From: Fibrobacter sp. UWB13
Lineage (GTDB): Bacteria; Fibrobacterota; Fibrobacteria; Fibrobacterales; Fibrobacteraceae
DNA: 64,000 nucleotides
Assembly: GCF_900177805.1 (NCBI RefSeq)
Contig: NZ_FXAX01000004.1
Coordinates: 1 to 64,000, forward strand
Direction: 5' to 3'
The position numbers and the translations under genes are program-made. Under the pieces are notes generated by a model, which made no database searches, was not told where the DNA came from, and saw nothing but the letters and a program-made list of their open reading frames with translations. Below, piece by piece: positions 1-64,000 of this stretch (position 1 is the stretch's first letter; every line of letters begins with the position of its first letter).

Positions 1-91
1 TTCGCCGCTCGGCATTGCTGCCTCGCTCGACTTGCATGTATAAGACACGCCACCAGCGTTCGTTCTGAGCCAGGATCAAACTCTTCATTGA
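1..91 (-). rRNA. rrs: 16S ribosomal RNA, 5' end (partial)
   Basis: The reverse complement contains the universal 16S 5' primer site (AGAGTTTGATCCTGGCTCAG, at 65-84), followed by sequence typical of the first helices of bacterial 16S rRNA (GAACGCTGGTGGCGTG, then ATGCAAGTCGAGCG). Only about 90 nt of the 5' end lie inside the window and the gene continues past the left edge. The exact mature 5' end (about 91) is inferred from alignment with E. coli 16S in memory. Confidence 0.97.
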
Positions 92-333
92 TTTTCTAAA
101 TAGTCTGTCCTGTTTTTCGTAAATTGGCGATACTTAAAGTATCGCTTAAATCTTCGGCTCGGTCATGCCCAAGCAGGCTTGGTCGCGACTCTCGCCTCTT
201 GATTAATTGACTTCCAAGAAATTTTCTTGGGCCGTCACTAAGCACATCTCCGATTCCTTCAATCTTCCCGAAAGTCTCGCGGGCTTTCGCTTTTTCCTTC
301 GTGACTCGGTTTCGACCTCGTCTCTCAGGAACG
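92..333 (-). other. rRNA operon leader with hairpins
   Basis: This is the transcribed spacer between the putative rRNA promoter and 16S. It holds three short inverted repeats: GCGATACT/AGTATCGC with a 3-nt loop (127-145), CCAAGC/GCTTGG around 169-182, and CCAAGAA/TTCTTGG (214-230). Such structures normally serve leader processing or antitermination. I did not recognise a clear boxA. No protein gene is supported here; the short open frames across it overlap rRNA leader sequence. Confidence 0.6.
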
Positions 334-339
334 GCGCCA

Positions 340-367
340 ATTATAGAATTTTCAGATATCTTTGCAA
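340..367 (-). promoter_or_regulatory. rRNA operon promoter
   Basis: On the minus strand a -35 box TTGCAA (362-367) is separated by 16 nt from a perfect -10 box TATAAT (340-345). The start site should fall near 333, in a GC-rich stretch, as expected for stringently controlled rRNA promoters. The AT-rich run upstream of the -35 box (about 380-415) could be an UP element. The position directly upstream of the 16S leader supports the call. Confidence 0.8.
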
Positions 368-500
368 GGGGTAAATTCGAAAAAAATTTCATTTTTTTCA
401 CTTTTTTCGATGAGAACGGGATGAACGCCGCCGGAAATACACAAAGTCAACAACCTATAAACAGAAATCTTTTTTTTCGCCAAAGGAAAGAATTGACTGG

Positions 501-583
501 ACCCTTCACTTCGTTCAGGGTGACGATTGAAAGAAGACAATCCTCAGGAAAAGGGCGATGCCGGAACAGGGTCCGGCATGACA
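501..583. repeat. dispersed intergenic palindromic repeat copy
   Basis: Two adjacent imperfect palindromes lie between the rRNA promoter and the next gene. One has arms ACCCT/AGGGT (501-521) around CACTTCGTTC. The other has arms ATGCCGGA/TCCGGCAT (58-nt mark to 579) and ends in CATGAC. The same style of element, ending CATGAC or GGTGACG, recurs near 13573, 14030, 33562, 57336 and 59166. No gene is visible in 400-624. Confidence 0.6.
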
Positions 584-624
584 ACTAGAGGAAAGCCCAG
601 GGTAACGAATGAAAAACAAACGTT

Positions 625-1998
625 TTACCGGTACTTTAAGCCGGGGAAAGCCTCGTAATACGACTTTTTGTCAGCGTACATGCGTTCATCGGCAAGTCGC
701 ATTGCAGTACGTATATCGCTCTCACCATAACAGACTCCGACAGAGAAGCGAACGTCCTCTGTAATTTTCGACAAGTAATGGACTTGATCGACACGACGTC
801 GGACTTCATCTTCAGCGATTTTGGACACAATTATCATGAACTCGTCACCGCCAGCACGGAAGACCTCGCCATCATGGAAAACGCTTTGCAAAATCGAGGC
901 TGCCTTACGCAACATCTTATCGCCCGCAGCATGTCCACGTTCATCATTCACTCGTTTAAGCCCATTTAAGTCCGCAAATAGTACAGCATCCGGCATCGGA
1001 ACCTGACCTTCGACAATCTGATTGACCCAATTATTCATCACGTTTCGATTCTTGATACCCGTCAGGGAATCTATCGTACTCATGACTTCAAGTTTGTTCA
1101 AAAGCTTATAACTTGCAATTTCGGATGCGATAAAGAACGTTGTAAGCTCAAGCGTTTCCTTAATCTTCATGACATCTTCGACATTGAAGTTGAGCGACCA
1201 CATATAGCCGAGCAACTTTCCACCGTGACGCAACGGGAACAGCACCACTGTTTTAACCCCGGCATAACGAAGAGACGCATGCCAAACAGGATTCCGTTCG
1301 CGCAGATTTTCCATATCGCGGTCATCTTTCAAGATGATGCAAGTGCTCCCTGCAAGCGTATCTGGCCACGTTTCCAAAATCGCATAGAACCCCTGTATAT
1401 AGCGAGCCATCGGGTACAGCCCAGACCCTTCACGGAGAGATTCCGCAAAAATCGAGCAAGTACATTTTTCATCATCGGTCAACAAAATACAGCAATGGTC
1501 CGAGCCACAAATCTTGCGGATATCCTCGACCACATCCTGGAACGCGTGCTTGATATTACCCGAGCCACGCAACTTGATGCAAGCTTTCAACACGTCAGCA
1601 GCGGTATCCGCAGAAAGGTCCGCCATCGCAGAAGAATCCGCCTTGGGGGCAACGTCATAACAGTAAATGCAATAGCCAATATTTTCTTTGTCCGAATCAA
1701 GCGGCAAAAGGAACATATTGAGCCAAAGACCCATCATGTAAAGATTCACGTAGGCATGGAGCGGCTTTCCATCGCGAATGCAACGGAAGCAATGCTCTTC
1801 AAAATTCGGATTCTTGGGGAAACAAGCCTCATAGGGGCAACCGGGTTCAAACGGATGATTCAGCGCAGCCATGTCATCGCAATGAGCTTTATTGCCCGCA
1901 ACTACACGGATATTTCCATAAGTCCCATCTGGGAAAAATTCAACAGAAACAACACAAGCCTTAGCTTTATAGTGCGACAGCAAATCATCAAAGTTCAT
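625..1998 (-). CDS. GAF-like sensor diguanylate cyclase (GGDEF)
   Basis: A 457-residue soluble protein predicted to make c-di-GMP from two GTP. The C-terminal GGDEF domain (about 308-450) starts with a DSLTGIKNRN motif and has an intact RAGGDEF active site (GGDEF at 383-387). The five-residue-upstream RxxD inhibitory site is absent, so product inhibition by that route is unlikely. Residues about 135-295 look like a GAF-type sensory domain. The N-terminal 110 residues are cysteine-rich (C-x-C pairs around 40-75 and 110-113) and may bind metal or sense redox; that is inference. The start has an AGGGGA ribosome site and a TATATT -10-like box 27 bp upstream. It lies 89 bp downstream of the cellulose-synthase-like fusion, on the same strand. 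Confidence 0.85.
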   Translation of the reverse strand: MNFDDLLSHYKAKACVVSVEFFPDGTYGNIRVVAGNKAHCDDMAALNHPFEPGCPYEACFPKNPNFEEHCFRCIRDGKPLHAYVNLYMMGLWLNMFLLPLDSDKENIGYCIYCYDVAPKADSSAMADLSADTAADVLKACIKLRGSGNIKHAFQDVVEDIRKICGSDHCCILLTDDEKCTCSIFAESLREGSGLYPMARYIQGFYAILETWPDTLAGSTCIILKDDRDMENLRERNPVWHASLRYAGVKTVVLFPLRHGGKLLGYMWSLNFNVEDVMKIKETLELTTFFIASEIASYKLLNKLEVMSTIDSLTGIKNRNVMNNWVNQIVEGQVPMPDAVLFADLNGLKRVNDERGHAAGDKMLRKAASILQSVFHDGEVFRAGGDEFMIIVSKIAEDEVRRRVDQVHYLSKITEDVRFSVGVCYGESDIRTAMRLADERMYADKKSYYEAFPGLKYR

Positions 1999-2087
1999 AA
2001 CAAATCCCCTATTTTTCGTTTATTAATATAACCTTTTTGGACGGGAAAGTCATTCAGAAATTTTATTTGTACTACCCATTCCAGCCC

Positions 2088-5000
2088 CTAAGTTCTAAAA
2101 ATTCGCCATCCTAGGTTTTTCCACAAGTTGCGAATATACTCATCGCCAAAGCGCAAGCGTTGCGGCAATGTCGGTATGCGGTCATAGAGCATTTGCACAA
2201 ACTCGTCTTTCTGACCCGCGAAATCGAGAATTTCGACCGTATAAACGCTCGGCACTTTGGGGTTGCACGAATGATGAATCGAGACAACAGTTCCCTTGAC
2301 ATTCAAGTCTTTGTTGTCCGTAGAAATTCCAAGCTCTACTTGCTCGCCCAAATAAAGTACATCAACTTCATCGACAAAGACATCCACCGAATGCTCGGTT
2401 AGCTTGGTCGTCACGCCTTCCACAAGTTTTCCATCGCCCTTGTGGAGCGCAACAAGATCGGCAGCAAAGACCTTCACATTTTCGCTATCAGAATCACGAC
2501 CAAAACCAAGGAACAAGCACATCGTGAGGTAATACGAATTGCGCACAAGCCAGAACAGCACCGCCAAAATTCCGATGTATTCAAATGCCACCATCATGTA
2601 AGTCATGTGTACAATCCCCGCAAGCGTGAGCACCAAAAGAACCGCAAACGGCAAAAGGCTTCGCTTGTCGATAACTCTACGAACACTTACCTTTTCTTTT
2701 TTCGTTACTTTAAACTTGGAAAGCGTTATGCCAAACACCTCCTTCACGACAGGCATCAAGAGGAACGGCATCACGGACGTCTCGTAAATACCGCTCCACT
2801 GCGCAGAGATTTTGCCTTGGCTCGTAACGCGGAGTGCAAGGATTTGCAAAATGTGCATCGGCAACCAGAATAACGCAAGGTCCACAAGCGTACACTTGAA
2901 AATCGGGATGCAGAACACAGCAAACATCAACGGCGAAATGAGATAAATCAAGTTCTTGATCGGCGAGAACCAGTAAAGCACGGAATTCAAGTAACTCATC
3001 TTTTGCGACACATCCAATTTATGGTTACGCAAGAACTTGAGCTGCCTTGCAGTCGCAATCACACCACGCCCCCAACGGGTGCGCTGTTGCACATGTTCCT
3101 GGAACGTCGAGGGAGCAACACCCGACGCAAGCGGTTCAGAAAGCCCGAGGCTAACATAACCCGCCGATTCAATCAGCATGCCCGTCGCAAAATCTTCCGT
3201 AATAGACTTTGTATAGAATCCGCCGATATCTTCGAGCGCTTTACGGGAAAGGATTGTATTCGAACCACCGTAAATTACGCTGTTCGTTGAAGTTTTTGCA
3301 ACCTCAATCACGTCATAGAAATAATCCTGTTCATTCGGCACAACGCGCTCGGCATAAAGATTGTGCTGGAACACGTCAGGCGTATAAAAACTTTGCGGGG
3401 TCTGGACAAAACCAAGCGCACGGCGACGTTCCTTTGGCAAGCTCGCATTGATGCGCTCGGCATCGACAAAGTACGGAATCGTCTTGAGCAAGAACTTCCG
3501 TTGCGGAATCATGTCGGCATCAAACGTTACCACATACGGAGAATTCGTCCGGGCAAGAGCAGCGTTCAAGTTTCCCGCCTTTGCACCTTTGTTATCCGGG
3601 CGATCAAAGTAAATCACGCCAAGCTCTTCGGCAAGGGCACGCATTTCCGGACGGCGGTTGTCATCGCACAGGCAAATATGGACTTTGGACTTGTCCGGGT
3701 ATTCCATGTGCTTACAGCCGATAATCGTCTTGCGCAAAAGTTCCACAGGCTCGTTGTACGTCGAAATGAAAATATCGACATCCGGGAATTCTTCATCTGC
3801 AATTTTTGGAAGCGGATGATCGCGCAACTTGAGCAAACCACCGTAATGGACAAATGATTCAAAAAAGCCGAGAACTTCTACAACAAGCAGGAGAAAACTC
3901 CCCACCACAGCTATCCAGCCATAAGCATACGGAATCGAGCATGACACACGCCAGCAGAGGTAAACGAGCGTGCAGAGCGTACTAAACAAGAGGAACATAT
4001 CGCCAAAAATCACCTTGGCTGGGCTCTTATTAAATTTTTTTGCCGCTTCGTCCGTACTGTATTTTAGCAAGTCATCGTAAGAGCGGATAATTTTGTTTTT
4101 AGAACGCTTTCTGTACTTTTCCAACGCAAGACACAGAAAGAGAAAAATAAACAGAGGCCCAGCAAACATCAGCCAGACCTTGTGTGGCTTAGAACGGGCT
4201 AAAATCTTGAAATTTTCAATCGCGCTATACTCAAGCGTAATTTGATCAATCGGTTTTCCTTGGAATAGCGCCTTTGCAAAACGTCCCGAAATTGTCAAAT
4301 CACCATCCGTCAAATATTCCACAGCACGGGAATCATCACGGATCATCGAAGATTCTTCTTCTTTATTCGAAAGATTCCAAATGGTATAGCTTATATGCAA
4401 GGAGTCAATCAAGCTATACCAAATCCTTACATTTTCAAAATCAATTTTTCCATCACCCGATTCTTCGCAAAGACCACTTTCCGTAATAAATATCGGCGTT
4501 CCTCGTTTCATGACATTACGAAGTTTTGCACGAAAGACATAAGTATGCGAAGTTGCATAAAAATGGAACGAATACATCACGTTGTCGAACGGAAGCGGAT
4601 CCTCTGCCGGGTACTGGATTTCACGAGCATAGTTTGGCGTACCAATGACAATCAGAGCATCAGGTTTGTGCCTGCGAATCACCGGGATAACGACATGCGC
4701 ATATTCCTTGATGTCTTCCCAAGTGCAGTCGCCATTGGGCTCATTGCAAATTTCAAAAATCACGTTCGGGACATTCGCATATTCCCTAGCCATTTCGTTA
4801 AAGAAGGAAATCGCCTCGGCAAGATACACATTAGGATTCTGATCTTCTAGAACATGCCAGTCCACAATAACATACATGTCATTTGCAATGGCGTATTCAA
4901 CCCCCTTGCGCAAAATTTCCATGTTCTTTTTGCGGTCGCCCTCCACATAGTCCTTGGAGTACATGGCAAGGCGAATGAGGTTCGCATTCCACTCTGTGCT

Positions 5001-5222
5001 GAGTTGCTTAAACAGTTTGTTATTCACAAACTGCGGAAACCACGTGAGACCATGGGTGCTTGCGCCCTTAAGAACGACGACATTCCCATGCTCGTCGTGA
5101 AGCTCCGTACCCACAACATGAAGTTTACCGCTCGTCGATGGACGCGCAACAGGAGTCGCCACCGCAAACGAGACAAAAAACAAAACCAAAAAGAATAGAA
5201 AGAAATATTTCCGCACAACCAT
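2088..5222 (-). CDS. GH5 endoglucanase - GT2 cellulose synthase-like fusion with PilZ-like tail
   Basis: A 1044-residue membrane protein joining a hydrolase and a polymerase. A signal or anchor segment (1-22) leads into a GH5 domain (about 30-330) with DWH at 121-123, acid/base Glu161 in CNEP and nucleophile Glu248 in TESG. Membrane segments follow (about 348-368, 405-455). The GT2 domain (about 480-725) has D520, DAD at 568-570, TED at 675-677 and QQRTRW at 712-717, the processive beta-glucan synthase signature. Further membrane helices run to about 905, then a PilZ-like barrel (about 915-1000) that lacks the RxxxR and (D/N)xSxxG c-di-GMP motifs. In known bcs operons the hydrolase is a separate GH8 protein. 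The product is probably cellulose or a related beta-glucan, with the GH5 domain outside the membrane. The ATG has no Shine-Dalgarno site. Confidence 0.88.
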   Translation of the reverse strand: MVVRKYFFLFFLVLFFVSFAVATPVARPSTSGKLHVVGTELHDEHGNVVVLKGASTHGLTWFPQFVNNKLFKQLSTEWNANLIRLAMYSKDYVEGDRKKNMEILRKGVEYAIANDMYVIVDWHVLEDQNPNVYLAEAISFFNEMAREYANVPNVIFEICNEPNGDCTWEDIKEYAHVVIPVIRRHKPDALIVIGTPNYAREIQYPAEDPLPFDNVMYSFHFYATSHTYVFRAKLRNVMKRGTPIFITESGLCEESGDGKIDFENVRIWYSLIDSLHISYTIWNLSNKEEESSMIRDDSRAVEYLTDGDLTISGRFAKALFQGKPIDQITLEYSAIENFKILARSKPHKVWLMFAGPLFIFLFLCLALEKYRKRSKNKIIRSYDDLLKYSTDEAAKKFNKSPAKVIFGDMFLLFSTLCTLVYLCWRVSCSIPYAYGWIAVVGSFLLLVVEVLGFFESFVHYGGLLKLRDHPLPKIADEEFPDVDIFISTYNEPVELLRKTIIGCKHMEYPDKSKVHICLCDDNRRPEMRALAEELGVIYFDRPDNKGAKAGNLNAALARTNSPYVVTFDADMIPQRKFLLKTIPYFVDAERINASLPKERRRALGFVQTPQSFYTPDVFQHNLYAERVVPNEQDYFYDVIEVAKTSTNSVIYGGSNTILSRKALEDIGGFYTKSITEDFATGMLIESAGYVSLGLSEPLASGVAPSTFQEHVQQRTRWGRGVIATARQLKFLRNHKLDVSQKMSYLNSVLYWFSPIKNLIYLISPLMFAVFCIPIFKCTLVDLALFWLPMHILQILALRVTSQGKISAQWSGIYETSVMPFLLMPVVKEVFGITLSKFKVTKKEKVSVRRVIDKRSLLPFAVLLVLTLAGIVHMTYMMVAFEYIGILAVLFWLVRNSYYLTMCLFLGFGRDSDSENVKVFAADLVALHKGDGKLVEGVTTKLTEHSVDVFVDEVDVLYLGEQVELGISTDNKDLNVKGTVVSIHHSCNPKVPSVYTVEILDFAGQKDEFVQMLYDRIPTLPQRLRFGDEYIRNLWKNLGWRIFRT

Positions 5223-5228
5223 ATCATT

Positions 5229-5257
5229 AAGATATGAAAATAAACAGAATATTGCAA
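5229..5257 (-). promoter_or_regulatory. promoter of GH5-GT2 gene, likely leaderless
   Basis: TTGCAA (5252-5257), a 17-nt spacer and TATCTT (5229-5234) form a good sigma70-type promoter on the minus strand. Only 6 nt separate the -10 box from the ATG, so transcription should begin at or next to the start codon. No ribosome-binding sequence is present, which agrees with a leaderless mRNA. Confidence 0.65.
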
Positions 5258-5275
5258 CGTTTATCTTTACACATT

Positions 5276-5303
5276 AAAAAAGCACCCCACATTTGCAGGG
5301 TGC
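5276..5303 (-). terminator. rho-independent terminator of the 5330-6223 lipoprotein gene
   Basis: On the minus strand GCACCC and GGGTGC arms (5282-5303) close a hairpin that is followed by TTTTTT (forward A run at 5276-5281). It lies about 27 bp after the stop of the lipoprotein gene and before the promoter of the GH5-GT2 gene, so it separates the two units. Confidence 0.85.
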
Positions 5304-5329
5304 ATTGTACCTATTATGAATAGCGTTTA

Positions 5330-6223
5330 TTACTTGCCGTGGCGGAGCTTGGAACCAATAGCGCGGAAAATATCCTTAATCTGTTTTTCGGTCATCGTCG
5401 GCGTTTCGGCAGACTTGGCAAGACCCGTCCTATTATGGAAGTTTGTAATCAAGTCTACAAATTCAGCGGAAGCAGAGATGTCCTGATCATAGAGATCAAA
5501 ATTGAAGAATTCCTGCGTTTCGCCGTTTTCATATTCTTGCTGATAATCCTTAAAAGCCTTTTTACAATCATTTTCGACATACGCATAGCGGAAACCCTGC
5601 TTGACGGTGCTAGTCACGCCACCATACGACACCGTATATTCAATGGAACCCTGCGTATGAGAGACATAAGTCATTTCAAGACCTTCAATGCTGAGAGTCT
5701 TGCAGCTCATGTTAATAGAGTTCTTCGGAACTTTCGCAATCAAGGAAAGCGTTTCTTGCATTTCGCCAAAGTTTTCGAAAATGCAATCCGTATTGATATA
5801 GATAACATCACTGTAATACGGATCTTCGAGAACGACACCTTCAATCAGCGGACTTTTAACTGTCGCGCTCTTATAGAAATTGCCTTCTGGGAACTGTTCA
5901 CCGGCAGCAACTCTAAATTCATAAGTGTTCTTGCCAGCACCATCACCCAAATCCATTTGAGCCGTGCCGTTGCCAGCATCCGTCAATGCACCATGCTGAG
6001 TCGTCTTTTTCCAAACAGCTTCGTTTGCATAATCCGTGCAAGTAGCCTTGGTAATTTCCAAGGTGCCATCGGCAGCATAGCTATATTCACCCATTTCAGA
6101 AATGATATAGTCCGTCGGGAGGGCGGCTGGAGTTGGAGCCACGGAGCTGGAATCATCGGAAGACGATACGCAACCCGTCATAGCAAGGGCGACCGCAGGG
6201 AGTACGGCAAGAACTTTTTTCAT
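5330..6223 (-). CDS. secreted lipoprotein of unknown function
   Basis: A 297-residue protein starting MKKVLAVLPAVALAMTGC, a standard lipoprotein signal with a lipobox cysteine at residue 18, followed by a Ser/Pro-rich linker. I chose ATG 6223 because a GAGGA ribosome site lies 7 nt before it; the in-frame ATG at 6232 and upstream start lack this. The body is rich in beta-type sequence with several cysteines (CTDYANEA, NTDCIFENFG, SCKTLSIEG, NDCKKAF) that could pair as disulfides. I do not recognise the family. It is monocistronic, with its own promoter and terminator. The most likely location is the outer membrane or the periplasm. Confidence 0.8.
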   Translation of the reverse strand: MKKVLAVLPAVALAMTGCVSSSDDSSSVAPTPAALPTDYIISEMGEYSYAADGTLEITKATCTDYANEAVWKKTTQHGALTDAGNGTAQMDLGDGAGKNTYEFRVAAGEQFPEGNFYKSATVKSPLIEGVVLEDPYYSDVIYINTDCIFENFGEMQETLSLIAKVPKNSINMSCKTLSIEGLEMTYVSHTQGSIEYTVSYGGVTSTVKQGFRYAYVENDCKKAFKDYQQEYENGETQEFFNFDLYDQDISASAEFVDLITNFHNRTGLAKSAETPTMTEKQIKDIFRAIGSKLRHGK

Positions 6224-6254
6224 ATAAATCCTCATTATTAAATTGTCCTTACTA

Positions 6255-6283
6255 ATGTACAATTTTTTTAAGCTTTACACAAG
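6255..6283 (-). promoter_or_regulatory. promoter of the lipoprotein gene
   Basis: Minus-strand TTGTGT (6278-6283), a 17-nt spacer and TACATT (6255-6260) lie about 32 bp before the ATG of the lipoprotein gene, in an AT-rich region. The remainder of 6224-6351 contains no gene. Confidence 0.5.
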
Positions 6284-6351
6284 AAAAAACATGTACAAAG
6301 TGAAGATTTATTTACTTGAGTTGTAAAATCGCTAATAAAGGATTATAGATC

Positions 6352-7062
6352 TTACCAATCCTTAGCCGGGCGAGCTTGACCGCGGACGGGTTTCCAGGGC
6401 TTGCGTTCACCGTTCTGTTCGTCAAAGTCCTTGAGGAGCTGGGCCGCTTCTTCAGGAGTCATTTCGCCAGGTTGAAGCGGCTGCTGTTCTGGCTCACCGC
6501 CGTTACTATCACTGGAATTCCCTTCGGACTGTTCGGGCTGCTGCTGCTCTCCGGCACCGCCATTGCTATCAGAACTATCGCCACCCTGGCTACTGCTAGA
6601 CTGACCGTTCTGACCTTGATTCTGTTGATCTTGGTTTTGGTCATTCTGGGCGCTAGAGGAACTCTGGTCGCCATTCTGGTTCTGATTTTGCTGATCCTGG
6701 TTCTGCTGATCTTTATTCTGGTCTTGGTTTTGCTTGTCCTGATTCTGATCCTGGTTTTGATCCTGATTATTTTGGTCTTGATTCTGGTCGTTTTTAGGAT
6801 CGTTCTTCTTATTTTCGTTCTTTTGCTCGTCCTTCGCTTCGTGAATGCGGTCGAGGAGCATCTGCAATTTCTGATCGTTCGGGTAGTATTGCAAGCCTTC
6901 GTTGCAAGTGATTTCTGCTGTCGGCAAGCGGTTTTCGATGTACTGGAACGCCGCATCGCCATAGTAGGCAGAAGCCGACTTCGGAGCCGCGAATGCAACG
7001 GATGCAAGGAACAAAGTTACAGACGAGAGACGAATGACGAGAGAGGAGAGAGACTGCTTCAT
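6352..7062 (-). CDS. BatC-like exported protein with Gln/Asn/Asp-rich repeat
   Basis: A 236-residue protein with a signal peptide (about 1-25) and a short TPR-like helical segment (about 32-72). A long low-complexity run of N, Q, D and K (about 80-150) and a Ser/Gly/Gln stretch (150-195) follow. The tail MTPEEAAQLLKDFDEQNGER ... KDW resembles the end of BatC-type proteins from Bacteroides aerotolerance (Bat) operons. The start overlaps the stop of the preceding TPR gene (TAATG). Its ribosome site GGAGGTGATC matches the 16S 3' end over 10 nt and is embedded in the last codons of that gene, so translation is probably coupled. The usual Bat partners (VWA proteins, MoxR) are not in the window, so the BatC identity is tentative. 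Confidence 0.7.
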   Translation of the reverse strand: MKQSLSSLVIRLSSVTLFLASVAFAAPKSASAYYGDAAFQYIENRLPTAEITCNEGLQYYPNDQKLQMLLDRIHEAKDEQKNENKKNDPKNDQNQDQNNQDQNQDQNQDKQNQDQNKDQQNQDQQNQNQNGDQSSSSAQNDQNQDQQNQGQNGQSSSSQGGDSSDSNGGAGEQQQPEQSEGNSSDSNGGEPEQQPLQPGEMTPEEAAQLLKDFDEQNGERKPWKPVRGQARPAKDW

Positions 7063-7811
7063 TAGATCACCTCCAGGTCGTTGTCGGTGTTGCTAGCGTC
7101 AATCTTTGCCTTGGGCTTGCGACCGGCTTTGATTTCGATAACGTCATCAATGCGCTGGACATGGCCGCTCAATTGGCTTGCGGTTTCATCTTCGGCAATC
7201 AGATTCTCGAGCATCTGCTTGCCTTCGGCATACTTGCCATCCTTGCAAAGCTGGAGCGCACGAGCCAAAACCTGCTTAGCTTTTTCGCTCAGCGGAGGTT
7301 GTTTCTGGTCATTCTGATTTTGGTTCTGGTCCTTGTTTTCTTTTTGCTTGTCGAGTTCTTCCTTAAGCTTACGCTGGACAATTTCAACGTTCTTCTTCGC
7401 GTTTTCAAAATCGTTATCGAGGTCAATTGCCTTTTTCAAATAAGCAACCGATTCACGCCAGGCCGCAATGCGCGCACTCGGTTCCTGAGCTTTTTCGCCC
7501 ACGCGGAAATGCGTATTCGCCAAGTTATACGCCGCCTTCGCCGCCATATTCCTGTCGGGCATGCGCACAGCGCTTTCGAGTTCCTTCTTGGCTTCTTCAA
7601 AATTGCCAAGCTTGTATTGGCACGTTCCAATGTTGTAGAACAAAAGCGGATTTGCGGGCTCCGCTTCGCGGGCCTTCATGTACTTTTCAAGCGCACCGGC
7701 ATAATCGCCAGCGGCAAAAAGCTTGTTGCCATCATTGATTGGTCGGGCAAACGTCGCCACAGCCATAAGCATCGTCAAAGAACAAATCTTAAATACAGTA
7801 GAAATTCGCAT
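7062..7811 (-). CDS. TPR protein, BatC/BatE-like, periplasmic
   Basis: A 249-residue protein with an N-terminal signal peptide (to about ATFA). At least two TPR units follow (NKLFAAGDYAGALEKYMKA, then LLFYNIGTCQYKLGNFEEAK), with a further helical pair around AAKAAYNLANTHFRVG. A charged QNQND linker leads to a second helical domain. ATG 7811 is preferred over the GTG two codons upstream because AGAAG is closer to normal spacing. TPR proteins scaffold complexes; together with its overlapping neighbour it resembles the TPR pair at the end of Bat operons. No catalytic motif is visible. Confidence 0.75.
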   Translation of the reverse strand: MRISTVFKICSLTMLMAVATFARPINDGNKLFAAGDYAGALEKYMKAREAEPANPLLFYNIGTCQYKLGNFEEAKKELESAVRMPDRNMAAKAAYNLANTHFRVGEKAQEPSARIAAWRESVAYLKKAIDLDNDFENAKKNVEIVQRKLKEELDKQKENKDQNQNQNDQKQPPLSEKAKQVLARALQLCKDGKYAEGKQMLENLIAEDETASQLSGHVQRIDDVIEIKAGRKPKAKIDASNTDNDLEVI

Positions 7812-7862
7812 ATTCACACTTCTTATTCTTTTTCGAACACCAATATATCAAATTTCAACTTC

Positions 7863-9437
7863 TCAGAGTAATTTTGTGGGGTATGCTACAATATATTTTC
7901 CAAAATTACGGACTGAAAAGCCGCGCTGTTCAAACCACGAAAGCCTTGAATCCTTGTTTTCCATAAGATAAACGGCTTGCGTATCGGCATTGCCCAAATC
8001 AAACGTGAAAACATAGCGGTCAAATTCGTGCACGTAGAGGAACGCGCTCGGGAAATTCGTGTAGCGCACCGTCGAAAGGTAAGAATTCAAGTCCACCTTG
8101 CCATAAAAAAGTACTCGCGGGTAGCTCACGTTCGGGTCCACATAAATTTTATCGCCCGGTTTCGACTGCGACTGCGCAAATTCCATGGCATCGCCAATGC
8201 CTTCGCAGAACGGATTTGCAATCTGGTCCTTATATACCGTAAAATATTCACGTTCAAAATTGGCAAAGCTCAAGAGGTACGCCACCAACGGAACATAAAT
8301 CAACTTCGGGTGGATATAGCTAAACGCGATAATAATCCCTTGCGCAGCCATAATTATAATCGGGATAAAAATCAAGTTCACGCGATTGACATTGACATTG
8401 ATTAAAATTCCAATCGTAAAAGCGGCGAGCAGCCAGACAATCATAAAGAACGAGAGCCCAAGCTTGCGCGACTTTACATCACGCACGACCTGCCAAATGT
8501 TTTCGACAAGCCCGACAAAAAAGAACGCAAGTGTCACCGGATAGAAAAGCCCAAAATTGCGGATGCAATTCCACGGGAGTCCATCGGACTGGTTCTTCAA
8601 AATATTCCAGAGGTTCATGAAATTTTCAGGGATGCGCTCAAACGAAATTTCACTCTCCCTGAAATAAACAAGCTTCGGGATGCTAATGAACGGCAAGCGG
8701 ATTTCATTGATGACGCCCTTGTTCACGAACATAAAGAGCATAAGCGGGAGCGCAAGTGCAGCAAGCACGCCAAGCGAAATCCAAGTGTAACGATTGTTGT
8801 GAATAGACTTTGTCCAAAGTGCATAAAGCACGTTCAGCAAAATAATGAACGGAACGGCCACCCAGATGGTCGCATACGCATAAAGCGAGAGTCCGTAAAA
8901 TGCAGCCGAGGCAATCAAGAACTTCGGTTTTTCAAGACCTTTCACAAAGAAGAAAAGTCCGAACAGCACAAAACCCGGCGCCAAGTTCGATTCAAGAGCC
9001 CAGCGCGAAAGCATCACATGCCATGGAGAAATCGCAAGCAGAAGTGTTGCTCCCAAAGCAAAGCGTTCGCTCGAGAATCGGCGCACCAAGAAGTAAACCG
9101 CCGCAAGCGACAAGAGGCCCACCAAAAGCATCGGCAAACGGATCACCCAGACATGCATCCCGAAGAGTGCCACAAACGGAATCATCAAATACGATTCAAG
9201 TGCGTTCATGCCGGAACCCCAAGCAGTCAGGTAAACCGGCAAGCGGTAGCCGTAAGAATCAGCAGCATGGTGTAAAAGCGTATAGGCGTTATAGCCCGCA
9301 AAAGCTTCGTCCTGGTTGATATCGCCCGGCACGGAGCCGAACATGTAGACACGCGCAAACGTCCCTAGCAGCAAAATTACAGCAAAGACAAATTGCGCAG
9401 CCGTTCGCGATTTCAGCCAAGCAAAAACCTTGTCCAT
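7863..9437 (-). CDS. GT-C (PMT/ArnT-like) membrane glycosyltransferase
   Basis: A 524-residue polytopic protein with about 11 hydrophobic segments. The first extracytoplasmic loop carries GDINQDEAFAGYNAY, matching the acidic (D)-D-E motif of GT-C enzymes that use polyprenyl-phosphate sugars. The pattern of helices and the RLPMLLVGLLSLAAVYFL segment fit the GT39/GT83 dolichyl-phosphate mannosyltransferase/ArnT group. The likely role is transfer of a sugar from a lipid carrier to a surface glycan, lipid or protein on the outer face of the inner membrane; the acceptor is unknown. Its start overlaps the stop of the NPCBM glycosyltransferase (TAATG), so both are in one operon. Confidence 0.75.
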   Translation of the reverse strand: MDKVFAWLKSRTAAQFVFAVILLLGTFARVYMFGSVPGDINQDEAFAGYNAYTLLHHAADSYGYRLPVYLTAWGSGMNALESYLMIPFVALFGMHVWVIRLPMLLVGLLSLAAVYFLVRRFSSERFALGATLLLAISPWHVMLSRWALESNLAPGFVLFGLFFFVKGLEKPKFLIASAAFYGLSLYAYATIWVAVPFIILLNVLYALWTKSIHNNRYTWISLGVLAALALPLMLFMFVNKGVINEIRLPFISIPKLVYFRESEISFERIPENFMNLWNILKNQSDGLPWNCIRNFGLFYPVTLAFFFVGLVENIWQVVRDVKSRKLGLSFFMIVWLLAAFTIGILINVNVNRVNLIFIPIIIMAAQGIIIAFSYIHPKLIYVPLVAYLLSFANFEREYFTVYKDQIANPFCEGIGDAMEFAQSQSKPGDKIYVDPNVSYPRVLFYGKVDLNSYLSTVRYTNFPSAFLYVHEFDRYVFTFDLGNADTQAVYLMENKDSRLSWFEQRGFSVRNFGKYIVAYPTKLL

Positions 9438-11185
9438 TACTTCCTCTTTGTCACGATGACGTTCAGCCAGTCGGCATGGTCGTAAGCGTTGTCGCCATCG
9501 GCATCTGCCTTGAGGATAATCGTCTGCTGACCACCGATATAGACTTTAGCCGATTGCGGCTTTCTATTGCCAAATACAACGTCACCTTTCCAGAGCGTTT
9601 CTTCGGGCGTTGCCACAATAAAGCGCACGGAGCCACCGCCACCCGCTTCATCGTCAATGCCCACGACAAATTCGAGCGAATCCGCATCCGCGGGCATCTT
9701 GAAGAACAGTTCAGAATTGGCGTGCGTGCCAATGCCATTTTTGTACTGCTGACCACGAACAGTAAGCGTAGCGCCATCGACAGCGCGGTTCACACGAGGC
9801 CTCCCGTACTGTTGCGTGTAATGGTCAATCGGCAAATCCGTGAGGTAGAACTGGTTCGATGAAAGTTCCACATTGACCGGCATGAGTCCGACAATTTCAG
9901 AAATGAGCATCGGGAAAAGGAACAATGCAAGCACCACGTACGGCGTAAAGCGCGGGAACGGGATGCGAGCAAGCTTTTCAATCAGCGTCGGGAACGCACG
10001 CGGGGCAAAGTTGTTCACAACACCCGCAATGAAGATGAGGAGCGCAAGTCCAGAAACCGGCACCCACAAATCGGCACCCTTGAAGCCATTCACCATCGAA
10101 ATATTCATGGCACAAATGGCAGTCACTAGAATTGACCAGATCCAGGATTTCTTCGTTTCAACCACCATCCACACGCAAGCAAACGGAACGGCGTAAATCA
10201 GGTAACGTTCATGCATGCCCGGCAACACAAGGAAGAACGCAAAAGCTTCCCAAGTCGCAAGTTCAAACGTGCGGCGGAGTGTTTTGGCAAAGAGAGCGCA
10301 CTTCAAAATGTAAGCAGAGATAATCACGAACAGAATCTTTCCAAGCCAGGACGGCGAAAGCAAAAATCCAATGCCATCCGGTGAGAGTCCGAAAAGCGGA
10401 TTCACGTCACGGCTCGTATTGCCCACAAAGAACATCCAAGTGTTCGCTGCATTGTAAGTCGAGAACGGGTACTGTTCCGTCGTGTTGAGGTAAGCATGCG
10501 TGAGGAGCCCCGAGAGGTTCCCTGCAACGATGAAAGGCAAGAACACAAGTGCAATTGCAACCACCATGAGCGGGAGCCCGCGCCAAGACTGCTTATAGCG
10601 ACGGAGGAAAATGCCACCGAAAATCGGCAAAAGCAAAATCATCTGGAACTTTGCCAAAAGCGCAAGTGCAAAGAACATCGAAGCGTACTTTAAAAGTCCG
10701 CGGAAGTTGATGCAGTAAAGAGCGGCAATGCCAAAGATGCAGGGGAATAAATCGACCTGTCCCCAAATCGGGCCGTCGAGCAAAAGCGCCGGGTTCAAGG
10801 CCACAAACGCAAGCACGAGATGTGCAGAGTACTTCGGCAACTTGAAGCGCGCCACCAGTCGGCTCGCCAAATCGACAAGTCCTACATGTCCAAAATAAAC
10901 CGGCCACAAGCAGAAGAACTTGAGAAGGGTTCCCTTTTCTATCGGGATGTTTGCCAAGTTATGGACTTGCGCCACAATCCAAAGCCAAAAAACATAAAGC
11001 GGAGGATAGTTGCCGTTAAAGCGTTCAAGCCCGTTATTCGCCAGTTGCTTGACCCAATCCGCCCAATAATTTTGATCTCCACCAAATGCAGCAGCATTTG
11101 TACAGAACAAGTTTGCAAGCAGGCAGATAACGCCCCAAATCAAAAAGTACTGGATAGACTTATCGTTTTTCACCAGAAGCTCCAA
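9437..11185 (-). CDS. GT-C mannosyltransferase-like protein with C-terminal NPCBM domain
   Basis: A 582-residue protein. Residues 1-435 are polytopic with GT-C features: an acidic loop GGDQNYWADWV and the LLDGPIWGQVDLF motif typical of PMT-like mannosyltransferases of the DUF2029/PIG-M kind. Residues about 450-582 form an NPCBM-type beta-sandwich (KNGIGTHANSELFF, then FVVGIDDEAGGGGSVRF), a module usually found on glycoside hydrolases. The fusion suggests an enzyme that holds a glycan acceptor outside the membrane. It overlaps the acyltransferase gene by 26 bp upstream and the next GT by 1-3 bp. The substrate cannot be told from sequence. Confidence 0.75.
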   Translation of the reverse strand: MELLVKNDKSIQYFLIWGVICLLANLFCTNAAAFGGDQNYWADWVKQLANNGLERFNGNYPPLYVFWLWIVAQVHNLANIPIEKGTLLKFFCLWPVYFGHVGLVDLASRLVARFKLPKYSAHLVLAFVALNPALLLDGPIWGQVDLFPCIFGIAALYCINFRGLLKYASMFFALALLAKFQMILLLPIFGGIFLRRYKQSWRGLPLMVVAIALVFLPFIVAGNLSGLLTHAYLNTTEQYPFSTYNAANTWMFFVGNTSRDVNPLFGLSPDGIGFLLSPSWLGKILFVIISAYILKCALFAKTLRRTFELATWEAFAFFLVLPGMHERYLIYAVPFACVWMVVETKKSWIWSILVTAICAMNISMVNGFKGADLWVPVSGLALLIFIAGVVNNFAPRAFPTLIEKLARIPFPRFTPYVVLALFLFPMLISEIVGLMPVNVELSSNQFYLTDLPIDHYTQQYGRPRVNRAVDGATLTVRGQQYKNGIGTHANSELFFKMPADADSLEFVVGIDDEAGGGGSVRFIVATPEETLWKGDVVFGNRKPQSAKVYIGGQQTIILKADADGDNAYDHADWLNVIVTKRK

Positions 11186-12326
11186 AATGTTTAAAATGAA
11201 TATTCACGGAATTCGCTTTCCGATACACAAAACCAAGTCCCTTCCAGAAATAATCCAAAAGCACAGAGGCAATATACGTCATTGCAATAAGCACCAACAG
11301 CGACGGGATAGCATATCGCGGAGCTGCAACAATCTTTGCCGGAACATCGAAATAGTAACAGAAGAACGGGTGGATAAGCCACATAAATGTGCTCTGGCGA
11401 CCGAGATGCCAAAATCCCTTTTTCAGCAATTTCATGCGATTCAGGAGATCCATGCTCGCAACCGTCAAAACGGGAATGAAGAACACATCAAAAATTTCGC
11501 CCACTTCATTTTGACGCATGACAATGACCATGCACCAGACGAGGAAATCCGCAAACGGATTCAAGAGTCCATGCTGTTTTGCGGAATCATGCAAGCGGTC
11601 GAACAACCCATTACGAGCCACAACAGCGCCCATCCAGAAGCAAGCCGCATACGGTGCAATCTGGCAGAACATGCGAACATACATGTGGCTATTGCCAAGA
11701 ACGCCAAGTGCAGGGACTGTTTTAAGCCCTGGGAAAATGTGAGCAAACAAAAGCGACACAACGACGACAATAAAAAGATTCACCCTAGCCGAATAGCGGT
11801 CGATAATCGCACGAATGAACGGGAAAGTAATCAAGGCAAACGCATAACTTATCAAGAACCACCATTCCCTGTTGTATGTTGAGGTGAATCCCAAAAAGTT
11901 CGAGAGCAGTTCTCTTGGCACAAGTTTTTCAAAGCGCGAGTAAATAAAAGGATCAATGCAATACGGAAACTGCGAAGAGAAGAACAAGAATCCTATCGGA
12001 ATGAAAACGAGAAAAACTTTCCAATAAGCAAAGTAAAGTCTCTTAAGCCTACCAACGATATCATACGACTTTCCGTAACTGCTCTTGTAAACGCCATAGC
12101 CGCCAAAGAAGAAAAACATCGGTACGCAAATTTTACCAAAAATTCCCAAATAAAGAGTCGAAGGCATACCAAACAATGTGAACAAGCCCACAACGCCACC
12201 ACCGGGAATACGATTCGGGAAAAACCAAAGGTGATGCATGAGCATGCAAACAATTGCAATCCCCTTCATAATTTTGGTATCATCGGGCGTTAAGAAATTA
12301 TCGATTGCGTTTGAACTTTTTTGCAT
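11160..12326 (-). CDS. acyltransferase family 3 membrane protein
   Basis: A 388-residue protein with about 10 membrane helices. It begins with the Acyl_transf_3 signature: KIMKGIAIVCMLMHHLWFFP has the conserved basic residue and the catalytic His pair. Members O-acylate surface sugars, lipids or peptidoglycan. It is the first gene of an operon with two GT-C enzymes, which supports a role in decorating an envelope glycan. A TATAAT box at 12356-12361 on the minus strand lies about 30 bp upstream. The ribosome site is weak. A second family member is transcribed divergently next door. Confidence 0.85.
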   Translation of the reverse strand: MQKSSNAIDNFLTPDDTKIMKGIAIVCMLMHHLWFFPNRIPGGGVVGLFTLFGMPSTLYLGIFGKICVPMFFFFGGYGVYKSSYGKSYDIVGRLKRLYFAYWKVFLVFIPIGFLFFSSQFPYCIDPFIYSRFEKLVPRELLSNFLGFTSTYNREWWFLISYAFALITFPFIRAIIDRYSARVNLFIVVVVSLLFAHIFPGLKTVPALGVLGNSHMYVRMFCQIAPYAACFWMGAVVARNGLFDRLHDSAKQHGLLNPFADFLVWCMVIVMRQNEVGEIFDVFFIPVLTVASMDLLNRMKLLKKGFWHLGRQSTFMWLIHPFFCYYFDVPAKIVAAPRYAIPSLLVLIAMTYIASVLLDYFWKGLGFVYRKANSVNIHFKHFGASGEKR

Positions 12327-12377
12327 AATATTCTTTTACGTAATTTGATTTGGAAATTATAGAAATCTTTTGGCACA

Positions 12378-12407
12378 TTGCCATTTACATTGTTCCCATT
12401 TTATAAA
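12378..12407 (+). promoter_or_regulatory. promoter of the 12445 acyltransferase gene
   Basis: TTGCCA (12378-12383) and TATAAA (12402-12407) are separated by 18 nt, about 37 bp before the ATG. The same intergenic region (12327-12444) carries a TATAAT box for the opposite strand at 12356-12361, so it is a compact divergent promoter. Confidence 0.5.
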
Positions 12408-12444
12408 TTTAAATGCTAGGATTTACAACGGAGAAGGAACTGTT

Positions 12445-13596
12445 ATGCCCGAAATAAAGAGCACAACGTGTAAAAATCATTCCATAGAACTCATTAGGAT
12501 TGTGGCGTGCCTGCTAGTGATTATGGCACATAGTCAAATCAGCATCTTAAACAACAATGAACTGATTAGCGGTAGACTCGCCATTTCGACAATCCTCGCC
12601 GACGACGTTCCGCTATTTTTACTGGTAACCGGTTTCTTTTTCTTTGGCAGAATCAAGTCCGATGCAGACATCATCCCGACTTTCCCGCATAGAGCAAAAT
12701 CATTTTTCTCCCGCGTTTATATCCCCACGATTGTCTATATCCTAATCAACATCATTTACCGTTATTACAACAGTCCAACACCACTCAATTCCATTTTAAA
12801 TGCCGACTGGGATTATCTCGGACGATTCATTTTCAGGTTACTCCCCGGCGACCATTTGTGGTACATTTGTACTTACATGTCGTTTATCTTCTTTTTCCCG
12901 ATGCTAGCTTTCGTTTGTCAAGACAGCCCGCAAAAGAACAAATTAAGGCAGACTCTTTTGGGAACTGCCATCGGTGCTGCAGTCATTGGCGACGTGCAAT
13001 ATTTTTTCAAGTTGAGCATGATTGATTTCGAAAAATTCCTTTGGGGGTATTGCACTATTTTCCTTATTCTCGGATACGAACTTTCACTGTTCATCTGCAA
13101 ATTTGAAAACAAGCGGAGCAAGCTTTTTGCCATCGGCATCGTTATTTATCTACTCGGCTTTTTCATCAAGTTTGGCCTGCAATATTACATGTTCACCGAA
13201 TACGGCGAGAATTACGCGAACAACAGATTCCGTTGGCTCCAGTGTTCGCCTTGCTTTATAACGACTGTGGGAATGTTCATCGCCGTGTACGCACTTGGTA
13301 CATTAATCAAAGCAAAGGGCATCGTGGCACGCATCATCAATTACGTTGGTTCCTGCACATTCGCGATTTACCTTTTCCATTTCATGGTCATCCTTGAAAC
13401 GGGAAATTTGCGCAGCACGATTTTCTGGAAAACGGGAGCCGCAATGACATTTTTCAATGCCATCGCGTATTACATCCCTTACGCCCTCGCCGTATTTGGT
13501 TTGACTTTGGTTGTGGCGATTGTCTTCAAATACGTTGTCGAAAAGCCCGTAGAGAGACTTTTCAAAAAGGAGATGCCCGTTCAGAGACGGGCATGA
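12445..13596 (+). CDS. acyltransferase family 3 membrane protein
   Basis: A 383-residue polytopic protein, mostly beginning SIELIRIVACLLVIMAHS, which is the Acyl_transf_3 signature with the catalytic His. I chose ATG 12445 because GGAGAAGGA precedes it; an upstream in-frame ATG at 12370 lacks a ribosome site. The family O-acylates sugars or lipids. The gene is the only plus-strand gene between 0.6 and 14.9 kb and is somewhat AT-richer than its neighbours, possibly acquired separately. Its last codons (residues MPVQRRA) and stop lie in a copy of the dispersed palindrome, so the C-terminus seems to have been shaped by that repeat. Confidence 0.82.
   Translation: MPEIKSTTCKNHSIELIRIVACLLVIMAHSQISILNNNELISGRLAISTILADDVPLFLLVTGFFFFGRIKSDADIIPTFPHRAKSFFSRVYIPTIVYILINIIYRYYNSPTPLNSILNADWDYLGRFIFRLLPGDHLWYICTYMSFIFFFPMLAFVCQDSPQKNKLRQTLLGTAIGAAVIGDVQYFFKLSMIDFEKFLWGYCTIFLILGYELSLFICKFENKRSKLFAIGIVIYLLGFFIKFGLQYYMFTEYGENYANNRFRWLQCSPCFITTVGMFIAVYALGTLIKAKGIVARIINYVGSCTFAIYLFHFMVILETGNLRSTIFWKTGAAMTFFNAIAYYIPYALAVFGLTLVVAIVFKYVVEKPVERLFKKEMPVQRRA
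13573..13594. repeat. dispersed palindrome copy overlapping a stop codon
   Basis: Perfect arms ATGCCCGT (13573-13580) and ACGGGCAT (13587-13594) enclose a 6-nt loop and are followed by GACA, like the copies at 558-583 and 33562-33586. The second arm supplies the TGA stop of the acyltransferase gene. It may also act as a transcription barrier between the convergent genes. Confidence 0.65.
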
Positions 13597-13618
13597 CAAG
13601 CTTCGGCAAGCAAGACTA

Positions 13619-14908
13619 CTAGCAATACAGAGCCTTCACAAGCTTAATCATGTCTTCGTGGTCGCTCGCGGCCATCATCTCGCGGATGCTGTGCATGCTA
13701 AGCATAGGTTCGCCAATATCGACCGTCGGGATTCCGAGATTTGCAGAAACCGTAGGGCCGACCGTCGAGCCACAGGGCATGTCGTTTCGCATGATGAATA
13801 CCTGCAACGGGATTCCCGCCTGCTCGCAAAGCAAACGGAGCTGAGCAGAGCTCATCAAGTCGCTCGCGTAACGCTTTTGTGCATTTGTCTTAAGTACAAT
13901 ACCTTTTCCCAAAAGTGGCGCATGATTCGGTTCGTGTTTTTCCACGTGATTCGGGTGCTCGGCATGTGCCATGTCGATAGAGAGGGCGATACTAGACGAG
14001 AGAGGCGCTTGGGCCCTATCGTGCTCGCGCACTCCAGGGTGACAGTCATTCTGGAGCGAAGCGATAGAATCCAAGACACTCTTTAAAAAGTTGCTGGCGG
14101 CACCTTCGCGGGTGTTAGAACCGACTTCTTCATTGTTGAAGAAACACGCCACAAAACAATCGTTTTCAGCCGACTTGGCTCCAACAATCGCTTCGGCAAT
14201 GGCATGGCAACTGCTCAAGTTGTCGAGCCTGCCCGAATAAATCCATTCGTCATTAAAGCCACCACGATTTGCAGGCTGCGCATCAAATAACTGCACATCA
14301 AAATCAATCAGGCGAGCCCCCGCAGGGAGCTCCTTTTCAAGAGCCTTCACAAACAAGTTCTTACGATTTTCAGAAGCATTACCTTCCGAAGCGCATGCCC
14401 ACAGTGCATTGAAATCAATCTGAGGATTGACCTTGAGACCATCCTGGTTCACACCTCGGTTCAAGTGAACCGCCAACTGTGGAATCCTGAAAAGTTTTTC
14501 ACCGCGGAAGAGCTTCGTTTTGAGCGTTGAATTATCGGCATCGACGTATGCGAGCATCCCTGCATATCCAAGATCGCGGTCGAGCCAGCTCGTGTAAAGC
14601 GGAGAACCGTAAACCTCCATATGGAGCGTGCACACACCCGCATTCACGCCATCTGGATTCGGGGAAATCTTAAGCGTCGGAAAGTCCGTATGCGCAAGCG
14701 CAATCCTGAACTTCGACGTGTCACACCACTGTTTTGGCGTACGGAACGCAATGACAGAACCTTCGCGGCACACGAAATAGGCTTTTGCAGGCTCAAGACT
14801 TGCGCCTAATTCCATTTCAGCAAAAGAATTTGCCTTAAAAAACGACTTCAAAGCGTCTACAGTATGGTACGGCGTCACAGCGGTATTCAAAAATTCAAAA
14901 AAATCCAT
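13619..14908 (-). CDS. apeB: M18 family aspartyl aminopeptidase
   Basis: A 429-residue cytosolic metallo-aminopeptidase that removes acidic N-terminal residues. Family motifs are present: AHTDFPTLK (first metal His), RLDNLSSC, FNNEEVGSNTREGAAS (catalytic Glu and metal ligand), SIDMAHAEHPN and SMHSIREM (last metal His). I start at ATG 14908, which has GAGGA before it and gives the family's usual MDFFEFL... start; an in-frame ATG ten codons upstream lacks this. Residues about 285-305 (QNDCHPGVREHDRAQAPLSS) look like an insertion absent from family members I know, encoded by a piece of the dispersed repeat (14030-14072). The metal ligands lie outside it, so activity is probably kept. Length agrees with the family. 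Confidence 0.92.
   Translation of the reverse strand: MDFFEFLNTAVTPYHTVDALKSFFKANSFAEMELGASLEPAKAYFVCREGSVIAFRTPKQWCDTSKFRIALAHTDFPTLKISPNPDGVNAGVCTLHMEVYGSPLYTSWLDRDLGYAGMLAYVDADNSTLKTKLFRGEKLFRIPQLAVHLNRGVNQDGLKVNPQIDFNALWACASEGNASENRKNLFVKALEKELPAGARLIDFDVQLFDAQPANRGGFNDEWIYSGRLDNLSSCHAIAEAIVGAKSAENDCFVACFFNNEEVGSNTREGAASNFLKSVLDSIASLQNDCHPGVREHDRAQAPLSSSIALSIDMAHAEHPNHVEKHEPNHAPLLGKGIVLKTNAQKRYASDLMSSAQLRLLCEQAGIPLQVFIMRNDMPCGSTVGPTVSANLGIPTVDIGEPMLSMHSIREMMAASDHEDMIKLVKALYC
13992..14072. repeat. dispersed repeat copy inside the apeB coding region
   Basis: The segment GTGACAGTCATTCTGGAGCG, continuing with AAGCGATAGAATCC to 14072, has the form of the widespread GTCATCCTGAGCGAAGCGAAGGATCC-type intergenic element, also seen at 57336-57379. 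The preceding CTCGCGCACTCCAGG (from about 14022) extends the palindrome. It is read in frame as part of apeB and adds about 20 residues. The outer limit at 13992 is a guess. Confidence 0.6.
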
Positions 14909-14974
14909 ATTTCCTCGAAAAAATTCAATTAAATTCAATTTGACAATATAATCTATTTATATTTCACGCAAGCA

Positions 14975-15967
14975 ATGGCATTTCAAAAGATAAAACAGAT
15001 CAACTGGATGGAAATGTCCGGCCTCCTGGTCGGCGTTGTGACCACCGTTGCTGTAATGATTTTTTCGCTGACGCTCTACCACTACCTCAATGACAACGGA
15101 GTCATCAAGGTCAAAGAGTACACGCTGCACAGTAAGTTCGAAAAGGCTCTCGGCCTTAGACCGGGTACCCGTGTACAGATTAGCGGTGTCGATGTCGGAC
15201 AGATTAAAAACATGAAGATCAATTCCGATGGCATGGGTGTGCTTATGGAATTTGCCATCCGCCAGGAATTCCAGCCGCTGATTACCGACAGTGCATCAGT
15301 CTACGCCATCCGCGACCAGAACATGATTTCGGCTCGAGTCATCAATATTGACATCAGGAACGGCAAAGGAAATATTCTTCAAGACGGGGATACCTTAACG
15401 GCAGGCAAAGCTCAAGATATCGAAACCGTCGTGGAAACCGCCAACGAACTTTTGGGCCGCGTAAACCACCTCATCGATGCCGCCGACACGCTTATCGCAA
15501 TGGCTCTCGATACAGGAACGACCATGGGTGCGTTGTTCGGTTCCCGTGCACTTTACGACAATCTCAACCGTCAATTGTTCCGCCTAGACGAAATTACATT
15601 CATCGGCAAGAACGTGCTGAAGAAGACATCCTTCTTGCTCGATACAATGAAGACCGACGTACCGCGACTCGTCAGCCGCGCAAACGAAGTCACGGATAAC
15701 GTAAGCAATTTGCTTGAAGATTTCAAACCGTTACCGGGTCAGGTCACTTCGCTTTTGAACTCTATGGATTCTACCGTGGGCCGTGTAGACAACCTCGTGA
15801 CAGACTTCGGCACGGTCACTACCGGACTGCAAGACTTCATGAATACAACGGAAAGCACCTTGCAGAGTGCAGACGACTTAATGAACGGCATGTCCAAGAT
15901 GTGGCTTTTGAAAGGCAATATACCGAAGCATGACTCTGTGCCCTTTGTCGTGGAGACGCTATGGTAA
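14975..15967 (+). CDS. MCE/MlaD-type lipid transport substrate-binding protein
   Basis: A 330-residue protein with one N-terminal membrane anchor (about 14-36) and an MCE domain (about 46-125) with the family pattern LGLRPGTRVQISGVDVGQIK. A long helical tail follows (about 150-310) that would form the periplasmic tube or needle. MlaD-type proteins bind phospholipid for an ABC transporter (MlaEF) that moves lipids between membranes; no MlaE or MlaF gene is in the window. No Shine-Dalgarno site is seen. A TATAAT at 14947-14952 suggests a very short leader. The stop overlaps the next gene by 7 bp, so the pair is co-translated. Confidence 0.88.
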   Translation: MAFQKIKQINWMEMSGLLVGVVTTVAVMIFSLTLYHYLNDNGVIKVKEYTLHSKFEKALGLRPGTRVQISGVDVGQIKNMKINSDGMGVLMEFAIRQEFQPLITDSASVYAIRDQNMISARVINIDIRNGKGNILQDGDTLTAGKAQDIETVVETANELLGRVNHLIDAADTLIAMALDTGTTMGALFGSRALYDNLNRQLFRLDEITFIGKNVLKKTSFLLDTMKTDVPRLVSRANEVTDNVSNLLEDFKPLPGQVTSLLNSMDSTVGRVDNLVTDFGTVTTGLQDFMNTTESTLQSADDLMNGMSKMWLLKGNIPKHDSVPFVVETLW

Positions 15968-16737
15968 CGAAGGCTTTGAAAATCGCTCTTTGCGTAGCGC
16001 TTAGCGGAACCGCTGCATTTGCCACGGAATCCGGGAAAATCGCCTCACGTGCGCAGAAGTCCATTAAGGCAGGGAATTTTGCCAAAGGCTATTCGCAGCT
16101 CGAACGCGCTCTCGTTGCAAGCCGTAAAGAAGCGGACCTCAATTCCGAGACTCGCATCTTTATCGCCATGGGTCAAATCCGCACCATGAGTCTCGATTTT
16201 GAACTCGCCGATTCACTGTTGAACGTCATCCACGATGATGGCTTGGACCGTTCCACAAAAGCAATGCTCATCAAGTCAAAAGTGACTTTGAAAAACGCAA
16301 CCGAAAAGTTTAACGAAGCAGTTTCGCTTTGCGAGAGCGTTAGTGAAGAGGAACTGGATAAACTTGCCGACGAATTGCAAGGTTCATTCTATTCGGAATG
16401 CGCTATTGCCTATGCAGGCGCCCACCGCGAAGACAAAGCCAAGCAAGCCCTCAAGATGGTCGACAAGCGCCTCGATGACGATACGGGAATTTACTACTGG
16501 ACGGAAGCCCGCACTAGGGATTTGCTAGGTCAAGACGATGCCGATAAATTCTACCACAAGGCAGAATCTGAATCGGTCAAGTCCAATACACCTTACATGA
16601 CCGCAAGCATTCTTTACCATCGCGCAAAGCTTATGAGCAAGACAAATCCTGCAGTTGCAAAGGATTTGCTCCGTCGCTGCAAAACATCATTTGAGCTGAT
16701 GGGTCTCCCCAACAACACTAAACGCTGCGCAGAATAA
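15961..16737 (+). CDS. exported TPR-like protein, partner of MCE protein
   Basis: A 258-residue protein with a signal peptide cleaved near AFATES and several TPR-like helical repeats (SIKAGNFAKGYSQLERAL, then MGQIRTMSLDFELADSLLNV). It overlaps the MCE gene by 7 bp, so it probably acts with it in the periplasm, perhaps as an assembly or docking factor. I do not recognise a named family. Its stop lies directly against the stop of the converging gene (16738). Confidence 0.7.
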   Translation: MVTKALKIALCVALSGTAAFATESGKIASRAQKSIKAGNFAKGYSQLERALVASRKEADLNSETRIFIAMGQIRTMSLDFELADSLLNVIHDDGLDRSTKAMLIKSKVTLKNATEKFNEAVSLCESVSEEELDKLADELQGSFYSECAIAYAGAHREDKAKQALKMVDKRLDDDTGIYYWTEARTRDLLGQDDADKFYHKAESESVKSNTPYMTASILYHRAKLMSKTNPAVAKDLLRRCKTSFELMGLPNNTKRCAE

Positions 16738-17577
16738 TTATTTCTGTACTAAAGAATCCGCAACACTTACTTTAGCCGTATCAGCGGCAGTAGAATCCAC
16801 GGCGGGTTCTTCGACTTTTTTCATGGCAAGGAGGCGGTTGTAAACGACAACCGGCGGGATGCGGCCTTCGACCATGCCATCGACAAGGTATTTGACCTTC
16901 TGGTAGTTTTCGTCCTTGTCGTAGTCGGCAATCAAGCCCTTGTAACCGAGGAGCTTGAGAATCTTTGTATAAAAGCTTGCACGAAATTTCTTGAAACGCG
17001 GTTGCATCACGTCGTTCAAGATTGTTTCAAGCGCAGTCTCGGTCTGCATGGAGTCGAGTTCAAAGCTGCGGTAAATCGTGCGGATGTGATCGGGAATCGT
17101 TGTATCCGGACTATCGAAATACTTGCGCATCACGTTAGCGGCTTCGGTCTTGTTGGGGTACGGACCACGAGCGAGGCGGAGTGCAAAGTAAAGCGAAAGG
17201 CGCCAGTTTTCAGGATAAACGCGAGTCGCACGGCGGAGTACCGAGAAGTCCGAAGTATCGGGAGCATCTACGGGCGTCACGCCACCGACAAAATAATACG
17301 GCGTATAGAATAGCGAATCCAAGCTCGTCGAAAGTTCGGCGACATGGCCGAGATACGCATATTCCTTGCCGGTGAGGTAGCTTTCACCAAGTTCGGTAAG
17401 GCCCTTGATCCAAAAGAGCCCCGCTACCGATGCGTCATGCCCTGCTGCCACATAGCGAACAGACGAAGCCTTCGGCAAGAAGGATTCGTCAAAGTTCGTG
17501 TCAGGCAACGGCTTGGCGTAATGGAACGCAAGCGCGATGATGGCAATAGCAGTTATAATAGCAGCAAGGAAACGCAT
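16738..17577 (-). CDS. membrane-anchored helical repeat protein, unknown function
   Basis: A 279-residue protein with an N-terminal hydrophobic segment (1-23) that could be a signal peptide or anchor, and a helical body. YPENWRLSLYFALRLARGPYPN and similar pieces suggest TPR-like helices of the kind seen in secretion or envelope assembly proteins. The tail is Asp/Thr/Ser-rich. It follows pyrF by 7 bp in the ispA-dxs operon, but nothing links it directly to either pathway. Unrecognised. Confidence 0.6.
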   Translation of the reverse strand: MRFLAAIITAIAIIALAFHYAKPLPDTNFDESFLPKASSVRYVAAGHDASVAGLFWIKGLTELGESYLTGKEYAYLGHVAELSTSLDSLFYTPYYFVGGVTPVDAPDTSDFSVLRRATRVYPENWRLSLYFALRLARGPYPNKTEAANVMRKYFDSPDTTIPDHIRTIYRSFELDSMQTETALETILNDVMQPRFKKFRASFYTKILKLLGYKGLIADYDKDENYQKVKYLVDGMVEGRIPPVVVYNRLLAMKKVEEPAVDSTAADTAKVSVADSLVQK

Positions 17578-17584
17578 AAGTTAA

Positions 17585-18472
17585 TTAAAGCTGGCAAGCC
17601 TCTGCGAGTTTTTCGAGTGCATCGACGCAATCGTTCGCGTAGTTTGCCGGCGTATCGTTACGCTGCCAAGCAAAGTTGAGTCCACTGCTCGAGTTGAGCA
17701 CATGGAACTTGCGCTTGCCGCCACCGTTTTGGATAGCCTGGAGAACAGTCTTGGCATCGCCGCCCTGACCACCCGGCACGCCCGGAATGGACACGCCCGG
17801 AATGAGGAACGGGATTTCGTGTTTGTGAGCAACGGTGTAAGCCGTAATCTTCTCAAGTTCTTCCGGGTGGGTTGCACCGACAACGGCACCGAGGTAACCC
17901 TTGTCAGCATCCCATTCCATAATCTTGTCCGCTACGGAATAGAACGCTTCGGCAACGTCGCGCGGATCGTCACTGCGAGTAACAGGCAAATCCTGGAAAT
18001 CGTGAGCGCCCTTGTTGCTTGTGCGGAGGAGCACGTAGGCACCGTTTTCGCTATCTTCGCGAATGAACGGACCGACAGAATCGGCACCCATCCACGGAGA
18101 GACGGTCACGGCATCTGCACGGTAAACATCGTAAGCGGCGTTGGCGTAGGCGGCACTGGACTTGCCAATGTCACCGCGCTTTGCATCCAAGATAACCGGG
18201 ATGCCTGCGCTTCTGTAATCGGCAATGAGCTGCTGCAAAACGAGCATCGACTGCACGCTCACGCATTCGTAATAAGCGCTGTTCGGCTTTACGACAGCCG
18301 GCTGCACGTTACGCTTGAGGCAGCATTCCAAGATGTCGGAATAGAAGCGCTTTATGCGGTCTTCGGGAGTGCCTTCGAGCGGGATGAGCTTGAGCACAGG
18401 GTCCATGCCCATGCACACCGGGTTGCCGCACTTTGCAATACGCTGTTCAAGGCGATCGTAAAAGCACGTCAT
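17585..18472 (-). CDS. pyrF: orotidine 5'-phosphate decarboxylase, type 2
   Basis: A 295-residue enzyme for the last step of UMP synthesis (OMP to UMP plus CO2). The motif DAKRGDIGKSSAAYA contains the catalytic Asp-Lys-Asp set. CMGMDPVL at the N-terminus and the ~280-residue length match the longer type 2 (mycobacterial-like) family rather than the ~235-residue E. coli type. The downstream phosphate-binding region includes PGVSIPGVPGGQGGD. The ATG overlaps the stop of the methyltransferase gene (TAATG), so translation is coupled. Confidence 0.93.
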   Translation of the reverse strand: MTCFYDRLEQRIAKCGNPVCMGMDPVLKLIPLEGTPEDRIKRFYSDILECCLKRNVQPAVVKPNSAYYECVSVQSMLVLQQLIADYRSAGIPVILDAKRGDIGKSSAAYANAAYDVYRADAVTVSPWMGADSVGPFIREDSENGAYVLLRTSNKGAHDFQDLPVTRSDDPRDVAEAFYSVADKIMEWDADKGYLGAVVGATHPEELEKITAYTVAHKHEIPFLIPGVSIPGVPGGQGGDAKTVLQAIQNGGGKRKFHVLNSSSGLNFAWQRNDTPANYANDCVDALEKLAEACQL

Positions 18473-19716
18473 TACTTCAATTCCTCCTGAATCTGGGCGG
18501 CTTCGTAAGAGAGAATGCCGTGTGCGACAGCCACATTCAGAGATTCAAGTTCACTGCTCATCGGGATCTTCACCGTTTCGTCGGCGAGTTCGATGAAGTA
18601 CGGGTTCGTGCCAGCACCTTCGTTACCCACGAGGAAAGCCATCTTGCGGAGCTTGTGAGCCGGGATTTCGCGGAGGGACTGCTTAGCATGCAAATCCGTA
18701 GCGATGATGGTATAGCCCTTGCTGCGAAGGAAGTTAATCTGGTCCACGAGATCCACGTCGAATTCAAACGGAACACGGAGGAACGTACCCGAGGAACCGC
18801 GAACGACCTTCGGGTTGAACGGGCTCACGGTACCACGACCGAGAATCATGCCCGAAGAATTGAAACCAAGGCTCGTGCGGAAAAGCGTGCCGAGGTTACC
18901 CGGATCCTGCACGGCATCCACAAGCGTAAGCACGCTGCGGCTCGTTTCGTAGACCGGCTTCTTGCTTGCGATGTTGCAGTAAGCGATGATGCCCTGCGTC
19001 GTCATCGTCGAAGAGAGGCGCTTCATCTGGTCTTCGGTAAGAGTGTGGAGCGTAATTTCGGCTTCGTTAATAGCTTCGATGAGTTCTTCATTTTCAAAGC
19101 CTTCGACAACGTAAACAGAAATCACGAGTTCGCGGTGGTGCTTCACGAGTTCTTCAACAACGTGAACGCCTTCACCAAGGAACTTGCCTTCGCGTTCGCG
19201 ACCCTTTTCAGTCGTGCAAGCGATGAGGCGCTTGAACCACGGCGGTGTAGAGCCTGCATCTTCAACGGCTTCAATCTGGGCGGCGCGTGCTTCGAGTGCG
19301 GCTTCGTCCAAGTTTTCGTCAACGGCTTCCTTCTGTTCCGGACGCTGACGGTAGACCGGGGCGTTCATGGCACCGCGCGGTCCGCGGTTAAACGGCTTGT
19401 CGCCAAAGCGGCGCGGACGGCGATCACGGTCAAAGCGACCACCACCACGGCGTTCTTCACGATTGAACGGACGGCCTTCGCGGTTTTCATCGCGGTTGTC
19501 ACGGTCGAAACGGCGTTCACCACGGTCAAAGCGGCGGTCGCCGCGGTCACGGTCAAAACGACGATCGCCACGATCACCACGGAACGAGGGCTTGTCGCCA
19601 AAGGAACCGCGGTCATCGTCACGACGAGGGCGGCGTTCAGGAGCTTCACTGACTCCGAATTTACGATCCAGCGTGATTCTTACAGTACGCTTCGGTTTGT
19701 TTTCTTCTTCACTCAT
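18472..19716 (-). CDS. TrmH/SpoU-type RNA 2'-O-methyltransferase with Arg/Asp-rich N-terminus
   Basis: A 414-residue protein. The first about 125 residues are an R/D/G/F-rich disordered tail with RFDRDRGDRRFDRG-like repeats, which likely bind RNA. Then comes a substrate-binding domain (about 145-230) and a SpoU methyltransferase domain (about 240-410). The knotted SAM site is shown by DAVQDPGNLGTLFRT, LVGNEGAGTN and SLNVAVAHGILSYE. It methylates a ribose 2'-OH in rRNA or tRNA; the exact target cannot be read from sequence. It overlaps dxs by 4 bp (ATGA) and pyrF by 3 bp. The RGG-like tail is unusual for this family and makes the gene locally repetitive. Confidence 0.88.
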   Translation of the reverse strand: MSEEENKPKRTVRITLDRKFGVSEAPERRPRRDDDRGSFGDKPSFRGDRGDRRFDRDRGDRRFDRGERRFDRDNRDENREGRPFNREERRGGGRFDRDRRPRRFGDKPFNRGPRGAMNAPVYRQRPEQKEAVDENLDEAALEARAAQIEAVEDAGSTPPWFKRLIACTTEKGREREGKFLGEGVHVVEELVKHHRELVISVYVVEGFENEELIEAINEAEITLHTLTEDQMKRLSSTMTTQGIIAYCNIASKKPVYETSRSVLTLVDAVQDPGNLGTLFRTSLGFNSSGMILGRGTVSPFNPKVVRGSSGTFLRVPFEFDVDLVDQINFLRSKGYTIIATDLHAKQSLREIPAHKLRKMAFLVGNEGAGTNPYFIELADETVKIPMSSELESLNVAVAHGILSYEAAQIQEELK

Positions 19717-21581
19717 AGTTTTTCCATCAACTGTTTGGCGACGGATTCCCCGTCAATTTCTAAGATCTTGTAGAGAGCCTTGATTTCTCCCTGTTCAACG
19801 AATCTGTCCGGAAGACCAAACCGGTACAGCTTCTTGTCCGTATAGCCGAGATCGGACAAAAGTTCCGCAATGGCTGAACCATAGCCACCCACCTTCGTAT
19901 TGTCTTCGAGCGTCACAATGACATTGTGGCTGTCAAACAGCGAACGGTAGCATTCCTGGTCTAGCGGCTTAATAAAACGGGCATCCACAAGCGTCGGGTT
20001 GTATCCGTTTTCACGAAGCACGGCGGCTGTTTTCTTGAGTTCATTTGTCATGAAGCCGGCACCCAAAAGGAGTATGCCGGAGCCCTTCTCAAGAATCTTG
20101 GGGCTTTTATAATCGAACAGTCCTTCCGAGGGGACAAGCTCTGCAGAAAGTGCAGTGCCTCTCGGATAGCGGATAGCCACGACACCTTCCATATCGATGG
20201 CGGCAGTCAACATGTCGCGCAGTTCATTTTCATTGGAGGGTGCCAAGATGGTCATTCCGGGAACAGTCCGCAAGAACGACAAGTCAAAGGCGCCATGATG
20301 CGTCGGACCGTCAGCACCGACAAGGCCGGCACGGTCGAGCACAAGCACCACATGCAAGTTCTGGAGTGCAATGTCGTGGATAATCTGGTCGTAGGCGCGC
20401 TGCATGAACGACGAATAAATCGCGACCACAGGCACAACGCCATCGCAAGCCATGCCCGCCGCAAACGTCACGGCATGCTCTTCGGCAATGCCCACGTCAA
20501 TCACGCGGTCCGGGAGTTCCTTTGCGACGATATCCATGCCGCAGCCTGTAGGCATTGCAGCCGTGATCCCCATGATGCGCTTGTCCTTACGGGCAAGCTG
20601 CAAAAGCGTATTGCCAAACACGCTCGTGAGAGACGGGTTCGGATTGCCCGGAGCAAGCGGGAGTCCGCTTTCAGGGTCGAACGCCCCGCAACCGTGATAC
20701 TTTGTCGGATTCTTTTCGGCAGCATCAAAACCGCGACCCTTCTCGGTCAGCACATGAACAAGGCACGGCCCCTGCTGCTGCTTGACGCGTTCAAGAATCA
20801 TCACGAGTTCATCGATGTCGTGACCATCAATCGGACCAAAGTAGCGGATGCCGAGGTCTTCAAAGAAGCGACCAGGCTTCACAGCGTTCTTCGCCGCATT
20901 CTCGACCTGCAAGAAGAGGTCACGGAAACGAGAACCCAGAATGCCCGGCAAACGATGCATCAGGCGATCCAGGTCCGTACGCATCTTGTTGTAAACCGGA
21001 TCCGAAATCACGCGGTTCAGGTACTTGCTAAAGCCGCCGATGTTCGGTGCGATACTCATCTTGTTATCGTTCAAGATGATGGTCATGTTCTGCTTGGAGG
21101 CGCCAACGTTATTGATAGCCTCGTAAGCCATACCGCCCGTCATGGAGCCATCTCCAATGACAGCAACCACGTTGTTGTTGCGGTTGAAATGGTCGCGCGC
21201 AACGGCAAAGCCGAGAGCCGCAGAAATAGACGTCGTGGCGTGGCCCGCCCCGAAGCAGTCGTAAACGCTTTCATTCCTCTTGAGGAAGCCGGAAATGCCT
21301 CCCTGCTGGCGCAAGGTATCGAATCGGTCATAGCGACCGGTCAATAGCTTGTGCACGTACGCCTGGTGTCCCACGTCCCACACGATCTTATCGTCAGGTG
21401 CGTTGAACACGTAGTGCAGCGCAAGAGTCAGTTCAACAACGCCAAGGCTCGATGCCAAGTGACCACCGTGCTTAGCCACTTGACCAATGATGGTCTCGCG
21501 GATCTGCGCGGCGAGATGGTTCAGTTCCTCGACGGAACAGTGCTTCAAGTCCTGAGGCGACTTAACGTCTTTCAGTTCCAT
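19713..21581 (-). CDS. dxs: 1-deoxy-D-xylulose-5-phosphate synthase
   Basis: A 622-residue thiamine-diphosphate enzyme that makes DXP from pyruvate and glyceraldehyde 3-phosphate, the first step of the MEP isoprenoid pathway. The family landmarks are all there: HGGHLASSLGVVELTLALH, DVGHQAYVHKLLTGR, AVIGDGSMTGGMAYEAINN (ThDP-binding GDG...N), DGHD and the C-terminal transketolase-like part with AEEHAVTFAAGMA. Length is normal. Its start follows the ispA stop without a gap, placing two isoprenoid genes next to each other. Confidence 0.97.
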   Translation of the reverse strand: MELKDVKSPQDLKHCSVEELNHLAAQIRETIIGQVAKHGGHLASSLGVVELTLALHYVFNAPDDKIVWDVGHQAYVHKLLTGRYDRFDTLRQQGGISGFLKRNESVYDCFGAGHATTSISAALGFAVARDHFNRNNNVVAVIGDGSMTGGMAYEAINNVGASKQNMTIILNDNKMSIAPNIGGFSKYLNRVISDPVYNKMRTDLDRLMHRLPGILGSRFRDLFLQVENAAKNAVKPGRFFEDLGIRYFGPIDGHDIDELVMILERVKQQQGPCLVHVLTEKGRGFDAAEKNPTKYHGCGAFDPESGLPLAPGNPNPSLTSVFGNTLLQLARKDKRIMGITAAMPTGCGMDIVAKELPDRVIDVGIAEEHAVTFAAGMACDGVVPVVAIYSSFMQRAYDQIIHDIALQNLHVVLVLDRAGLVGADGPTHHGAFDLSFLRTVPGMTILAPSNENELRDMLTAAIDMEGVVAIRYPRGTALSAELVPSEGLFDYKSPKILEKGSGILLLGAGFMTNELKKTAAVLRENGYNPTLVDARFIKPLDQECYRSLFDSHNVIVTLEDNTKVGGYGSAIAELLSDLGYTDKKLYRFGLPDRFVEQGEIKALYKILEIDGESVAKQLMEKL

Positions 21582-22469
21582 TTATTTCACTCGCGTGATG
21601 ATGTATGCCGCTATAGAACGGAGGATGGAGGTATCGCATGTAAGGCCATCCAAAGCCTTGATGGATTCCTCGTAGAGTTCCCTAGCGCGTTCCCTAGACT
21701 TTTCCAGTCCAACGATGGACGGGTAAGTTGCCTTGCCCTTTTCGATGTCAGACCCGGCGTCCTTACCGAGTTCTTCGGTCGTAGAGACAATGTCCAGAAT
21801 GTCATCCACAATCTGGAAGGCAAGCCCGATGGAGCGGCCGTAGTTGCGGATGATTTCCATATCCTTTTCACTTGCCTTTGCAAGCATCGCACCCACGAGG
21901 AGAGAGGCTTCGATGAGGGCTGCCGTCTTGTGGTAGTGAATGTAATCGACAATTTCGAGATCGACAGTCTTGCCTTCGCATTCGATATCGGTCATTTCGC
22001 CACCGATCATGCCGTAAGTGCCGAGCAAGTGAGCAAGGAGTTCGATAGCCTTTGCGTTACCGGTCTTGCCCATCATCTCGAAGGCGTGGATGCAGAGGGC
22101 GTCGCCAGCCATCACGGCAGTAGCTTCGCCAAACTTCTTGTGGCTCGTGAGCTTTCCACGGCGGTAGTCGTCGTTATCGACACACGGAAGGTCATCGTGG
22201 ATAAGGCTGAACGTGTGGAGCATTTCGAGAGCGCTCGTTGCAAGCCAAATTTTTTCTCCCTTGCCGCCAAACATGTCGAACGTGGCCTTCGCAAGTCCCG
22301 GACGTAAGCGCTTGCCGCCTGCGAACATGGAATAGCGCATAGCCTCGTGCAAACGGCACGGACGGTCCTTTACTGGGGGGAGATGTTCATCAAACTTCGC
22401 CTCGGCATCTTTTGCGATGCGGGCGAGATATTCCTGAGCAATTTTTGCTTCTGATTCAATAGACTGCAT
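21582..22469 (-). CDS. ispA: polyprenyl (farnesyl/geranylgeranyl) diphosphate synthase
   Basis: A 295-residue trans-prenyltransferase. The first Asp-rich motif is in HDDLPCVDNDDYRRG (DDx4D type, as in bacterial IspA) and the second is VDDILD. GGKRLRP supplies the diphosphate-binding residues. It condenses IPP with allylic diphosphates to C15-C20 products; chain length cannot be fixed by eye. ATG 22469 is chosen over GTG 22499. There is no Shine-Dalgarno site, but a TATCTT box (22477-22482) lies 7 nt before the ATG, suggesting a leaderless message. Confidence 0.92.
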   Translation of the reverse strand: MQSIESEAKIAQEYLARIAKDAEAKFDEHLPPVKDRPCRLHEAMRYSMFAGGKRLRPGLAKATFDMFGGKGEKIWLATSALEMLHTFSLIHDDLPCVDNDDYRRGKLTSHKKFGEATAVMAGDALCIHAFEMMGKTGNAKAIELLAHLLGTYGMIGGEMTDIECEGKTVDLEIVDYIHYHKTAALIEASLLVGAMLAKASEKDMEIIRNYGRSIGLAFQIVDDILDIVSTTEELGKDAGSDIEKGKATYPSIVGLEKSRERARELYEESIKALDGLTCDTSILRSIAAYIITRVK

Positions 22470-22556
22470 GTGCACAAAGATACTTAATTCGAGGCGCACT
22501 TAAAAGGGCTTTACCACTAAAACTAGAGTTTTAAATCTTTAATTTAAGAAGTTTAG

Positions 22557-22642
22557 CATGCGGGAGGGGCCCCAGCTCGGAGTTGCGAAGGCCGCACGGG
22601 CCCCTCCCTGCACCCTCCCCATCCTTGGCCGACGCTTTTTTC
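22557..22642. other. GC-rich hairpin element in AT-rich intergenic DNA
   Basis: Perfect 11-bp arms GGGAGGGGCCC (22562-22572) and GGGCCCCTCCC (22598-22608) enclose a 25-nt GC-rich loop. CACCCTCCCC and CTTGGCCGACGC follow, then a T run at 22636-22641. The flanks are strongly AT-rich, so this block stands out. It could be a mobile repeat, a small structured RNA or a plus-strand terminator. It lies between two minus-strand transcription units, where no plus-strand gene needs terminating. Confidence 0.5.
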
Positions 22643-22665
22643 TCTAAACGAGTCCACATACATAA

Positions 22666-22707
22666 CAAAAAAATAACAAGTCCTCGCTTATTACCGAGAA
22701 ACTTGTT
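22666..22707 (-). terminator. terminator of the lipoprotein/DUF4423 operon
   Basis: Arms AACAAG..CTCG and CGAG..CTTGTT (22675-22707) form a hairpin. On the minus strand it is followed by ATTTTTTT (forward A run 22666-22672). It lies about 38 bp after the stop of the 22745 gene. The AT-rich flank on the other side also allows weak plus-strand termination. Confidence 0.8.
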
Positions 22708-22744
22708 AATTTTAATTTATTTGTAAAAAGTTATTTCTAAATCT

Positions 22745-24373
22745 CTAGAAAAGAGCGCCATAGAGCACTATATCGTCGAGATAGAATTCTGTTCCATTTC
22801 TTACGAAGAAATGCAGCTGGCGGACATCGTCCTTAAGCGTATTCCATGCGATATAGCAGTTGCTTACATCCTGGGCGGTATAGCACAGGTCATCGTATTT
22901 CACGACATAACGCGTCCATTTCTGAGAATTCAGGTCCTTCCATTCCGAGGCGGCCTTGAGCGAGAGCCCTGCGACTTCGGATTCACGGGTCCAGTTTTCA
23001 AGAGACACGCGAATCTGGCCCGAACCCTTGGCATAGAACGAAATAGAATCGAGCGTGGAGAGGTTCCAACCTTCGTCGCGGAGGAACATGCCGGTCAAAA
23101 CCCAAGCGTAAATATTATTCGTTCCCACCAGGTTGTACTTTCCGTGGAACACCTTGGACTTGCGCTCGTTATCCGTATCGAACGACTTGGACAGAATCTT
23201 GGAGCCAACAGAATCCGTGCTAAAATACCAGTTTCCGGTATCCTTCACGTTTTCGAAGTTCTGCATCACTACATACGGATAGTCGAAATCAGCAGAGCCC
23301 TTGGAAGGCGCAATGCGCTTTGTTACATACAAGCTATCTTTAGTAGTGACAACATAGATATCGAGCGAATCGTTCGTCGGGAGCGTCGGGAGTGTGAACG
23401 TCCCTTCTTCGTTCGTCTTCGTCAAGACGTCGAGACCATAGACACCCACCCACGCATACTTTTCGCCGGCATGGAGTGTCACACGGCTCATGTAGTTTGC
23501 CGTTTCCTGAAGTTCAATCGTATCAAGGGCAGCAATCTGCTTTGCCGAAAGCACCTTGGAATAGGCGGCACCCGACTGCATTACAGTGAGGCGGTAATCG
23601 CCAGACTTCAAGGAATCAATGACAAAGAGACCGTCCTTGTCAGCATAAGCATCTGCTTCGGCAATGACGTTACTCACGTGCAAAGAATCAACACGCGCGT
23701 CAGCCTTGCGGATTGCAAGCGATGCATACGGAACAACCTTGCCGTCTGCCACTGCCACAAACTTAACCTTCCCGGCGTACGGGTCCGGCTTTTCGGGCTG
23801 GAGGTCAACCATTTCCGTTTCGTTCGGCGAGAGCTTTACAGCCAAGTCATCATAGACCGTGTTGTCGTCACCGCGCAAGAAGTACACCTGCAACGAGTCG
23901 TTCGATGGCAACTGCGAGAGCATAAAGCGGCCGGTCGAATCCGAGCGCACAAGCACATCCATGCCGCGCACGCCCACCCAGACAAAGTCGCAATCTTCAG
24001 GCACATCCGCCAAGCCGCCAAGGGCCGCAGTCGGTTCAAGGTTCACGCTGCCCAAGGTCGTATCGCCCGAGTAAAGTCCAGTGTAGGCAGAACCGCCATA
24101 CACAATCGTCAAGCGGTACTCGCCTTCCGGAGCCTCGAACGAGAAGTTACCGAGGGAATCCGCGTAGAAGTCCGCGTTCACAAGTTCATTTGTCGCACTA
24201 TCAGCCGTCGAAGTGTGATCAACACTTCTGATAGCCACACGTGCATAAGACGCCACAGCGCCATTGCCCAAGTAAGCAATGCCGTTCGTCGTTTCGCTGC
24301 CGGGGCCACCAGCGACCTTGTCCGAGCAGCTCCAGAGCATAAGAGCTGAAAGTATGCAGGCTAGCCTTTTCAT
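22745..24373 (-). CDS. surface lipoprotein with repeated carboxypeptidase-regulatory-like domains and CBM11-like end
   Basis: A 542-residue protein with a lipoprotein signal (MKRLACILSALMLWSCS, lipobox Cys16). Four beta-sandwich units follow. Two are of the carboxypeptidase-regulatory/SpaA-like kind (FSFEAPEGEYRLTIVYGGSAY and FVIDSLKSGDYRLTVMQSG) and alternate with two units sharing a WVGV(R/Y)G(M/L)DVL pattern, a clear internal duplication. The last about 170 residues (from about FENVKDTGNWYF) resemble a CBM11/CIA30 beta-sandwich that binds beta-glucan. It overlaps the DUF4423 gene by 4 bp (ATGA) with a GGAG site. A role as a cell-surface polysaccharide-binding lipoprotein is inference. Confidence 0.78.
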   Translation of the reverse strand: MKRLACILSALMLWSCSDKVAGGPGSETTNGIAYLGNGAVASYARVAIRSVDHTSTADSATNELVNADFYADSLGNFSFEAPEGEYRLTIVYGGSAYTGLYSGDTTLGSVNLEPTAALGGLADVPEDCDFVWVGVRGMDVLVRSDSTGRFMLSQLPSNDSLQVYFLRGDDNTVYDDLAVKLSPNETEMVDLQPEKPDPYAGKVKFVAVADGKVVPYASLAIRKADARVDSLHVSNVIAEADAYADKDGLFVIDSLKSGDYRLTVMQSGAAYSKVLSAKQIAALDTIELQETANYMSRVTLHAGEKYAWVGVYGLDVLTKTNEEGTFTLPTLPTNDSLDIYVVTTKDSLYVTKRIAPSKGSADFDYPYVVMQNFENVKDTGNWYFSTDSVGSKILSKSFDTDNERKSKVFHGKYNLVGTNNIYAWVLTGMFLRDEGWNLSTLDSISFYAKGSGQIRVSLENWTRESEVAGLSLKAASEWKDLNSQKWTRYVVKYDDLCYTAQDVSNCYIAWNTLKDDVRQLHFFVRNGTEFYLDDIVLYGALF

Positions 24374-25206
24374 TTTGACTTCTCCTGCAGTTTCTTAGTA
24401 AAAGCAAGCGGGAACAGCTGAACATTCAGCTGGAACACCGTATCGTCACCCGTACCATCCTGCGAAAGACGCAGCAAGTCCGAGCGGAACTCCTTGATCT
24501 TTTCACGAATGAGCTGGATATCGTTCATGTTGAACGTCATCGTCACCGTGCTGATATCGCGCAGAGGAGGCGCATGCCGTTCCAGCGATTCACCCGCAAG
24601 GCGAATCGTCTCCTTCTGGAATGTCCGAACCGCTTCGGATCTCCAGTTACCACCTGTACTCACAAATGTATCATTCACTTTCCAGTACCCGTCCTTACCC
24701 TCAGAAATCATGTTCAGGTCATGCAGGAGTTTGATGGCATCCTTTGCCTGCTCCACCGTGATAGCCGGCGTGCAGCATTCGGCAAGACCTTCATAATCAT
24801 CTTTAAAATTACAAATACCGATAACAGAACGGATAGCGTTGTAGTACCAATGGCGGTAAAATTCAAGTTCTTTTTTGGCAAGGCGCTTTAAGGGAATACC
24901 CTTCAAAGCTTGCATCTTCTCGTAATGGTTCAAGGCTTCCTGGTCGCTTTTCGCGCGACCGAAGTACACGAGTTCCGACCAGTAGGCGGTTTCCTTTTCG
25001 TCAAGCTCAAAGAACTCTGCCATCGGCTTGATGAAGTTTACAGCGAGGTGGATTTTACCCTGCGAAATACGGAGGAGGTTGCCGGGGTCTGCGCCGAGCT
25101 TCATTGCCATGTATCGCCAGGATATAACGGTCTTACGCTTCTTGAAATCTTCAAAAGCATCCCTAATCCATTCGCGATAATCGGTATATTCAAAAATCGG
25201 TTTCAC
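24370..25206 (-). CDS. TIGR02147/DUF4423 family putative regulator
   Basis: A 278-residue protein of the family I know as TIGR02147 (DUF4423), strongly expanded in Fibrobacter and of unknown function. It starts FEYTDYREWIRDAFEDFKKR. A helix-turn-helix-like segment follows at about 25-75 (WRYMAMKLGADPGNLLRISQ, then FIKPMAEFFEL), then the conserved ETAYWSELVYFGRAK block. A mixed alpha/beta domain is at the C-terminus. The start is GTG 25206, supported by GAGGA 6-7 nt before it. It is translationally coupled to the surface lipoprotein gene, so it may control it. A long imperfect palindrome lies 47 bp upstream, where its promoter should be. Confidence 0.88.
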   Translation of the reverse strand: MKPIFEYTDYREWIRDAFEDFKKRKTVISWRYMAMKLGADPGNLLRISQGKIHLAVNFIKPMAEFFELDEKETAYWSELVYFGRAKSDQEALNHYEKMQALKGIPLKRLAKKELEFYRHWYYNAIRSVIGICNFKDDYEGLAECCTPAITVEQAKDAIKLLHDLNMISEGKDGYWKVNDTFVSTGGNWRSEAVRTFQKETIRLAGESLERHAPPLRDISTVTMTFNMNDIQLIREKIKEFRSDLLRLSQDGTGDDTVFQLNVQLFPLAFTKKLQEKSK

Positions 25207-25252
25207 AGAAATTCCTCACGGCGAGCTGCCGACACTAGACAATGCGGGCGGT

Positions 25253-25287
25253 TTGAACCTCTATAAAGATATCTATATATGGTTCAA
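25253..25287. promoter_or_regulatory. candidate operator palindrome upstream of the DUF4423 gene
   Basis: TTGAACC (25253-25259) and GGTTCAA (25281-25287) form perfect 7-bp arms around a 21-nt AT-rich centre that itself contains the palindrome AGATATCT (25267-25274). It lies 47-81 bp upstream of the GTG start, in the region where the promoter should be. No T run follows, so it is not a standard terminator. Autoregulation by the HTH protein is a guess. Confidence 0.45.
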
Positions 25288-25304
25288 TAGGTTAGGGTAC
25301 GCCG

Positions 25305-25676
25305 TTATCGTTCGTTGTGGAATTTTACAACGGACGCCGAACCGCCAGAGCAAGTCGACTGCCAGGAGCACTCCAACAAATCGCTAAAACGAGTGTCGCC
25401 ACAGCGGCCATCAAACACGAGACCGCCCTTTTCATCTAGCTGGTAAAAGACTTCGTAAGAGATTTCAACGAGCTTGGACTTGAGCACCACCGGATCGCTC
25501 ATTACCTTCGATGTGATTTCAATCACACATTTGTCTTTGGACTCCGACGATTCTGCCGCTTCGTCAACGGCATTCCAATGGAGCTGAATTTGCTTAAAGC
25601 CGTCCACTTCCGGATGCTTGGAGCACGAAACGAGCCACAAGACCGAAACTGCGAGAATAAGCCAAATGCGGATCAT
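25305..25676 (-). CDS. small lipoprotein, unknown function
   Basis: A 123-residue protein with a lipoprotein signal (MIRIWLILAVSVLWLVSCS, lipobox Cys18). The mature part includes several cysteines (DKCVIEI, GRCGDTRF, LECSWQSTCSGG) suited to disulfides. It starts 9 bp after the stop of the diguanylate cyclase gene, so the two are co-transcribed, and it could form part of the same sensory unit in the periplasm. The family is not recognised. Confidence 0.72.
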   Translation of the reverse strand: MIRIWLILAVSVLWLVSCSKHPEVDGFKQIQLHWNAVDEAAESSESKDKCVIEITSKVMSDPVVLKSKLVEISYEVFYQLDEKGGLVFDGRCGDTRFSDLLECSWQSTCSGGSASVVKFHNER

Positions 25677-25685
25677 CGTGAACCC

Positions 25686-27017
25686 TTAGTGGTTACGTCT
25701 GAACGTTGCGACCGTCACGCGGTTGCGGCCATTTTCCTTAGAAGAGTAGAGAGCCTTGTCCGCACGGGCAATGAGAGACTTCGGATCTTCGCCAGGCACC
25801 ATCTCGGTCACGCCGAAGGAGCAAGTCACCTGCTGCTGCGTGATAAGCGTCGAAGCTTCGATCGCCTTGCGCAACTTCTCGGCGAGGAACGCGGCATTCT
25901 GGATGCTCGTGTCTTCACTCAAGATCACAAATTCTTCGCCGCCCCAGCGCACGAGCGAGTCCGTATTGCGGATCATGCCCTGCACGAGCTTTGCGAGATT
26001 CACGAGAACTTCGTCACCGACAAGATGTCCGTAAGTGTCGTTCACGTTCTTGAAATGGTCAATGTCGAAAATCATGAACGAGACCGGAGAACCCGTGCGG
26101 TTGAGCTTTTCCTGTTCGCGGAGGAGCACACCGCTGAAGCCTGCGCGGTTGAGACAGCCCGTGAGCGGGTCTTCCTTGCTGGACTTTTCGTATTCACTCT
26201 TTTCGATTTCGAGAGCTATGAGGTTCTTCTTGAGTTCTTCTTGCTTCTTCTTGTTCAGAGCGCGTTCACGACTGTAGTCAAAGAATCTGATGATCAAGAT
26301 GATAAGGAAGGTGACAAACCAGAGAGCGACAAGCGTCGTCACGAGGTCTACCTGCGAAATCTTCTTGCCCTTGAAGCGAAGTCCCTTGATTTCCCAACCG
26401 CCATAACCGAGCGGAGCGTTCGTACCAGTCTGGATTTCAATAAGCGGGATATTCGAAAGGTCTACGCGAGCCTTGTGAACGTTGATTTCGTTCTGGGAAA
26501 CCCACCAGCCAGCCACGCGGAATTCCTGCGGGACAAACACAGCCGGATACGGTTCCTTGGTCGGAGTAAATTCGATTTCGTTAAACTTGAGGGAAGTTTC
26601 GTCATTCTTGCGGTAGAGAGCGCTATCGTAACCGCGCATGTAAAGGCGGACGGAACCCTCGTTACGCGGCTTGAGCCACACGAAGATGCTGTCGTAGTTG
26701 GAAAGGTCGCGGCCCATGGTCTTGCCATCGCCGAGATAGACCTTGATGCCCACATACGGGTAAGCGTAACCTTCACGGAGTTCATACTCGATGAGGACCG
26801 AGCTATCGGTGCGCGTCATGGAAATAGCAGAAGTACCGCCATCCACGGAGTCGGCACTTGCGACCACGTACGGATATTCGCCGAGATTAATCTCCATGAT
26901 GTCGTCTAAGAAATGCCTATACGCAAACATGGCTACGGCAGTAATTACCAGAAGCACAATAATCAGGAAATTCATCCTGAAAAGGGCATAAACTTTTCTC
27001 ATAACTTTTGAAGACAT
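25686..27017 (-). CDS. membrane diguanylate cyclase with carbohydrate-binding-like periplasmic sensor
   Basis: A 443-residue protein. One membrane helix (about 16-36) leads to a periplasmic domain (about 37-220). A second helix follows (about 224-247), then a short coiled coil (250-275) and a GGDEF domain with DPLTGCLNRAGF and active site GGEEF. RNTD lies exactly five residues before GGEEF, so the inhibitory I-site is intact. The periplasmic domain has the YDSIFVWLKPRNEGSVRLYM and LIEIQTGTNAPLGYGGWEI pattern of CBM11/CIA30-like beta-sandwiches. It may sense a glycan and convert it to c-di-GMP. ATG 27017 is preferred over GTG 27023. It sits between the CE2 esterase and a small lipoprotein. Confidence 0.85.
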   Translation of the reverse strand: MSSKVMRKVYALFRMNFLIIVLLVITAVAMFAYRHFLDDIMEINLGEYPYVVASADSVDGGTSAISMTRTDSSVLIEYELREGYAYPYVGIKVYLGDGKTMGRDLSNYDSIFVWLKPRNEGSVRLYMRGYDSALYRKNDETSLKFNEIEFTPTKEPYPAVFVPQEFRVAGWWVSQNEINVHKARVDLSNIPLIEIQTGTNAPLGYGGWEIKGLRFKGKKISQVDLVTTLVALWFVTFLIILIIRFFDYSRERALNKKKQEELKKNLIALEIEKSEYEKSSKEDPLTGCLNRAGFSGVLLREQEKLNRTGSPVSFMIFDIDHFKNVNDTYGHLVGDEVLVNLAKLVQGMIRNTDSLVRWGGEEFVILSEDTSIQNAAFLAEKLRKAIEASTLITQQQVTCSFGVTEMVPGEDPKSLIARADKALYSSKENGRNRVTVATFRRNH

Positions 27018-27085
27018 AATCACATATCCATTTTTGGCATCAGTGTTTTCTAAATATATAAAAAAGGATTTTTCCCGTGCCTAAA

Positions 27086-28135
27086 TTATCTTGAAAGCCA
27101 CCGTCCAAGCCGGGCTATTATGGGCCTCAAGGTGTTCGCGAGTTCTTCCTGGGAATGGGTGTCAGGATGTCCATGCAAACCGACATTCGACGTGAGAACG
27201 TGTTTATATTCCAAATCCTTGTGACCGGCAGCAATTTGAGCGTCGTAAATCGACTTTATCGTCGGGGCGAGGTCATCATTGGGCCATACTTTCGTGGAAA
27301 CGAGCAGGAATTTTACGCCGGGGTGCGCCTTGCGGAGCTTATCGAGCAATTTAGCATATGCTTTCTTGAATTTTCCTTTATCTGCATACGGCGGATTACC
27401 CTGAAAATCGTTAATTCCTTCAAAAATTACGATGACCTGCGGGTGGAACTTTTCCAAATCCCAGCGTTCCGGCTTCGTATACGAGGTCACGGAGCCCATG
27501 ACCGTGTAATCATAGAGTCGTTCGTACGTCCATTCGGGTACCATGTTGTCATAGTTGCGCACAAGGCCGCGTCCGCTGTAGGCATTCACCTGATAGTCGG
27601 CATTGAAACCGCTCGCAAGGAGGTAGGCGTAGCTCTTGGAAGCGTTCGTCTTGTCAAACTCGGGCGCGTCCTCGGCAGAGGAGCCTTCGCAGCCATAGCC
27701 CGCGGTAAAGGAATCGCCGATGAACTCGATGCGGCGATTGGACGGCTTGGGTGCTTCGCCAAATTCACCATCGACGGAAATGCCGTAGAACTTGATTTCG
27801 GGAACGCCGCTTTCGCTAATCTTGATGAAACGGTACTTGTGGAAATTGCCATCGTCCTCTACCTTGATGGTTCGCTCTTCCTTGGAATCGACTTCGAACT
27901 GTTCAACGGGCTTGCCGTCGCGGTCTAGGCGCCAGCGGGAATGACCTTCGACCGTAAACGTAATCTTTGAAGCCTTGGCGTTGAACGTGATGGATGCGGC
28001 AGGCGCACTCGCGCGGCTTACGCCGTTATCATGGGCCCAGCGGCCATTGAACAGAAGGTTTTCCATAGAAGAGGATGCTCCGAAAGAGTACGCGGCAAGC
28101 GCACCCAGGAAAAGGAATATGCGGACAAGATTCAT
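27086..28135 (-). CDS. CE2-type acetyl (xylan) esterase, secreted
   Basis: A 349-residue enzyme with a signal peptide (1-19), an N-terminal beta-sandwich (about 25-125) and a C-terminal SGNH hydrolase domain (about 133-349). The catalytic Ser142 is in GDSFTAGYG. GINDF is the third SGNH block and HGHPDTHS (321-328) gives the Asp/His end. Beta-sandwich plus SGNH is the carbohydrate esterase family 2 layout. CE2 enzymes deacetylate xylan or other polysaccharides and some bind cellulose. It would act outside the cell on hemicellulose. It is 68 bp upstream of the diguanylate cyclase on the same strand, so co-expression is possible. Confidence 0.88.
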   Translation of the reverse strand: MNLVRIFLFLGALAAYSFGASSSMENLLFNGRWAHDNGVSRASAPAASITFNAKASKITFTVEGHSRWRLDRDGKPVEQFEVDSKEERTIKVEDDGNFHKYRFIKISESGVPEIKFYGISVDGEFGEAPKPSNRRIEFIGDSFTAGYGCEGSSAEDAPEFDKTNASKSYAYLLASGFNADYQVNAYSGRGLVRNYDNMVPEWTYERLYDYTVMGSVTSYTKPERWDLEKFHPQVIVIFEGINDFQGNPPYADKGKFKKAYAKLLDKLRKAHPGVKFLLVSTKVWPNDDLAPTIKSIYDAQIAAGHKDLEYKHVLTSNVGLHGHPDTHSQEELANTLRPIIARLGRWLSR

Positions 28136-28192
28136 TGAAGGAATAGTAGAAATTTAGACGAAAAACGAAATACGACAAAGCCTCCAATTCAT

Positions 28193-28223
28193 AAAAAAGG
28201 CCCCGACTTTAACAAATCGGAGC
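28193..28223 (-). terminator. terminator of the four-gene secreted peptidase operon
   Basis: Minus-strand arms GCTCCGA and TCGGGGC (one G-U pair, 28199-28223) are followed by TTTTTT (forward A run 28193-28198). It lies 29 bp after the stop of the PDZ gene. Confidence 0.88.
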
Positions 28224-28252
28224 ATTCACAATCTAAATAGATTGCAACTTAA

Positions 28253-29068
28253 TTATTTCAGCATAACATTTTTTCCACTAACAGAGCCGTTGTGCTCGAT
28301 AGTTACCATATAACGGCCACTGAGAACATTCTCCAAATTCCATTTCAGAGAATTATATCCAGATCGAGCGTTTTCATAAACAAACGTTGCAACCACAGAA
28401 CCATCAGCATTCATAATGGTAATTACAGCATTACCGGCAGATTTCAGTTCAAAACCAACCGACGTTCGACTCAGTTCTTTCAATATCGCCGATACGTTTT
28501 TATTTAAATTGGGCCGTTTCACTTTGTGGGCAAACTCGTTCTTTTTTTCGACGTAAACCCCATTTAGCCCCCTAGCAAAAACCGGCGATTCCGACTTTAC
28601 CAACGTTCCGTTTTGCAACACAGCCACCAGTCGCTTGTCACCTTCAGTCGCACCAGCATAAGTTTCAATCTCCTGAGCATTTAACTCAGACTTATTGCCA
28701 TACCAAGATTCAATTTGTTCACTATCCAAATCCTTTACCGTAATCTGAGTACGGCGAAGCGTTGTTGAAAGTGTATCACCATTGCTGACGAAAATGATTT
28801 CAAGTGGTCTATTTTCCTGTCCACGAAGTTTCGACTTCGACACTTCAATAGACATACCTTTAAGCGATTCTCCATCAACCGCAATGATAATATCTTTTGC
28901 TTGTAGCTTTGCCTCTGCAGCGGGTGTGCCGGGGATAACCTCCGCAACTTCAACACCATCTTTTGTTTGACAAATCAAAACACCAATACCACTGAAAGAT
29001 TCAGAAGCAAAGAGGGATGTCACCGACATCAAGAAACACAAAGGAATTGAATAAAAACAATTCTTCAT
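28253..29068 (-). CDS. secreted PDZ-domain protein with T9SS-like sorting tail
   Basis: A 271-residue protein with a signal peptide (about 1-22, ending LFASES). A PDZ domain follows (about 25-105: GIGVLICQ, VAEVIPGTPAAEAKL, DIIIAVDGESLKG). A middle region is of unknown fold. The C-terminus (about 200-271) reads AVITIMNADGSVVATF, then GYNSLKWNLENVLSGRYMV, the pattern of T9SS type A sorting or FlgD-like tails. I chose ATG 29068 because GAAGG precedes it. It is the last gene of the operon that starts with the caspase-like peptidase. A PDZ module with no protease domain could present peptides or bind partner C-termini. It is probably surface-attached. Confidence 0.75.
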   Translation of the reverse strand: MKNCFYSIPLCFLMSVTSLFASESFSGIGVLICQTKDGVEVAEVIPGTPAAEAKLQAKDIIIAVDGESLKGMSIEVSKSKLRGQENRPLEIIFVSNGDTLSTTLRRTQITVKDLDSEQIESWYGNKSELNAQEIETYAGATEGDKRLVAVLQNGTLVKSESPVFARGLNGVYVEKKNEFAHKVKRPNLNKNVSAILKELSRTSVGFELKSAGNAVITIMNADGSVVATFVYENARSGYNSLKWNLENVLSGRYMVTIEHNGSVSGKNVMLK

Positions 29069-29133
29069 AAAACCTTCAAAAAAATGCATAAGCACCTCTT
29101 TTAATGAAACTGTACCTTTTCTTAAGCAATAAT

Positions 29134-29577
29134 CTACTCTCTAAAAACAACAGTCTTAACAAAAAAACGCTTTCTTTGTAGCACGAGATATTTTGCAAAC
29201 AGCATATCGTTCGGAATATCCACTTCAACCTCAGCCATGCAACTGCATGACGTACTAACGTCACCTTTCGTTTTCGCATCCACAAATAACGTATCACCAT
29301 TCATATCAGAATAAAGTGAAAATTCAATATCTCCACAAGAAACCGGAATTTCAATATTCGCATATACCTGACCATTGGCCCTTTTCTCAAAATACACCGT
29401 ATCATTCGTCGCGGTCTCTTGATTTTCACTATCACTTTTAGACAACGTTTGTACAGGACGATCCTTACAGCGATCCTTTATGCTAAAATTCAAATTGCCT
29501 ACGTCTTCACTTGCGGAGCACGAACATAGAACCGCTAACGCCGCCATTAGCATAATGAATATGTTTCTTCTTACCAT
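29134..29577 (-). CDS. lipoprotein in peptidase operon
   Basis: A 147-residue protein with a lipoprotein signal (MVRRNIFIMLMAALAVLCSCS, lipobox Cys at 18 or 20). The mature part has a CxC motif (TSCSCMAEVEVDIP) and a YFEKRANGQVYANIEIPVSCG beta-rich segment. ATG 29577 is preferred because GGAGG lies 10 nt upstream. It overlaps the end of the preceding gene by 71 bp in another frame, which couples their expression. The function is not known. Confidence 0.68.
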   Translation of the reverse strand: MVRRNIFIMLMAALAVLCSCSASEDVGNLNFSIKDRCKDRPVQTLSKSDSENQETATNDTVYFEKRANGQVYANIEIPVSCGDIEFSLYSDMNGDTLFVDAKTKGDVSTSCSCMAEVEVDIPNDMLFAKYLVLQRKRFFVKTVVFRE

Positions 29578-30445
29578 TTTTATAATTCCTCCATGATTTA
29601 AGTGAATGCGGAGCATCTATAATTGTAAATACAGATTCCCCATTATCAAGTTCCATAGTTGCAGTATAGGATATACACGGATGCAATTTTATTTTGCCAC
29701 CATCTTCAACTTCACAATACGCCTCTGCAGCACTATTGGCAACTACAGATTTAACATTTCTTCTTTCATGAGTCTGTCTATTTTCCAAAGAATCAATGGT
29801 TGTAGAAACAACCTCACCTAACGCATTTTCATTTTCATCGACGCTTTCTTCTGTTTCAACGTATTCCAACGTTGTTTTCAAATCACTCATCATAATTTCA
29901 GCCCATTTGAGCTTACCATCTGAATCTAAAGCAATCGTAAGGTAATCATACGCACTACGAACAATTCTGTTATTATACACTCTTTGATAATTAAAAATGT
30001 AGCCTATTTCTTCAGCTTTATCAGAATAAAGATCAAACTGTTGTTCTACATCAAGAGATATAAAATCAAATTGTTTAGCAATAAAATCGGGTAATAGTTT
30101 TTTTAGAACTAACTCACTAAACTTCGATTCATTTTTTTTCATCTTATCCATAGCAATACGGAACTTATCATTTTTTATCCGTAACGAATTATCATCATTT
30201 TTCAAGACGCTACATTTTCCTTTTAAAGAAAGCATAATTAAAGACTGCATCTTCGACGTTGTATCCACATCTACCACAAACGACTTTCTAGAATCTTTTC
30301 GTACTGCTGTAGAAAAACTCATACGGTGACCAGATATCAAATGTCGTTCTTTCAAAAACTTTTTTGCTGATTGATCAAACCTCAAATTTGGTTTTGAATA
30401 GGATACGCAAAACATCAACAAAATAGTAACTAAAATTTTCATCAT
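29507..30445 (-). CDS. secreted protein with FTP/PepSY-like propeptide segment
   Basis: A 312-residue protein with a signal peptide (about 1-17). A lysine-rich helical region around 95-135 is followed by YNNRIVRSAYDYLTIALDSD with GKLKWAEI, which resembles the FTP/PepSY fold of metalloprotease propeptides. Near the end is AYCEVEDGGKIKLHPCISY and a C-terminal basic tail. ATG 30445 has GGAAGG upstream. It lies 22 bp after the caspase-like gene. A role as inhibitor or chaperone for the peptidase is inference from fold resemblance and neighbourhood. Confidence 0.6.
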   Translation of the reverse strand: MMKILVTILLMFCVSYSKPNLRFDQSAKKFLKERHLISGHRMSFSTAVRKDSRKSFVVDVDTTSKMQSLIMLSLKGKCSVLKNDDNSLRIKNDKFRIAMDKMKKNESKFSELVLKKLLPDFIAKQFDFISLDVEQQFDLYSDKAEEIGYIFNYQRVYNNRIVRSAYDYLTIALDSDGKLKWAEIMMSDLKTTLEYVETEESVDENENALGEVVSTTIDSLENRQTHERRNVKSVVANSAAEAYCEVEDGGKIKLHPCISYTATMELDNGESVFTIIDAPHSLKSWRNYKNGKKKHIHYANGGVSGSMFVLRK

Positions 30446-30467
30446 AAGAAATAACCTTCCTCTTACC

Positions 30468-31385
30468 TTAATAATATTTAGGAGAACCAATAGAAACAGC
30501 CTTAAATCTTATCGAATACCCACTAACGCTGCCATCACTTACAGGAGCATCATAAGAAAGTGCGTACGATTCTAAGGACATATCCAACGCATTTCCATTT
30601 GTTCCCTGTTTATAGAAATAAGCAATAGCAGGTTTATATCCCGTTATACCAGTACTATAACCTAACGCGCTATCATCTTTAAAGTTTTTATAAACTTTTT
30701 TCACAGCAGATACATAAGAGTCCCATATTCCACTTCCATTTTTAATAAAGTATTGTGCAAAATAATTAAAGCGATCTTCAGTTCGCCAACGAGCACTACT
30801 ATACCAATGTTTTTTAATCGTTCCTTGCCACCCATTTGCATAATTACCCAAAATAGCATGAACCCCATTAAACATACTTGCAATTATAGCCATTTTATTA
30901 TAATCAATATTTTCATTATCACTCAAGCTAGCACTCAACCGATCACTCTTATTCACATTCAAAAACATACACGCCTCAAGGAAAACCCAACGAGTTTTCC
31001 CGCCAAATCTTTTTGTATTGATTCCAAAATTTTGTTGTTTATCATGGAAAAACAGCGTTTGAGGTTCCCCATGCCCAGAAAAGAAAACGATTTCTGAATT
31101 ATCAGTATAATCCGTCAAAAAGCTATTCGCAGTCGCATTAGCATTTTCCCGATCACGTAAATGTCGAACCGTCGTATTAGGATATTTCGCTTTTATCTGA
31201 CTAGTCATTTGTTCAACAAATCTATTTTTATCAGCAATTGACCGTGACAAATCATTGCATCGTTCCACCCTTGAATAATCATTAATCGCATACGTAGACA
31301 TATTCACTTCCGTAGGAGCTCGTAATAAAACACCAGCATATACAGAACAAGCAGCAAAAAGCATCATTAAAGATAATTTCTTCAT
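30468..31385 (-). CDS. secreted caspase/gingipain-like (clan CD type) putative cysteine peptidase
   Basis: A 305-residue protein with a signal peptide (1-17). The core has the clan CD dyad layout: IVFFSGHGEP (His105) and, after a beta strand, WVFLEACMFLN (Cys139). These match the SGHG and EAC motifs of caspases, gingipains and the DUF6345 group. It would cut proteins outside the cell or in the periplasm, or be a catalytically altered relative. It is first in a four-gene operon of secreted proteins, with its own promoter (31412-31440) and AAGGA ribosome site. The whole operon is AT-rich compared with neighbours, which suggests recent acquisition. No immunity or toxin gene is recognised beside it. 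Confidence 0.68.
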   Translation of the reverse strand: MKKLSLMMLFAACSVYAGVLLRAPTEVNMSTYAINDYSRVERCNDLSRSIADKNRFVEQMTSQIKAKYPNTTVRHLRDRENANATANSFLTDYTDNSEIVFFSGHGEPQTLFFHDKQQNFGINTKRFGGKTRWVFLEACMFLNVNKSDRLSASLSDNENIDYNKMAIIASMFNGVHAILGNYANGWQGTIKKHWYSSARWRTEDRFNYFAQYFIKNGSGIWDSYVSAVKKVYKNFKDDSALGYSTGITGYKPAIAYFYKQGTNGNALDMSLESYALSYDAPVSDGSVSGYSIRFKAVSIGSPKYY

Positions 31386-31411
31386 TTATTCATTCCTTCA
31401 TTGTTAACCAC

Positions 31412-31440
31412 AATATATACAAAATAAAAATTTAGAACAA
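31412..31440 (-). promoter_or_regulatory. promoter of the caspase-like peptidase operon
   Basis: TTGTTC (31435-31440), a 17-nt spacer and TATATT (31412-31417) on the minus strand, 27 bp before the ATG. The surrounding 31386-31510 is almost pure A/T with no further gene. Confidence 0.65.
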
Positions 31441-31519
31441 GAAAAAAAACTTTACTCAAAATTTATTTATTTATAAACTAAAAAAAATAACTCACCTAGT
31501 CGATAGTATTCTTTTATAT

Positions 31520-31548
31520 AAAAAAGACCCCGCAACGGTGTGCGGGGT
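31520..31548 (-). terminator. terminator of the XPB-C-like gene
   Basis: Arms ACCCCGCA and TGCGGGGT (31527-31548) with a 6-nt loop form a strong hairpin followed on the minus strand by CTTTTTT. It lies 35 bp beyond the stop of the 31584 gene. Confidence 0.9.
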
Positions 31549-31583
31549 GACATTGCAAAAGAGCCGAACGGCAAAACAAGCGC

Positions 31584-33479
31584 TTACCCTTGCGGGGCGG
31601 CGGCCTTTTTGCTCAAGACCTTGATTTCTTGAATAAACGAAAGGTCGAGCGAGAACTTTTCTTCCTTGCCACTTTCCTGGATTTCGACCATCGACGGGGA
31701 TTTCGCGAGGTGGAGCGCATGCACGTAGAACATCTTTTCTTCGAGCTTTGCGTTTCGCTTGGTCTTGTCCATGATCTTGGCGGCAAGCGGAGTGCCAACA
31801 GTCTTTGCGTAACGGAGGACCTTCACGAGGTCAAATGTGCTCAACTTCTGATAAACACTACCGTACTTGGTAGAATCCATCGTCGCCTGGGCAGAAGCTT
31901 CGTCAGCCTCGTCGCGCAATTCGTAGTCAATCTTCTTTGCTTCAGGCCATGCAATCGAGAATTCAGCCTTCCATTCTTCTTGAGCGGCAGGCGTGCGGTT
32001 TTCGGTTGATTCGCCAGCATACGGGAAGAAGCCATAGTTTTCGAGAATTTCGAAAGCACGGGATTCCAGCTCCGGATTCAAAATGAAGCCGTACCCCGGG
32101 ATGTATTCCTCGGTGCATTCCATGAACTGCGGGAAGCGGGAAAGTTCGCTAAGGACTTCCTTGCTTTCGACCTTGAGGAGTCGGGCGGTGCGAACCTTAG
32201 CGCCGTAGAACGAAGCGTTCCATTCAGCAAGTGTCGAAGAGACGTTCTCAGGCGGCTTAAGCCAGCTGCGGAGATTTTCAACTTCGGATTCCGGGAAACC
32301 GCTCTTGAGGCCCGCGACGTATGTTTCTTTTTCGAGCGTGAAGCAGAGGAACGTTTCGTCGTTCTTGACTTTCGCCAAGCATGCGAGGGAATAGAGCACA
32401 CGCGGAGCCATGCCGGTCGAGACGACCAAGTCAAAGTTCGGGAGTGCAGTGAGGTTTGCTTCAGGAATCGAAGCGATAGAAGTTTCGAGCCAGTCCTTGC
32501 CGGACTTGCTCACGACAACGGCAGTCACCTTGCCTTGAGCCATGCGGAAATCGACAAGGCCCAAAATCCAGAGTTCGCAAAGCGGACGCGGCAGGAATTC
32601 CCACGGCAGCACCTTGTTCTTTTCTTGCAAGCGGTAGGACGGATCCATCACCCAAAAGAGCTGTGCGGCGTCAGCAGCGGAGAGGCCTTCGCCAATGCTA
32701 GTAAGCAAGCGGGCGCAAAGGTCGCGGTCGCCATGGAAACGTTCCTTGATCCACCAGGAAATCACGTCTTGATGGAGACGGAAACCGTTCTTGTGGATAA
32801 AGTCAATAGCGGATGCGGACGGGAGCAAGAAGGTGTTTTCGCGTTCGAGCCATCCGTTCTGCACGAGGAAACTGAAGATGAGCGAGATTTCCTGTTCGCA
32901 AGCCTTTTCAGAAGCGTGGCGGGAAGCGGTAAACACTTCGGCACAGATCTGGCGGCCACGGCGATGGAGCGTTCCGTTCGTGTTGATGCGGAGCTGCTTC
33001 TTTTTTGCGTTCGCGAGCACGACGCAAATATGCCAGTCCAAAAGGTTCTGATAAGAAATCAGCGGAGACGTCGTGTCGATTTCGCCTTCGGGCTTGATGT
33101 CAAAGCAACCGATAAAATCGCTAAAGCCCATGTAAATCGGGGTGCCACCCACGAAGGAGCGGTAAAGCACGTATTCACGGCACATCGTGAGGAGGAACGT
33201 CTGAAGTTCGCGGTTCTTGCTCACAGGAACCGTCAGTCGAAGTTCATTAAACGCAAGGCCTCTGGAGCCGCTATTATAAATCAAGTTCAGGCAGCGACGC
33301 TGCCACAATTCCATCTTGGAAACGAGTCCCGCAACGCGTTCCTTGTCGGAATAGTAAGAGAGCGTTTCGGACTGGATGAGAGCATTGTTTAAAAGGCCCT
33401 TTTTGCCGAACGCCTTAGCATGGGCGTTACGAAGCAAGGGCTTGGACATTCCATCAAAAAAAGCACTTAAATCAAACAT
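31584..33479 (-). CDS. helicase-associated protein with XPB/Ssl2-like C-terminal domain
   Basis: A 631-residue protein without helicase Walker motifs. The segment LPNFDLVVSTGMAPRVLYSL with LEKETYVAGLKSG (around 345-395) matches the Helicase_C_3 (XPB/Ssl2-like) domain. Such proteins in other bacteria often have an XPB-type ATPase partner, but none is seen here. Upstream parts hold winged-helix-like segments (about 55-110 and 210-270). The C-terminal basic region ends KVLSKKAAAPQG. It has its own promoter and AAGGTG ribosome site, and sits beside a DinG-type helicase gene. A role in DNA repair or transcription is inferred from the family. Confidence 0.72.
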   Translation of the reverse strand: MFDLSAFFDGMSKPLLRNAHAKAFGKKGLLNNALIQSETLSYYSDKERVAGLVSKMELWQRRCLNLIYNSGSRGLAFNELRLTVPVSKNRELQTFLLTMCREYVLYRSFVGGTPIYMGFSDFIGCFDIKPEGEIDTTSPLISYQNLLDWHICVVLANAKKKQLRINTNGTLHRRGRQICAEVFTASRHASEKACEQEISLIFSFLVQNGWLERENTFLLPSASAIDFIHKNGFRLHQDVISWWIKERFHGDRDLCARLLTSIGEGLSAADAAQLFWVMDPSYRLQEKNKVLPWEFLPRPLCELWILGLVDFRMAQGKVTAVVVSKSGKDWLETSIASIPEANLTALPNFDLVVSTGMAPRVLYSLACLAKVKNDETFLCFTLEKETYVAGLKSGFPESEVENLRSWLKPPENVSSTLAEWNASFYGAKVRTARLLKVESKEVLSELSRFPQFMECTEEYIPGYGFILNPELESRAFEILENYGFFPYAGESTENRTPAAQEEWKAEFSIAWPEAKKIDYELRDEADEASAQATMDSTKYGSVYQKLSTFDLVKVLRYAKTVGTPLAAKIMDKTKRNAKLEEKMFYVHALHLAKSPSMVEIQESGKEEKFSLDLSFIQEIKVLSKKAAAPQG

Positions 33480-33503
33480 TATGCACCTTAAAATAGGAAG
33501 CCA

Positions 33504-33532
33504 AATATAATAAAAAACGGTCCGTTAGTTAA
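33504..33532 (-). promoter_or_regulatory. promoter of the XPB-C-like gene
   Basis: TTAACT (33527-33532), 17-nt spacer and TATATT (33504-33509) on the minus strand, 25 bp before the start codon. The rest of 33480-33612 holds the palindromic repeat copy. Confidence 0.55.
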
Positions 33533-33561
33533 GGGACTACTCACGTGAACAGGTATGAGAA

Positions 33562-33586
33562 ATGCCCGCCGGTGGCGGGCATGACT
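33562..33586. repeat. dispersed palindrome copy between two genes
   Basis: Perfect arms ATGCCCGCC and GGCGGGCAT (33562-33582) with a 3-nt loop are followed by GACTAAG, and by a further GGGGTGACA piece (33594-33602). It matches the copies near 558, 13573 and 59242 in form. It lies just after the stop of the dinG-like gene and may serve as its transcription barrier. Confidence 0.65.
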
Positions 33587-33612
33587 AAGTCCGGGGTGAC
33601 AATGCGCGGGGG

Positions 33613-36330
33613 TTACTTCACGAAGCGTTCGATGTCGGAGACGGAGCCTGCGATGCGGTTCTTGAAATTCCAGATGCGGGCGAAGGTCTTGCCGTAGCGT
33701 TCGAGGACAACGCGGTTGTCCAGGATGAGGACCTTGCCAGAATCGGAATCAGAGCGCAAGAGGCGACCCATGCCCTGACGGAGTTCGATGTAGGCTTCCG
33801 GGATAAAGTAATCCTTAAAGAAGTTCTTGTTTGCCGCCTTCATCTCGTTCGTGAGACCGGCGACAAGCGGATCGCTCGGGTTCGGGAACGGGAGCTTCGT
33901 AATGACGAGCAGCTTGAGCGCATCACCCGGGAAGTCCACGCCTTCCCAGAGGCTCTGACAGCCAAGCAAGCAAGCGCCGCGTTCCTTGCGGAACATCGCG
34001 ACAAGGCCATCAAGCGAGCCATCGACATGCTGGCAGAGCAAAAGCTTGTTGCGTTCGGCAAATGCCGGGGCAAGCACAGCTTGAGCCTTCATCATCGTTG
34101 CGACACTTGTGAAGAGCACCATCGTGTTTTCTTCGACATTCGGGAGCACCTTCAAAAGCGTTTCGTTCAAGGCATCACCAAATTCCGGAGCCGAAGGCTT
34201 CGGGAGGAACTTTGCGACCATCACGGAGCGGCGTTCGTTCACGTCGGACTGTTCCGTATAAACGCGCACGAACGGCTGTTTGCCCAAGCGCAAATTGTCC
34301 ATGCCCATTTTCTGCAAGAAGTACGTGAGGTCGGCCTGCACAGAAAGCGTTGCCGATGTAAACGTTGCAGACTTGATCCACGGATAGAATTTTTCTCTCC
34401 AGACGTTACCGGAGTGGAGCGGGATTGCATGCAGCTTGATGGTATGCGGGTTGAACGGTTCTTCCATGTAGAAGACCCAATCGTTACGGCCCGCCTTTGT
34501 GACAAAATCAAAGTCCGAAATGAAGTGGCTGATTTCAGTCATGCGGCTATCGAGATCGCTCACGATACCCTTGAGAGAATCGATGTTTGCAGCGGCAGCG
34601 ACGAGCTTTTCAGCAAAGCCACGAGCATTATTGTACTGCTCGAGGAACGTTGCCGGATCTGCTTCGTATTCAGCGAGGATGCTGTTCGTGTACGTAAATC
34701 CGCTACGGCCATTCTTCTGCTTGGCAAGCTTCTTGCCGATTTTCATGAAGAAGCGGTGCAGAGCCTTTTCGGCTTCGCCCAAAGCTTCGGAGAGTTTGTC
34801 GCAGAGTTCGTGGAGTTCCGGCTGTTCTGCCGGGATACGGCTTGCGATTTCTGCAATGAGACCGTCGCCACCCGCCTTGGACGGTTCCAGCGTCTTCGCG
34901 ATATTTCTGAATCCGAAGAACGAGATAGAACGGCCAAACACCTGATTGCTGATTTCGGGCAAGCGGTGGGCTTCGTCAAAGACGATGTGTTCGTAAGATG
35001 GGAGCAAAGCAAAGTCGAGTTGCAAATCCGAAAGGAAGAGCGAATGGTTCACAAGCACCATGTTTGCATTCATAGCCTTGCGCTTTGCAATGAGCGCCGG
35101 GCAGTTTTCGTGGTGCGAGTGGTTTTCGCCGTTGCAGCAAGAGGCGCTGCACGAAAGCTTGGACCAAAGCACACGATTGCGGCTCTGGCTAAAGGAATTG
35201 CATTCGTTGATGTCGCCCGTTTCGGTCGTAAGTACCCACGGGATAAGCGCCATAAAGGAATCGCGTTCTTCGGCGGAGAGGAGCGTTTGCGGGTGCATCA
35301 GCAGTTCTTCGAACTTGCGGAGGCAAAGGTAGTTGTCGCGGCCCTTTAAAATTGCCGGGCGAAGTTCGCCATTGTAAATCTTTGCAATCTGCGGGATGGC
35401 TTCGGTCCAGAGCTGTTCCTGCAAGGTGCGCGTTGCCGTACTGATAAGCACGCGTTCACCCGTGATAGCCTTGTTTGCTGCGGTAATGAGGTAAGACAGA
35501 GTCTTTCCGGAACCGGTCGGAGCTTCGAGCACACAGAGGCCGCCCTTGTACATGTTGCGTTCCATGACCGAGGCAAAATCCTGCTGGTTGTGGCGCGGCT
35601 TGTAATCATCGACGACAAACGAGATAAAACCACCTTCCTTGAAGAATTCGCTTACACGCGGAGCCCTGGATTTGGGCAAAGCTTCCAAAGCAGGGGCTGT
35701 AGGCAACTTGTACTTCGGAGGAGAAAGCTTTTCGACGTTCGAAGTGAAAAGCGTTTCGTAGCCAGAACCCTTCGCCACTTTAGAAAGGGCATCGTAAATC
35801 CACGGATCCATCGTAGAAATCTTTTCGAGAGCCTTCACAAACAAGCGTCCACAAGCATCGGCATCGGGCAAGGCGCGGTGAGCGCGGCTACGTTCAATGT
35901 TCAGTTCCTGCACGAGCGTATCGAGGCGATGGTTCGGCACATCCTGGAACGCAATGCGCGAAAGCGTGAGTGAATCCCAGAACACGTGAGAATCGTAAGA
36001 AATTCCGACCTTCGTAAAAGTCTGCTTCAAGAACTTGGAATCGAAAACAGCGTTGTGCGCGACAATCGGGAGGTCACCGACGAAAGAGCAAATCTGACCT
36101 GCAATCGTTGCAAAATCCGAAGCACTTTCCAAGTCGGCCTTGTTGATTCCAGTGAGCGTTTCGATAAAGGGGCGAAGCTCTGCAGAAGACGGCTTCACTA
36201 GAAAATCGAGATTTTCCTTCGGTTCGCCATTTTCAAAGCGAACAAGCGCGACCTCGATTATTTCGTCTTTTTCAAAATCGAGGCCTGTCGTTTCCAAGTC
36301 AAGCGCTACAAATGCTGGAATCTTTACCAT
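33613..36330 (-). CDS. DinG-type helicase with N-terminal DEDDh exonuclease domain
   Basis: A 905-residue fusion. Residues about 1-170 are a DnaQ-like 3'-5' exonuclease (ALDLETTGLD with Asp and Glu, AHNAVFDSKF, and HRALPDADAC with His and Asp). Residues about 240-905 are a superfamily 2 XPD/DinG helicase: EAPTGSGKT Walker A, FDEAHRLPE, and the C-terminal motifs SATLSVQ and RQGMGRLLRS. A cluster of cysteines (LSCSASCCNGENHSHHENCP) could hold the Fe-S cluster. The layout matches DinG of Gram-positive bacteria. It acts in DNA repair or R-loop removal. It is the last gene of the nlpE-like, LytTR, lepB, lipoprotein operon, 13 bp after the lipoprotein. Confidence 0.9.
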   Translation of the reverse strand: MVKIPAFVALDLETTGLDFEKDEIIEVALVRFENGEPKENLDFLVKPSSAELRPFIETLTGINKADLESASDFATIAGQICSFVGDLPIVAHNAVFDSKFLKQTFTKVGISYDSHVFWDSLTLSRIAFQDVPNHRLDTLVQELNIERSRAHRALPDADACGRLFVKALEKISTMDPWIYDALSKVAKGSGYETLFTSNVEKLSPPKYKLPTAPALEALPKSRAPRVSEFFKEGGFISFVVDDYKPRHNQQDFASVMERNMYKGGLCVLEAPTGSGKTLSYLITAANKAITGERVLISTATRTLQEQLWTEAIPQIAKIYNGELRPAILKGRDNYLCLRKFEELLMHPQTLLSAEERDSFMALIPWVLTTETGDINECNSFSQSRNRVLWSKLSCSASCCNGENHSHHENCPALIAKRKAMNANMVLVNHSLFLSDLQLDFALLPSYEHIVFDEAHRLPEISNQVFGRSISFFGFRNIAKTLEPSKAGGDGLIAEIASRIPAEQPELHELCDKLSEALGEAEKALHRFFMKIGKKLAKQKNGRSGFTYTNSILAEYEADPATFLEQYNNARGFAEKLVAAAANIDSLKGIVSDLDSRMTEISHFISDFDFVTKAGRNDWVFYMEEPFNPHTIKLHAIPLHSGNVWREKFYPWIKSATFTSATLSVQADLTYFLQKMGMDNLRLGKQPFVRVYTEQSDVNERRSVMVAKFLPKPSAPEFGDALNETLLKVLPNVEENTMVLFTSVATMMKAQAVLAPAFAERNKLLLCQHVDGSLDGLVAMFRKERGACLLGCQSLWEGVDFPGDALKLLVITKLPFPNPSDPLVAGLTNEMKAANKNFFKDYFIPEAYIELRQGMGRLLRSDSDSGKVLILDNRVVLERYGKTFARIWNFKNRIAGSVSDIERFVK

Positions 36331-36343
36331 CTTAATCCATCCT

Positions 36344-38113
36344 TTAAGGCAATGCCGGAAGGTTCGGCATCAGTTGATCTAAATCGTTTGGTCCACTCTT
36401 GATCTTTAACGTATCAAGCGGAGCGCGCCATGCAGATCCGTATTTGAAAGGCTGCAAGGAACCGCCACTTGGCAAATCCGAGCCTTCCTCTGCATAATAA
36501 TAGTCAATAATGTAATCGCCCTCAACGAGATCGTTAAAGGCAAACGCCCCATGAGCGGAGCACTTTGCATATTCAAACTTCCCTGTCTCTGCAGACTTGA
36601 GGCGAACTATGGCACCACTTTTTGCGCCAGGGATTCTCCCCACCATCGAAGCAAATTTTAACTTGGAAATAGTTTCAAACACAAGCTTGCTCTGGTACTT
36701 TGTCTGGATCACCGTATCACGGACGCCATTGCTATCGGCTTTAGCAAGCGTCGTATCGGCATAGCCGCGCAACAAGCTGAACTTGGAATCGGTCGGCCAA
36801 CGTTCACTACGCTGGACAACATAGCGGATCGGGTCCAGCTTTTTCACTTCCACTTGAGTCGTATCCTTGTTCTCGACAATAAAGAACAAGTCCTTCAAGG
36901 AATCGAGCACAGGCTTGTTGTAAATCACGATAAGCGAATCATCCGGGAAAGCCTTTTTCGCCTTGCCTGTAATCTTAACCGTCTGGATAGACGGAGCAAG
37001 CGTATCGCCTTCCATTTCTTTCCATTCAATTTCGGCGTAGTTACGGGCAGTATCCAAAGCGCGGTTCAAGGAATCCTTACCGCTACGGCAAAGGAACTTG
37101 TACAAGACCTCATCTTTCGGCTTCGGGTCAAAATAGAATCGCGGTGCACTTGAAGTTCCGAGATACACAAATCGCGGGTAAAGCGTGTCGCCATTTGCCG
37201 AAGTCATGTAACAGTTAGATGTGTCTGCAAAAACGGAATCAAAATACACATGGCGCGTAAAGTTCGCTTCAAGAATATTGGCATTCGGCTGCGAGAGCGT
37301 TCCCATTTCCAAAAGCGACGTATCCTGGTCGGCAAGAGCTATCCACAGCGTGTCCGAAGTCGATTCTGTAAGAACCAAGTCCGAGACCCAGACGCCTGCA
37401 AGTTCCGACGACGGTTCAATTTTATGATTGCCGTTGCCATCGACAAAAGCGACAACGCGGTAGCGCCCCGCCTTGAGACCTGTAAACGTGAAGCTACCAA
37501 TGCTATCCGCAGCCGTGAGGTAAAGCGGTTCTTCCTTCGTGAGCATCGGGAGAGAATCGAGCACCTTCGTAGTCGTATCGCGATACTTTTCAAGATAGCG
37601 CTTGGATTCGCGTTCGGAGCCCATCAAGTAAAGCCCGACACTTGGGTAAGCTTTTTTGCGGACAAGGGAATCGCTTACCATCACGCGACCACTCAACGTG
37701 AGCGAGTCGATTATAGCCCCCGTCGAGAACACGACCTGGAAAGGCTTTGCGAGAGCGTTTCCGCGCAAGTCCTTGATGCCACCAGCAAATGTCACGGTGT
37801 AAGTCGTACCCGTATCGAGTTCAGCACGTGAATAGACTTCGAGCGTCTTGCCATGAACTTCGTAGCGCAACTTCTTTTCGATCGGAGGCGATATGGTAAT
37901 GGCACCGCGCGGAATCGATGCATTAATCCATTCATCAAATTCCAGTTTCACATAAAGTTCGTTCGGGTGGTTCGCCGTCTTTGGCGCAGGCAAAACCCCA
38001 GCCACACGCGGCGGGAGCTTATCTTCGGGGCCGCCTGTCGGAGCCACTTGCGTTGCACAAGCAGCGATCATCAGGCACGACGCCAAGAAATATGCCACAC
38101 TCGAAAACTTCAT
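36344..38113 (-). CDS. Ig-like (SbsA/BIG_5) outer-membrane lipoprotein
   Basis: A 589-residue lipoprotein (signal MKFSSVAYFLASCLMIAAC, Cys19) with the CATQVAPTGGPEDKLPPRV start seen in many FCB-group lipoproteins. The first domain (about 35-130) is a SbsA-type Ig-like fold (LRYEVHGKTLEVYSRAELDT). A beta-sandwich at about 150-265 has the GSFTFTGLKAGRYRVVAFVDG pattern. The remainder is a set of further beta domains, ending with a carboxypeptidase-regulatory-like unit (GAFAFNDLVEGDYIIDYY). It lies 8 bp after lepB and 13 bp before dinG. The function is unknown; a structural or adhesion role is plausible. Confidence 0.75.
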   Translation of the reverse strand: MKFSSVAYFLASCLMIAACATQVAPTGGPEDKLPPRVAGVLPAPKTANHPNELYVKLEFDEWINASIPRGAITISPPIEKKLRYEVHGKTLEVYSRAELDTGTTYTVTFAGGIKDLRGNALAKPFQVVFSTGAIIDSLTLSGRVMVSDSLVRKKAYPSVGLYLMGSERESKRYLEKYRDTTTKVLDSLPMLTKEEPLYLTAADSIGSFTFTGLKAGRYRVVAFVDGNGNHKIEPSSELAGVWVSDLVLTESTSDTLWIALADQDTSLLEMGTLSQPNANILEANFTRHVYFDSVFADTSNCYMTSANGDTLYPRFVYLGTSSAPRFYFDPKPKDEVLYKFLCRSGKDSLNRALDTARNYAEIEWKEMEGDTLAPSIQTVKITGKAKKAFPDDSLIVIYNKPVLDSLKDLFFIVENKDTTQVEVKKLDPIRYVVQRSERWPTDSKFSLLRGYADTTLAKADSNGVRDTVIQTKYQSKLVFETISKLKFASMVGRIPGAKSGAIVRLKSAETGKFEYAKCSAHGAFAFNDLVEGDYIIDYYYAEEGSDLPSGGSLQPFKYGSAWRAPLDTLKIKSGPNDLDQLMPNLPALP

Positions 38114-38121
38114 TTGCTTCT

Positions 38122-39471
38122 TTACTTGATCAAGTCAATAATCTTGCCTATGCGAGTGAAACGGATGCGGAACGGGATGCGCCACCAAGTGAGCGGGTTA
38201 CCGAGAGCAAACTTGGCGTCATCATTTTCGAACGAGAAGTAGATGACAAAAGCCTTTGCGCGGATGTTGCGGAGCGAGACTACACCCCAGTAGCGGCTAT
38301 CGGCGGAATTGTCGCGGTTGTCGCCCATCATAAAGAACTGCGGGTACTTCACGACATAGCGGTCAATCTTTTCGGAACCGATATAGAGATTGCGCTGGAT
38401 TTCGAAATGATTGCTTTCGACAACTTCAGTAGAGTCTGTAGAATCCTGGGCAGGCGCCACCACATTCAAGCGTTTCACGTTGCCTTCGAGATCCTGGAGA
38501 ATAGAGCCTTCAAACGACACATAGCTGACCGGGCGCGTAAAGCCGCTGTTCAAATTCGGATCGTGCGGGTCGATCATCGGCAAGAATCCAATCTTTGCGA
38601 GTTCCCTGAAATAGCTGAACGGCATCGCACCGGACAACGTATCGCCCAGCGTAAGGCGCTGCTGGATCATAGTCTGGTTTCTCGAAAGCATCGCATTCAG
38701 CAAGAGGCCGCGGTCATTTTCGACCGGGAATTTAAAGTCGTTGAAAACGTAATTGTTGTTTTCACGACCATTGCGCAAAAGCGAAAGTTCCAGACGCACG
38801 GAAGAATCCGGATTTTCCTGAGCCACGAGCGAACGCAGCCACCAGAGTTTCACCATCGAGAGGGAATCGACGTACAGCGTATCGCCCACGGACGGCACGA
38901 CAAATTCTTCGACTTCATCACGCGGCGAAAGCGTGCGCATGCTGGCTGTCCACTTTCCGAATGCCGGGAGCGAATCCTGACGCTTGCCGTTCAAGAAGAG
39001 CTTACCGCCATGAACAGCAACCGTATCACCGCTTACAGCGACACAGCGCTTGATGTAATCCTTCGGACCATCGCCATAATGCACAATGTGCGGCTGATCC
39101 TTTTCAGGAGAATGGTCCCAATAGTAGTTGCCCAGCATGAGGGCATTGAACAAGTGCGTGTAGCGCTTGGGATTGTTATCGGGATATTCCGGTTCGCCCG
39201 GATAGCGGAAGATGACGACATCGCCATGTTTCGGTTCGGCGTATCCCGGGAACTTCTGGTTCGAGAATGGAATCGGGGAACCATAAGTGAACTTGAGACC
39301 CAGCAAGAAGTCTCCCGTCTTGAGAGAATCTTCCATGGAGCCACTCGGAATCTGGAACGCCTGAATGACGTACTGGATAACGATCAACGCAAGGACAACA
39401 GGGACAATAACTTCACGCGTAAAAGATTTCAAAAAAACTTTTGCTGATTTTTTTTGAGGTGTCTGTTCCAT
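38122..39471 (-). CDS. lepB: signal peptidase I (enlarged)
   Basis: A 449-residue inner-membrane enzyme that removes signal peptides. Catalytic Ser45 is in IPSGSMEDSL and catalytic Lys141 in KDYIKRCVAV. MGDNRDNSADSRYWG is the conserved box near the C-terminus. One membrane helix lies at about 22-40. It is about 125 residues longer than E. coli LepB, with a large insertion between the Lys region and the GDNRDNS box (about 155-395) carrying NPDSSVRLELSLLRN and similar. Start ATG 39471 has GGAG. It is 12 bp after the LytTR regulator gene. Confidence 0.93.
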   Translation of the reverse strand: MEQTPQKKSAKVFLKSFTREVIVPVVLALIVIQYVIQAFQIPSGSMEDSLKTGDFLLGLKFTYGSPIPFSNQKFPGYAEPKHGDVVIFRYPGEPEYPDNNPKRYTHLFNALMLGNYYWDHSPEKDQPHIVHYGDGPKDYIKRCVAVSGDTVAVHGGKLFLNGKRQDSLPAFGKWTASMRTLSPRDEVEEFVVPSVGDTLYVDSLSMVKLWWLRSLVAQENPDSSVRLELSLLRNGRENNNYVFNDFKFPVENDRGLLLNAMLSRNQTMIQQRLTLGDTLSGAMPFSYFRELAKIGFLPMIDPHDPNLNSGFTRPVSYVSFEGSILQDLEGNVKRLNVVAPAQDSTDSTEVVESNHFEIQRNLYIGSEKIDRYVVKYPQFFMMGDNRDNSADSRYWGVVSLRNIRAKAFVIYFSFENDDAKFALGNPLTWWRIPFRIRFTRIGKIIDLIK

Positions 39472-39483
39472 CAAAACTCCAAA

Positions 39484-40248
39484 TTACAAACTCTTAACGG
39501 TTTTTACGAAATTACGGCTTACGGTAATCTGCGTACGGTTCTTGTCGCGCAGCACAACGCACAGGCGGCCAGCATCGGTCTTGCGAATTTCAGCGATATA
39601 GTCGATTGCCACCAAGTGAGCACGATGAACACGGACAAACTGACGCGGATCGAGTCGCTTTTCGAGTTCCACAAGCGTCTGGTCAATCACGTACTGCGCT
39701 GTAGTCGTGTAAGCGGTCGTGTATTTTTCTTCGCTCTGGAAACGGATGACTTCGTCCATGTTCACGAGCAAAATGCGGTCGGACTGCTTGACCTGCAAAC
39801 GCTGCATGTAGAGCCCGCTCGAGCTCATCAACTCCTTAAACTTGTCCCACGAGAAATCCGCCGGGACACCTTGCCCATTTTCGTGCGGCATGCGCTTGCG
39901 GAGTTTGCCCATCGTCGCCTGCAGACGTTCAGGGTCAATCGGCTTCAAGAGGTAATCGACAACGTTCTCTTCGTAAGCGCGGAGTGCAAAATTGTCGTAA
40001 GCAGTCGTAAAGACAATAAGCGGGATATCATCTTCATTAAGCGACTTCAGGACTTCGAACGCATCCATGTCGGGCATCTGGATATCCAAGAAAACGACAT
40101 CCGGATCAAGTTCATGAATTTTCTGGATAGTCTGCGTGCCAGAAGAGGCTTCGCCTAAAATTTCAATTTCGCCCGAATACGCTTCGAGCAGGGAACGCAT
40201 GCGTACACGAGCTAACGGTTCATCATCGGCAATTAATGCTGTAAACAT
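39484..40248 (-). CDS. LytTR family response regulator
   Basis: A 254-residue transcription factor. The receiver domain (1-120) has ADDE near the N-terminus, the phosphorylated Asp in VFLDIQMPDMD, the conserved Thr in FTTAYD, and Lys in LLKPID. The LytTR DNA-binding domain (about 155-254) includes QSEEKYTTAY and FVRVHRAHLV. LytTR/AlgR-type regulators usually control surface, biofilm or virulence genes. The cognate histidine kinase is not in the window. It is 12 bp from nlpE-like and lepB genes, in one operon. The start has GGGAGA. Confidence 0.9.
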   Translation of the reverse strand: MFTALIADDEPLARVRMRSLLEAYSGEIEILGEASSGTQTIQKIHELDPDVVFLDIQMPDMDAFEVLKSLNEDDIPLIVFTTAYDNFALRAYEENVVDYLLKPIDPERLQATMGKLRKRMPHENGQGVPADFSWDKFKELMSSSGLYMQRLQVKQSDRILLVNMDEVIRFQSEEKYTTAYTTTAQYVIDQTLVELEKRLDPRQFVRVHRAHLVAIDYIAEIRKTDAGRLCVVLRDKNRTQITVSRNFVKTVKSL

Positions 40249-40260
40249 ATTCTCCCGCTC

Positions 40261-40686
40261 TCACTTAATCTTTTTATAGAATCGAACAAGCACCGCTTTC
40301 ATGCCATCGGCATCGCGATAAACATCGCCCAATTTCATGAAGGCAAGGTTTCCGACCCTATCGCGTTTGAACGCCCATTGGATAGAATTATCCGAAAGGC
40401 TCACCTTTACAATGCTATCGGCAAAGACGAACGTTCCACGGAGCGTATCGACCTGTACAGAATCTTTCAAAGTCATTTGAATGGCTTGGACAGTTCCATC
40501 CTTGAACAAGTCCATATCGACACCGCGCTGGTTACAGTCATCGCACGGCATACGGCCTGAATAAAAGCCAAAAACATCCGCAGGGATTTCTACGGGAGGC
40601 AAATCAGGAAGCGGTTCCTTCTTTTCTTCGGAACAGCCCACAAAAAGACCGCAAAGCATTGCGGCTAGCACATAGGCATACTTCAT
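40261..40686 (-). CDS. NlpE-like lipoprotein
   Basis: A 141-residue lipoprotein (MKYAYVLAAMLCGLFVGCSE, Cys18). The mature part has GFYSGRMPCDDCNQRGVDMD, which is the NlpE N-terminal motif with its CxxC pair. In E. coli, NlpE at the outer membrane signals copper or surface stress to Cpx. Here it is the first gene of an operon with a LytTR regulator and lepB, so a role in envelope stress sensing is plausible but unproven. The ATG lacks a clear ribosome site. Confidence 0.75.
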   Translation of the reverse strand: MKYAYVLAAMLCGLFVGCSEEKKEPLPDLPPVEIPADVFGFYSGRMPCDDCNQRGVDMDLFKDGTVQAIQMTLKDSVQVDTLRGTFVFADSIVKVSLSDNSIQWAFKRDRVGNLAFMKLGDVYRDADGMKAVLVRFYKKIK

Positions 40687-40731
40687 GCCAATAATCTAAA
40701 AAATTTCAGACAAGGCTAAAGGAACGTTACT

Positions 40732-41610
40732 TTAAAAACCGGTAGAATAGACCAGTCTAAAGCCAAGGGTAGCCTTGGAAAGAGCTGGGTCATGTTTTTC
40801 ACGTTCCTTCGGAGCAAGTACGGTTACCTTGTCCGACCAGCCGCCACCACGCACAATGCGATAATCGCCTGATTCCGGACCCGCATAATTGTCGCTTTTA
40901 TTTTTAGGATAAGCGTCATACCAGTCATTTACCCATTCGGCAACGTTACCTGCCATATCGTAGAGACCAAATTCATTCGGCAATTTTTTCGCCACTTCGT
41001 CAGGACCGGAAGTTTGTCCATAATAGGCGTACTTGGAGGCAACATCGACATCCCAATAATAAGTCGTAGTCGTGCCACCACGGGCTGCAATTTCCCATTC
41101 GTTTTCGGTCGGGAGCCTAACAGCAATTGCAGAGTAATCAATAGTCAAATCAACTAAGACTGAATCCCCGATAACGGACTTGTAAACGTAAGCCGTATCA
41201 AGCCCGGCAAGTTTCGAGAACGCATTGCAGAAAAGTGCTGCATGGAACCAGTTCACATTGGAAACAGGACGCTTATCGCCTTCCTTGGACTGTTTGGGCA
41301 GTTCATCCATGACAAATTTATAGACCTTTTGGGTCACTTCGGTTGTCGCCATGCTGAATGCATTGACGCCAAAGGAATTCACGCCACGGGTAATAGAAGA
41401 TTTAGGGATTTTCACCCAATCAAACAATCCAAAGATATCGGAGTTAACGTCAGGTTCCACCGCACTTGACGAGGACTTGGAATCGGAACTAGACGCTTTA
41501 CCGCCATCGTTTGGGAACTCGGCATTCCCTTCAACGGGGTCACCGCTTGCTGTACACGCATGAAGCGTTAATAAAGCAAACGGCAGCAACAGATAAAGTA
41601 TACGATTCAT
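40732..41610 (-). CDS. lipoprotein with formylglycine-generating enzyme-like (SUMF1) domain
   Basis: A 292-residue lipoprotein (lipobox Cys near residue 19, HACTASG) with a Ser-rich linker. The FGE-sulfatase domain (about 55-290) begins MATTEVTQKVYKFV and includes VSNVNWFHAALFCNAFSKL, LPTENEWEIAARGG and AGNVAEWVNDWY, ending with RIVRGGGWS and LGFRLVY. True FGE enzymes activate sulfatases; most bacterial homologues of this kind bind other partners, so catalysis is not established. I chose ATG 41610 because GGGGGCG lies before it. It is 32 bp after the M6-like giant gene and probably co-transcribed with it. Confidence 0.8.
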   Translation of the reverse strand: MNRILYLLLPFALLTLHACTASGDPVEGNAEFPNDGGKASSSDSKSSSSAVEPDVNSDIFGLFDWVKIPKSSITRGVNSFGVNAFSMATTEVTQKVYKFVMDELPKQSKEGDKRPVSNVNWFHAALFCNAFSKLAGLDTAYVYKSVIGDSVLVDLTIDYSAIAVRLPTENEWEIAARGGTTTTYYWDVDVASKYAYYGQTSGPDEVAKKLPNEFGLYDMAGNVAEWVNDWYDAYPKNKSDNYAGPESGDYRIVRGGGWSDKVTVLAPKEREKHDPALSKATLGFRLVYSTGF

Positions 41611-41642
41611 AGTCACGCCCCCTTTCATCCACGACGTTTCCG

Positions 41643-44600
41643 CTAGCGGACAACACCTACGCGGTAAATTTTCTGCTTCGTCTTGCCACTTTCGAACTTG
41701 ACCTTTAAGCGAGCCGTATAGACGTCACTGCCAAGATTACGCAAATCGAGATTGGCTTGATTCTTGCCCGCCACACCGTCCGGGATGTTCGTCTTAAACA
41801 CGCACAAGCCCGTGATATCGTACAGTTCCAGCTTGATGGACTGCGGTTTTGCACCGAGTTCCAAACGCACCTTTGCATCACCGCCGCGAACTGGATTCGG
41901 GAAAATGAAGAAGTCCGTAATTTCGTCTTTAGCCTTTGAAGCATTGACATCGCCAAGCTTGGATGCATCGAAGAATCCCGTACGTTCGTTGCCACCTGCC
42001 GGGAGCGCCCATGCAGCGGCAGCCTTTTCAGCACCGTTAGCAGCCTTATCCAGGCGGAACGCCGTCACGTTGTTTCTGTGGAATGCATAAAGCTCAGGAC
42101 CCTTGGAATCCTTCACGGCATCGGTCACATAAATGCTCATCGGAACAAGCTGCGAGAGCGAATCAATCGCTTCGTAACTGCCCGCTGCAATTGGGAAGCG
42201 TTCAGAAACGCGCTTGCCCTTGCCCGTGTAAGCGTACACCAAGCCATCACTTGAAGGCACGAGAATTTCAGGAATCTTGTCACCCGTAACATCGACAAGA
42301 ATCGGGTCGCTATGGAATCCGACGATAGGCGTGCCGCGATTAATCGTTACCGGGAATCCGTCAATAGGGATGCCAAAGCGGTCAAGTGCGTAAACAAGGT
42401 TATCGCCAAGGAACACAATTTCCGGATAGCCATCGCCATTGATGTCGCCAAGAGCGATACCAGACGTTTCGTCCTTGAGACCGCTTGTACCACGGGAACC
42501 ACGCTTGTATTCGCGAGCCCAGATTTCGTTCCCTCCATCCAGAAGATTCGCTCGGACATGTCCACGGCTGCCGACAAAAATCGGTTCCAGTTTTCCGTCC
42601 CTATCCAAGTCTGTGCAAGCGACCTTGAAATGTTCACCTTCGCGCAATGACTTACCAACAACAGCTATGGACTTCGGCGATTTACCAGTCTGTTCCTTTA
42701 TATTCGTCGAGAGCCAACGTCCATCTTCGCCAACAACAACAAGGTTGTCTTCCGACTCGTCCTTGTTCTTGCACACAGCCATATCCTGCGGCTTAAACCC
42801 GTTGTACAAATCAAAACTTCCGCCACTGCCAAACACGCCATCCTTGTTTTCGCGAGCATAAGCAAGCTTGGAATCCGTTACAAACCAGACATTACCATTA
42901 TAAACCAACGGACCTGCCATCGCCTTGTCTGAAATCTTCAACACGTCTCTCTGCGGGATCATTCCCGTAAGGAACTTCGTGCGGATCAAAGCATGTTCAT
43001 GCAAGCTATACACATAATTACCATCGCTTGCAATCCCGACCAGCGGACCATCGCCAGAAGCTACGCGGTACAACGGAATTTCGCTCTTAGCCTCATTGCG
43101 GGTGAGCGACGTTTGCGTCATCACCGTATCAGCCATGAAGAGCGTATCGCCAAGGGCGTTCATCGCCTGGAGCGTTCCGTCTTCGGAAGCAAACACAATC
43201 GCCTTGCCCGTCTCATCATCTTCGTAATTGACGAACACCGCACCGCGCACAGCGTTTGCAAGACCAACATTCTTCGGGAACTTCGAATTTTCGATGCTGC
43301 CGTCATCGACGCTAATTGTCACGCGAATCACCGGAGATGCAAAACTCTTGACGCTATCGCCCATAAACGCATTCGAAGTCTTTTCGATGCGAGCGTTCTT
43401 TGGCACATCTACCGTAATCTTGATGCCCGTATGACCGCCCTGCGTCGTAGCCGTATTGGCATAGCCTGTCGGGAGAATCGTCTTGACAGTATCAAACTTC
43501 TTATCCTTTGCAAAACGCAAATGCGGGAGCAGATCCGTGCCGCTACCATAATCGTAAGAATCTTCGCCAATCGCATTCTTGAACGTCTTGCCGATGCTCA
43601 GAACGCCATCCGATTCTACAAGAGAAAGACCGTATTGGTGGTCGCGATATTGTTCACCACCCCAAAGATTAGCGGTCCCATATTGGAGAGACTGCCTCAA
43701 ATACCAGTCATTGACTTTCCAAACGGCAATACCACTTGCCGGGAGCGCCGCATCAAAGCTGCTCACGCCAAGAATCAAGCCCTTCGCCTTCTTTGTATTG
43801 CGCTTGCACTTGCCTTTGGTGCAAACACTGTCCTCAAACACGAGATGCAAGCTATCGACAGAAACCAAAATTGAATCGACATCGTCGTTCTGCACAGCTT
43901 CGCCACGATAAACAGTGACCATACCGTCCTTGTTCCAGGAACGCTGACGATTTTCAATCAGGATGTATTCGTTTGCGCTCAGAGCGACCTTCACGATTTC
44001 TGTACCGAGACCGCTACCCGCCGCCGCAATATCAACCGACACCGGATGGCCCGCCGTCGGACGCACTTCCTTGACCTTAGACCAGCCCATGTAAACGCGT
44101 TCCCAAGCCGCAGGCAGCACCGGGAAGAATCCGTTACCCGCATTGTAGCCTGCAAAGTCCATCATATCGAAATAGCCCAAGCGGGAGATGCCCTTGATCA
44201 CGTCGTACGTGTTCGGCATCCCGAGTTCGCGACCAATCTGGTTCACGACAATACCGTTAATGCCCCAGTTGAGTCCATCCTGCGAAGCCGTTTCACTGAC
44301 CACCATCATCGACTTGAGCGTGTCAATCGCAGCGCCCTTCAACACAATGCCGTTGTTCAAGGAATCAACCTTGTCAATCACGACACCCGAAAGCGTATCG
44401 GGCAAATAAATCCAGTCCGATTGCGAGATATAAATGTCCAAGAAGTCGCCCGGCGTATTGGCGCCCTTTGTGCCCATGCTACCACCATCCACAAGGCGGC
44501 TAGCCCCTGCGTGGGCAATCATGAACGCGCGTTTTGTATTCGAGTTTTTCGAAAGCGGAATATTGAACGGGGAATCATCTGACTTGTGAGCAGCCATCAC

Positions 44601-45032
44601 GGCATCGTAAACGAACTGCAAGTAGTCGCGACTGCGGGCTTCATCGTACTCCGCCGTCTTTTCGCCCTTCATCTTCTGAGTGCGATTGTAGTCAATCATC
44701 GGCTTGTCAAGCTTGTATGCCTTGCCGTCTTCGGGGAACACCCTCGACTTGATGACAAGCTCACCACCGCTTACCGCTTTGTAATAAGCGTTCGCAAAAT
44801 CCAAATGCTTTTTCCAGTACGGGATTTTTCCGCGGCTCCCCGACGGATCCAAATCGAACGTCGCCGTATCGGAATCAAAAAGCCCCGTACCCGTCGTGAG
44901 CGAGTTGTTCGGAGACTCTTCCTTAAGCTGCACACGCAGCACAAAGACTTCGAGAGTGTCCGCCGCCTGCACGAGAGATGCAAACGAGAGGACCCCTAAA
45001 AACAATGCAAAAAACTTGGCATTTAACTTCAT
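41643..45032 (-). CDS. secreted M6-like pseudo-metalloprotease with FG-GAP repeats and T9SS tail
   Basis: A 1129-residue exported protein (signal 1-23). The N-terminal about 350 residues follow the M6 (immune inhibitor A-like) layout. However the metal-binding HExxH is replaced by NQIGR (264-268) in the otherwise conserved NQIGRELGMPNTYD segment, so zinc binding and peptidase activity are likely lost. Residues about 720-990 carry FG-GAP/VCBS-type beta-propeller pieces (DLDRDGKLEPIFVG, GDINGDGYPEIVFLG, VDVTGDKIPEILVPS). The end (about 1035-1129) is a T9SS type A sorting domain (FPNPVRGGDAKV, LELYDITGLCVF). It should be exported and attached to the surface. No ribosome site is seen before the ATG. 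Confidence 0.82.
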   Translation of the reverse strand: MKLNAKFFALFLGVLSFASLVQAADTLEVFVLRVQLKEESPNNSLTTGTGLFDSDTATFDLDPSGSRGKIPYWKKHLDFANAYYKAVSGGELVIKSRVFPEDGKAYKLDKPMIDYNRTQKMKGEKTAEYDEARSRDYLQFVYDAVMAAHKSDDSPFNIPLSKNSNTKRAFMIAHAGASRLVDGGSMGTKGANTPGDFLDIYISQSDWIYLPDTLSGVVIDKVDSLNNGIVLKGAAIDTLKSMMVVSETASQDGLNWGINGIVVNQIGRELGMPNTYDVIKGISRLGYFDMMDFAGYNAGNGFFPVLPAAWERVYMGWSKVKEVRPTAGHPVSVDIAAAGSGLGTEIVKVALSANEYILIENRQRSWNKDGMVTVYRGEAVQNDDVDSILVSVDSLHLVFEDSVCTKGKCKRNTKKAKGLILGVSSFDAALPASGIAVWKVNDWYLRQSLQYGTANLWGGEQYRDHQYGLSLVESDGVLSIGKTFKNAIGEDSYDYGSGTDLLPHLRFAKDKKFDTVKTILPTGYANTATTQGGHTGIKITVDVPKNARIEKTSNAFMGDSVKSFASPVIRVTISVDDGSIENSKFPKNVGLANAVRGAVFVNYEDDETGKAIVFASEDGTLQAMNALGDTLFMADTVMTQTSLTRNEAKSEIPLYRVASGDGPLVGIASDGNYVYSLHEHALIRTKFLTGMIPQRDVLKISDKAMAGPLVYNGNVWFVTDSKLAYARENKDGVFGSGGSFDLYNGFKPQDMAVCKNKDESEDNLVVVGEDGRWLSTNIKEQTGKSPKSIAVVGKSLREGEHFKVACTDLDRDGKLEPIFVGSRGHVRANLLDGGNEIWAREYKRGSRGTSGLKDETSGIALGDINGDGYPEIVFLGDNLVYALDRFGIPIDGFPVTINRGTPIVGFHSDPILVDVTGDKIPEILVPSSDGLVYAYTGKGKRVSERFPIAAGSYEAIDSLSQLVPMSIYVTDAVKDSKGPELYAFHRNNVTAFRLDKAANGAEKAAAAWALPAGGNERTGFFDASKLGDVNASKAKDEITDFFIFPNPVRGGDAKVRLELGAKPQSIKLELYDITGLCVFKTNIPDGVAGKNQANLDLRNLGSDVYTARLKVKFESGKTKQKIYRVGVVR

Positions 45033-45045
45033 GATTATAATTTAC

Positions 45046-45073
45046 AAAAAAGCCGATCCTGGACGGGACCGGT
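45046..45073 (-). terminator. terminator of the purA operon
   Basis: Minus-strand arms CCGGTCC and GGATCGG (45053-45072, one G-U pair) are followed by CTTTTTT (forward A run 45046-45051). It lies about 100 bp after the stop of the last operon gene (45177) and just before the start codon of the M6-like gene. The remaining 45074-45176 shows nothing. Confidence 0.75.
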
Positions 45074-45176
45074 TTTCAAGAATTAGATAAACAAAAGCAA
45101 CTGTTTTAAAATATATTAAACCAAGTTTATCAACGCAAGCGCGCTCGCCTACATGACAAAAAGTCAATTATTTGGG

Positions 45177-45950
45177 CTACCCGCCGATGCGCTGGAAGCT
45201 TCGCGGGATATTCAGGCGCCAGGTTCCTGAGCCAAACGATTTGCCACGGGATACGCGCTTTACGCGGAGTTCGAGGAATTGTTCCGATTCACGGACAAAG
45301 GAAATTTTCGAAGGCGTTTTCACACCGGAAAACTCTTTATATTCTTCAATGTTTAAGCGTTCAGTTTTGCCGTCACGGCCAAGCGTTTCGAGCCAGAGAA
45401 TTTCGCCATCTTTTTCGGCGTAGATATAATGGCGAGTCATGGCATCTCGGGCTTCGTGAATTTTTATAACAGCGGAATCAGAGTTCGCGGAATCGCGCAT
45501 GGAAATTTCTTCGAGACCTTCGGGAATCACGCGGCCTTCAAAGAGGCCTGCCACCTGATGGATATGCACAAGCGGGAGCGACGGATCCGTCATGAGCCCG
45601 ACCATGTAACCGGCGCCGTTCATGTACATTTTTTCAGTCGGGAAAACCATCTGCCAGCCCGATTCAAGCCACAAAAGCGAGGCTACTCCAATGCCAAGGG
45701 ACCCTGTGAGTTCCATGCGATAGCGTTTGTTCGGAACAGAAAAGAGCACAGCATCCAAATCCTGAGTCTTTCCGTCTGGTGCATAAATGGTGAGCGAAAA
45801 AATAGCCTTCAAGCTATCAACGGGAGCCTCGGCGCTCTCCGTAACTTTCGCCGCAGCCTGACGGCCGCCAGTACACCCCGTTAAAAACAAAGTAAGCAGA
45901 GCAAGTAAAAAGAGTCCCCGCAAAAAGGCGCCGAATCTAGCCAAGGTCAT
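45177..45950 (-). CDS. LolA/LolB-fold lipoprotein (DUF4292-like)
   Basis: A 257-residue lipoprotein (lipobox near GCTGG, Cys26). The mature half-barrel pattern (FSLTIYAPDGKTQDLDAVLF, then MELTGSLGIGVASLLWLESG) resembles LolB/DUF4292 proteins, which bind lipoprotein acyl groups. A role in lipoprotein transfer to the outer membrane is possible but the overall match is weak. It starts 6 bp after the TPR lipoprotein and is last in the purA operon. The ribosome site TAGG is weak. Confidence 0.6.
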   Translation of the reverse strand: MTLARFGAFLRGLFLLALLTLFLTGCTGGRQAAAKVTESAEAPVDSLKAIFSLTIYAPDGKTQDLDAVLFSVPNKRYRMELTGSLGIGVASLLWLESGWQMVFPTEKMYMNGAGYMVGLMTDPSLPLVHIHQVAGLFEGRVIPEGLEEISMRDSANSDSAVIKIHEARDAMTRHYIYAEKDGEILWLETLGRDGKTERLNIEEYKEFSGVKTPSKISFVRESEQFLELRVKRVSRGKSFGSGTWRLNIPRSFQRIGG

Positions 45951-45956
45951 AAAAAC

Positions 45957-47873
45957 CTACTTCTTTTTGCCAAAGAACTTCAGCACGGCAGGGTGTTTGG
46001 GATTGAGCTTCTGCAATCTCTTGTAAGACTTACGAGCTTCCTTTTTCAAGCCAAGAGCTTCCTGAATTCCAGCCATGTGTTCCCAGAAAACATCATCTCG
46101 GCTCATCTTCTTGCTATCGATCAGCTGCATCGCCTGATATGCTTCATCATAACGACCTAGGCGGTACAGCCCCCAAGCCTTGGAATCCAAGTAGGCGTCC
46201 TTAGAATCACCGTCTTTTTCAAGAGCAAGCGCTTCGAGCACAAGCTTGTAGCCCTTTTCGACTTCAGCAGGCGTGCGGTTTATTTCAATAAGCGAATAAC
46301 CATAGTAGTTGAGCGTCGATGCTCTTTCACGCGGGCTAAATTCATTAAGCTTGAGCAAGAATTCAAACTGGCGGAAAGATTCATCATAACGCTTGAGGCG
46401 TTCCAAGTTCATCGCCATCGAAAGACGAACACGGCTGTACGAGGAATCTTTTGCAAAGAACGTTTCGAGCATGGCTTCGGCACGTGTGCGATTATCCAAG
46501 GCATGAGCCTTTTTAGCGGAATCGGCTTTCAAGTCTTTTTCGAGGTCCAGAGCTTCACCGATAAGCGCTCTCGAATAGATGTCGAGCACCTGCAAATACT
46601 TGAGCTGAGCTTCGTTCTTCAGCTGCACGAGATTCGTGGAATCCACAACGCCGGGGAGCGGTTTCCAGTTTTCCCAGAATTTCTTGAGGGAATCGAGCAA
46701 AGGGAATGCCTTGTCAAACTTGTCCGCAAGCGCATACACAGAAGCAAGCAACATTCGCGTATCGCCGTTCGATACAGAATCGGACTTTTCGGCGTACTTG
46801 ATAGCCTCGGCGTAATTCAGTTCGCTTGCAAAGATGTTCACAAGACCAAGGAACGCACGGTTTGCATATTTCGGCTGTCCTTGCAATTTATCGACAGAAG
46901 CAAGCAAATGGACTTTTGCGCTATCCATCATGCCGACATCGTATTCATACTGACCGATAAAGCAAAGCACCGCAGGCGTCTTGACGCCATCATCATAATA
47001 TTTCTTCCGTGCAAAAGCGTATGCGCTATCCCCTGCCAAGGAGGGGAGCACCATGATAGTCATTTCTTCATCTTCGGGCTTTGCGCTCGTGAGCGTATCG
47101 ACAACAGCAACCGCTTCCTTGAAGCGCTTCATCGCCATGAGACCGCGCACTTTCTGCAAGAGCATCTGCTTATCGCCAGTGGCATCGTGAGCTTTACCGA
47201 AAAGTTCAACAACAGCAGAATCGCGACCCAAATCCAAAAGGAGCGAAAGCTGGCGCTGGAACAATGTCGAAATGTAATTGACCTTCGGCAAGAGCAAATC
47301 ATAAACGCGGACAAGTTCCTTCTCGTCACGAACCGCTTCGAGGAACAGGCTGTAGTCATAAAGGAGAGCCATGTCCTGATAGTGCGAGGAATCCAAGCCC
47401 ATCACAAAATACTTGCGGCAAGAATCAGCTTCACCAGTCTTGACGTAGAGTCGAGCGAGCAACGCATACTGAGCAGCCGTGCGTTTGCCCTTGAGCTGAG
47501 ATGCTTTTTGCGCTTCGACAAGAGCTAAAGAATCTTCACCCGCAGCCACCAGGCGTTCAGCCACACCAAAGCCCAAATAACGGCTTGTCGGATCTGCCTT
47601 GTAAGCCTGTTTCCAGAAGAAATCAGCCTGACGCTGGTCGCCACGCATTTCCATGTTTTTGGCAAGAAAGAAAAATTCATGAGCCGCTTCAAGGTCCACT
47701 TCGACCTTGGGCTTTTCGACTTTAGCCTCGACAGCCTTTTTTATAAGGGCAGAATCAGCAGGCGTAAGCGTTGGGGCTGCAACATCGTTCTGTTTTTTTG
47801 CAGGTGCAGAGCTACAGGCGCACAAAGCCGCCATTCCCAAAGAAAGCACCCAAGACAAAAAAACATGACGCAT
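45957..47873 (-). CDS. TPR-repeat lipoprotein
   Basis: A 638-residue lipoprotein (signal ending LCACSS, Cys18-20) whose body is almost wholly helical repeats of TPR type, such as FFLAKNMEMRGDQRQADFFW and YALLARLYVKTGEADSCRK, with later ones around 430-600. Such proteins scaffold outer-membrane assembly. It has GGAG before the ATG and lies between the PASTA gene and the LolA/B-like gene, suggesting an envelope biogenesis set. Confidence 0.78.
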   Translation of the reverse strand: MRHVFLSWVLSLGMAALCACSSAPAKKQNDVAAPTLTPADSALIKKAVEAKVEKPKVEVDLEAAHEFFFLAKNMEMRGDQRQADFFWKQAYKADPTSRYLGFGVAERLVAAGEDSLALVEAQKASQLKGKRTAAQYALLARLYVKTGEADSCRKYFVMGLDSSHYQDMALLYDYSLFLEAVRDEKELVRVYDLLLPKVNYISTLFQRQLSLLLDLGRDSAVVELFGKAHDATGDKQMLLQKVRGLMAMKRFKEAVAVVDTLTSAKPEDEEMTIMVLPSLAGDSAYAFARKKYYDDGVKTPAVLCFIGQYEYDVGMMDSAKVHLLASVDKLQGQPKYANRAFLGLVNIFASELNYAEAIKYAEKSDSVSNGDTRMLLASVYALADKFDKAFPLLDSLKKFWENWKPLPGVVDSTNLVQLKNEAQLKYLQVLDIYSRALIGEALDLEKDLKADSAKKAHALDNRTRAEAMLETFFAKDSSYSRVRLSMAMNLERLKRYDESFRQFEFLLKLNEFSPRERASTLNYYGYSLIEINRTPAEVEKGYKLVLEALALEKDGDSKDAYLDSKAWGLYRLGRYDEAYQAMQLIDSKKMSRDDVFWEHMAGIQEALGLKKEARKSYKRLQKLNPKHPAVLKFFGKKK

Positions 47874-47893
47874 TAAAGACTCCCAAAACTGCT

Positions 47894-48655
47894 CTAGTCA
47901 GCAATAATAAAGTTCACGCGCGAACCCGGCTTGAGATAGTCCCCATACTTCGGAGACGTTTCAAGAACAGAACCAGGACGTGCACCATCTTCACTCTTCT
48001 GACGCTTTACGGAACCCACCTTGAAACCAAGCCTATCCATTTGCGGATAAACTTCGTCCATCAAGATGCCTTCAAAATTGGGGAGCAAAACTCTACCGGT
48101 CGTAGCGCCAGCCGAAATCACGACCTTCACCGTATCACCCACGCGAACCGTATCGCCAGCAAGCGGGATCGTGCGGATCACAGCACCACGCGGGATGCTC
48201 TGGTGAGCGCCCTGGATTGTACCGCCGTTGACAAGGCCTGCTCGGACAAGCGAGATATCCGCCTGTTTCTGGCTCTTGCCGCGCAAATCAGGGATAATCA
48301 CCTTACGAAGCCCGAGGCTCTTTGTGAGTCTCACTGTACGGCCGATTTTTGCCGTGCGGCCAGCTTTGGGCATCTGCACAAGCACCATGCCTGCCGGCAC
48401 CTGGGAACTGTAACGGCCTTCCTTGATCCATTCGACCTTAAAGCCCGCCTGAGTCAGTGCGGATTCAGCCGCTTTTTCCGAGAGACCTTCAAGGTTCGGC
48501 ACCGTGCCCGTACTGGCGAAAGCACCTGCAAATGCAGGCATCAAAAGCTTATCGACCATAATGACAAGCGCAATGACAACAACAATCCAAATGACGAAAG
48601 CCTTGAAAATGGCGGTTTGCCTAACCTTGTTCCAAAGCGACTTTATTTTATTCAT
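47894..48655 (-). CDS. membrane-anchored triple PASTA protein
   Basis: A 253-residue protein with one membrane helix (about 15-40) and three PASTA domains (about 52-115, 118-185, 188-253). Each shows the VPNLEGLSEKAAESALTQAG or VIIPDLRGKSQKQADISLVRAG pattern. PASTA domains bind peptidoglycan stem peptides or muropeptides, usually on Ser/Thr kinases or PBPs. Here the domain stands alone, with no kinase or transpeptidase. The gene is 20 bp upstream of the TPR lipoprotein gene and 15 bp downstream of the Crp-type regulator. Confidence 0.88.
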   Translation of the reverse strand: MNKIKSLWNKVRQTAIFKAFVIWIVVVIALVIMVDKLLMPAFAGAFASTGTVPNLEGLSEKAAESALTQAGFKVEWIKEGRYSSQVPAGMVLVQMPKAGRTAKIGRTVRLTKSLGLRKVIIPDLRGKSQKQADISLVRAGLVNGGTIQGAHQSIPRGAVIRTIPLAGDTVRVGDTVKVVISAGATTGRVLLPNFEGILMDEVYPQMDRLGFKVGSVKRQKSEDGARPGSVLETSPKYGDYLKPGSRVNFIIAD

Positions 48656-48670
48656 AACAAATTCTTGGGT

Positions 48671-49381
48671 TTAACCCTTAGTAGCTTTTTCTTGAAGAGC
48701 ATCTTCGTCAAAGATGACGATATCCTTGCCGGTCATGGCAATGGCGTTTGCCCTTACCAGCAAAGAACAAATACGGCTCACTGTTTCACGCGTCGTTCCG
48801 GACATATCTGCAAGCTGCTGCTGCGTCGGACGATTGTGAATAACAGTCACCATGTTTCCGTTGTCTGTATGGATACGGACGCCGCGTTCCTGCATCAAGT
48901 TGAGGAGCGTTCCTGCCACACGGCCAGAGACAGACATGGTCGACAAGGAGCCAATCTGCTTGTTTGCCTTACGAAGTCTCTTGCAAAGTTCGCTCATGAG
49001 CGCCATGGCGATTTCGGGAGTCTTGCGGATAAGGCTTAAGAAAGATTCACGGTGGATGACGAGCATTTTAGCATCAGTCACCGTACGGACGGAGGCGGAT
49101 CGGGGTTCGCCGTCAATCAGCGACATTTCCCCGAAAAAGTCCCCGCGTTCAAGGAAAGACAAAATGGTTTCACGTCCATCGATGCCAGTCATGTAGACTT
49201 GCACGGAGCCCATGGCGATAAGGTACAGAGCTTGTACCGAATCGTCACCCTCCAGGACCACAGTCTCATCACGATTGTAGTTCTTGACGATTACCAGATT
49301 GGCAATCATCCCTAACTGTTCTTCGTTCAATTCCGAGAAGAGCTCGACGCCCTTCAACAAATCAACTGTGGATGTATCCAT
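48671..49381 (-). CDS. Crp/Fnr family transcription regulator
   Basis: A 236-residue regulator. The N-terminal cyclic-nucleotide domain (about 8-125) contains the phosphate-binding cassette FFGEMSLIDGEPRSASVRT, consistent with binding a cyclic nucleotide. A long dimer helix (about 125-150) leads to a winged helix with TQQQLADMSGTTRETVSRIC, the CRP-type recognition helix. No cysteine set for Fe-S binding (Fnr) is seen. It has a GGGGA ribosome site, lies 20 bp after purA, and may regulate this operon or distant genes. Confidence 0.92.
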   Translation of the reverse strand: MDTSTVDLLKGVELFSELNEEQLGMIANLVIVKNYNRDETVVLEGDDSVQALYLIAMGSVQVYMTGIDGRETILSFLERGDFFGEMSLIDGEPRSASVRTVTDAKMLVIHRESFLSLIRKTPEIAMALMSELCKRLRKANKQIGSLSTMSVSGRVAGTLLNLMQERGVRIHTDNGNMVTVIHNRPTQQQLADMSGTTRETVSRICSLLVRANAIAMTGKDIVIFDEDALQEKATKG

Positions 49382-49401
49382 TCTATTTTCCCCTTTTTAT
49401 T

Positions 49402-50685
49402 TTAGTCGAGATCAACGACGATGCTCTGGTCGCGCTTAGCACCGATAGAGATCATACCGATCTTCACGCCAACGAGTTCAGCCATGCGGTCGAGATACTT
49501 GCGAGCGTTAGCCGGCAATTCTTCGAGCTTGCGGCACTTGGTGGTATCGCACTTCCAACCCGGCATTTCTTCGTAAACCGGCACGCAACGTCCGACCTTG
49601 GAAAGCTGGTTCGGGAAGTTTTCGATTTTTTCACCATCGCATTCGTAGTGAGTGCAAATCTTGATAGTATCGAACGTGTCGAGCACGTCGAGCTTGGTGA
49701 TAGCGAGGTGCGTGAGGCCATTCACCATGGCAGCCTTACGGACCACCGGAGCGTCGAACCAGCCACAGCGGCGGTTACGACCGGTCGTTGCACCGTATTC
49801 GTTACCGATCTTGCGGAGAGTGTCGCCCGTTTCGTCCAAAAGTTCCGTCGGGAACGGACCGTTACCCACGCGGGTCGTGTAAGCCTTGACGACACCGACA
49901 ACCTGGTTGATAGCCGTGGGACCAATGCCTGCACCGCAGCTAGCGTAACCGGCAACCGTGTTGCTGGAGGTCACGAACGGGTAGGTACCCTGGTCAACGT
50001 CGAGGATAGTGCCCTGAGCACCTTCGAACACGAGGCGCTTGTTTTCCTTCAAAGCCTTGTAGAGCATTTCGCTCACGTCGGCAACGAACGGCTTGATCTT
50101 CTGACCGAGTTCGAGATAGTCCTTGATGACCACTTCCGGATCGATTTCCGGAACATCGTACATCACCTTGAATTCTTCGTTGTGGACCTTAGCCATAGCT
50201 TCGACACGCGGACGGAGTTCGCGTTCGTCCATGAGGTCGCCCACGCGGACACCAATGCGGTTCACCTTATCGCTATAGCACGGACCGATACCGCGACCCG
50301 TAGTACCGATAGCGGCCTTGCCAGCCTTCTTTTCCTTAGCCTTGTCCAAGGTGGAGTGGTACGGGAGCACGACGTGTGCATTGTTAGCGATGAACAGACG
50401 ACCTTCCGGGTTGATGCCCTTCGTGTGGAGGTCTGCAATTTCGTTCAGAGTCTGGATCGGATCGAGCACGACGCCGTTACCGATGACGCAAATCTTGTCC
50501 GGGTGCATAATGCCCGAGGGAATAAGGTGGAAGACGAACTTCTTGTCGCCAACTTCCACAGTGTGACCGGCATTAGCGCCGCCCTGGAAACGCACGATGA
50601 TATCTGCATCGAGCGTTAAGAAATCTACAACCTTGGCTTTTCCTTCGTCGCCCCACTGGGAGCCGATAACAACACGATTTGCCAT
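49402..50685 (-). CDS. purA: adenylosuccinate synthetase
   Basis: A 427-residue enzyme that makes adenylosuccinate from IMP, Asp and GTP in AMP synthesis. The P-loop start VIGSQWGDEGKAKVVD has Ala where most family members have Gly (GDEGKGK). GGANAGHTV, DVDQGTYPFVTSSNT and TTGRNRRCGWFDAP are typical downstream blocks. Length is normal. It has a GAAGGA ribosome site. A palindrome AACCG-AAA-CGGTT sits at 50711-50723 in its leader. It is the first gene of a five-gene operon with crp-type, PASTA, TPR and LolA/B-like genes. Confidence 0.97.
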   Translation of the reverse strand: MANRVVIGSQWGDEGKAKVVDFLTLDADIIVRFQGGANAGHTVEVGDKKFVFHLIPSGIMHPDKICVIGNGVVLDPIQTLNEIADLHTKGINPEGRLFIANNAHVVLPYHSTLDKAKEKKAGKAAIGTTGRGIGPCYSDKVNRIGVRVGDLMDERELRPRVEAMAKVHNEEFKVMYDVPEIDPEVVIKDYLELGQKIKPFVADVSEMLYKALKENKRLVFEGAQGTILDVDQGTYPFVTSSNTVAGYASCGAGIGPTAINQVVGVVKAYTTRVGNGPFPTELLDETGDTLRKIGNEYGATTGRNRRCGWFDAPVVRKAAMVNGLTHLAITKLDVLDTFDTIKICTHYECDGEKIENFPNQLSKVGRCVPVYEEMPGWKCDTTKCRKLEELPANARKYLDRMAELVGVKIGMISIGAKRDQSIVVDLD

Positions 50686-50710
50686 AAATCCTTCGTTTTA
50701 TTTCTTTGAT

Positions 50711-50723
50711 AACCGAAACGGTT
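50711..50723. promoter_or_regulatory. candidate operator or leader hairpin of purA
   Basis: AACCGAAACGGTT is a perfect 5-3-5 inverted repeat 26-38 bp upstream of the purA ATG. It could be an operator for a purine regulator or a small hairpin in the leader. No promoter boxes with good spacing were found around it. The rest of 50686-50896 holds the divergent start of the 50897 gene. Confidence 0.3.
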
Positions 50724-50896
50724 TCCCCAAGGTACTTCCCTGGAGCCCTTTTTCGCCATAAAGATAGTAAGAGCAACCATAAAAAGCGAACTTTACGCCC
50801 AAAATTAGCCCACAATTTACCCCTAAAAACGAGGTCAAATCAAGGCGTTTTACTTTTGCGCGCTCCCGTAAAATACAAATTTCTTATCTTTACGCT

Positions 50897-51364
50897 ATGC
50901 CTGAAGAAATTAAATCGCAAATTAAGAGACTTGCGCCGCTCCTCGAAGAAGATTCTGACGTTTTCCGCGAACTCACAACATTCTTTGGCAAGAATGCCAA
51001 AATCGAGATGCACCACGGCGACCTTTCCAAGTTCCTTCAGGACAACAGAACGTTCGAAGTCGTGCGCGTGAGCGGCAAGAGCTACAAGGACTGCGTTTAC
51101 GAGCTTGTGGACAACTATCCCGAAATGATGGATGCAATCGGCATGTTGCGCTACTACAAGGCGCCCGCCGGGAACATCAAGTGGGAAGAGGTCGAAGCCG
51201 CCGAAATTGCGATGGGCAATGAACTCACGATGAACGCCTACGGATGGGCACCAGACGCCTGGACAATTTTCGAAAACAACGCATTCGACGAAGCCACCGC
51301 GCCAGAAGACAAAAAAGGCGACTACAGCCTTGTGGCCATCGTCGCGCTAGATTCGCTGCTTTAG
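50897..51364 (+). CDS. conserved-looking acidic protein, unknown function
   Basis: A 155-residue soluble, acidic protein. The first half is helical (SQIKRLAPLLEEDSDVFREL), and the rest is mixed, with YELVDNYPEMMDAIGMLRYY and a tail GDYSLVAIVALDSLL. No domain is recognised. A TATCTT box (50885-50890) lies 6 nt before the ATG and there is no ribosome site, so it is a candidate leaderless gene, although no -35 box is visible. Its stop overlaps the stop of the converging S13-DUF1460 gene by 3-4 bp. Confidence 0.65.
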   Translation: MPEEIKSQIKRLAPLLEEDSDVFRELTTFFGKNAKIEMHHGDLSKFLQDNRTFEVVRVSGKSYKDCVYELVDNYPEMMDAIGMLRYYKAPAGNIKWEEVEAAEIAMGNELTMNAYGWAPDAWTIFENNAFDEATAPEDKKGDYSLVAIVALDSLL

Positions 51365-53511
51365 TGCTGTATAAACTTGAAGAACGTGACGCCGGGGACT
51401 TTGCGGGTCTGCAAGTATTCGGCGAGCGGGACTTCGACAACCAGCTTCCTTTGCGATGACGCATGGCGCAGTATCGGCTTTTGCCCCGGATTGAAAATTA
51501 CAAATCCCGTGTGCGTAAGGTCAATCTTGTCCGACGTTCCGACAATTCCCACGCCAAGAACCTTCATTGCACCCTTGTACGTTTTCTTCGCCATTTCAAT
51601 CGCCTTGTCCAAAGGCATGTAGCGCACAGTGACAGGCGTTTCCTTGCCCGTGTATTTCAGGTTATGGTTGCTGAAGAATTCCCTCTTGGGCATCGTGCGT
51701 TCGACAGAAACTTCATTTTCCATCGGGATGACCTTGGCATACTTGCCTTCGCCAATCCAGTCGTCGAGCAGGTAGTGTTTGCGATTGAGGTAACTCACCT
51801 TGCCACCTTTGTAGCGGAGGCGTTGCAACTGGCGATACAGAGACTTTTCGCTCTTGGCCATCGCAAGGGCAACAACATGTTCCAAGTACGTCACGCAATC
51901 GACAGAGTCCAGATAAACTAGCGGCTTATCTTCCACCGTGTCCAAATGGCCTTCGCCCATCGGGCCTAACTTATAAGGCGTCCCAATCAGTATTCTGGAG
52001 AAGTGGTCCAAACGCTTGTTGAGCCCGCTTATGCCTTGGGCATCGAGCCAAAGCGTTTTCATTTTCAAAAGCGAATTGTTATTGTTATTCGTGTAATTGA
52101 TAAGGCGCATCCAAAGTGTATCAAGAACATCCTTGCTCTTGTAATCAGGATTGGTATTCGTGCCGTTCAAGTACATCGTTGCGGCAAGCGTATCGCCATC
52201 CATCGTGTAGATGTAGCCGACCAATGCATGGACTTCTGCAATATAGCCCGTCTTGAATCGCGTGAGCCACGGGGCTTCAAAATCGACCATACGCTTAGCA
52301 CCAGAACCTACACCTGGACTTGCAAAACTATTGATGTAATATTCATGTTTCGGATGACGAGCCATCTTCGCCAACATTCTTGCAACAGTCGAAGGTTTGA
52401 CCTTATTTTCGGGGGAAAGTCCACTGCCATCCCAAACATCAAAATCAGACGGCTTAATGCCCATATCCTGGAGGAACCTGCGTTCCGCCTTGCGACCGCC
52501 TTCAACACTGCCCTCGCCTGCAATTTGCGCCCCGAGATTTCTCAATAGAGTTTCGGCATGGAAGTTCTGGCTGCGCTGATTGATTTCGTCAAGGATACTC
52601 AAGAGAGGCGCCGCCGAATACGAGAACTTTTTCAGTTCAGTATTGGAAGCAATCGTTGCATCTTCTTTAAAGACAACGCCACGGTTCTTAAGCGCGTACA
52701 TGAACGCTGCCCTGAAATATCCAATCGGATTGCGGATCGGGAGCACCATACTTGCAGAATCAATATCTTCGCCGATCGTCCCGCCAAGCGTAATGATAGA
52801 CTTGTCCGGATCAATCGCATACACCCACTTTTTCTTGAGGCCTTTAACCGTCTTTAAGTTGTTTACAACCTTGACGTAGCCCACATCGGGCTGTATCGAA
52901 ACGACAGCCGTATCGCCACGGAAGTATCCCGGCCAAAAACGAATCGTCACGCAGTTGTCGTTAAAACCTAGCGGACCAATTTCAGCCCCATACCAGGAAT
53001 CATAAAAGTTTCTACGCCAATTTTCGGCTTTCCACGGACCAGTGTAATAACTCGTATCCAAGTCAATCCGCCCGACAATCGTGTCAATGCCCATCGCACG
53101 GATGGAATCCGCCATGTTATTCAAGACATAAAAAGGATCGTCGTAATATCTCGCCGAAATGTTCGGGTCGCCCTCGCCACGGATTTTTAGCGAGCCCGTC
53201 AGCGTGTGCCTTTTGGCATTGACATCGCCAAGCACAGTCATTTCAGTTTTCGGTTCGTAATCGAGAGGCAAAAAATGAATCGCGGCAGCCGTTGTCAAAG
53301 TCTTGAGCGTACTTGCCGGCGTGAAGAACTCATTGCCATTCACGTTGCCGATTTCCTTGCCCATCTTGACAGAGCGCAACGACATTCCAAAACGCGATCC
53401 CGGCAAAAGCGAATCAACGTAACTTTTATAGGAAGCCACGTTCACGTGAGCAAACAACGACGACGCCAAAAAAGGCAACAGCAAAGAAGTAACTTTAAAC
53501 AACTTTTTCAT
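51361..53511 (-). CDS. S13 D-Ala-D-Ala peptidase (PBP4-type) fused to DUF1460 domain
   Basis: A 716-residue exported protein (signal 1-21). The S13 part (about 28-475) has SxxK in TPASTLKT (Ser67, Lys70), SxN in RSQNFHAE (314-316) and KTG (420-422), with DGSGLSPENKV. It cleaves peptidoglycan peptide cross-links or terminal D-Ala. The second part (about 480-716) is a DUF1460 / NlpC-P60-like amidase with Cys539 in VDCVTYLE, a His-containing strand (LTHTGFVIFN) and a long C-terminus. A single polypeptide would thus carry two different peptidoglycan hydrolase activities, an unusual pairing. It follows the solute-binding gene by 9 bp in the aroA operon. Confidence 0.85.
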   Translation of the reverse strand: MKKLFKVTSLLLPFLASSLFAHVNVASYKSYVDSLLPGSRFGMSLRSVKMGKEIGNVNGNEFFTPASTLKTLTTAAAIHFLPLDYEPKTEMTVLGDVNAKRHTLTGSLKIRGEGDPNISARYYDDPFYVLNNMADSIRAMGIDTIVGRIDLDTSYYTGPWKAENWRRNFYDSWYGAEIGPLGFNDNCVTIRFWPGYFRGDTAVVSIQPDVGYVKVVNNLKTVKGLKKKWVYAIDPDKSIITLGGTIGEDIDSASMVLPIRNPIGYFRAAFMYALKNRGVVFKEDATIASNTELKKFSYSAAPLLSILDEINQRSQNFHAETLLRNLGAQIAGEGSVEGGRKAERRFLQDMGIKPSDFDVWDGSGLSPENKVKPSTVARMLAKMARHPKHEYYINSFASPGVGSGAKRMVDFEAPWLTRFKTGYIAEVHALVGYIYTMDGDTLAATMYLNGTNTNPDYKSKDVLDTLWMRLINYTNNNNNSLLKMKTLWLDAQGISGLNKRLDHFSRILIGTPYKLGPMGEGHLDTVEDKPLVYLDSVDCVTYLEHVVALAMAKSEKSLYRQLQRLRYKGGKVSYLNRKHYLLDDWIGEGKYAKVIPMENEVSVERTMPKREFFSNHNLKYTGKETPVTVRYMPLDKAIEMAKKTYKGAMKVLGVGIVGTSDKIDLTHTGFVIFNPGQKPILRHASSQRKLVVEVPLAEYLQTRKVPGVTFFKFIQH

Positions 53512-53520
53512 TGGCTAGAA

Positions 53521-55122
53521 TCACTTTTTTCTTCTTCTAAAGCAAGCGACAATTACGCAAACCACCAAAAAACCGGCACCAAGAGAGGCGAGCAAGTATT
53601 TGGAAGAAACAAGCCAGCTCTTAAATTCATCTGCCGACGGGAGCTCACTCCGACCAATGATATTGGCAGAGCTTTTCGGATAAATTTCCCTATAATCCTG
53701 CAAAAAGATGTGCTGAGCCCAGTGCATCCTTTCAGAGCCATTCAAGCTATCGGGATAATTCAAAATCTCATTGATTTTGGCATTAGCTTCATAGACCATC
53801 TGCGCAAGGGCGGCGCTGCGTTTTTTACGATGCTTCGTATTTTTAAACAATGCCCCCATGTTGTTCGAAAGATTGATCAGGATTTTTTCGACTTCGCCCC
53901 ACTCCGGGATATTCGGGAAGCTACGGCTGTGCTCGAGTTCTGCGACAAGCTTGGAATAACGCGAATCGCGATTCCAGATATGGAGAATGCTACGGTCCGC
54001 AGGCAAGAACCCGACCTGACGCGAGAAAGCATCAATGTTATCGGCTCGGAGCATGTAAGCAAGCAACTGTTCGGCAAGCGCATACTTGGACGTATCCTTC
54101 TTGTTGCCAAGCGCCAAGTGGCTACCGCCCATGAACGAGAATTTTCCATGCGGACCCGCCGGGAGTTCCAAGACCTTGATGCCATCCTTTGCAATCGCAG
54201 AATTGGCAAGGCCACCGGCTTCTTCCGGATATTCCAGCTGCTTGATCAGTTCCGATGTTCCATAGTGGATTACGCGTTCCGAACGCACAAAGCCTTCGGC
54301 ATTGTCCGATGAGTTTTCAAACAAGCTATGAGGCGCCATCTGGGCATCGCCCATGATATTGGCATAAAGTGCAAGCCCGACAAGCGTGTTTGAATCCAGG
54401 AGTGCGCTGCGATAACCCTTGCCAGCGGGCACTACGAAATCTCCACCATGGCTCCAGACAAACGGCGCCATGCACTGCTGACCCGCCCAGTCATCTTTTC
54501 CTGGAAGCGTAAACGGCGTCACCTTGACGCCTACTTCTGTCGTCAAATCCGAACTAGCAATCGTCTTCAAGACACCAAGCACATGCGCATACGATTCAAA
54601 ATCGGAATCGTCTAAACCGAGTTCGCGCCAAATGCGTTCGTTGACGAAAAAGCCGCGAACATCGATAAACCAAGGCACCGCATAAGTTTCAGGGCGGCCT
54701 GCAATATGGGAACTGCGAAGCCCTTCGCCCAAGAATCGCGCTGTATCAATGATCGAAATCATGTTGTCGATAGGGCGAATAGTGCCTGCCGCTGCAAAAT
54801 GCGGAACCCACGTGGAACCAAGCTGAATCACATCAGGAGCGACATCATTTGAGTCGGCAAACGTGAACGTGATTTTTCTGAACGCTTCACCCCAGCTAAG
54901 CGATGTCAGCTTGACCGGGATTCCCGTCTCTCGATAGAACTTTTTCACAAGGCGCTTCATCGCATTTTTCGAGCCAAGACCATTGTCCATGACCCAAATC
55001 GAAAGCGTATCTGCCGAAGTCGCCGCCGCAGCGGGGGCAGCAAAAGCGCCAAACACGAGGCCAGCGCAGATCGCGAGCCGTGCATAACTTGTGGCAAGAA
55101 TCTTCGAGACGAGGCTTATCAT
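53521..55122 (-). CDS. extracellular solute-binding protein, family 1, with C-terminal membrane anchor
   Basis: A 533-residue protein with a signal (1-33), then a family 1 periplasmic binding fold. SIWVMDNGLGSKNAMKRLVK starts the first lobe, and VIQLGSTWVPHFAAAGTIRP and FVWSHGGDFVVPAGKGY are typical. The C-terminus holds a membrane helix (about 508-528) followed by RRRKK. ABC-transporter SBPs are not normally anchored at the C-terminus, and no permease or ATPase gene is nearby, so it may be a receptor or sensor. It overlaps aroA by 4 bp (ATGA). Sugar binding is a guess from the family. Confidence 0.8.
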   Translation of the reverse strand: MISLVSKILATSYARLAICAGLVFGAFAAPAAAATSADTLSIWVMDNGLGSKNAMKRLVKKFYRETGIPVKLTSLSWGEAFRKITFTFADSNDVAPDVIQLGSTWVPHFAAAGTIRPIDNMISIIDTARFLGEGLRSSHIAGRPETYAVPWFIDVRGFFVNERIWRELGLDDSDFESYAHVLGVLKTIASSDLTTEVGVKVTPFTLPGKDDWAGQQCMAPFVWSHGGDFVVPAGKGYRSALLDSNTLVGLALYANIMGDAQMAPHSLFENSSDNAEGFVRSERVIHYGTSELIKQLEYPEEAGGLANSAIAKDGIKVLELPAGPHGKFSFMGGSHLALGNKKDTSKYALAEQLLAYMLRADNIDAFSRQVGFLPADRSILHIWNRDSRYSKLVAELEHSRSFPNIPEWGEVEKILINLSNNMGALFKNTKHRKKRSAALAQMVYEANAKINEILNYPDSLNGSERMHWAQHIFLQDYREIYPKSSANIIGRSELPSADEFKSWLVSSKYLLASLGAGFLVVCVIVACFRRRKK

Positions 55123-56447
55123 TGAGCGAGTCTTCCGAAATCTTCAAAGAAATGGGGATAAGTCTTGTTCACACACGCAGGGTCGAGAATCTTGATGGGC
55201 ACGCCACCGAGCGAGACAAGGCTAAAGCACATCGCCATGCGGTGGTCATTGTAAGTTTCAATCGTCGCCGGCAGCAATTCCTTCGGCGGTTCAATTGTAA
55301 TCGAATCCATGTCAGAAGAAACGGTCGCACCGACCTTGCGGAGTTCTGCAACCATAGCAGCAATGCGGTCGGTTTCCTTCACACGCCAGCTACCAATGCC
55401 GCGAATCGTCGTCGGAGCATCCGCAAACAAGGCAAGCACAGCAAGCGTCATTGCGGCATCGGGAATTTCAACAGCGCTAAAATCACCAAGGCTGCGCAAG
55501 CGGCGATCCTTAGGTCCCTTGCAGATAATGCACTTTTCGCCACTGGGTTCAACGCTCGGAGTAACATCAACACCCATGCGCTTCAGGACATCGATAAAGG
55601 CAATATCGCCCTGAATACTGTCTTCACTGATTCCCAAGACCTTCACTTCACCGCCAGAAATAGCGGCTGCAGCAAGAGGATAAGTGGCAGAGCTTGCATC
55701 GCTCTCTACATAGTAGTCACCGGGGCTCTGGTAAACGCCCTGTGGCACATAGAAATCCGTCAGGTCATTGTGGCGCACATTCACGCCAAAGCACTTCATC
55801 ACGTCGAGCGTGAGTTCGATGTACGGTGCAGAAATCAGTTTGCCTTCCACATGGATGTGGAGCGGGGTTTTGCAGTACGGAGCGCAAATCAAAAGGGCCG
55901 TGAGGTACTGGCTCGAAATGTTACCACGAACGCTCACATCGCCGCCCTTGAGACCATCAGCCTTGATGCGGACCGGCGGGTAACCTTCGGATTCCAAATA
56001 CTTGATGTCGGCACCAAGCGTACTGAGAGCCTCGACCAAGTCGCGGATCGGGCGTTCGCCCATGCGTTCTTCACCGCGCAAAATGAACTTGCCCCAGCCA
56101 AGCGAAAGTGCGGCCGTCAAGGAGCGCATCGCCGTACCGGCGTTCCCGAGATAAAGCTCAACCGGGAAATTGCCTGCATCAAACGGCTTGCCATGACCTT
56201 CAACAACAGCATCCGTATAATCGTCCGAAAAATCAACCTTCACGCCAAGACGTTTTAAAGCCTCGCCCATATAGCGGGTATCGTCGCTACGCAGCAGGTT
56301 GTGCAAGCGAGTTGTCCCGTTAGCAATGGCCGAAATCAAAAGCACACGATTGGTAATGCTTTTGGACCCCGGAACACGGATAGATCCACTAAAAGAATGA
56401 TAAGCGTCAAGCTGTTTAAAACTAGGGCGAAATTGAGAATCGTTCAT
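55119..56447 (-). CDS. aroA: 3-phosphoshikimate 1-carboxyvinyltransferase (EPSP synthase)
   Basis: A 442-residue enzyme of the shikimate pathway that joins shikimate 3-phosphate with PEP. Motifs: GSIRVPGSKSITNRVLL at the start, LYLGNAGTAMRSLTAAL, and KETDRIAAM near the end. ATG 56447 fits the normal start; in-frame upstream ATGs would add a foreign tail. There is no ribosome site. A TATAAT box 9 nt upstream of the ATG suggests a near-leaderless transcript. It is the first gene of the operon with SBP and S13-DUF1460. Confidence 0.95.
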   Translation of the reverse strand: MNDSQFRPSFKQLDAYHSFSGSIRVPGSKSITNRVLLISAIANGTTRLHNLLRSDDTRYMGEALKRLGVKVDFSDDYTDAVVEGHGKPFDAGNFPVELYLGNAGTAMRSLTAALSLGWGKFILRGEERMGERPIRDLVEALSTLGADIKYLESEGYPPVRIKADGLKGGDVSVRGNISSQYLTALLICAPYCKTPLHIHVEGKLISAPYIELTLDVMKCFGVNVRHNDLTDFYVPQGVYQSPGDYYVESDASSATYPLAAAAISGGEVKVLGISEDSIQGDIAFIDVLKRMGVDVTPSVEPSGEKCIICKGPKDRRLRSLGDFSAVEIPDAAMTLAVLALFADAPTTIRGIGSWRVKETDRIAAMVAELRKVGATVSSDMDSITIEPPKELLPATIETYNDHRMAMCFSLVSLGGVPIKILDPACVNKTYPHFFEDFGRLAQ

Positions 56448-56536
56448 ACAAGAAAAATTATACATTATTATCATACCGTGTTTTTTCGGGTACAGCGAAA
56501 GCATGTCGAAAATCACATAACCACGTGAGGAATATC

Positions 56537-57283
56537 ATGGAACCGGAAGTCACTACCAAAAATTTTGAAGTGCGTTTCTCGGACTGCGACCACCACAGCC
56601 GACTCAAACTTTCAAATCTCTTCTTGTTCATGGAAGAAACCGCCATCGCCGATGCCGAACAGAACGGCTTCGGGATATGGAAGATGATGAAGGCAGGCTA
56701 CACCACGGTCATCACGCGACTGAAGATTCGCCTGTTGCACCACCCGGTCTGGGGCGAAAAGCTCTCCATCTCGACGTGGGCAAAGGACATCATCAAGGAC
56801 AAAGTTTGTCTTAAAGATTATTCCATTCTCGATGCGCAGGGGCATTCCATCGCGCAGGCGACTTCTTCGTGGCTTTTGGTGAACATGAAGACCGGCAAGG
56901 CAGAAAACCCGGCCAACGCACCGTACCCGATTCCGCTCATTCAGGGCAAGAACGCGCTCCCCGAAATGATGGAAATTTTGGACCCGCAAGTCGACCCGCA
57001 AATTATAGCGACAGAAATTGCAAAGTATAGTGACTTGGACATGAACAAGCATGTGAACCACTGCCGCTATGTGGACTGGGTGACAAACTCGCTCGACCCG
57101 CAGGAACTCAAGAGCCGCAGGATCCGTTCAATACAGATAAACTACATTTCACAGATCCCGCTCGGCGGCAAGGTGAACATCGTGCGTTTCAAGAACACGA
57201 ACCATCACGCGTATATTTTTGGGACGAATGCCGACGACATGACGCAATGTCACTTCCAGGCGCGCATCGGTTTTGCGGACTAG
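56537..57283 (+). CDS. acyl-ACP thioesterase
   Basis: A 248-residue hot-dog-fold thioesterase of the FatA/plant-type family. The first hot-dog domain begins NFEVRFSDCDHHSRLKLSNL and the second carries the catalytic stretch DMNKHVNHCRYVDW with Asn and His. It releases free fatty acids from acyl-ACP. ATG 56537 has GAGGA 6 nt upstream. It diverges from aroA and is monocistronic; the short region after it (57284-57386) holds a repeat copy. The Cys following the His could be part of the active site. Confidence 0.85.
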   Translation: MEPEVTTKNFEVRFSDCDHHSRLKLSNLFLFMEETAIADAEQNGFGIWKMMKAGYTTVITRLKIRLLHHPVWGEKLSISTWAKDIIKDKVCLKDYSILDAQGHSIAQATSSWLLVNMKTGKAENPANAPYPIPLIQGKNALPEMMEILDPQVDPQIIATEIAKYSDLDMNKHVNHCRYVDWVTNSLDPQELKSRRIRSIQINYISQIPLGGKVNIVRFKNTNHHAYIFGTNADDMTQCHFQARIGFAD

Positions 57284-57335
57284 AACATAGTCGGAAGTAG
57301 ACAGTAGGAAGGAAACGCAATAGGAAACGTCCCGT

Positions 57336-57379
57336 GTCATCCTGAGCGGAATGCCGCTAGGCATGAAGTCGAAGGATCC
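57336..57379. repeat. dispersed GTCATCCTGAGC-type repeat copy
   Basis: It begins GTCATCCTGAGCGGAATGCC, has a nested palindrome ATGCCGCTAGGCAT (57351-57364) and ends GTCGAAGGATCC. GTCATCCTGAGCG...GAAGGATCC is a very common intergenic element in several bacterial phyla. The same ends are seen at 59166 in reverse and in altered form inside apeB. It separates the converging thioesterase and FMN-oxygenase-like genes. Confidence 0.7.
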
Positions 57380-57386
57380 AGAACAT

Positions 57387-59108
57387 TTACAACAACGCAT
57401 TTTTCAGCAAGCGTTCTTCGACCTCGAAGGCGCTTGGTTTGTCTTTGGGCGTGAGGCGTTTGCCTGTGCCGTAGAGGTGCTGCATCATCTCTAAAAGCGT
57501 GTATTCGCGATCGAAATAGCCGATGTCCGGGTTCGGGCAAATGGTAACCGGTTCGCGAGTGCGAGCGGGCTGCGAGCCACGAGCGACGGCAACACATTCC
57601 GGCTGGTAATGGAGCGATGGACTTTTTTCGCGGATTTCTTCGCGGCCGGCATTCCCAAGGAATCGGCAGATGCATTCACGCGAAAGCGTGACACGGCGAA
57701 GCTTGTCGTATTTTTTGCGAATTACCGCCATTGAATTTTCACAAGCATTAGCGGCACTAGATTCTCGCGACCTTTCATGATTTTCATCTGCATGGTGCGA
57801 CTGCATTTTGCATGCCTCGATATCTTCTTGTTCAAGCTTGTCAATTTCAGCGAGACGGTGCATCACGTACTCGCGAGACGCCATGCAAATGGGATGGTCA
57901 AAGCCGGGGATGTTTTGGCAAAGGTAATGCTGGCGACACGGGAATCCGGGCTTCAATTCTGGGCTCCCGGACTTTTCAGATTCTGGAGCAAAGTATTCCT
58001 GAATTTTCTGCTCACAAATTCTTGCCGCCGTCGATGTTTGCAGATTCACGAACGGGATGCCAAGCGGTGATGCATGACTGATGCAAACATCTTCGGGCTT
58101 TGCGCTCGCAAGCAATCGACGCGTTTCCTTATCGACGCTGGTCGCCTGCGGTACAAGCAAGAACGGAGTCCCCACACCCACGCCATCAATCCCGAGCGAC
58201 AAGACTTGAGCAATGTCTTCGGGAGCGCAAAGCCCGCCCTGCGCGGTAATCCGCGCAGGCGACGGCGGCGGGAGAATTCCCTGCACTGGGACGTTTGCAG
58301 CAATCATCGAGCGCGTGGTTTCAAAAAGTTCTTTGCGCTTTTCGACAAATTCCCGGACAACATCGAGCAACAACTTCTTCGATTCAAAAAACGCATGACC
58401 GCCACAATTCACGCCCGATTCAATGCGGTATTCGTAAACTTCCAGGCCCTTCTTTGCCAAATAGCGGCCCTGAATGAGTGCCGAGCGGTAATCCGAGACT
58501 TTCAGGATAATCTTCTTTTTCGGAGGTCTTTTGCCCGTCCTGTAAAAGTCCTTGCATTTTGCAATTTCTTCGAAAACGGACAAGTTCACGCCCGCGCTGA
58601 GCACAAGTGCTCCCGACACCTTTGAAGCGGCAAAGCCGCGAACCGCATCAAAAGCAGCCTCGTCGTGATTGAGACCGACCATGATATTCGCCTGGATTTC
58701 GCCCGGTTCCATTTTCTCGGTAAGAGCCGCCTCGGCTGCAATGCGGGCAAGTCCCGTCTTTGCAAAAATGCCATCGTATTCCACACGGAGTCTGGAATCC
58801 AGCGGGAGCATCAGAAAATAAAGGTCCTTGTCGCTACCGCCATCAAAGCGGCACGCACAAAGACGTGTAAACTTGCGTTCTACTTCGTCTGCAACAAAGT
58901 CCAAATACGAACGGATGCGCCCAATGCGGGTTGTCTGCGGAGAGCCTAAATCAAGCCCCAAGCGTTCTGCATAAGCCATGCGGTATTCTTCGAGGAGGCC
59001 ATCATCCACAAGCGAAATCACCGACGTGATTCCCAAATGCGCTACACGAATCGGCGTATCTGCCGTATAGCAAATGCCCATCACCGGGATGTGAATTTTA
59101 TGAACCAT
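57387..59108 (-). CDS. FMN-dependent nitronate monooxygenase/FabK/PfaD-like protein with Cys-rich C-terminus
   Basis: A 573-residue protein. The TIM-barrel half (about 1-370) has the FMN/phosphate-site features of the nitronate monooxygenase - FabK - PfaD group: YRIESGVNCGGHAFFE and ITAQGGLCAPEDIAQVLSLG followed by GVGVGTPFLL. The C-terminal about 180 residues are not part of that fold. They contain CRQHYLCQNIPG, DHPICMASREY and SRECICRFLGNAG, possibly a metal or Fe-S site. The GAGGGTT ribosome site is good. The true substrate is unknown; a lipid or nitroalkane redox role is only an inference from the family. Confidence 0.7.
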   Translation of the reverse strand: MVHKIHIPVMGICYTADTPIRVAHLGITSVISLVDDGLLEEYRMAYAERLGLDLGSPQTTRIGRIRSYLDFVADEVERKFTRLCACRFDGGSDKDLYFLMLPLDSRLRVEYDGIFAKTGLARIAAEAALTEKMEPGEIQANIMVGLNHDEAAFDAVRGFAASKVSGALVLSAGVNLSVFEEIAKCKDFYRTGKRPPKKKIILKVSDYRSALIQGRYLAKKGLEVYEYRIESGVNCGGHAFFESKKLLLDVVREFVEKRKELFETTRSMIAANVPVQGILPPPSPARITAQGGLCAPEDIAQVLSLGIDGVGVGTPFLLVPQATSVDKETRRLLASAKPEDVCISHASPLGIPFVNLQTSTAARICEQKIQEYFAPESEKSGSPELKPGFPCRQHYLCQNIPGFDHPICMASREYVMHRLAEIDKLEQEDIEACKMQSHHADENHERSRESSAANACENSMAVIRKKYDKLRRVTLSRECICRFLGNAGREEIREKSPSLHYQPECVAVARGSQPARTREPVTICPNPDIGYFDREYTLLEMMQHLYGTGKRLTPKDKPSAFEVEERLLKNALL

Positions 59109-59165
59109 AACCCTCGAAAACCTCGCGAATACCCAAAATGCGATGAAAACAATATAAAAAATAAC

Positions 59166-59266
59166 TGGATCCTTCAGTCACTTCGTTCCTTCAGGATGAC
59201 GAGTGCGGAATGACATGCTCATTCAGGATGACGAGATGGCGATTCCCGCTCGGTGGCGGGAATGAC
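59166..59266. repeat. cluster of dispersed repeat copies
   Basis: GGATCCTTCAGTCACTTCG with TTCAGGATGACG (59167-59201) is an inverted copy of the GTCATCCTGA-type element. It is followed by a partial TTCAGGATGACGAG copy (59222-59235) and the palindrome ATTCCCGC/GCGGGAAT (59242-59263) ending in GACAC. The stretch 59109-59274 contains no gene; the copies fill it. Confidence 0.7.
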
Positions 59267-59274
59267 ACATTCCC

Positions 59275-60114
59275 CTACGGTACAAGCACGCCCATGCTTG
59301 GGGAGAGTTCAAAGCGGACGGAACCTTGCAAATCGGTGCGGTAAAGTTTCGTAGAATCCCCAAGCACCAAGTTCAGTTTACGTACAACAGATGGTGCGGG
59401 ATGCCCATAGCTATTCCCAGCCCCGACACTCACGAACGCATACTTCGGCGACACCTGCGACAAGAAGCTTAGCGTATTGCTCCCCGCCGAACCATGATGC
59501 GCCACCTGCAAAAGTTCCGCCGAAAGCGTCGGATTCATCTCAAGCACATGGCGCTCGCCCACCGAATCCAAGTCGCCCGTCAAAAGCATTTTGCTTGCGC
59601 CAAACTTCCCGAGCAGCACCACACTCGCGCGATTCTCGCCCACGCGCAAATAGCTCGCCGGCCACAGCACTTCAAAGCCATTACCCCCACCCCCAAAACT
59701 TACGTTCTCGCCTCGCAATAGCGTATCCACCGGCGTTCCAAGCGCTCTCGCCACCCGCAACACACTATCACGAAAGAACGCGCCCGCCGTATCCGGCCCC
59801 ACGTACAGACGCCGCACAAAAACGCCCCGCCCCGCAAGCTCCAAAAATCCGCCAATATGATCCCGATGGTTATGGCTCAGCACCACCCAATCGAGCGTAT
59901 CGACACCACGCGCCAACAGCGAATCCACCACGCCGACCGAATCGGGTCCGAAATCGTACATCGCATAGCGCCCGCCATATTCGAGGAGCACCGCAAGCCC
60001 CTGCCCCACGTCAATCGCCGTCGCATGCATCGACATTTCACCCTCCGCCGACCCGCTCACGTACATGCAGCCGTTAATCACCGCCGCGACAATCAAAATC
60101 CAAAAAAGCTTCAT
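59275..60114 (-). CDS. ComEC C-terminal-like MBL-fold lipoprotein hydrolase
   Basis: A 279-residue lipoprotein (MKLFWILIVAAVINGCM, Cys16) with a metallo-beta-lactamase fold like the ComEC C-terminal domain. Features: TAIDVGQGLAVLLEYGG at the start, metal motif SHNHRDHIGGF, GDLDS and a later LQVAHHGSAGSN. It should bind two metals. In ComEC the domain degrades one DNA strand during uptake; as a separate secreted lipoprotein its substrate (nucleic acid or other) is unknown. AAGGACG ribosome site. Very GC-rich in its wobble bases. Confidence 0.8.
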   Translation of the reverse strand: MKLFWILIVAAVINGCMYVSGSAEGEMSMHATAIDVGQGLAVLLEYGGRYAMYDFGPDSVGVVDSLLARGVDTLDWVVLSHNHRDHIGGFLELAGRGVFVRRLYVGPDTAGAFFRDSVLRVARALGTPVDTLLRGENVSFGGGGNGFEVLWPASYLRVGENRASVVLLGKFGASKMLLTGDLDSVGERHVLEMNPTLSAELLQVAHHGSAGSNTLSFLSQVSPKYAFVSVGAGNSYGHPAPSVVRKLNLVLGDSTKLYRTDLQGSVRFELSPSMGVLVP

Positions 60115-60200
60115 AAGCGTCCTTTTTTAACTGTTCCTGCTTATATAACACGCTTTTTTCGCGATTTTGGTCCGAATTTTCTCTCGCAAAATTCAACTTT

Positions 60201-60229
60201 TTTACAAAAAGACCATTTTTTATTATCTT
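60201..60229 (+). promoter_or_regulatory. promoter of the zinc-knuckle protein gene
   Basis: TTTACA (60201-60206), a 17-nt spacer and TATCTT (60224-60229), 21 bp before the ATG and GAGG site. The spacing is ideal and the -10 hexamer is the same as at the leaderless genes. Confidence 0.6.
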
Positions 60230-60249
60230 TACTACTAATTGAGGTCTCT

Positions 60250-60606
60250 ATGCAATTACCTAAGTACAAAAAGAAGAAACGCATCAAGCTCAAAGTCTGC
60301 CAGGAACCCGGCTGCGGCCGTGAATTCTGGGGTCACCCGATCGCGAAGTACTGCGAACTGCACCGCGACATCAAGCAGCGCCAAAAGCAAAAGAAGGATA
60401 TCGAGAACATCGAATCCAAGAACATCATTTTCCGCCACAACTACACGGAAGCCATGGACTTGGAATTCAAGTGCTGCCTCGAAGGCTGCAACAACACGTT
60501 CACGATCCGCATGTTCCCGAAGCAGTACGTGTACCCGCGCTTCTGCATGGAACACAGAAACGACTTCAAGCGTGCAAATTTCCTCCGAATCATGCAGAAA
60601 AAGTAG
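60250..60606 (+). CDS. small basic protein with two CCCH zinc-knuckle-like motifs
   Basis: A 118-residue, Lys/Arg-rich protein. Two similar motifs follow each other: CQEPGCGREFWGHPIAKYCE with LH, and CLEGCNNTFTIRMFPKQY with VYPRFCMEH. Each has the form C-x4-C-x12 to 18-C-x2-H, as in small zinc-binding domains. The basic KKKKRIKLK start may bind nucleic acid. I start at ATG 60250 because GAGG precedes it and the promoter fits. It is monocistronic with its own terminator. It is not a family I can name; an RNA- or DNA-binding regulator is a reasonable guess. Confidence 0.72.
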   Translation: MQLPKYKKKKRIKLKVCQEPGCGREFWGHPIAKYCELHRDIKQRQKQKKDIENIESKNIIFRHNYTEAMDLEFKCCLEGCNNTFTIRMFPKQYVYPRFCMEHRNDFKRANFLRIMQKK

Positions 60607-60647
60607 TCGCCACGCACTAAAAACAAATTTTTTAGAAAAAAGTTGTT

Positions 60648-60678
60648 GCCATCCCTTGAAATTTGGGATGGCTTTTTT
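60648..60678 (+). terminator. terminator after the zinc-knuckle gene
   Basis: Perfect 8-bp arms GCCATCCC and GGGATGGC (60648-60672) with a 9-nt loop, followed by TTTTTT. Confidence 0.92.
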
Positions 60679-60697
60679 ATATTTGGTCTCGCTACAT

Positions 60698-60772
60698 GGT
60701 GGATGTAGCTCAATTGGTTAGAGTCCCAGATTGTGATTCTGGATGTTGCCGGTTCGAGTCCGGTCATCCACC
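60698..60772 (+). tRNA. tRNA-His (anticodon GTG)
   Basis: The cloverleaf folds: acceptor stem starting at G-1/G1 (60698-60705) pairs with 60765-60772, the D arm begins AGCTC, the anticodon stem CCAGA/TCTGG encloses TTGTGAT with GTG at 60733-60735, and the T arm includes GGTTCGAGTCC. The extra G-1 with C73 is the identity feature of tRNA-His. CCA is not encoded. A short terminator follows. Confidence 0.97.
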
Positions 60773-60779
60773 CGAAAAA

Positions 60780-60805
60780 GACCTTGCGAAAGCAAGGTCT
60801 TTTTT
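60780..60805 (+). terminator. terminator after tRNA-His
   Basis: Arms GACCTTGC and GCAAGGTC (60780-60799) with a GAAA loop followed by TTTTTT. It lies right after the tRNA. Confidence 0.93.
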
Positions 60806-60858
60806 CATTTCACGCGCATATTTCGCGAGCTTTCGGGCATCCCGCACCCGCAGCAGCG

Positions 60859-62763
60859 TCAACCGCCCACGAACTTGAGCGCGAGCATGGTAATGTCATC
60901 GAACTGCGGGGCGTCGCCCACAAATTCATCAATCCTGGACTTCACGAACGGGCAAATTTCGGCAGGTTCCAGGTCGCCCGCATCACGGAGCGTCTGCAAG
61001 AGCCGCTCGTCGCCAAACAGATTCTCGTTCGCATCCGTCGCCTCGGTCACGCCATCCGTGTACAAGAAAATCGTATCGCCCGGATTCAGCTTGAGCGTCT
61101 GGCGCTTGTAACGGGTCCCTTCCATCGCGGCAATCACAAGCCCGGGCTTGCTCTTAGCAAACTCGACCGTACCGTCTGCACGGCGGATCGCCGGCGGGTT
61201 ATGCCCCGCACATGCAAATTCAACTTCGCCAGTTCGCAAATCAAGAACTCCCATCCAGACCGTGACGAACATGTTGAGGTAATTGCGGAACGCCAAGCGG
61301 TCATTCACAACGTTGAACGTATCCACCACCGAAGTACCCGCGAGCAAAACACTCTTGAGCATCGAGCGCGCCGACATCATGAGGAGTGCCGCCGGAACGC
61401 CCTTGCCCGACACGTCCGCAATCAAGAAGGCAAGCCTGTCTTTATCGACCTTGCAGAAGTCATAGAAGTCGCCACCCACCGCCTTTGCAGGCAAAATAAA
61501 CGGAGAAAGCAAATGGCGGGCATCCTTCACGCCCTCGTCATCATCGCTACGCGCAAGCAACCCGAGCTGGATTTTGCGAGCCATTTCCAGTTCGCTCGCC
61601 ACGCGTTCGGCACCCTTCTGCTTTTCAATATTTTCCTTGAGCGAATCACGCATGCGACCAAACGCATCGGCGAACTCCGCAATTTCGTCCTTGCCTTCAA
61701 CTGGCGGAATCTCCACGTCAAAGTCACCCTGGCCCAAACGTTTCGCTACCCCTGCAAGCGCCTTGAGCGGTCGCGTCACGCGGCTCGAAATCACGAGCAC
61801 CAACACAATCATCAAGATATAGCTTGCCAAGCCAAGGATGCCAAGCACCGACGCCATCTTACGTTGTTTTGCAAAGAATTCATCCGCAGGCCACACGACG
61901 CCGAAAATCCAGCCGTCCACCTTCATGTGCGAAAAATAGATGCACGCCTTTTCGCCACTAAACGTCTTGCCGAGCAAAAGTCCGCTGCGCAAATCGCGGA
62001 CCGCACTCTCAAAAGCAGACAAGCCCGCCTCATGACCCTTCGCCAGCGAATGGAGCGATTCCTTGAAAACCCATTCATCGCGCGGATGCGCCACAAACCT
62101 ACTTTCCGCAGAAAGGATAAACGCATATCCCGAGTTTTCAATATTTATCGAGGAGACCGCATCGCGCAAGAACGAGACAAAAATATCAAGCCCGACAACG
62201 CCCTTGAATTTCTTAGAACCGTCGGGAAGAGTCTGGTAAAAAGGCATCGCATAAAGCGCCACCGGCTGGTCCGCATAGACGCCAATAAACGGTTCGTACC
62301 ACTGGCCCTTGCCCGTTTCGATGGACTGTTTGTACCAAGGCATTTCACGGTAGTCCTTCACCTCCATGAGCTTGCCCTCGAGACCGTGACCCGTGATGCG
62401 CATGAACTCGCGACCGTTCCGTTCGGGCTCGTAGGCGATAAACAGCGCAGATGCAATCGGATTTTTCTCATGGGTGCGAACGTATTCTGCCGGTAAAAAC
62501 TCCTCGATATCCTTCTTGCTCAAGTCGCCACGTTCGAGCATCGCCACAATGTTTTTTACAACCGCGGCGTTATCTTCAAAGATATTGTCGATGGAAGACA
62601 CGTGCTTTTCACTGATTTCCTGACCACGTGCCATGATGAGTTCCGACATCCTCGAGCTGACCTGCTGCTGAAGCATAAAAATCATCGCGACAAAGATCAC
62701 CGTGATGCCGAGCAATATCAAAACAGTCTGTTTAAACGCAAGACTGTGAAAATTCAATTTCAT
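60859..62763 (-). CDS. membrane PP2C/SpoIIE-type phosphatase with Cache and HAMP domains
   Basis: A 634-residue signalling protein. A membrane helix (about 13-33) leads to a dCache-like periplasmic sensor (about 40-300: EKNPIASALFIAYEPERNG, SAESRFVAHP). Then come a second helix (about 315-338), a HAMP domain (SSRVTRPLKALAGVAKRLG), a linker coil and the SpoIIE/RsbU phosphatase domain (about 420-630) with AVGGDFYDF, LIADVSGKGVPAAL, AGHNPPAI and the terminal FDDITML acidic triad. Such proteins dephosphorylate an anti-sigma antagonist. No RsbW/RsbV partner is near. ATG 62763 has GAGGGG; the in-frame start at 62829 is upstream of it. The gene ends beyond the tRNA terminator. Confidence 0.9.
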   Translation of the reverse strand: MKLNFHSLAFKQTVLILLGITVIFVAMIFMLQQQVSSRMSELIMARGQEISEKHVSSIDNIFEDNAAVVKNIVAMLERGDLSKKDIEEFLPAEYVRTHEKNPIASALFIAYEPERNGREFMRITGHGLEGKLMEVKDYREMPWYKQSIETGKGQWYEPFIGVYADQPVALYAMPFYQTLPDGSKKFKGVVGLDIFVSFLRDAVSSINIENSGYAFILSAESRFVAHPRDEWVFKESLHSLAKGHEAGLSAFESAVRDLRSGLLLGKTFSGEKACIYFSHMKVDGWIFGVVWPADEFFAKQRKMASVLGILGLASYILMIVLVLVISSRVTRPLKALAGVAKRLGQGDFDVEIPPVEGKDEIAEFADAFGRMRDSLKENIEKQKGAERVASELEMARKIQLGLLARSDDDEGVKDARHLLSPFILPAKAVGGDFYDFCKVDKDRLAFLIADVSGKGVPAALLMMSARSMLKSVLLAGTSVVDTFNVVNDRLAFRNYLNMFVTVWMGVLDLRTGEVEFACAGHNPPAIRRADGTVEFAKSKPGLVIAAMEGTRYKRQTLKLNPGDTIFLYTDGVTEATDANENLFGDERLLQTLRDAGDLEPAEICPFVKSRIDEFVGDAPQFDDITMLALKFVGG

Positions 62764-62870
62764 CAAAACCCCTCGAATACCCCAATGAGAACCTTTAAGC
62801 AAACATATATTTTTTGAGGGGAATATCAACCCATGATTTTAAACCATGGGAGCTATATCACACAAAAAGC

Positions 62871-62893
62871 AAAAACCGGCCACAAGGACCGGT
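62871..62893 (-). terminator. terminator of the 58-residue protein gene
   Basis: Minus-strand arms ACCGG and CCGGT (62875-62893) followed by TTTT, 29 bp beyond the stop of the small gene. The stretch 62764-62870 contains only the AT-rich upstream region of the phosphatase gene. Confidence 0.75.
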
Positions 62894-62921
62894 ATTCATA
62901 TTCACGAAAACGAGTTAGCAT

Positions 62922-63098
62922 TTATGCTTTCGCCAACTCCATATCCTTCTTGATTTCACGAACAAGATACAAAGGGATATCCGTCACTTCAGCGACTTCT
63001 TCAGGAGACATATTTCTAGCAAGCATTTTCCTTGCAATTTGCTCCTGCTTGGAAAACACTGCCATAGACTTATCAAAATCGCTCATATCTACAGTCAT
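62922..63098 (-). CDS. 58-residue protein resembling the C-terminal tail of Rpn/PD-(D/E)XK proteins
   Basis: A 58-residue protein: MTVDMSDFDKSMAVF, then QEQIARKMLARNMSPEEVAE and TDIPLYLVREIKKDM. The second part is very like the C-terminal helices that follow the nuclease domain of Rpn/PD-(D/E)XK transposase-related proteins, but the nuclease domain is missing. GAGG lies 6 nt before ATG 63098. It has its own terminator, so it may be a functional relic or a small helix-turn-helix protein. A short in-frame extension upstream lacks a ribosome site. Confidence 0.65.
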   Translation of the reverse strand: MTVDMSDFDKSMAVFSKQEQIARKMLARNMSPEEVAEVTDIPLYLVREIKKDMELAKA

Positions 63099-63150
63099 AA
63101 GATACCTCGAACTAAAATTACTCAATTTGACCTCACTTTGCAATATCTTG

Positions 63151-63186
63151 AAAAAAAGACCCGCAGGTTATTTAACCCACGGGTCT
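63151..63186 (-). terminator. terminator of the truncated surface protein gene
   Basis: Minus-strand arms AGACCCG and CGGGTCT (63157-63186), with an inner GGTT/AACC pair, are followed by TTTTTTT (forward A run 63151-63157). It lies 28 bp after the stop. Confidence 0.92.
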
Positions 63187-63214
63187 ATTGAATCGTCAAT
63201 CAAAAATTAGCGAA

Positions 63215-64000
63215 CTATTTTTTCAGGAGCATCACTTTTTCGGTCGCCTTGCCGTTCACTTGCAGCACGCCGATATAACGACCACGAGACAGGTTTTCGA
63301 CGGAGCGAGTTTCAAAATGCGTACCGGCAGAACGTTGTCCAAGATCAAGCAATTTCACCACTCGACCTTGCATGTCGATGAGCGAGAATTTCACCGCAGC
63401 AGCCGCAGGGATTTCAAAACGCACGGCGATGTCACCGCCTTGGAACACAGCACCGAGGGAATGCATCACCACGACATTGCGAACGCGAGCACCCGTTGTT
63501 TTTTCAATATCGATTTCTACCTTGGCAATTCTGCTCCAGAGCGTATCGGAATCGAAAAGCACACCCACTCGGTAAGAGACGATATACGTTCCGTAAGGAG
63601 CTTTTTCGTTTTCCAGAGAATCGAGCAAGACCTCACTTGCAGAATCCAGCTTAAGCACCTTTTTCGCCGCAGAATCCATCACGAAGGCGTTTTTAAGCAG
63701 TTCGGCGCGGATATTCTCCGCAAGAGGCTTTTCGCTATAGAAAAGTTCCCCATTTGAAACAACCGGCGGATTCAGCATGTTACGAAGCAGCGGGTAGCTC
63801 ACGCCCTCGGTGATGTACCAAACCGAGTCAAAGTTGAATGCTGCGAAAGACTTCTGCATTTTCATCTGTGCATCGGACAAACCCTTTCCTGTCATCAGCG
63901 AATCGCTGCAGGCTTCGGCTAAATAGTAATACTCATCCGAGGGATTCGTTCTTTTAGGCAAGCCATTGCAGAAATGGATTCCGTCTTTATACGCGCTTCC
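63215..64000 (-). CDS. secreted GLUG-like repeat protein with T9SS tail (partial, 5' end missing)
   Basis: The open frame runs past the right edge. The visible part begins GSAYKDGIHFCNGLPKRTNP and then has NFDSVWYITEGVSYPLLRNM, the pattern of GLUG/IgA-protease-like surface repeats. The C-terminal 75 residues (VKFSLIDMQGRVVKLLDLGQ, then NLSRGRYIGVLQVNGKATEK) form a T9SS type A sorting domain. It should be exported and anchored to the outer surface. The start lies outside the window; the visible part is 261 codons. Confidence 0.75.
   Translation of the reverse strand, partial: GSAYKDGIHFCNGLPKRTNPSDEYYYLAEACSDSLMTGKGLSDAQMKMQKSFAAFNFDSVWYITEGVSYPLLRNMLNPPVVSNGELFYSEKPLAENIRAELLKNAFVMDSAAKKVLKLDSASEVLLDSLENEKAPYGTYIVSYRVGVLFDSDTLWSRIAKVEIDIEKTTGARVRNVVVMHSLGAVFQGGDIAVRFEIPAAAAVKFSLIDMQGRVVKLLDLGQRSAGTHFETRSVENLSRGRYIGVLQVNGKATEKVMLLKK

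Follow-up and report, generated by a model that had tools for sequence, protein, structure and literature searches.

A GH5-GT2-PilZ-like fusion shared by gut bacteria of four phyla is a probable self-contained beta-glucan synthase with a built-in hydrolase

The window analysed here, 64,000 nucleotides of contig C4 of a 3.8-Mb Fibrobacter genome, encodes a single polypeptide in which a GH5 domain is joined to a BcsA-type GT2 synthase with its membrane channel (residues 345-908) and to a C-terminal PilZ-like domain. The fusion is a real gene, widely shared among gut bacteria of four phyla, and its product is probably a self-contained beta-glucan synthase whose hydrolase, predicted on the outer face of the membrane, would trim or release the emerging chain. 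GH-GT2 fusions are already known and the GH5-GT2-PilZ form is new; no paper on a GH5-GT2 fusion was found in the openly accessible literature (CAZy lay outside this search). The following features are referred to below.

2088-5222, minus strand: GH5-GT2-PilZ-like fusion gene, 1044 amino acids (open reading frame, Pfam, full-length homologues)
5154-5222, minus strand: signal peptide or N-terminal hydrophobic segment, residues 1-23, fast-evolving (hydropathy, identity comparison)
4248-5147, minus strand: GH5 (GH5_2-type) endoglucanase domain, residues 26-325 (Pfam; VIA, Z 44 to Cel5A)
4740-4742 and 4479-4481, minus strand: codons of the GH5 glutamates E161 and E248, respectively
4101-4187, minus strand: predicted first synthase transmembrane helix, residues 346-374, running from outside to inside (AF2 model, hydropathy)
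3834-4022, minus strand: predicted transmembrane helices ahead of the GT domain, residues 401-463
3018-3785, minus strand: GT2 synthase domain, residues 480-735, with D520, DAD 568-570, TED 675-677 and QQRTRW 712-717 (Pfam, model)
2502-3011, minus strand: channel helices and gating loop FKVTKK (loop 837-842), residues 738-907 (model, alignment)
2223-2498, minus strand: PilZ-like beta barrel, residues 909-1000, without RxxxR and DxSxxG (model, alignment)
625-1998, minus strand: gene for a GAF-GGDEF protein with an intact GGDEF motif, 89 bp downstream of the fusion
5282-5303, minus strand: terminator-like hairpin followed by T6, belonging to the upstream gene (consensus match)

From the ATG at 5222 down to 2088, the minus strand carries one uninterrupted reading frame. 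An in-frame stop and a sequence error at the junction of the two halves, named by the original prediction as possible objections, were both looked for; the gene contains no internal stop, and no error was found at the junction, which the same frame crosses in full-length homologues from independent assemblies, including the isolates Butyrivibrio NC2002 and LC3010. An assembly artefact or pseudogene was rejected on the basis of intact homologues in independent genomes and of purifying selection. It is accordingly extremely improbable that the gene is an assembly chimera or a decaying fusion, as the only sign in favour of this is one decayed second copy in another Fibrobacter genome, G014 (L043:7400-8623 and 5724-5867, both minus strand), of which residues 634-1041 and 588-635 are left, against dozens of full-length homologues.

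Both active sites are under strong purifying selection. Against L073 and L046, the two comparisons with estimable dS (which is mostly saturated in more distant pairs), dN/dS was 0.07-0.11 for the GH5 domain, 0.05-0.07 for the GT2 part and up to 0.8 for the signal segment. This segment is 88% identical to that of the near-identical L073 and only 17-40% identical to those of L046, L044, L050 and L052, whereas the GH5 domain remains 70-80% identical in Fibrobacter lineages showing this drop. Judging from the terminator consensus match upstream, the fusion gene probably begins its own transcription unit. Eleven terminator-like matches were found where 6.6 +/- 2.6 were expected, and 8 promoter-like matches where 9.1 were expected; internal matches of both kinds at the junction (4155-4180 and 4381-4408) were rejected, as these counts were not convincing.

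In the GH5 half, hmmscan placed PF00150 at residues 43-287 with an E value of 2e-57 and 195 bits, over the curated cut-off of 23.5, and the Pfam profile search gave no match to a GH17 or a GH6 domain in the fusion protein. The two catalytic glutamates, E161 and E248, lie where the original prediction had put them and are invariant in all 31 aligned fusions, as are R84, H123, N160, H220, Y222 and W282; we take these eight residues to be the conserved GH5 active-site positions. In an AF2 model built from the 31 aligned fusions (mean pLDDT 80, pTM 0.73), residues 24-325 superpose on Cel5A endoglucanases with Z of about 44 and rmsd of 1.2-1.6 (VIA), and the nearest solved GH5 relatives are Cel5A endoglucanases that are 37-44% identical (Z 42-44). 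Subfamily GH5_2 is named in PDB titles among the close structure matches, and 6UJE (CcsZ, GH5_25) scored 49 bits whereas the best Cel5A reached 263, which places the domain outside GH5_25. Since GH5 is a retaining family, the domain might act mainly as a transglycosylase, cyclising or branching the glucan or transferring it to an acceptor. Such a role has been proposed for the pseudomonad GH17-GT2 proteins, whose layout is the same (PMC10237404); however, the hydrolytic character of the nearest solved relatives and the eight unchanged catalytic positions make it unlikely for the fusion.

In the synthase half, PF00535, PF13632 and PF13641 (GT2) matched residues 480-770 (hmmscan). The motifs that had led to the description of a complete GT2 enzyme were recovered at the residues given there, with D483, D520, D521, D568, D570, T675-E676-D677, Q713, R714, R716 and W717 invariant and the gating-loop residues F837, V839, T840 and K842 constant across the 31 fusions. 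The membrane channel was likewise borne out by the AF2 model, in which the region from residue 345 to about 1018, or beyond, superposes on E. coli BcsA (Z 32.7, 598 residues, rmsd 4.4) and on R. sphaeroides BcsA (Z 31.7), the overlap taking in the channel helices and the PilZ region. TIGR03030 (CelA) matched residues 409-953 with 362.5 bits, below its equivalog cut-off of 699.1, and PRK11498 gave 285.6 bits against a cut-off of 992; as the TIGR03030 score lies below the cut-off, the product need not be cellulose.

Along the chain, a signal-like hydrophobic segment is followed by the GH5 domain, helices at residues 346-374, 401-428 and 436-463, the GT domain and further helices up to residue 907. 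Predicted cytosolic loops are rich in K/R (10 in residues 371-402, 4 in 726-740 and 8 in 830-853) whereas the predicted outer loops contain none or one, and this distribution predicts the GH5 domain to lie on the outer face, the side to which BcsA-type channels open. The positive-inside pattern, the signal peptide and the BcsA-like helices therefore agree with the earlier suggestion of an outer-face hydrolase, at the level of a predicted topology.

With this arrangement, the cytosolic GT2 domain would polymerise UDP-glucose and the helices would carry the chain through the inner membrane via the BcsA-like channel, while on the outer side of the membrane the GH5_2 domain, tethered in front of the channel, would cut the still amorphous chain, thereby shortening or releasing it and preventing aggregation, a job done elsewhere by the separate enzymes BcsZ and CcsZ. 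Cutting would take place at the cell surface in the Gram-positive members and in the periplasm in Fibrobacter. Why cellulose synthases need a cellulase (BcsZ, CcsZ, plant KORRIGAN) is an old question, and a naturally occurring 1:1 fusion in which both active sites are intact allows it to be addressed with single-residue mutants of one protein. Either cellulose or mixed-linkage beta-glucan may be the product, and the sequence does not decide between them. That the same machine makes a (1,3;1,4)-mixed-linkage beta-glucan, with GH5 acting on the 1,4-linked stretches, is a possibility to be taken seriously, although not the one we favour. It fits the frequent pairing of separate GT2 relatives with genes for GH5_4, a broad-specificity group, but less well the fact that GH5_2 enzymes are mostly beta-1,4-endoglucanases. 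The characterised Gram-positive synthase RiGT2, which lacks BcsB, makes mixed-linkage glucan and has the PilZ motif RTSER (PMC10374906), which is also the motif of L160, the closest separate relative of the fusions; however, no linkage-deciding sequence feature was found in the RiGT2 study (PMC10374906) and RiGT2 is not in the GT2 tree described below.

The C-terminal PilZ-like domain had been overlooked by the original prediction, as had the GAF-GGDEF gene. It aligns to BcsA in the AF2 model despite the absence of the c-di-GMP motifs: DxSxxG occurs in 0 of 31 fusions as against 15 of 19 separate GT2 relatives, and RxxxR in 1 of 31 as against all 19. In the fusions, GRDxDxE is near-invariant and E943-H944 invariant. 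The fusion synthase would thus be independent of c-di-GMP. RiGT2 keeps its PilZ motifs, is active without added c-di-GMP and showed no response to it, yet requires its PilZ domain (PMC10374906), so that by analogy the PilZ-like domain of the fusions may have a structural role or may bind another ligand. A more speculative and rather doubtful extension is a one-gene oligosaccharide factory, in which the synthase feeds its own hydrolase to yield, in the periplasm or the medium, short glucans of a defined length under the control of a PilZ ligand other than c-di-GMP, GRDxDxE and E943-H944 being the tentatively proposed marks of this control. Cellodextrin efflux is known in Fibrobacter, and there such a factory, if real, would be a possible extra source of the efflux or of periplasmic glucans.

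A search for other GH5-GT2 fusions found more of them. Of 37 Fibrobacter genomes in a first sample, 8 carried the fusion at full length; in a wider sample it was present in 16 of 61, as 15 complete genes and one truncated by the end of a contig. Scanning 84,980 species genomes revealed about 36 fused loci in Fibrobacter, Treponema JC4, Butyrivibrio NC2002, LC3010 and other Lachnospiraceae, Oscillospiraceae YRB3002, Solobacterium, Clostridia and one Atopobiaceae MAG, most of which came from the rumen or the gut of herbivores. Searches by family detected the fusion in 4/397 Lachnospiraceae genomes (one frameshifted), 2/195 genomes of the Treponema family, 4/115 of the YRB3002 family, 8/140 Atopobiaceae (two partial) and 12/245 of the Solobacterium family; this repetition in several genomes per family argues against MAG contamination as the explanation. 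In Treponema JC4 the GH5 part is interrupted by a frame break, whereas the second genome of that family has an intact copy; frame breaks also occur in some MAG copies. The fusion had been thought striking in a cellulose-degrading lineage, but it is not peculiar to it, since the clade extends more widely across gut Bacillota and Atopobiaceae.

A GT2 tree of 73 rows grouped all 42 fusions in one clade (SH-aLRT 100) nested among stand-alone Lachnospiraceae GT2s, L160 being the nearest, and in a GH5 tree 29 fused domains formed one clade (support 100) beside secreted cellulases of Lachnospiraceae and relatives and apart from Fibrobacter's own GH5s; both are quick trees, built without bootstrap. 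Fusion of Fibrobacter's own cellulase was rejected, because the GH5 groups with clostridial secreted enzymes. One fused clade in both trees points to a single fusion event, and the most economical reading is that a synthase of the ccs-operon type in a gut Lachnospiraceae-like bacterium was joined once to a secreted GH5 cellulase, and that the fused gene would then have left its operon, shed the c-di-GMP motifs from its PilZ domain and moved on its own between gut phyla, including Fibrobacter. Judging from the tree, stand-alone synthases encoded in Lachnospiraceae ccs-like operons gave rise to the GT2 half. The Fibrobacter/Treponema group lies inside a fused clade that otherwise consists of Bacillota and Atopobiaceae, and Fibrobacter most likely acquired the fusion by transfer. 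In the full-length tree, likewise a quick one without bootstrap, Treponema is placed next to the window's subclade (96), though the AU test for monophyly of Fibrobacter alone against Treponema gave p 0.066.

The position of the GH5 domain next to secreted clostridial cellulases would also suit an ordinary cellulase for food degradation that became attached to the cell surface through chance fusion with a synthase of unrelated activity. This is very unlikely, however, because both halves have stayed joined and constrained across four phyla at about 50% divergence, because separate synthases have gained GH5 partner genes repeatedly, and because the domain would be periplasmic in Fibrobacter. Read-through of adjacent Lachnospiraceae GH5/GT2 pairs (L178, L180, L186, L173, L174, L179, L187) was not supported as the source of the fusion, since neither half is sister to it, so that GH5 partners were recruited more than once. 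In three of these loci (L178:5883-8738, L180:7046-9919, L186:5822-8643) a separate GH5 gene adjoins a short GT2 gene without PilZ, an independent pairing of GH5 and synthase; the pair is followed by a BspA-type leucine-rich-repeat protein in L180 and by a protein of the same cluster in L178 and L186.

Comparison with known systems places the fusion among several precedents, so that the original claim of hydrolase and synthase in one chain holds, whereas joining or pairing as such is familiar from GH17-GT2 and CesA-GH6 proteins (PMC10237404, PMC7464555) and from separate-gene GH5 partners of cellulose synthases, namely GH5_25 CcsZ (PMC7710045) and GH5_1 in Acidisarcina (PMC9693552). The fusion shares with BcsA (R. 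sphaeroides 4P00, E. coli 9B8V) the GT2 fold, the D/DxD/TED/QxxRW residues, the channel helices, the FxVTxK loop and the C-terminal PilZ-like barrel, but differs in its score below the TIGR03030 cut-off, its N-terminal GH5, the lost c-di-GMP motifs and, in Fibrobacter, the lack of BcsB and BcsC. Clostridial ccsZABHI (C. difficile CcsA and CcsZ) and the Lachnospiraceae ccs-like operons also combine a BcsA-type synthase with a GH5 partner, in Gram-positive bacteria, but the fusion is one gene with a GH5_2 domain, whereas the partner is GH5_25 in C. difficile (PMC7710045) and GH5_4 in the Lachnospiraceae operons. The pseudomonad BcsA-like Orphan/NdvB GH17-GT2 proteins, for which a make-then-process mechanism was proposed (PMC10237404), resemble it in layout, a single chain that leads, in the fusion by predicted topology, from a signal peptide and an extracytoplasmic GH to helices and GT2, but occur in other taxa and carry GH17 (beta-1,3, cyclising). 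Tunicate CesA (PMC7464555, PMC10334666) is likewise a horizontally acquired cellulose synthase joined to a cellulase-family domain, although its GH6 is C-terminal, lacks the catalytic aspartate and is probably inactive, whereas the fusion's GH5 is N-terminal with all catalytic residues. RiGT2/Cgs of Romboutsia ilealis (PMC10374906) is a comparable single-subunit GT2 with a PilZ fold; it is unfused and keeps RxxxR and NxSxxG.

Partner subunits were searched for in 41 Fibrobacter genomes, in none of which BcsB (PF03170) or, over the cut-off, BcsC (PF05420) was detected, and no outer-membrane exporter for a Fibrobacter glucan was identified. No partner gene near the fusions is conserved across taxa; the recurring annotated neighbours are ABC ATPases, an APH/STAS protein, a SpoIIE-type protein, Fib_succ_major proteins and aconitase. 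MBOAT and AlgX/DHHW genes were absent from the checked genes around the window's fusion and from the annotated recurring neighbours of other fusions. A synthase of this type can thus dispense with partner subunits and c-di-GMP motifs and be passed between rumen phyla as one gene. A conserved operon or GGDEF control system was rejected, since neighbours differ between taxa and the downstream GAF-GGDEF gene occurs only in the window's Fibrobacter subclade (window, L073, L046), which leaves its functional association with the fusion uncertain; a gene with an intact GGDEF motif here lies directly downstream of a synthase without c-di-GMP motifs. Upstream of the fusion, at 6352-7817 on the minus strand, lie genes for a TPR protein and then a protein with a long Q/N/D-rich low-complexity stretch, kept in the same subclade.

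Carriage by plasmids or phages was rejected, as 0 places in the plasmid collection covered 80% of the fusion and no relative was confirmed in viral contigs. The plasmid NC_020820.1 of Levilactobacillus brevis carries at 26293-28131 an unfused GT2 that is 34.5% identical to the synthase half. In the Lachnospiraceae locus L160:907-10225, the gene order is VTC, DUF4956, CotH, MBOAT, AlgX/DHHW, GT2 with PilZ, and GH5, the hydrolase being of GH5_4 type, and by its gene content this operon follows the ccsZABHI pattern (PMC7710045). VTC, DUF4956 and CotH recur in about eleven loci.
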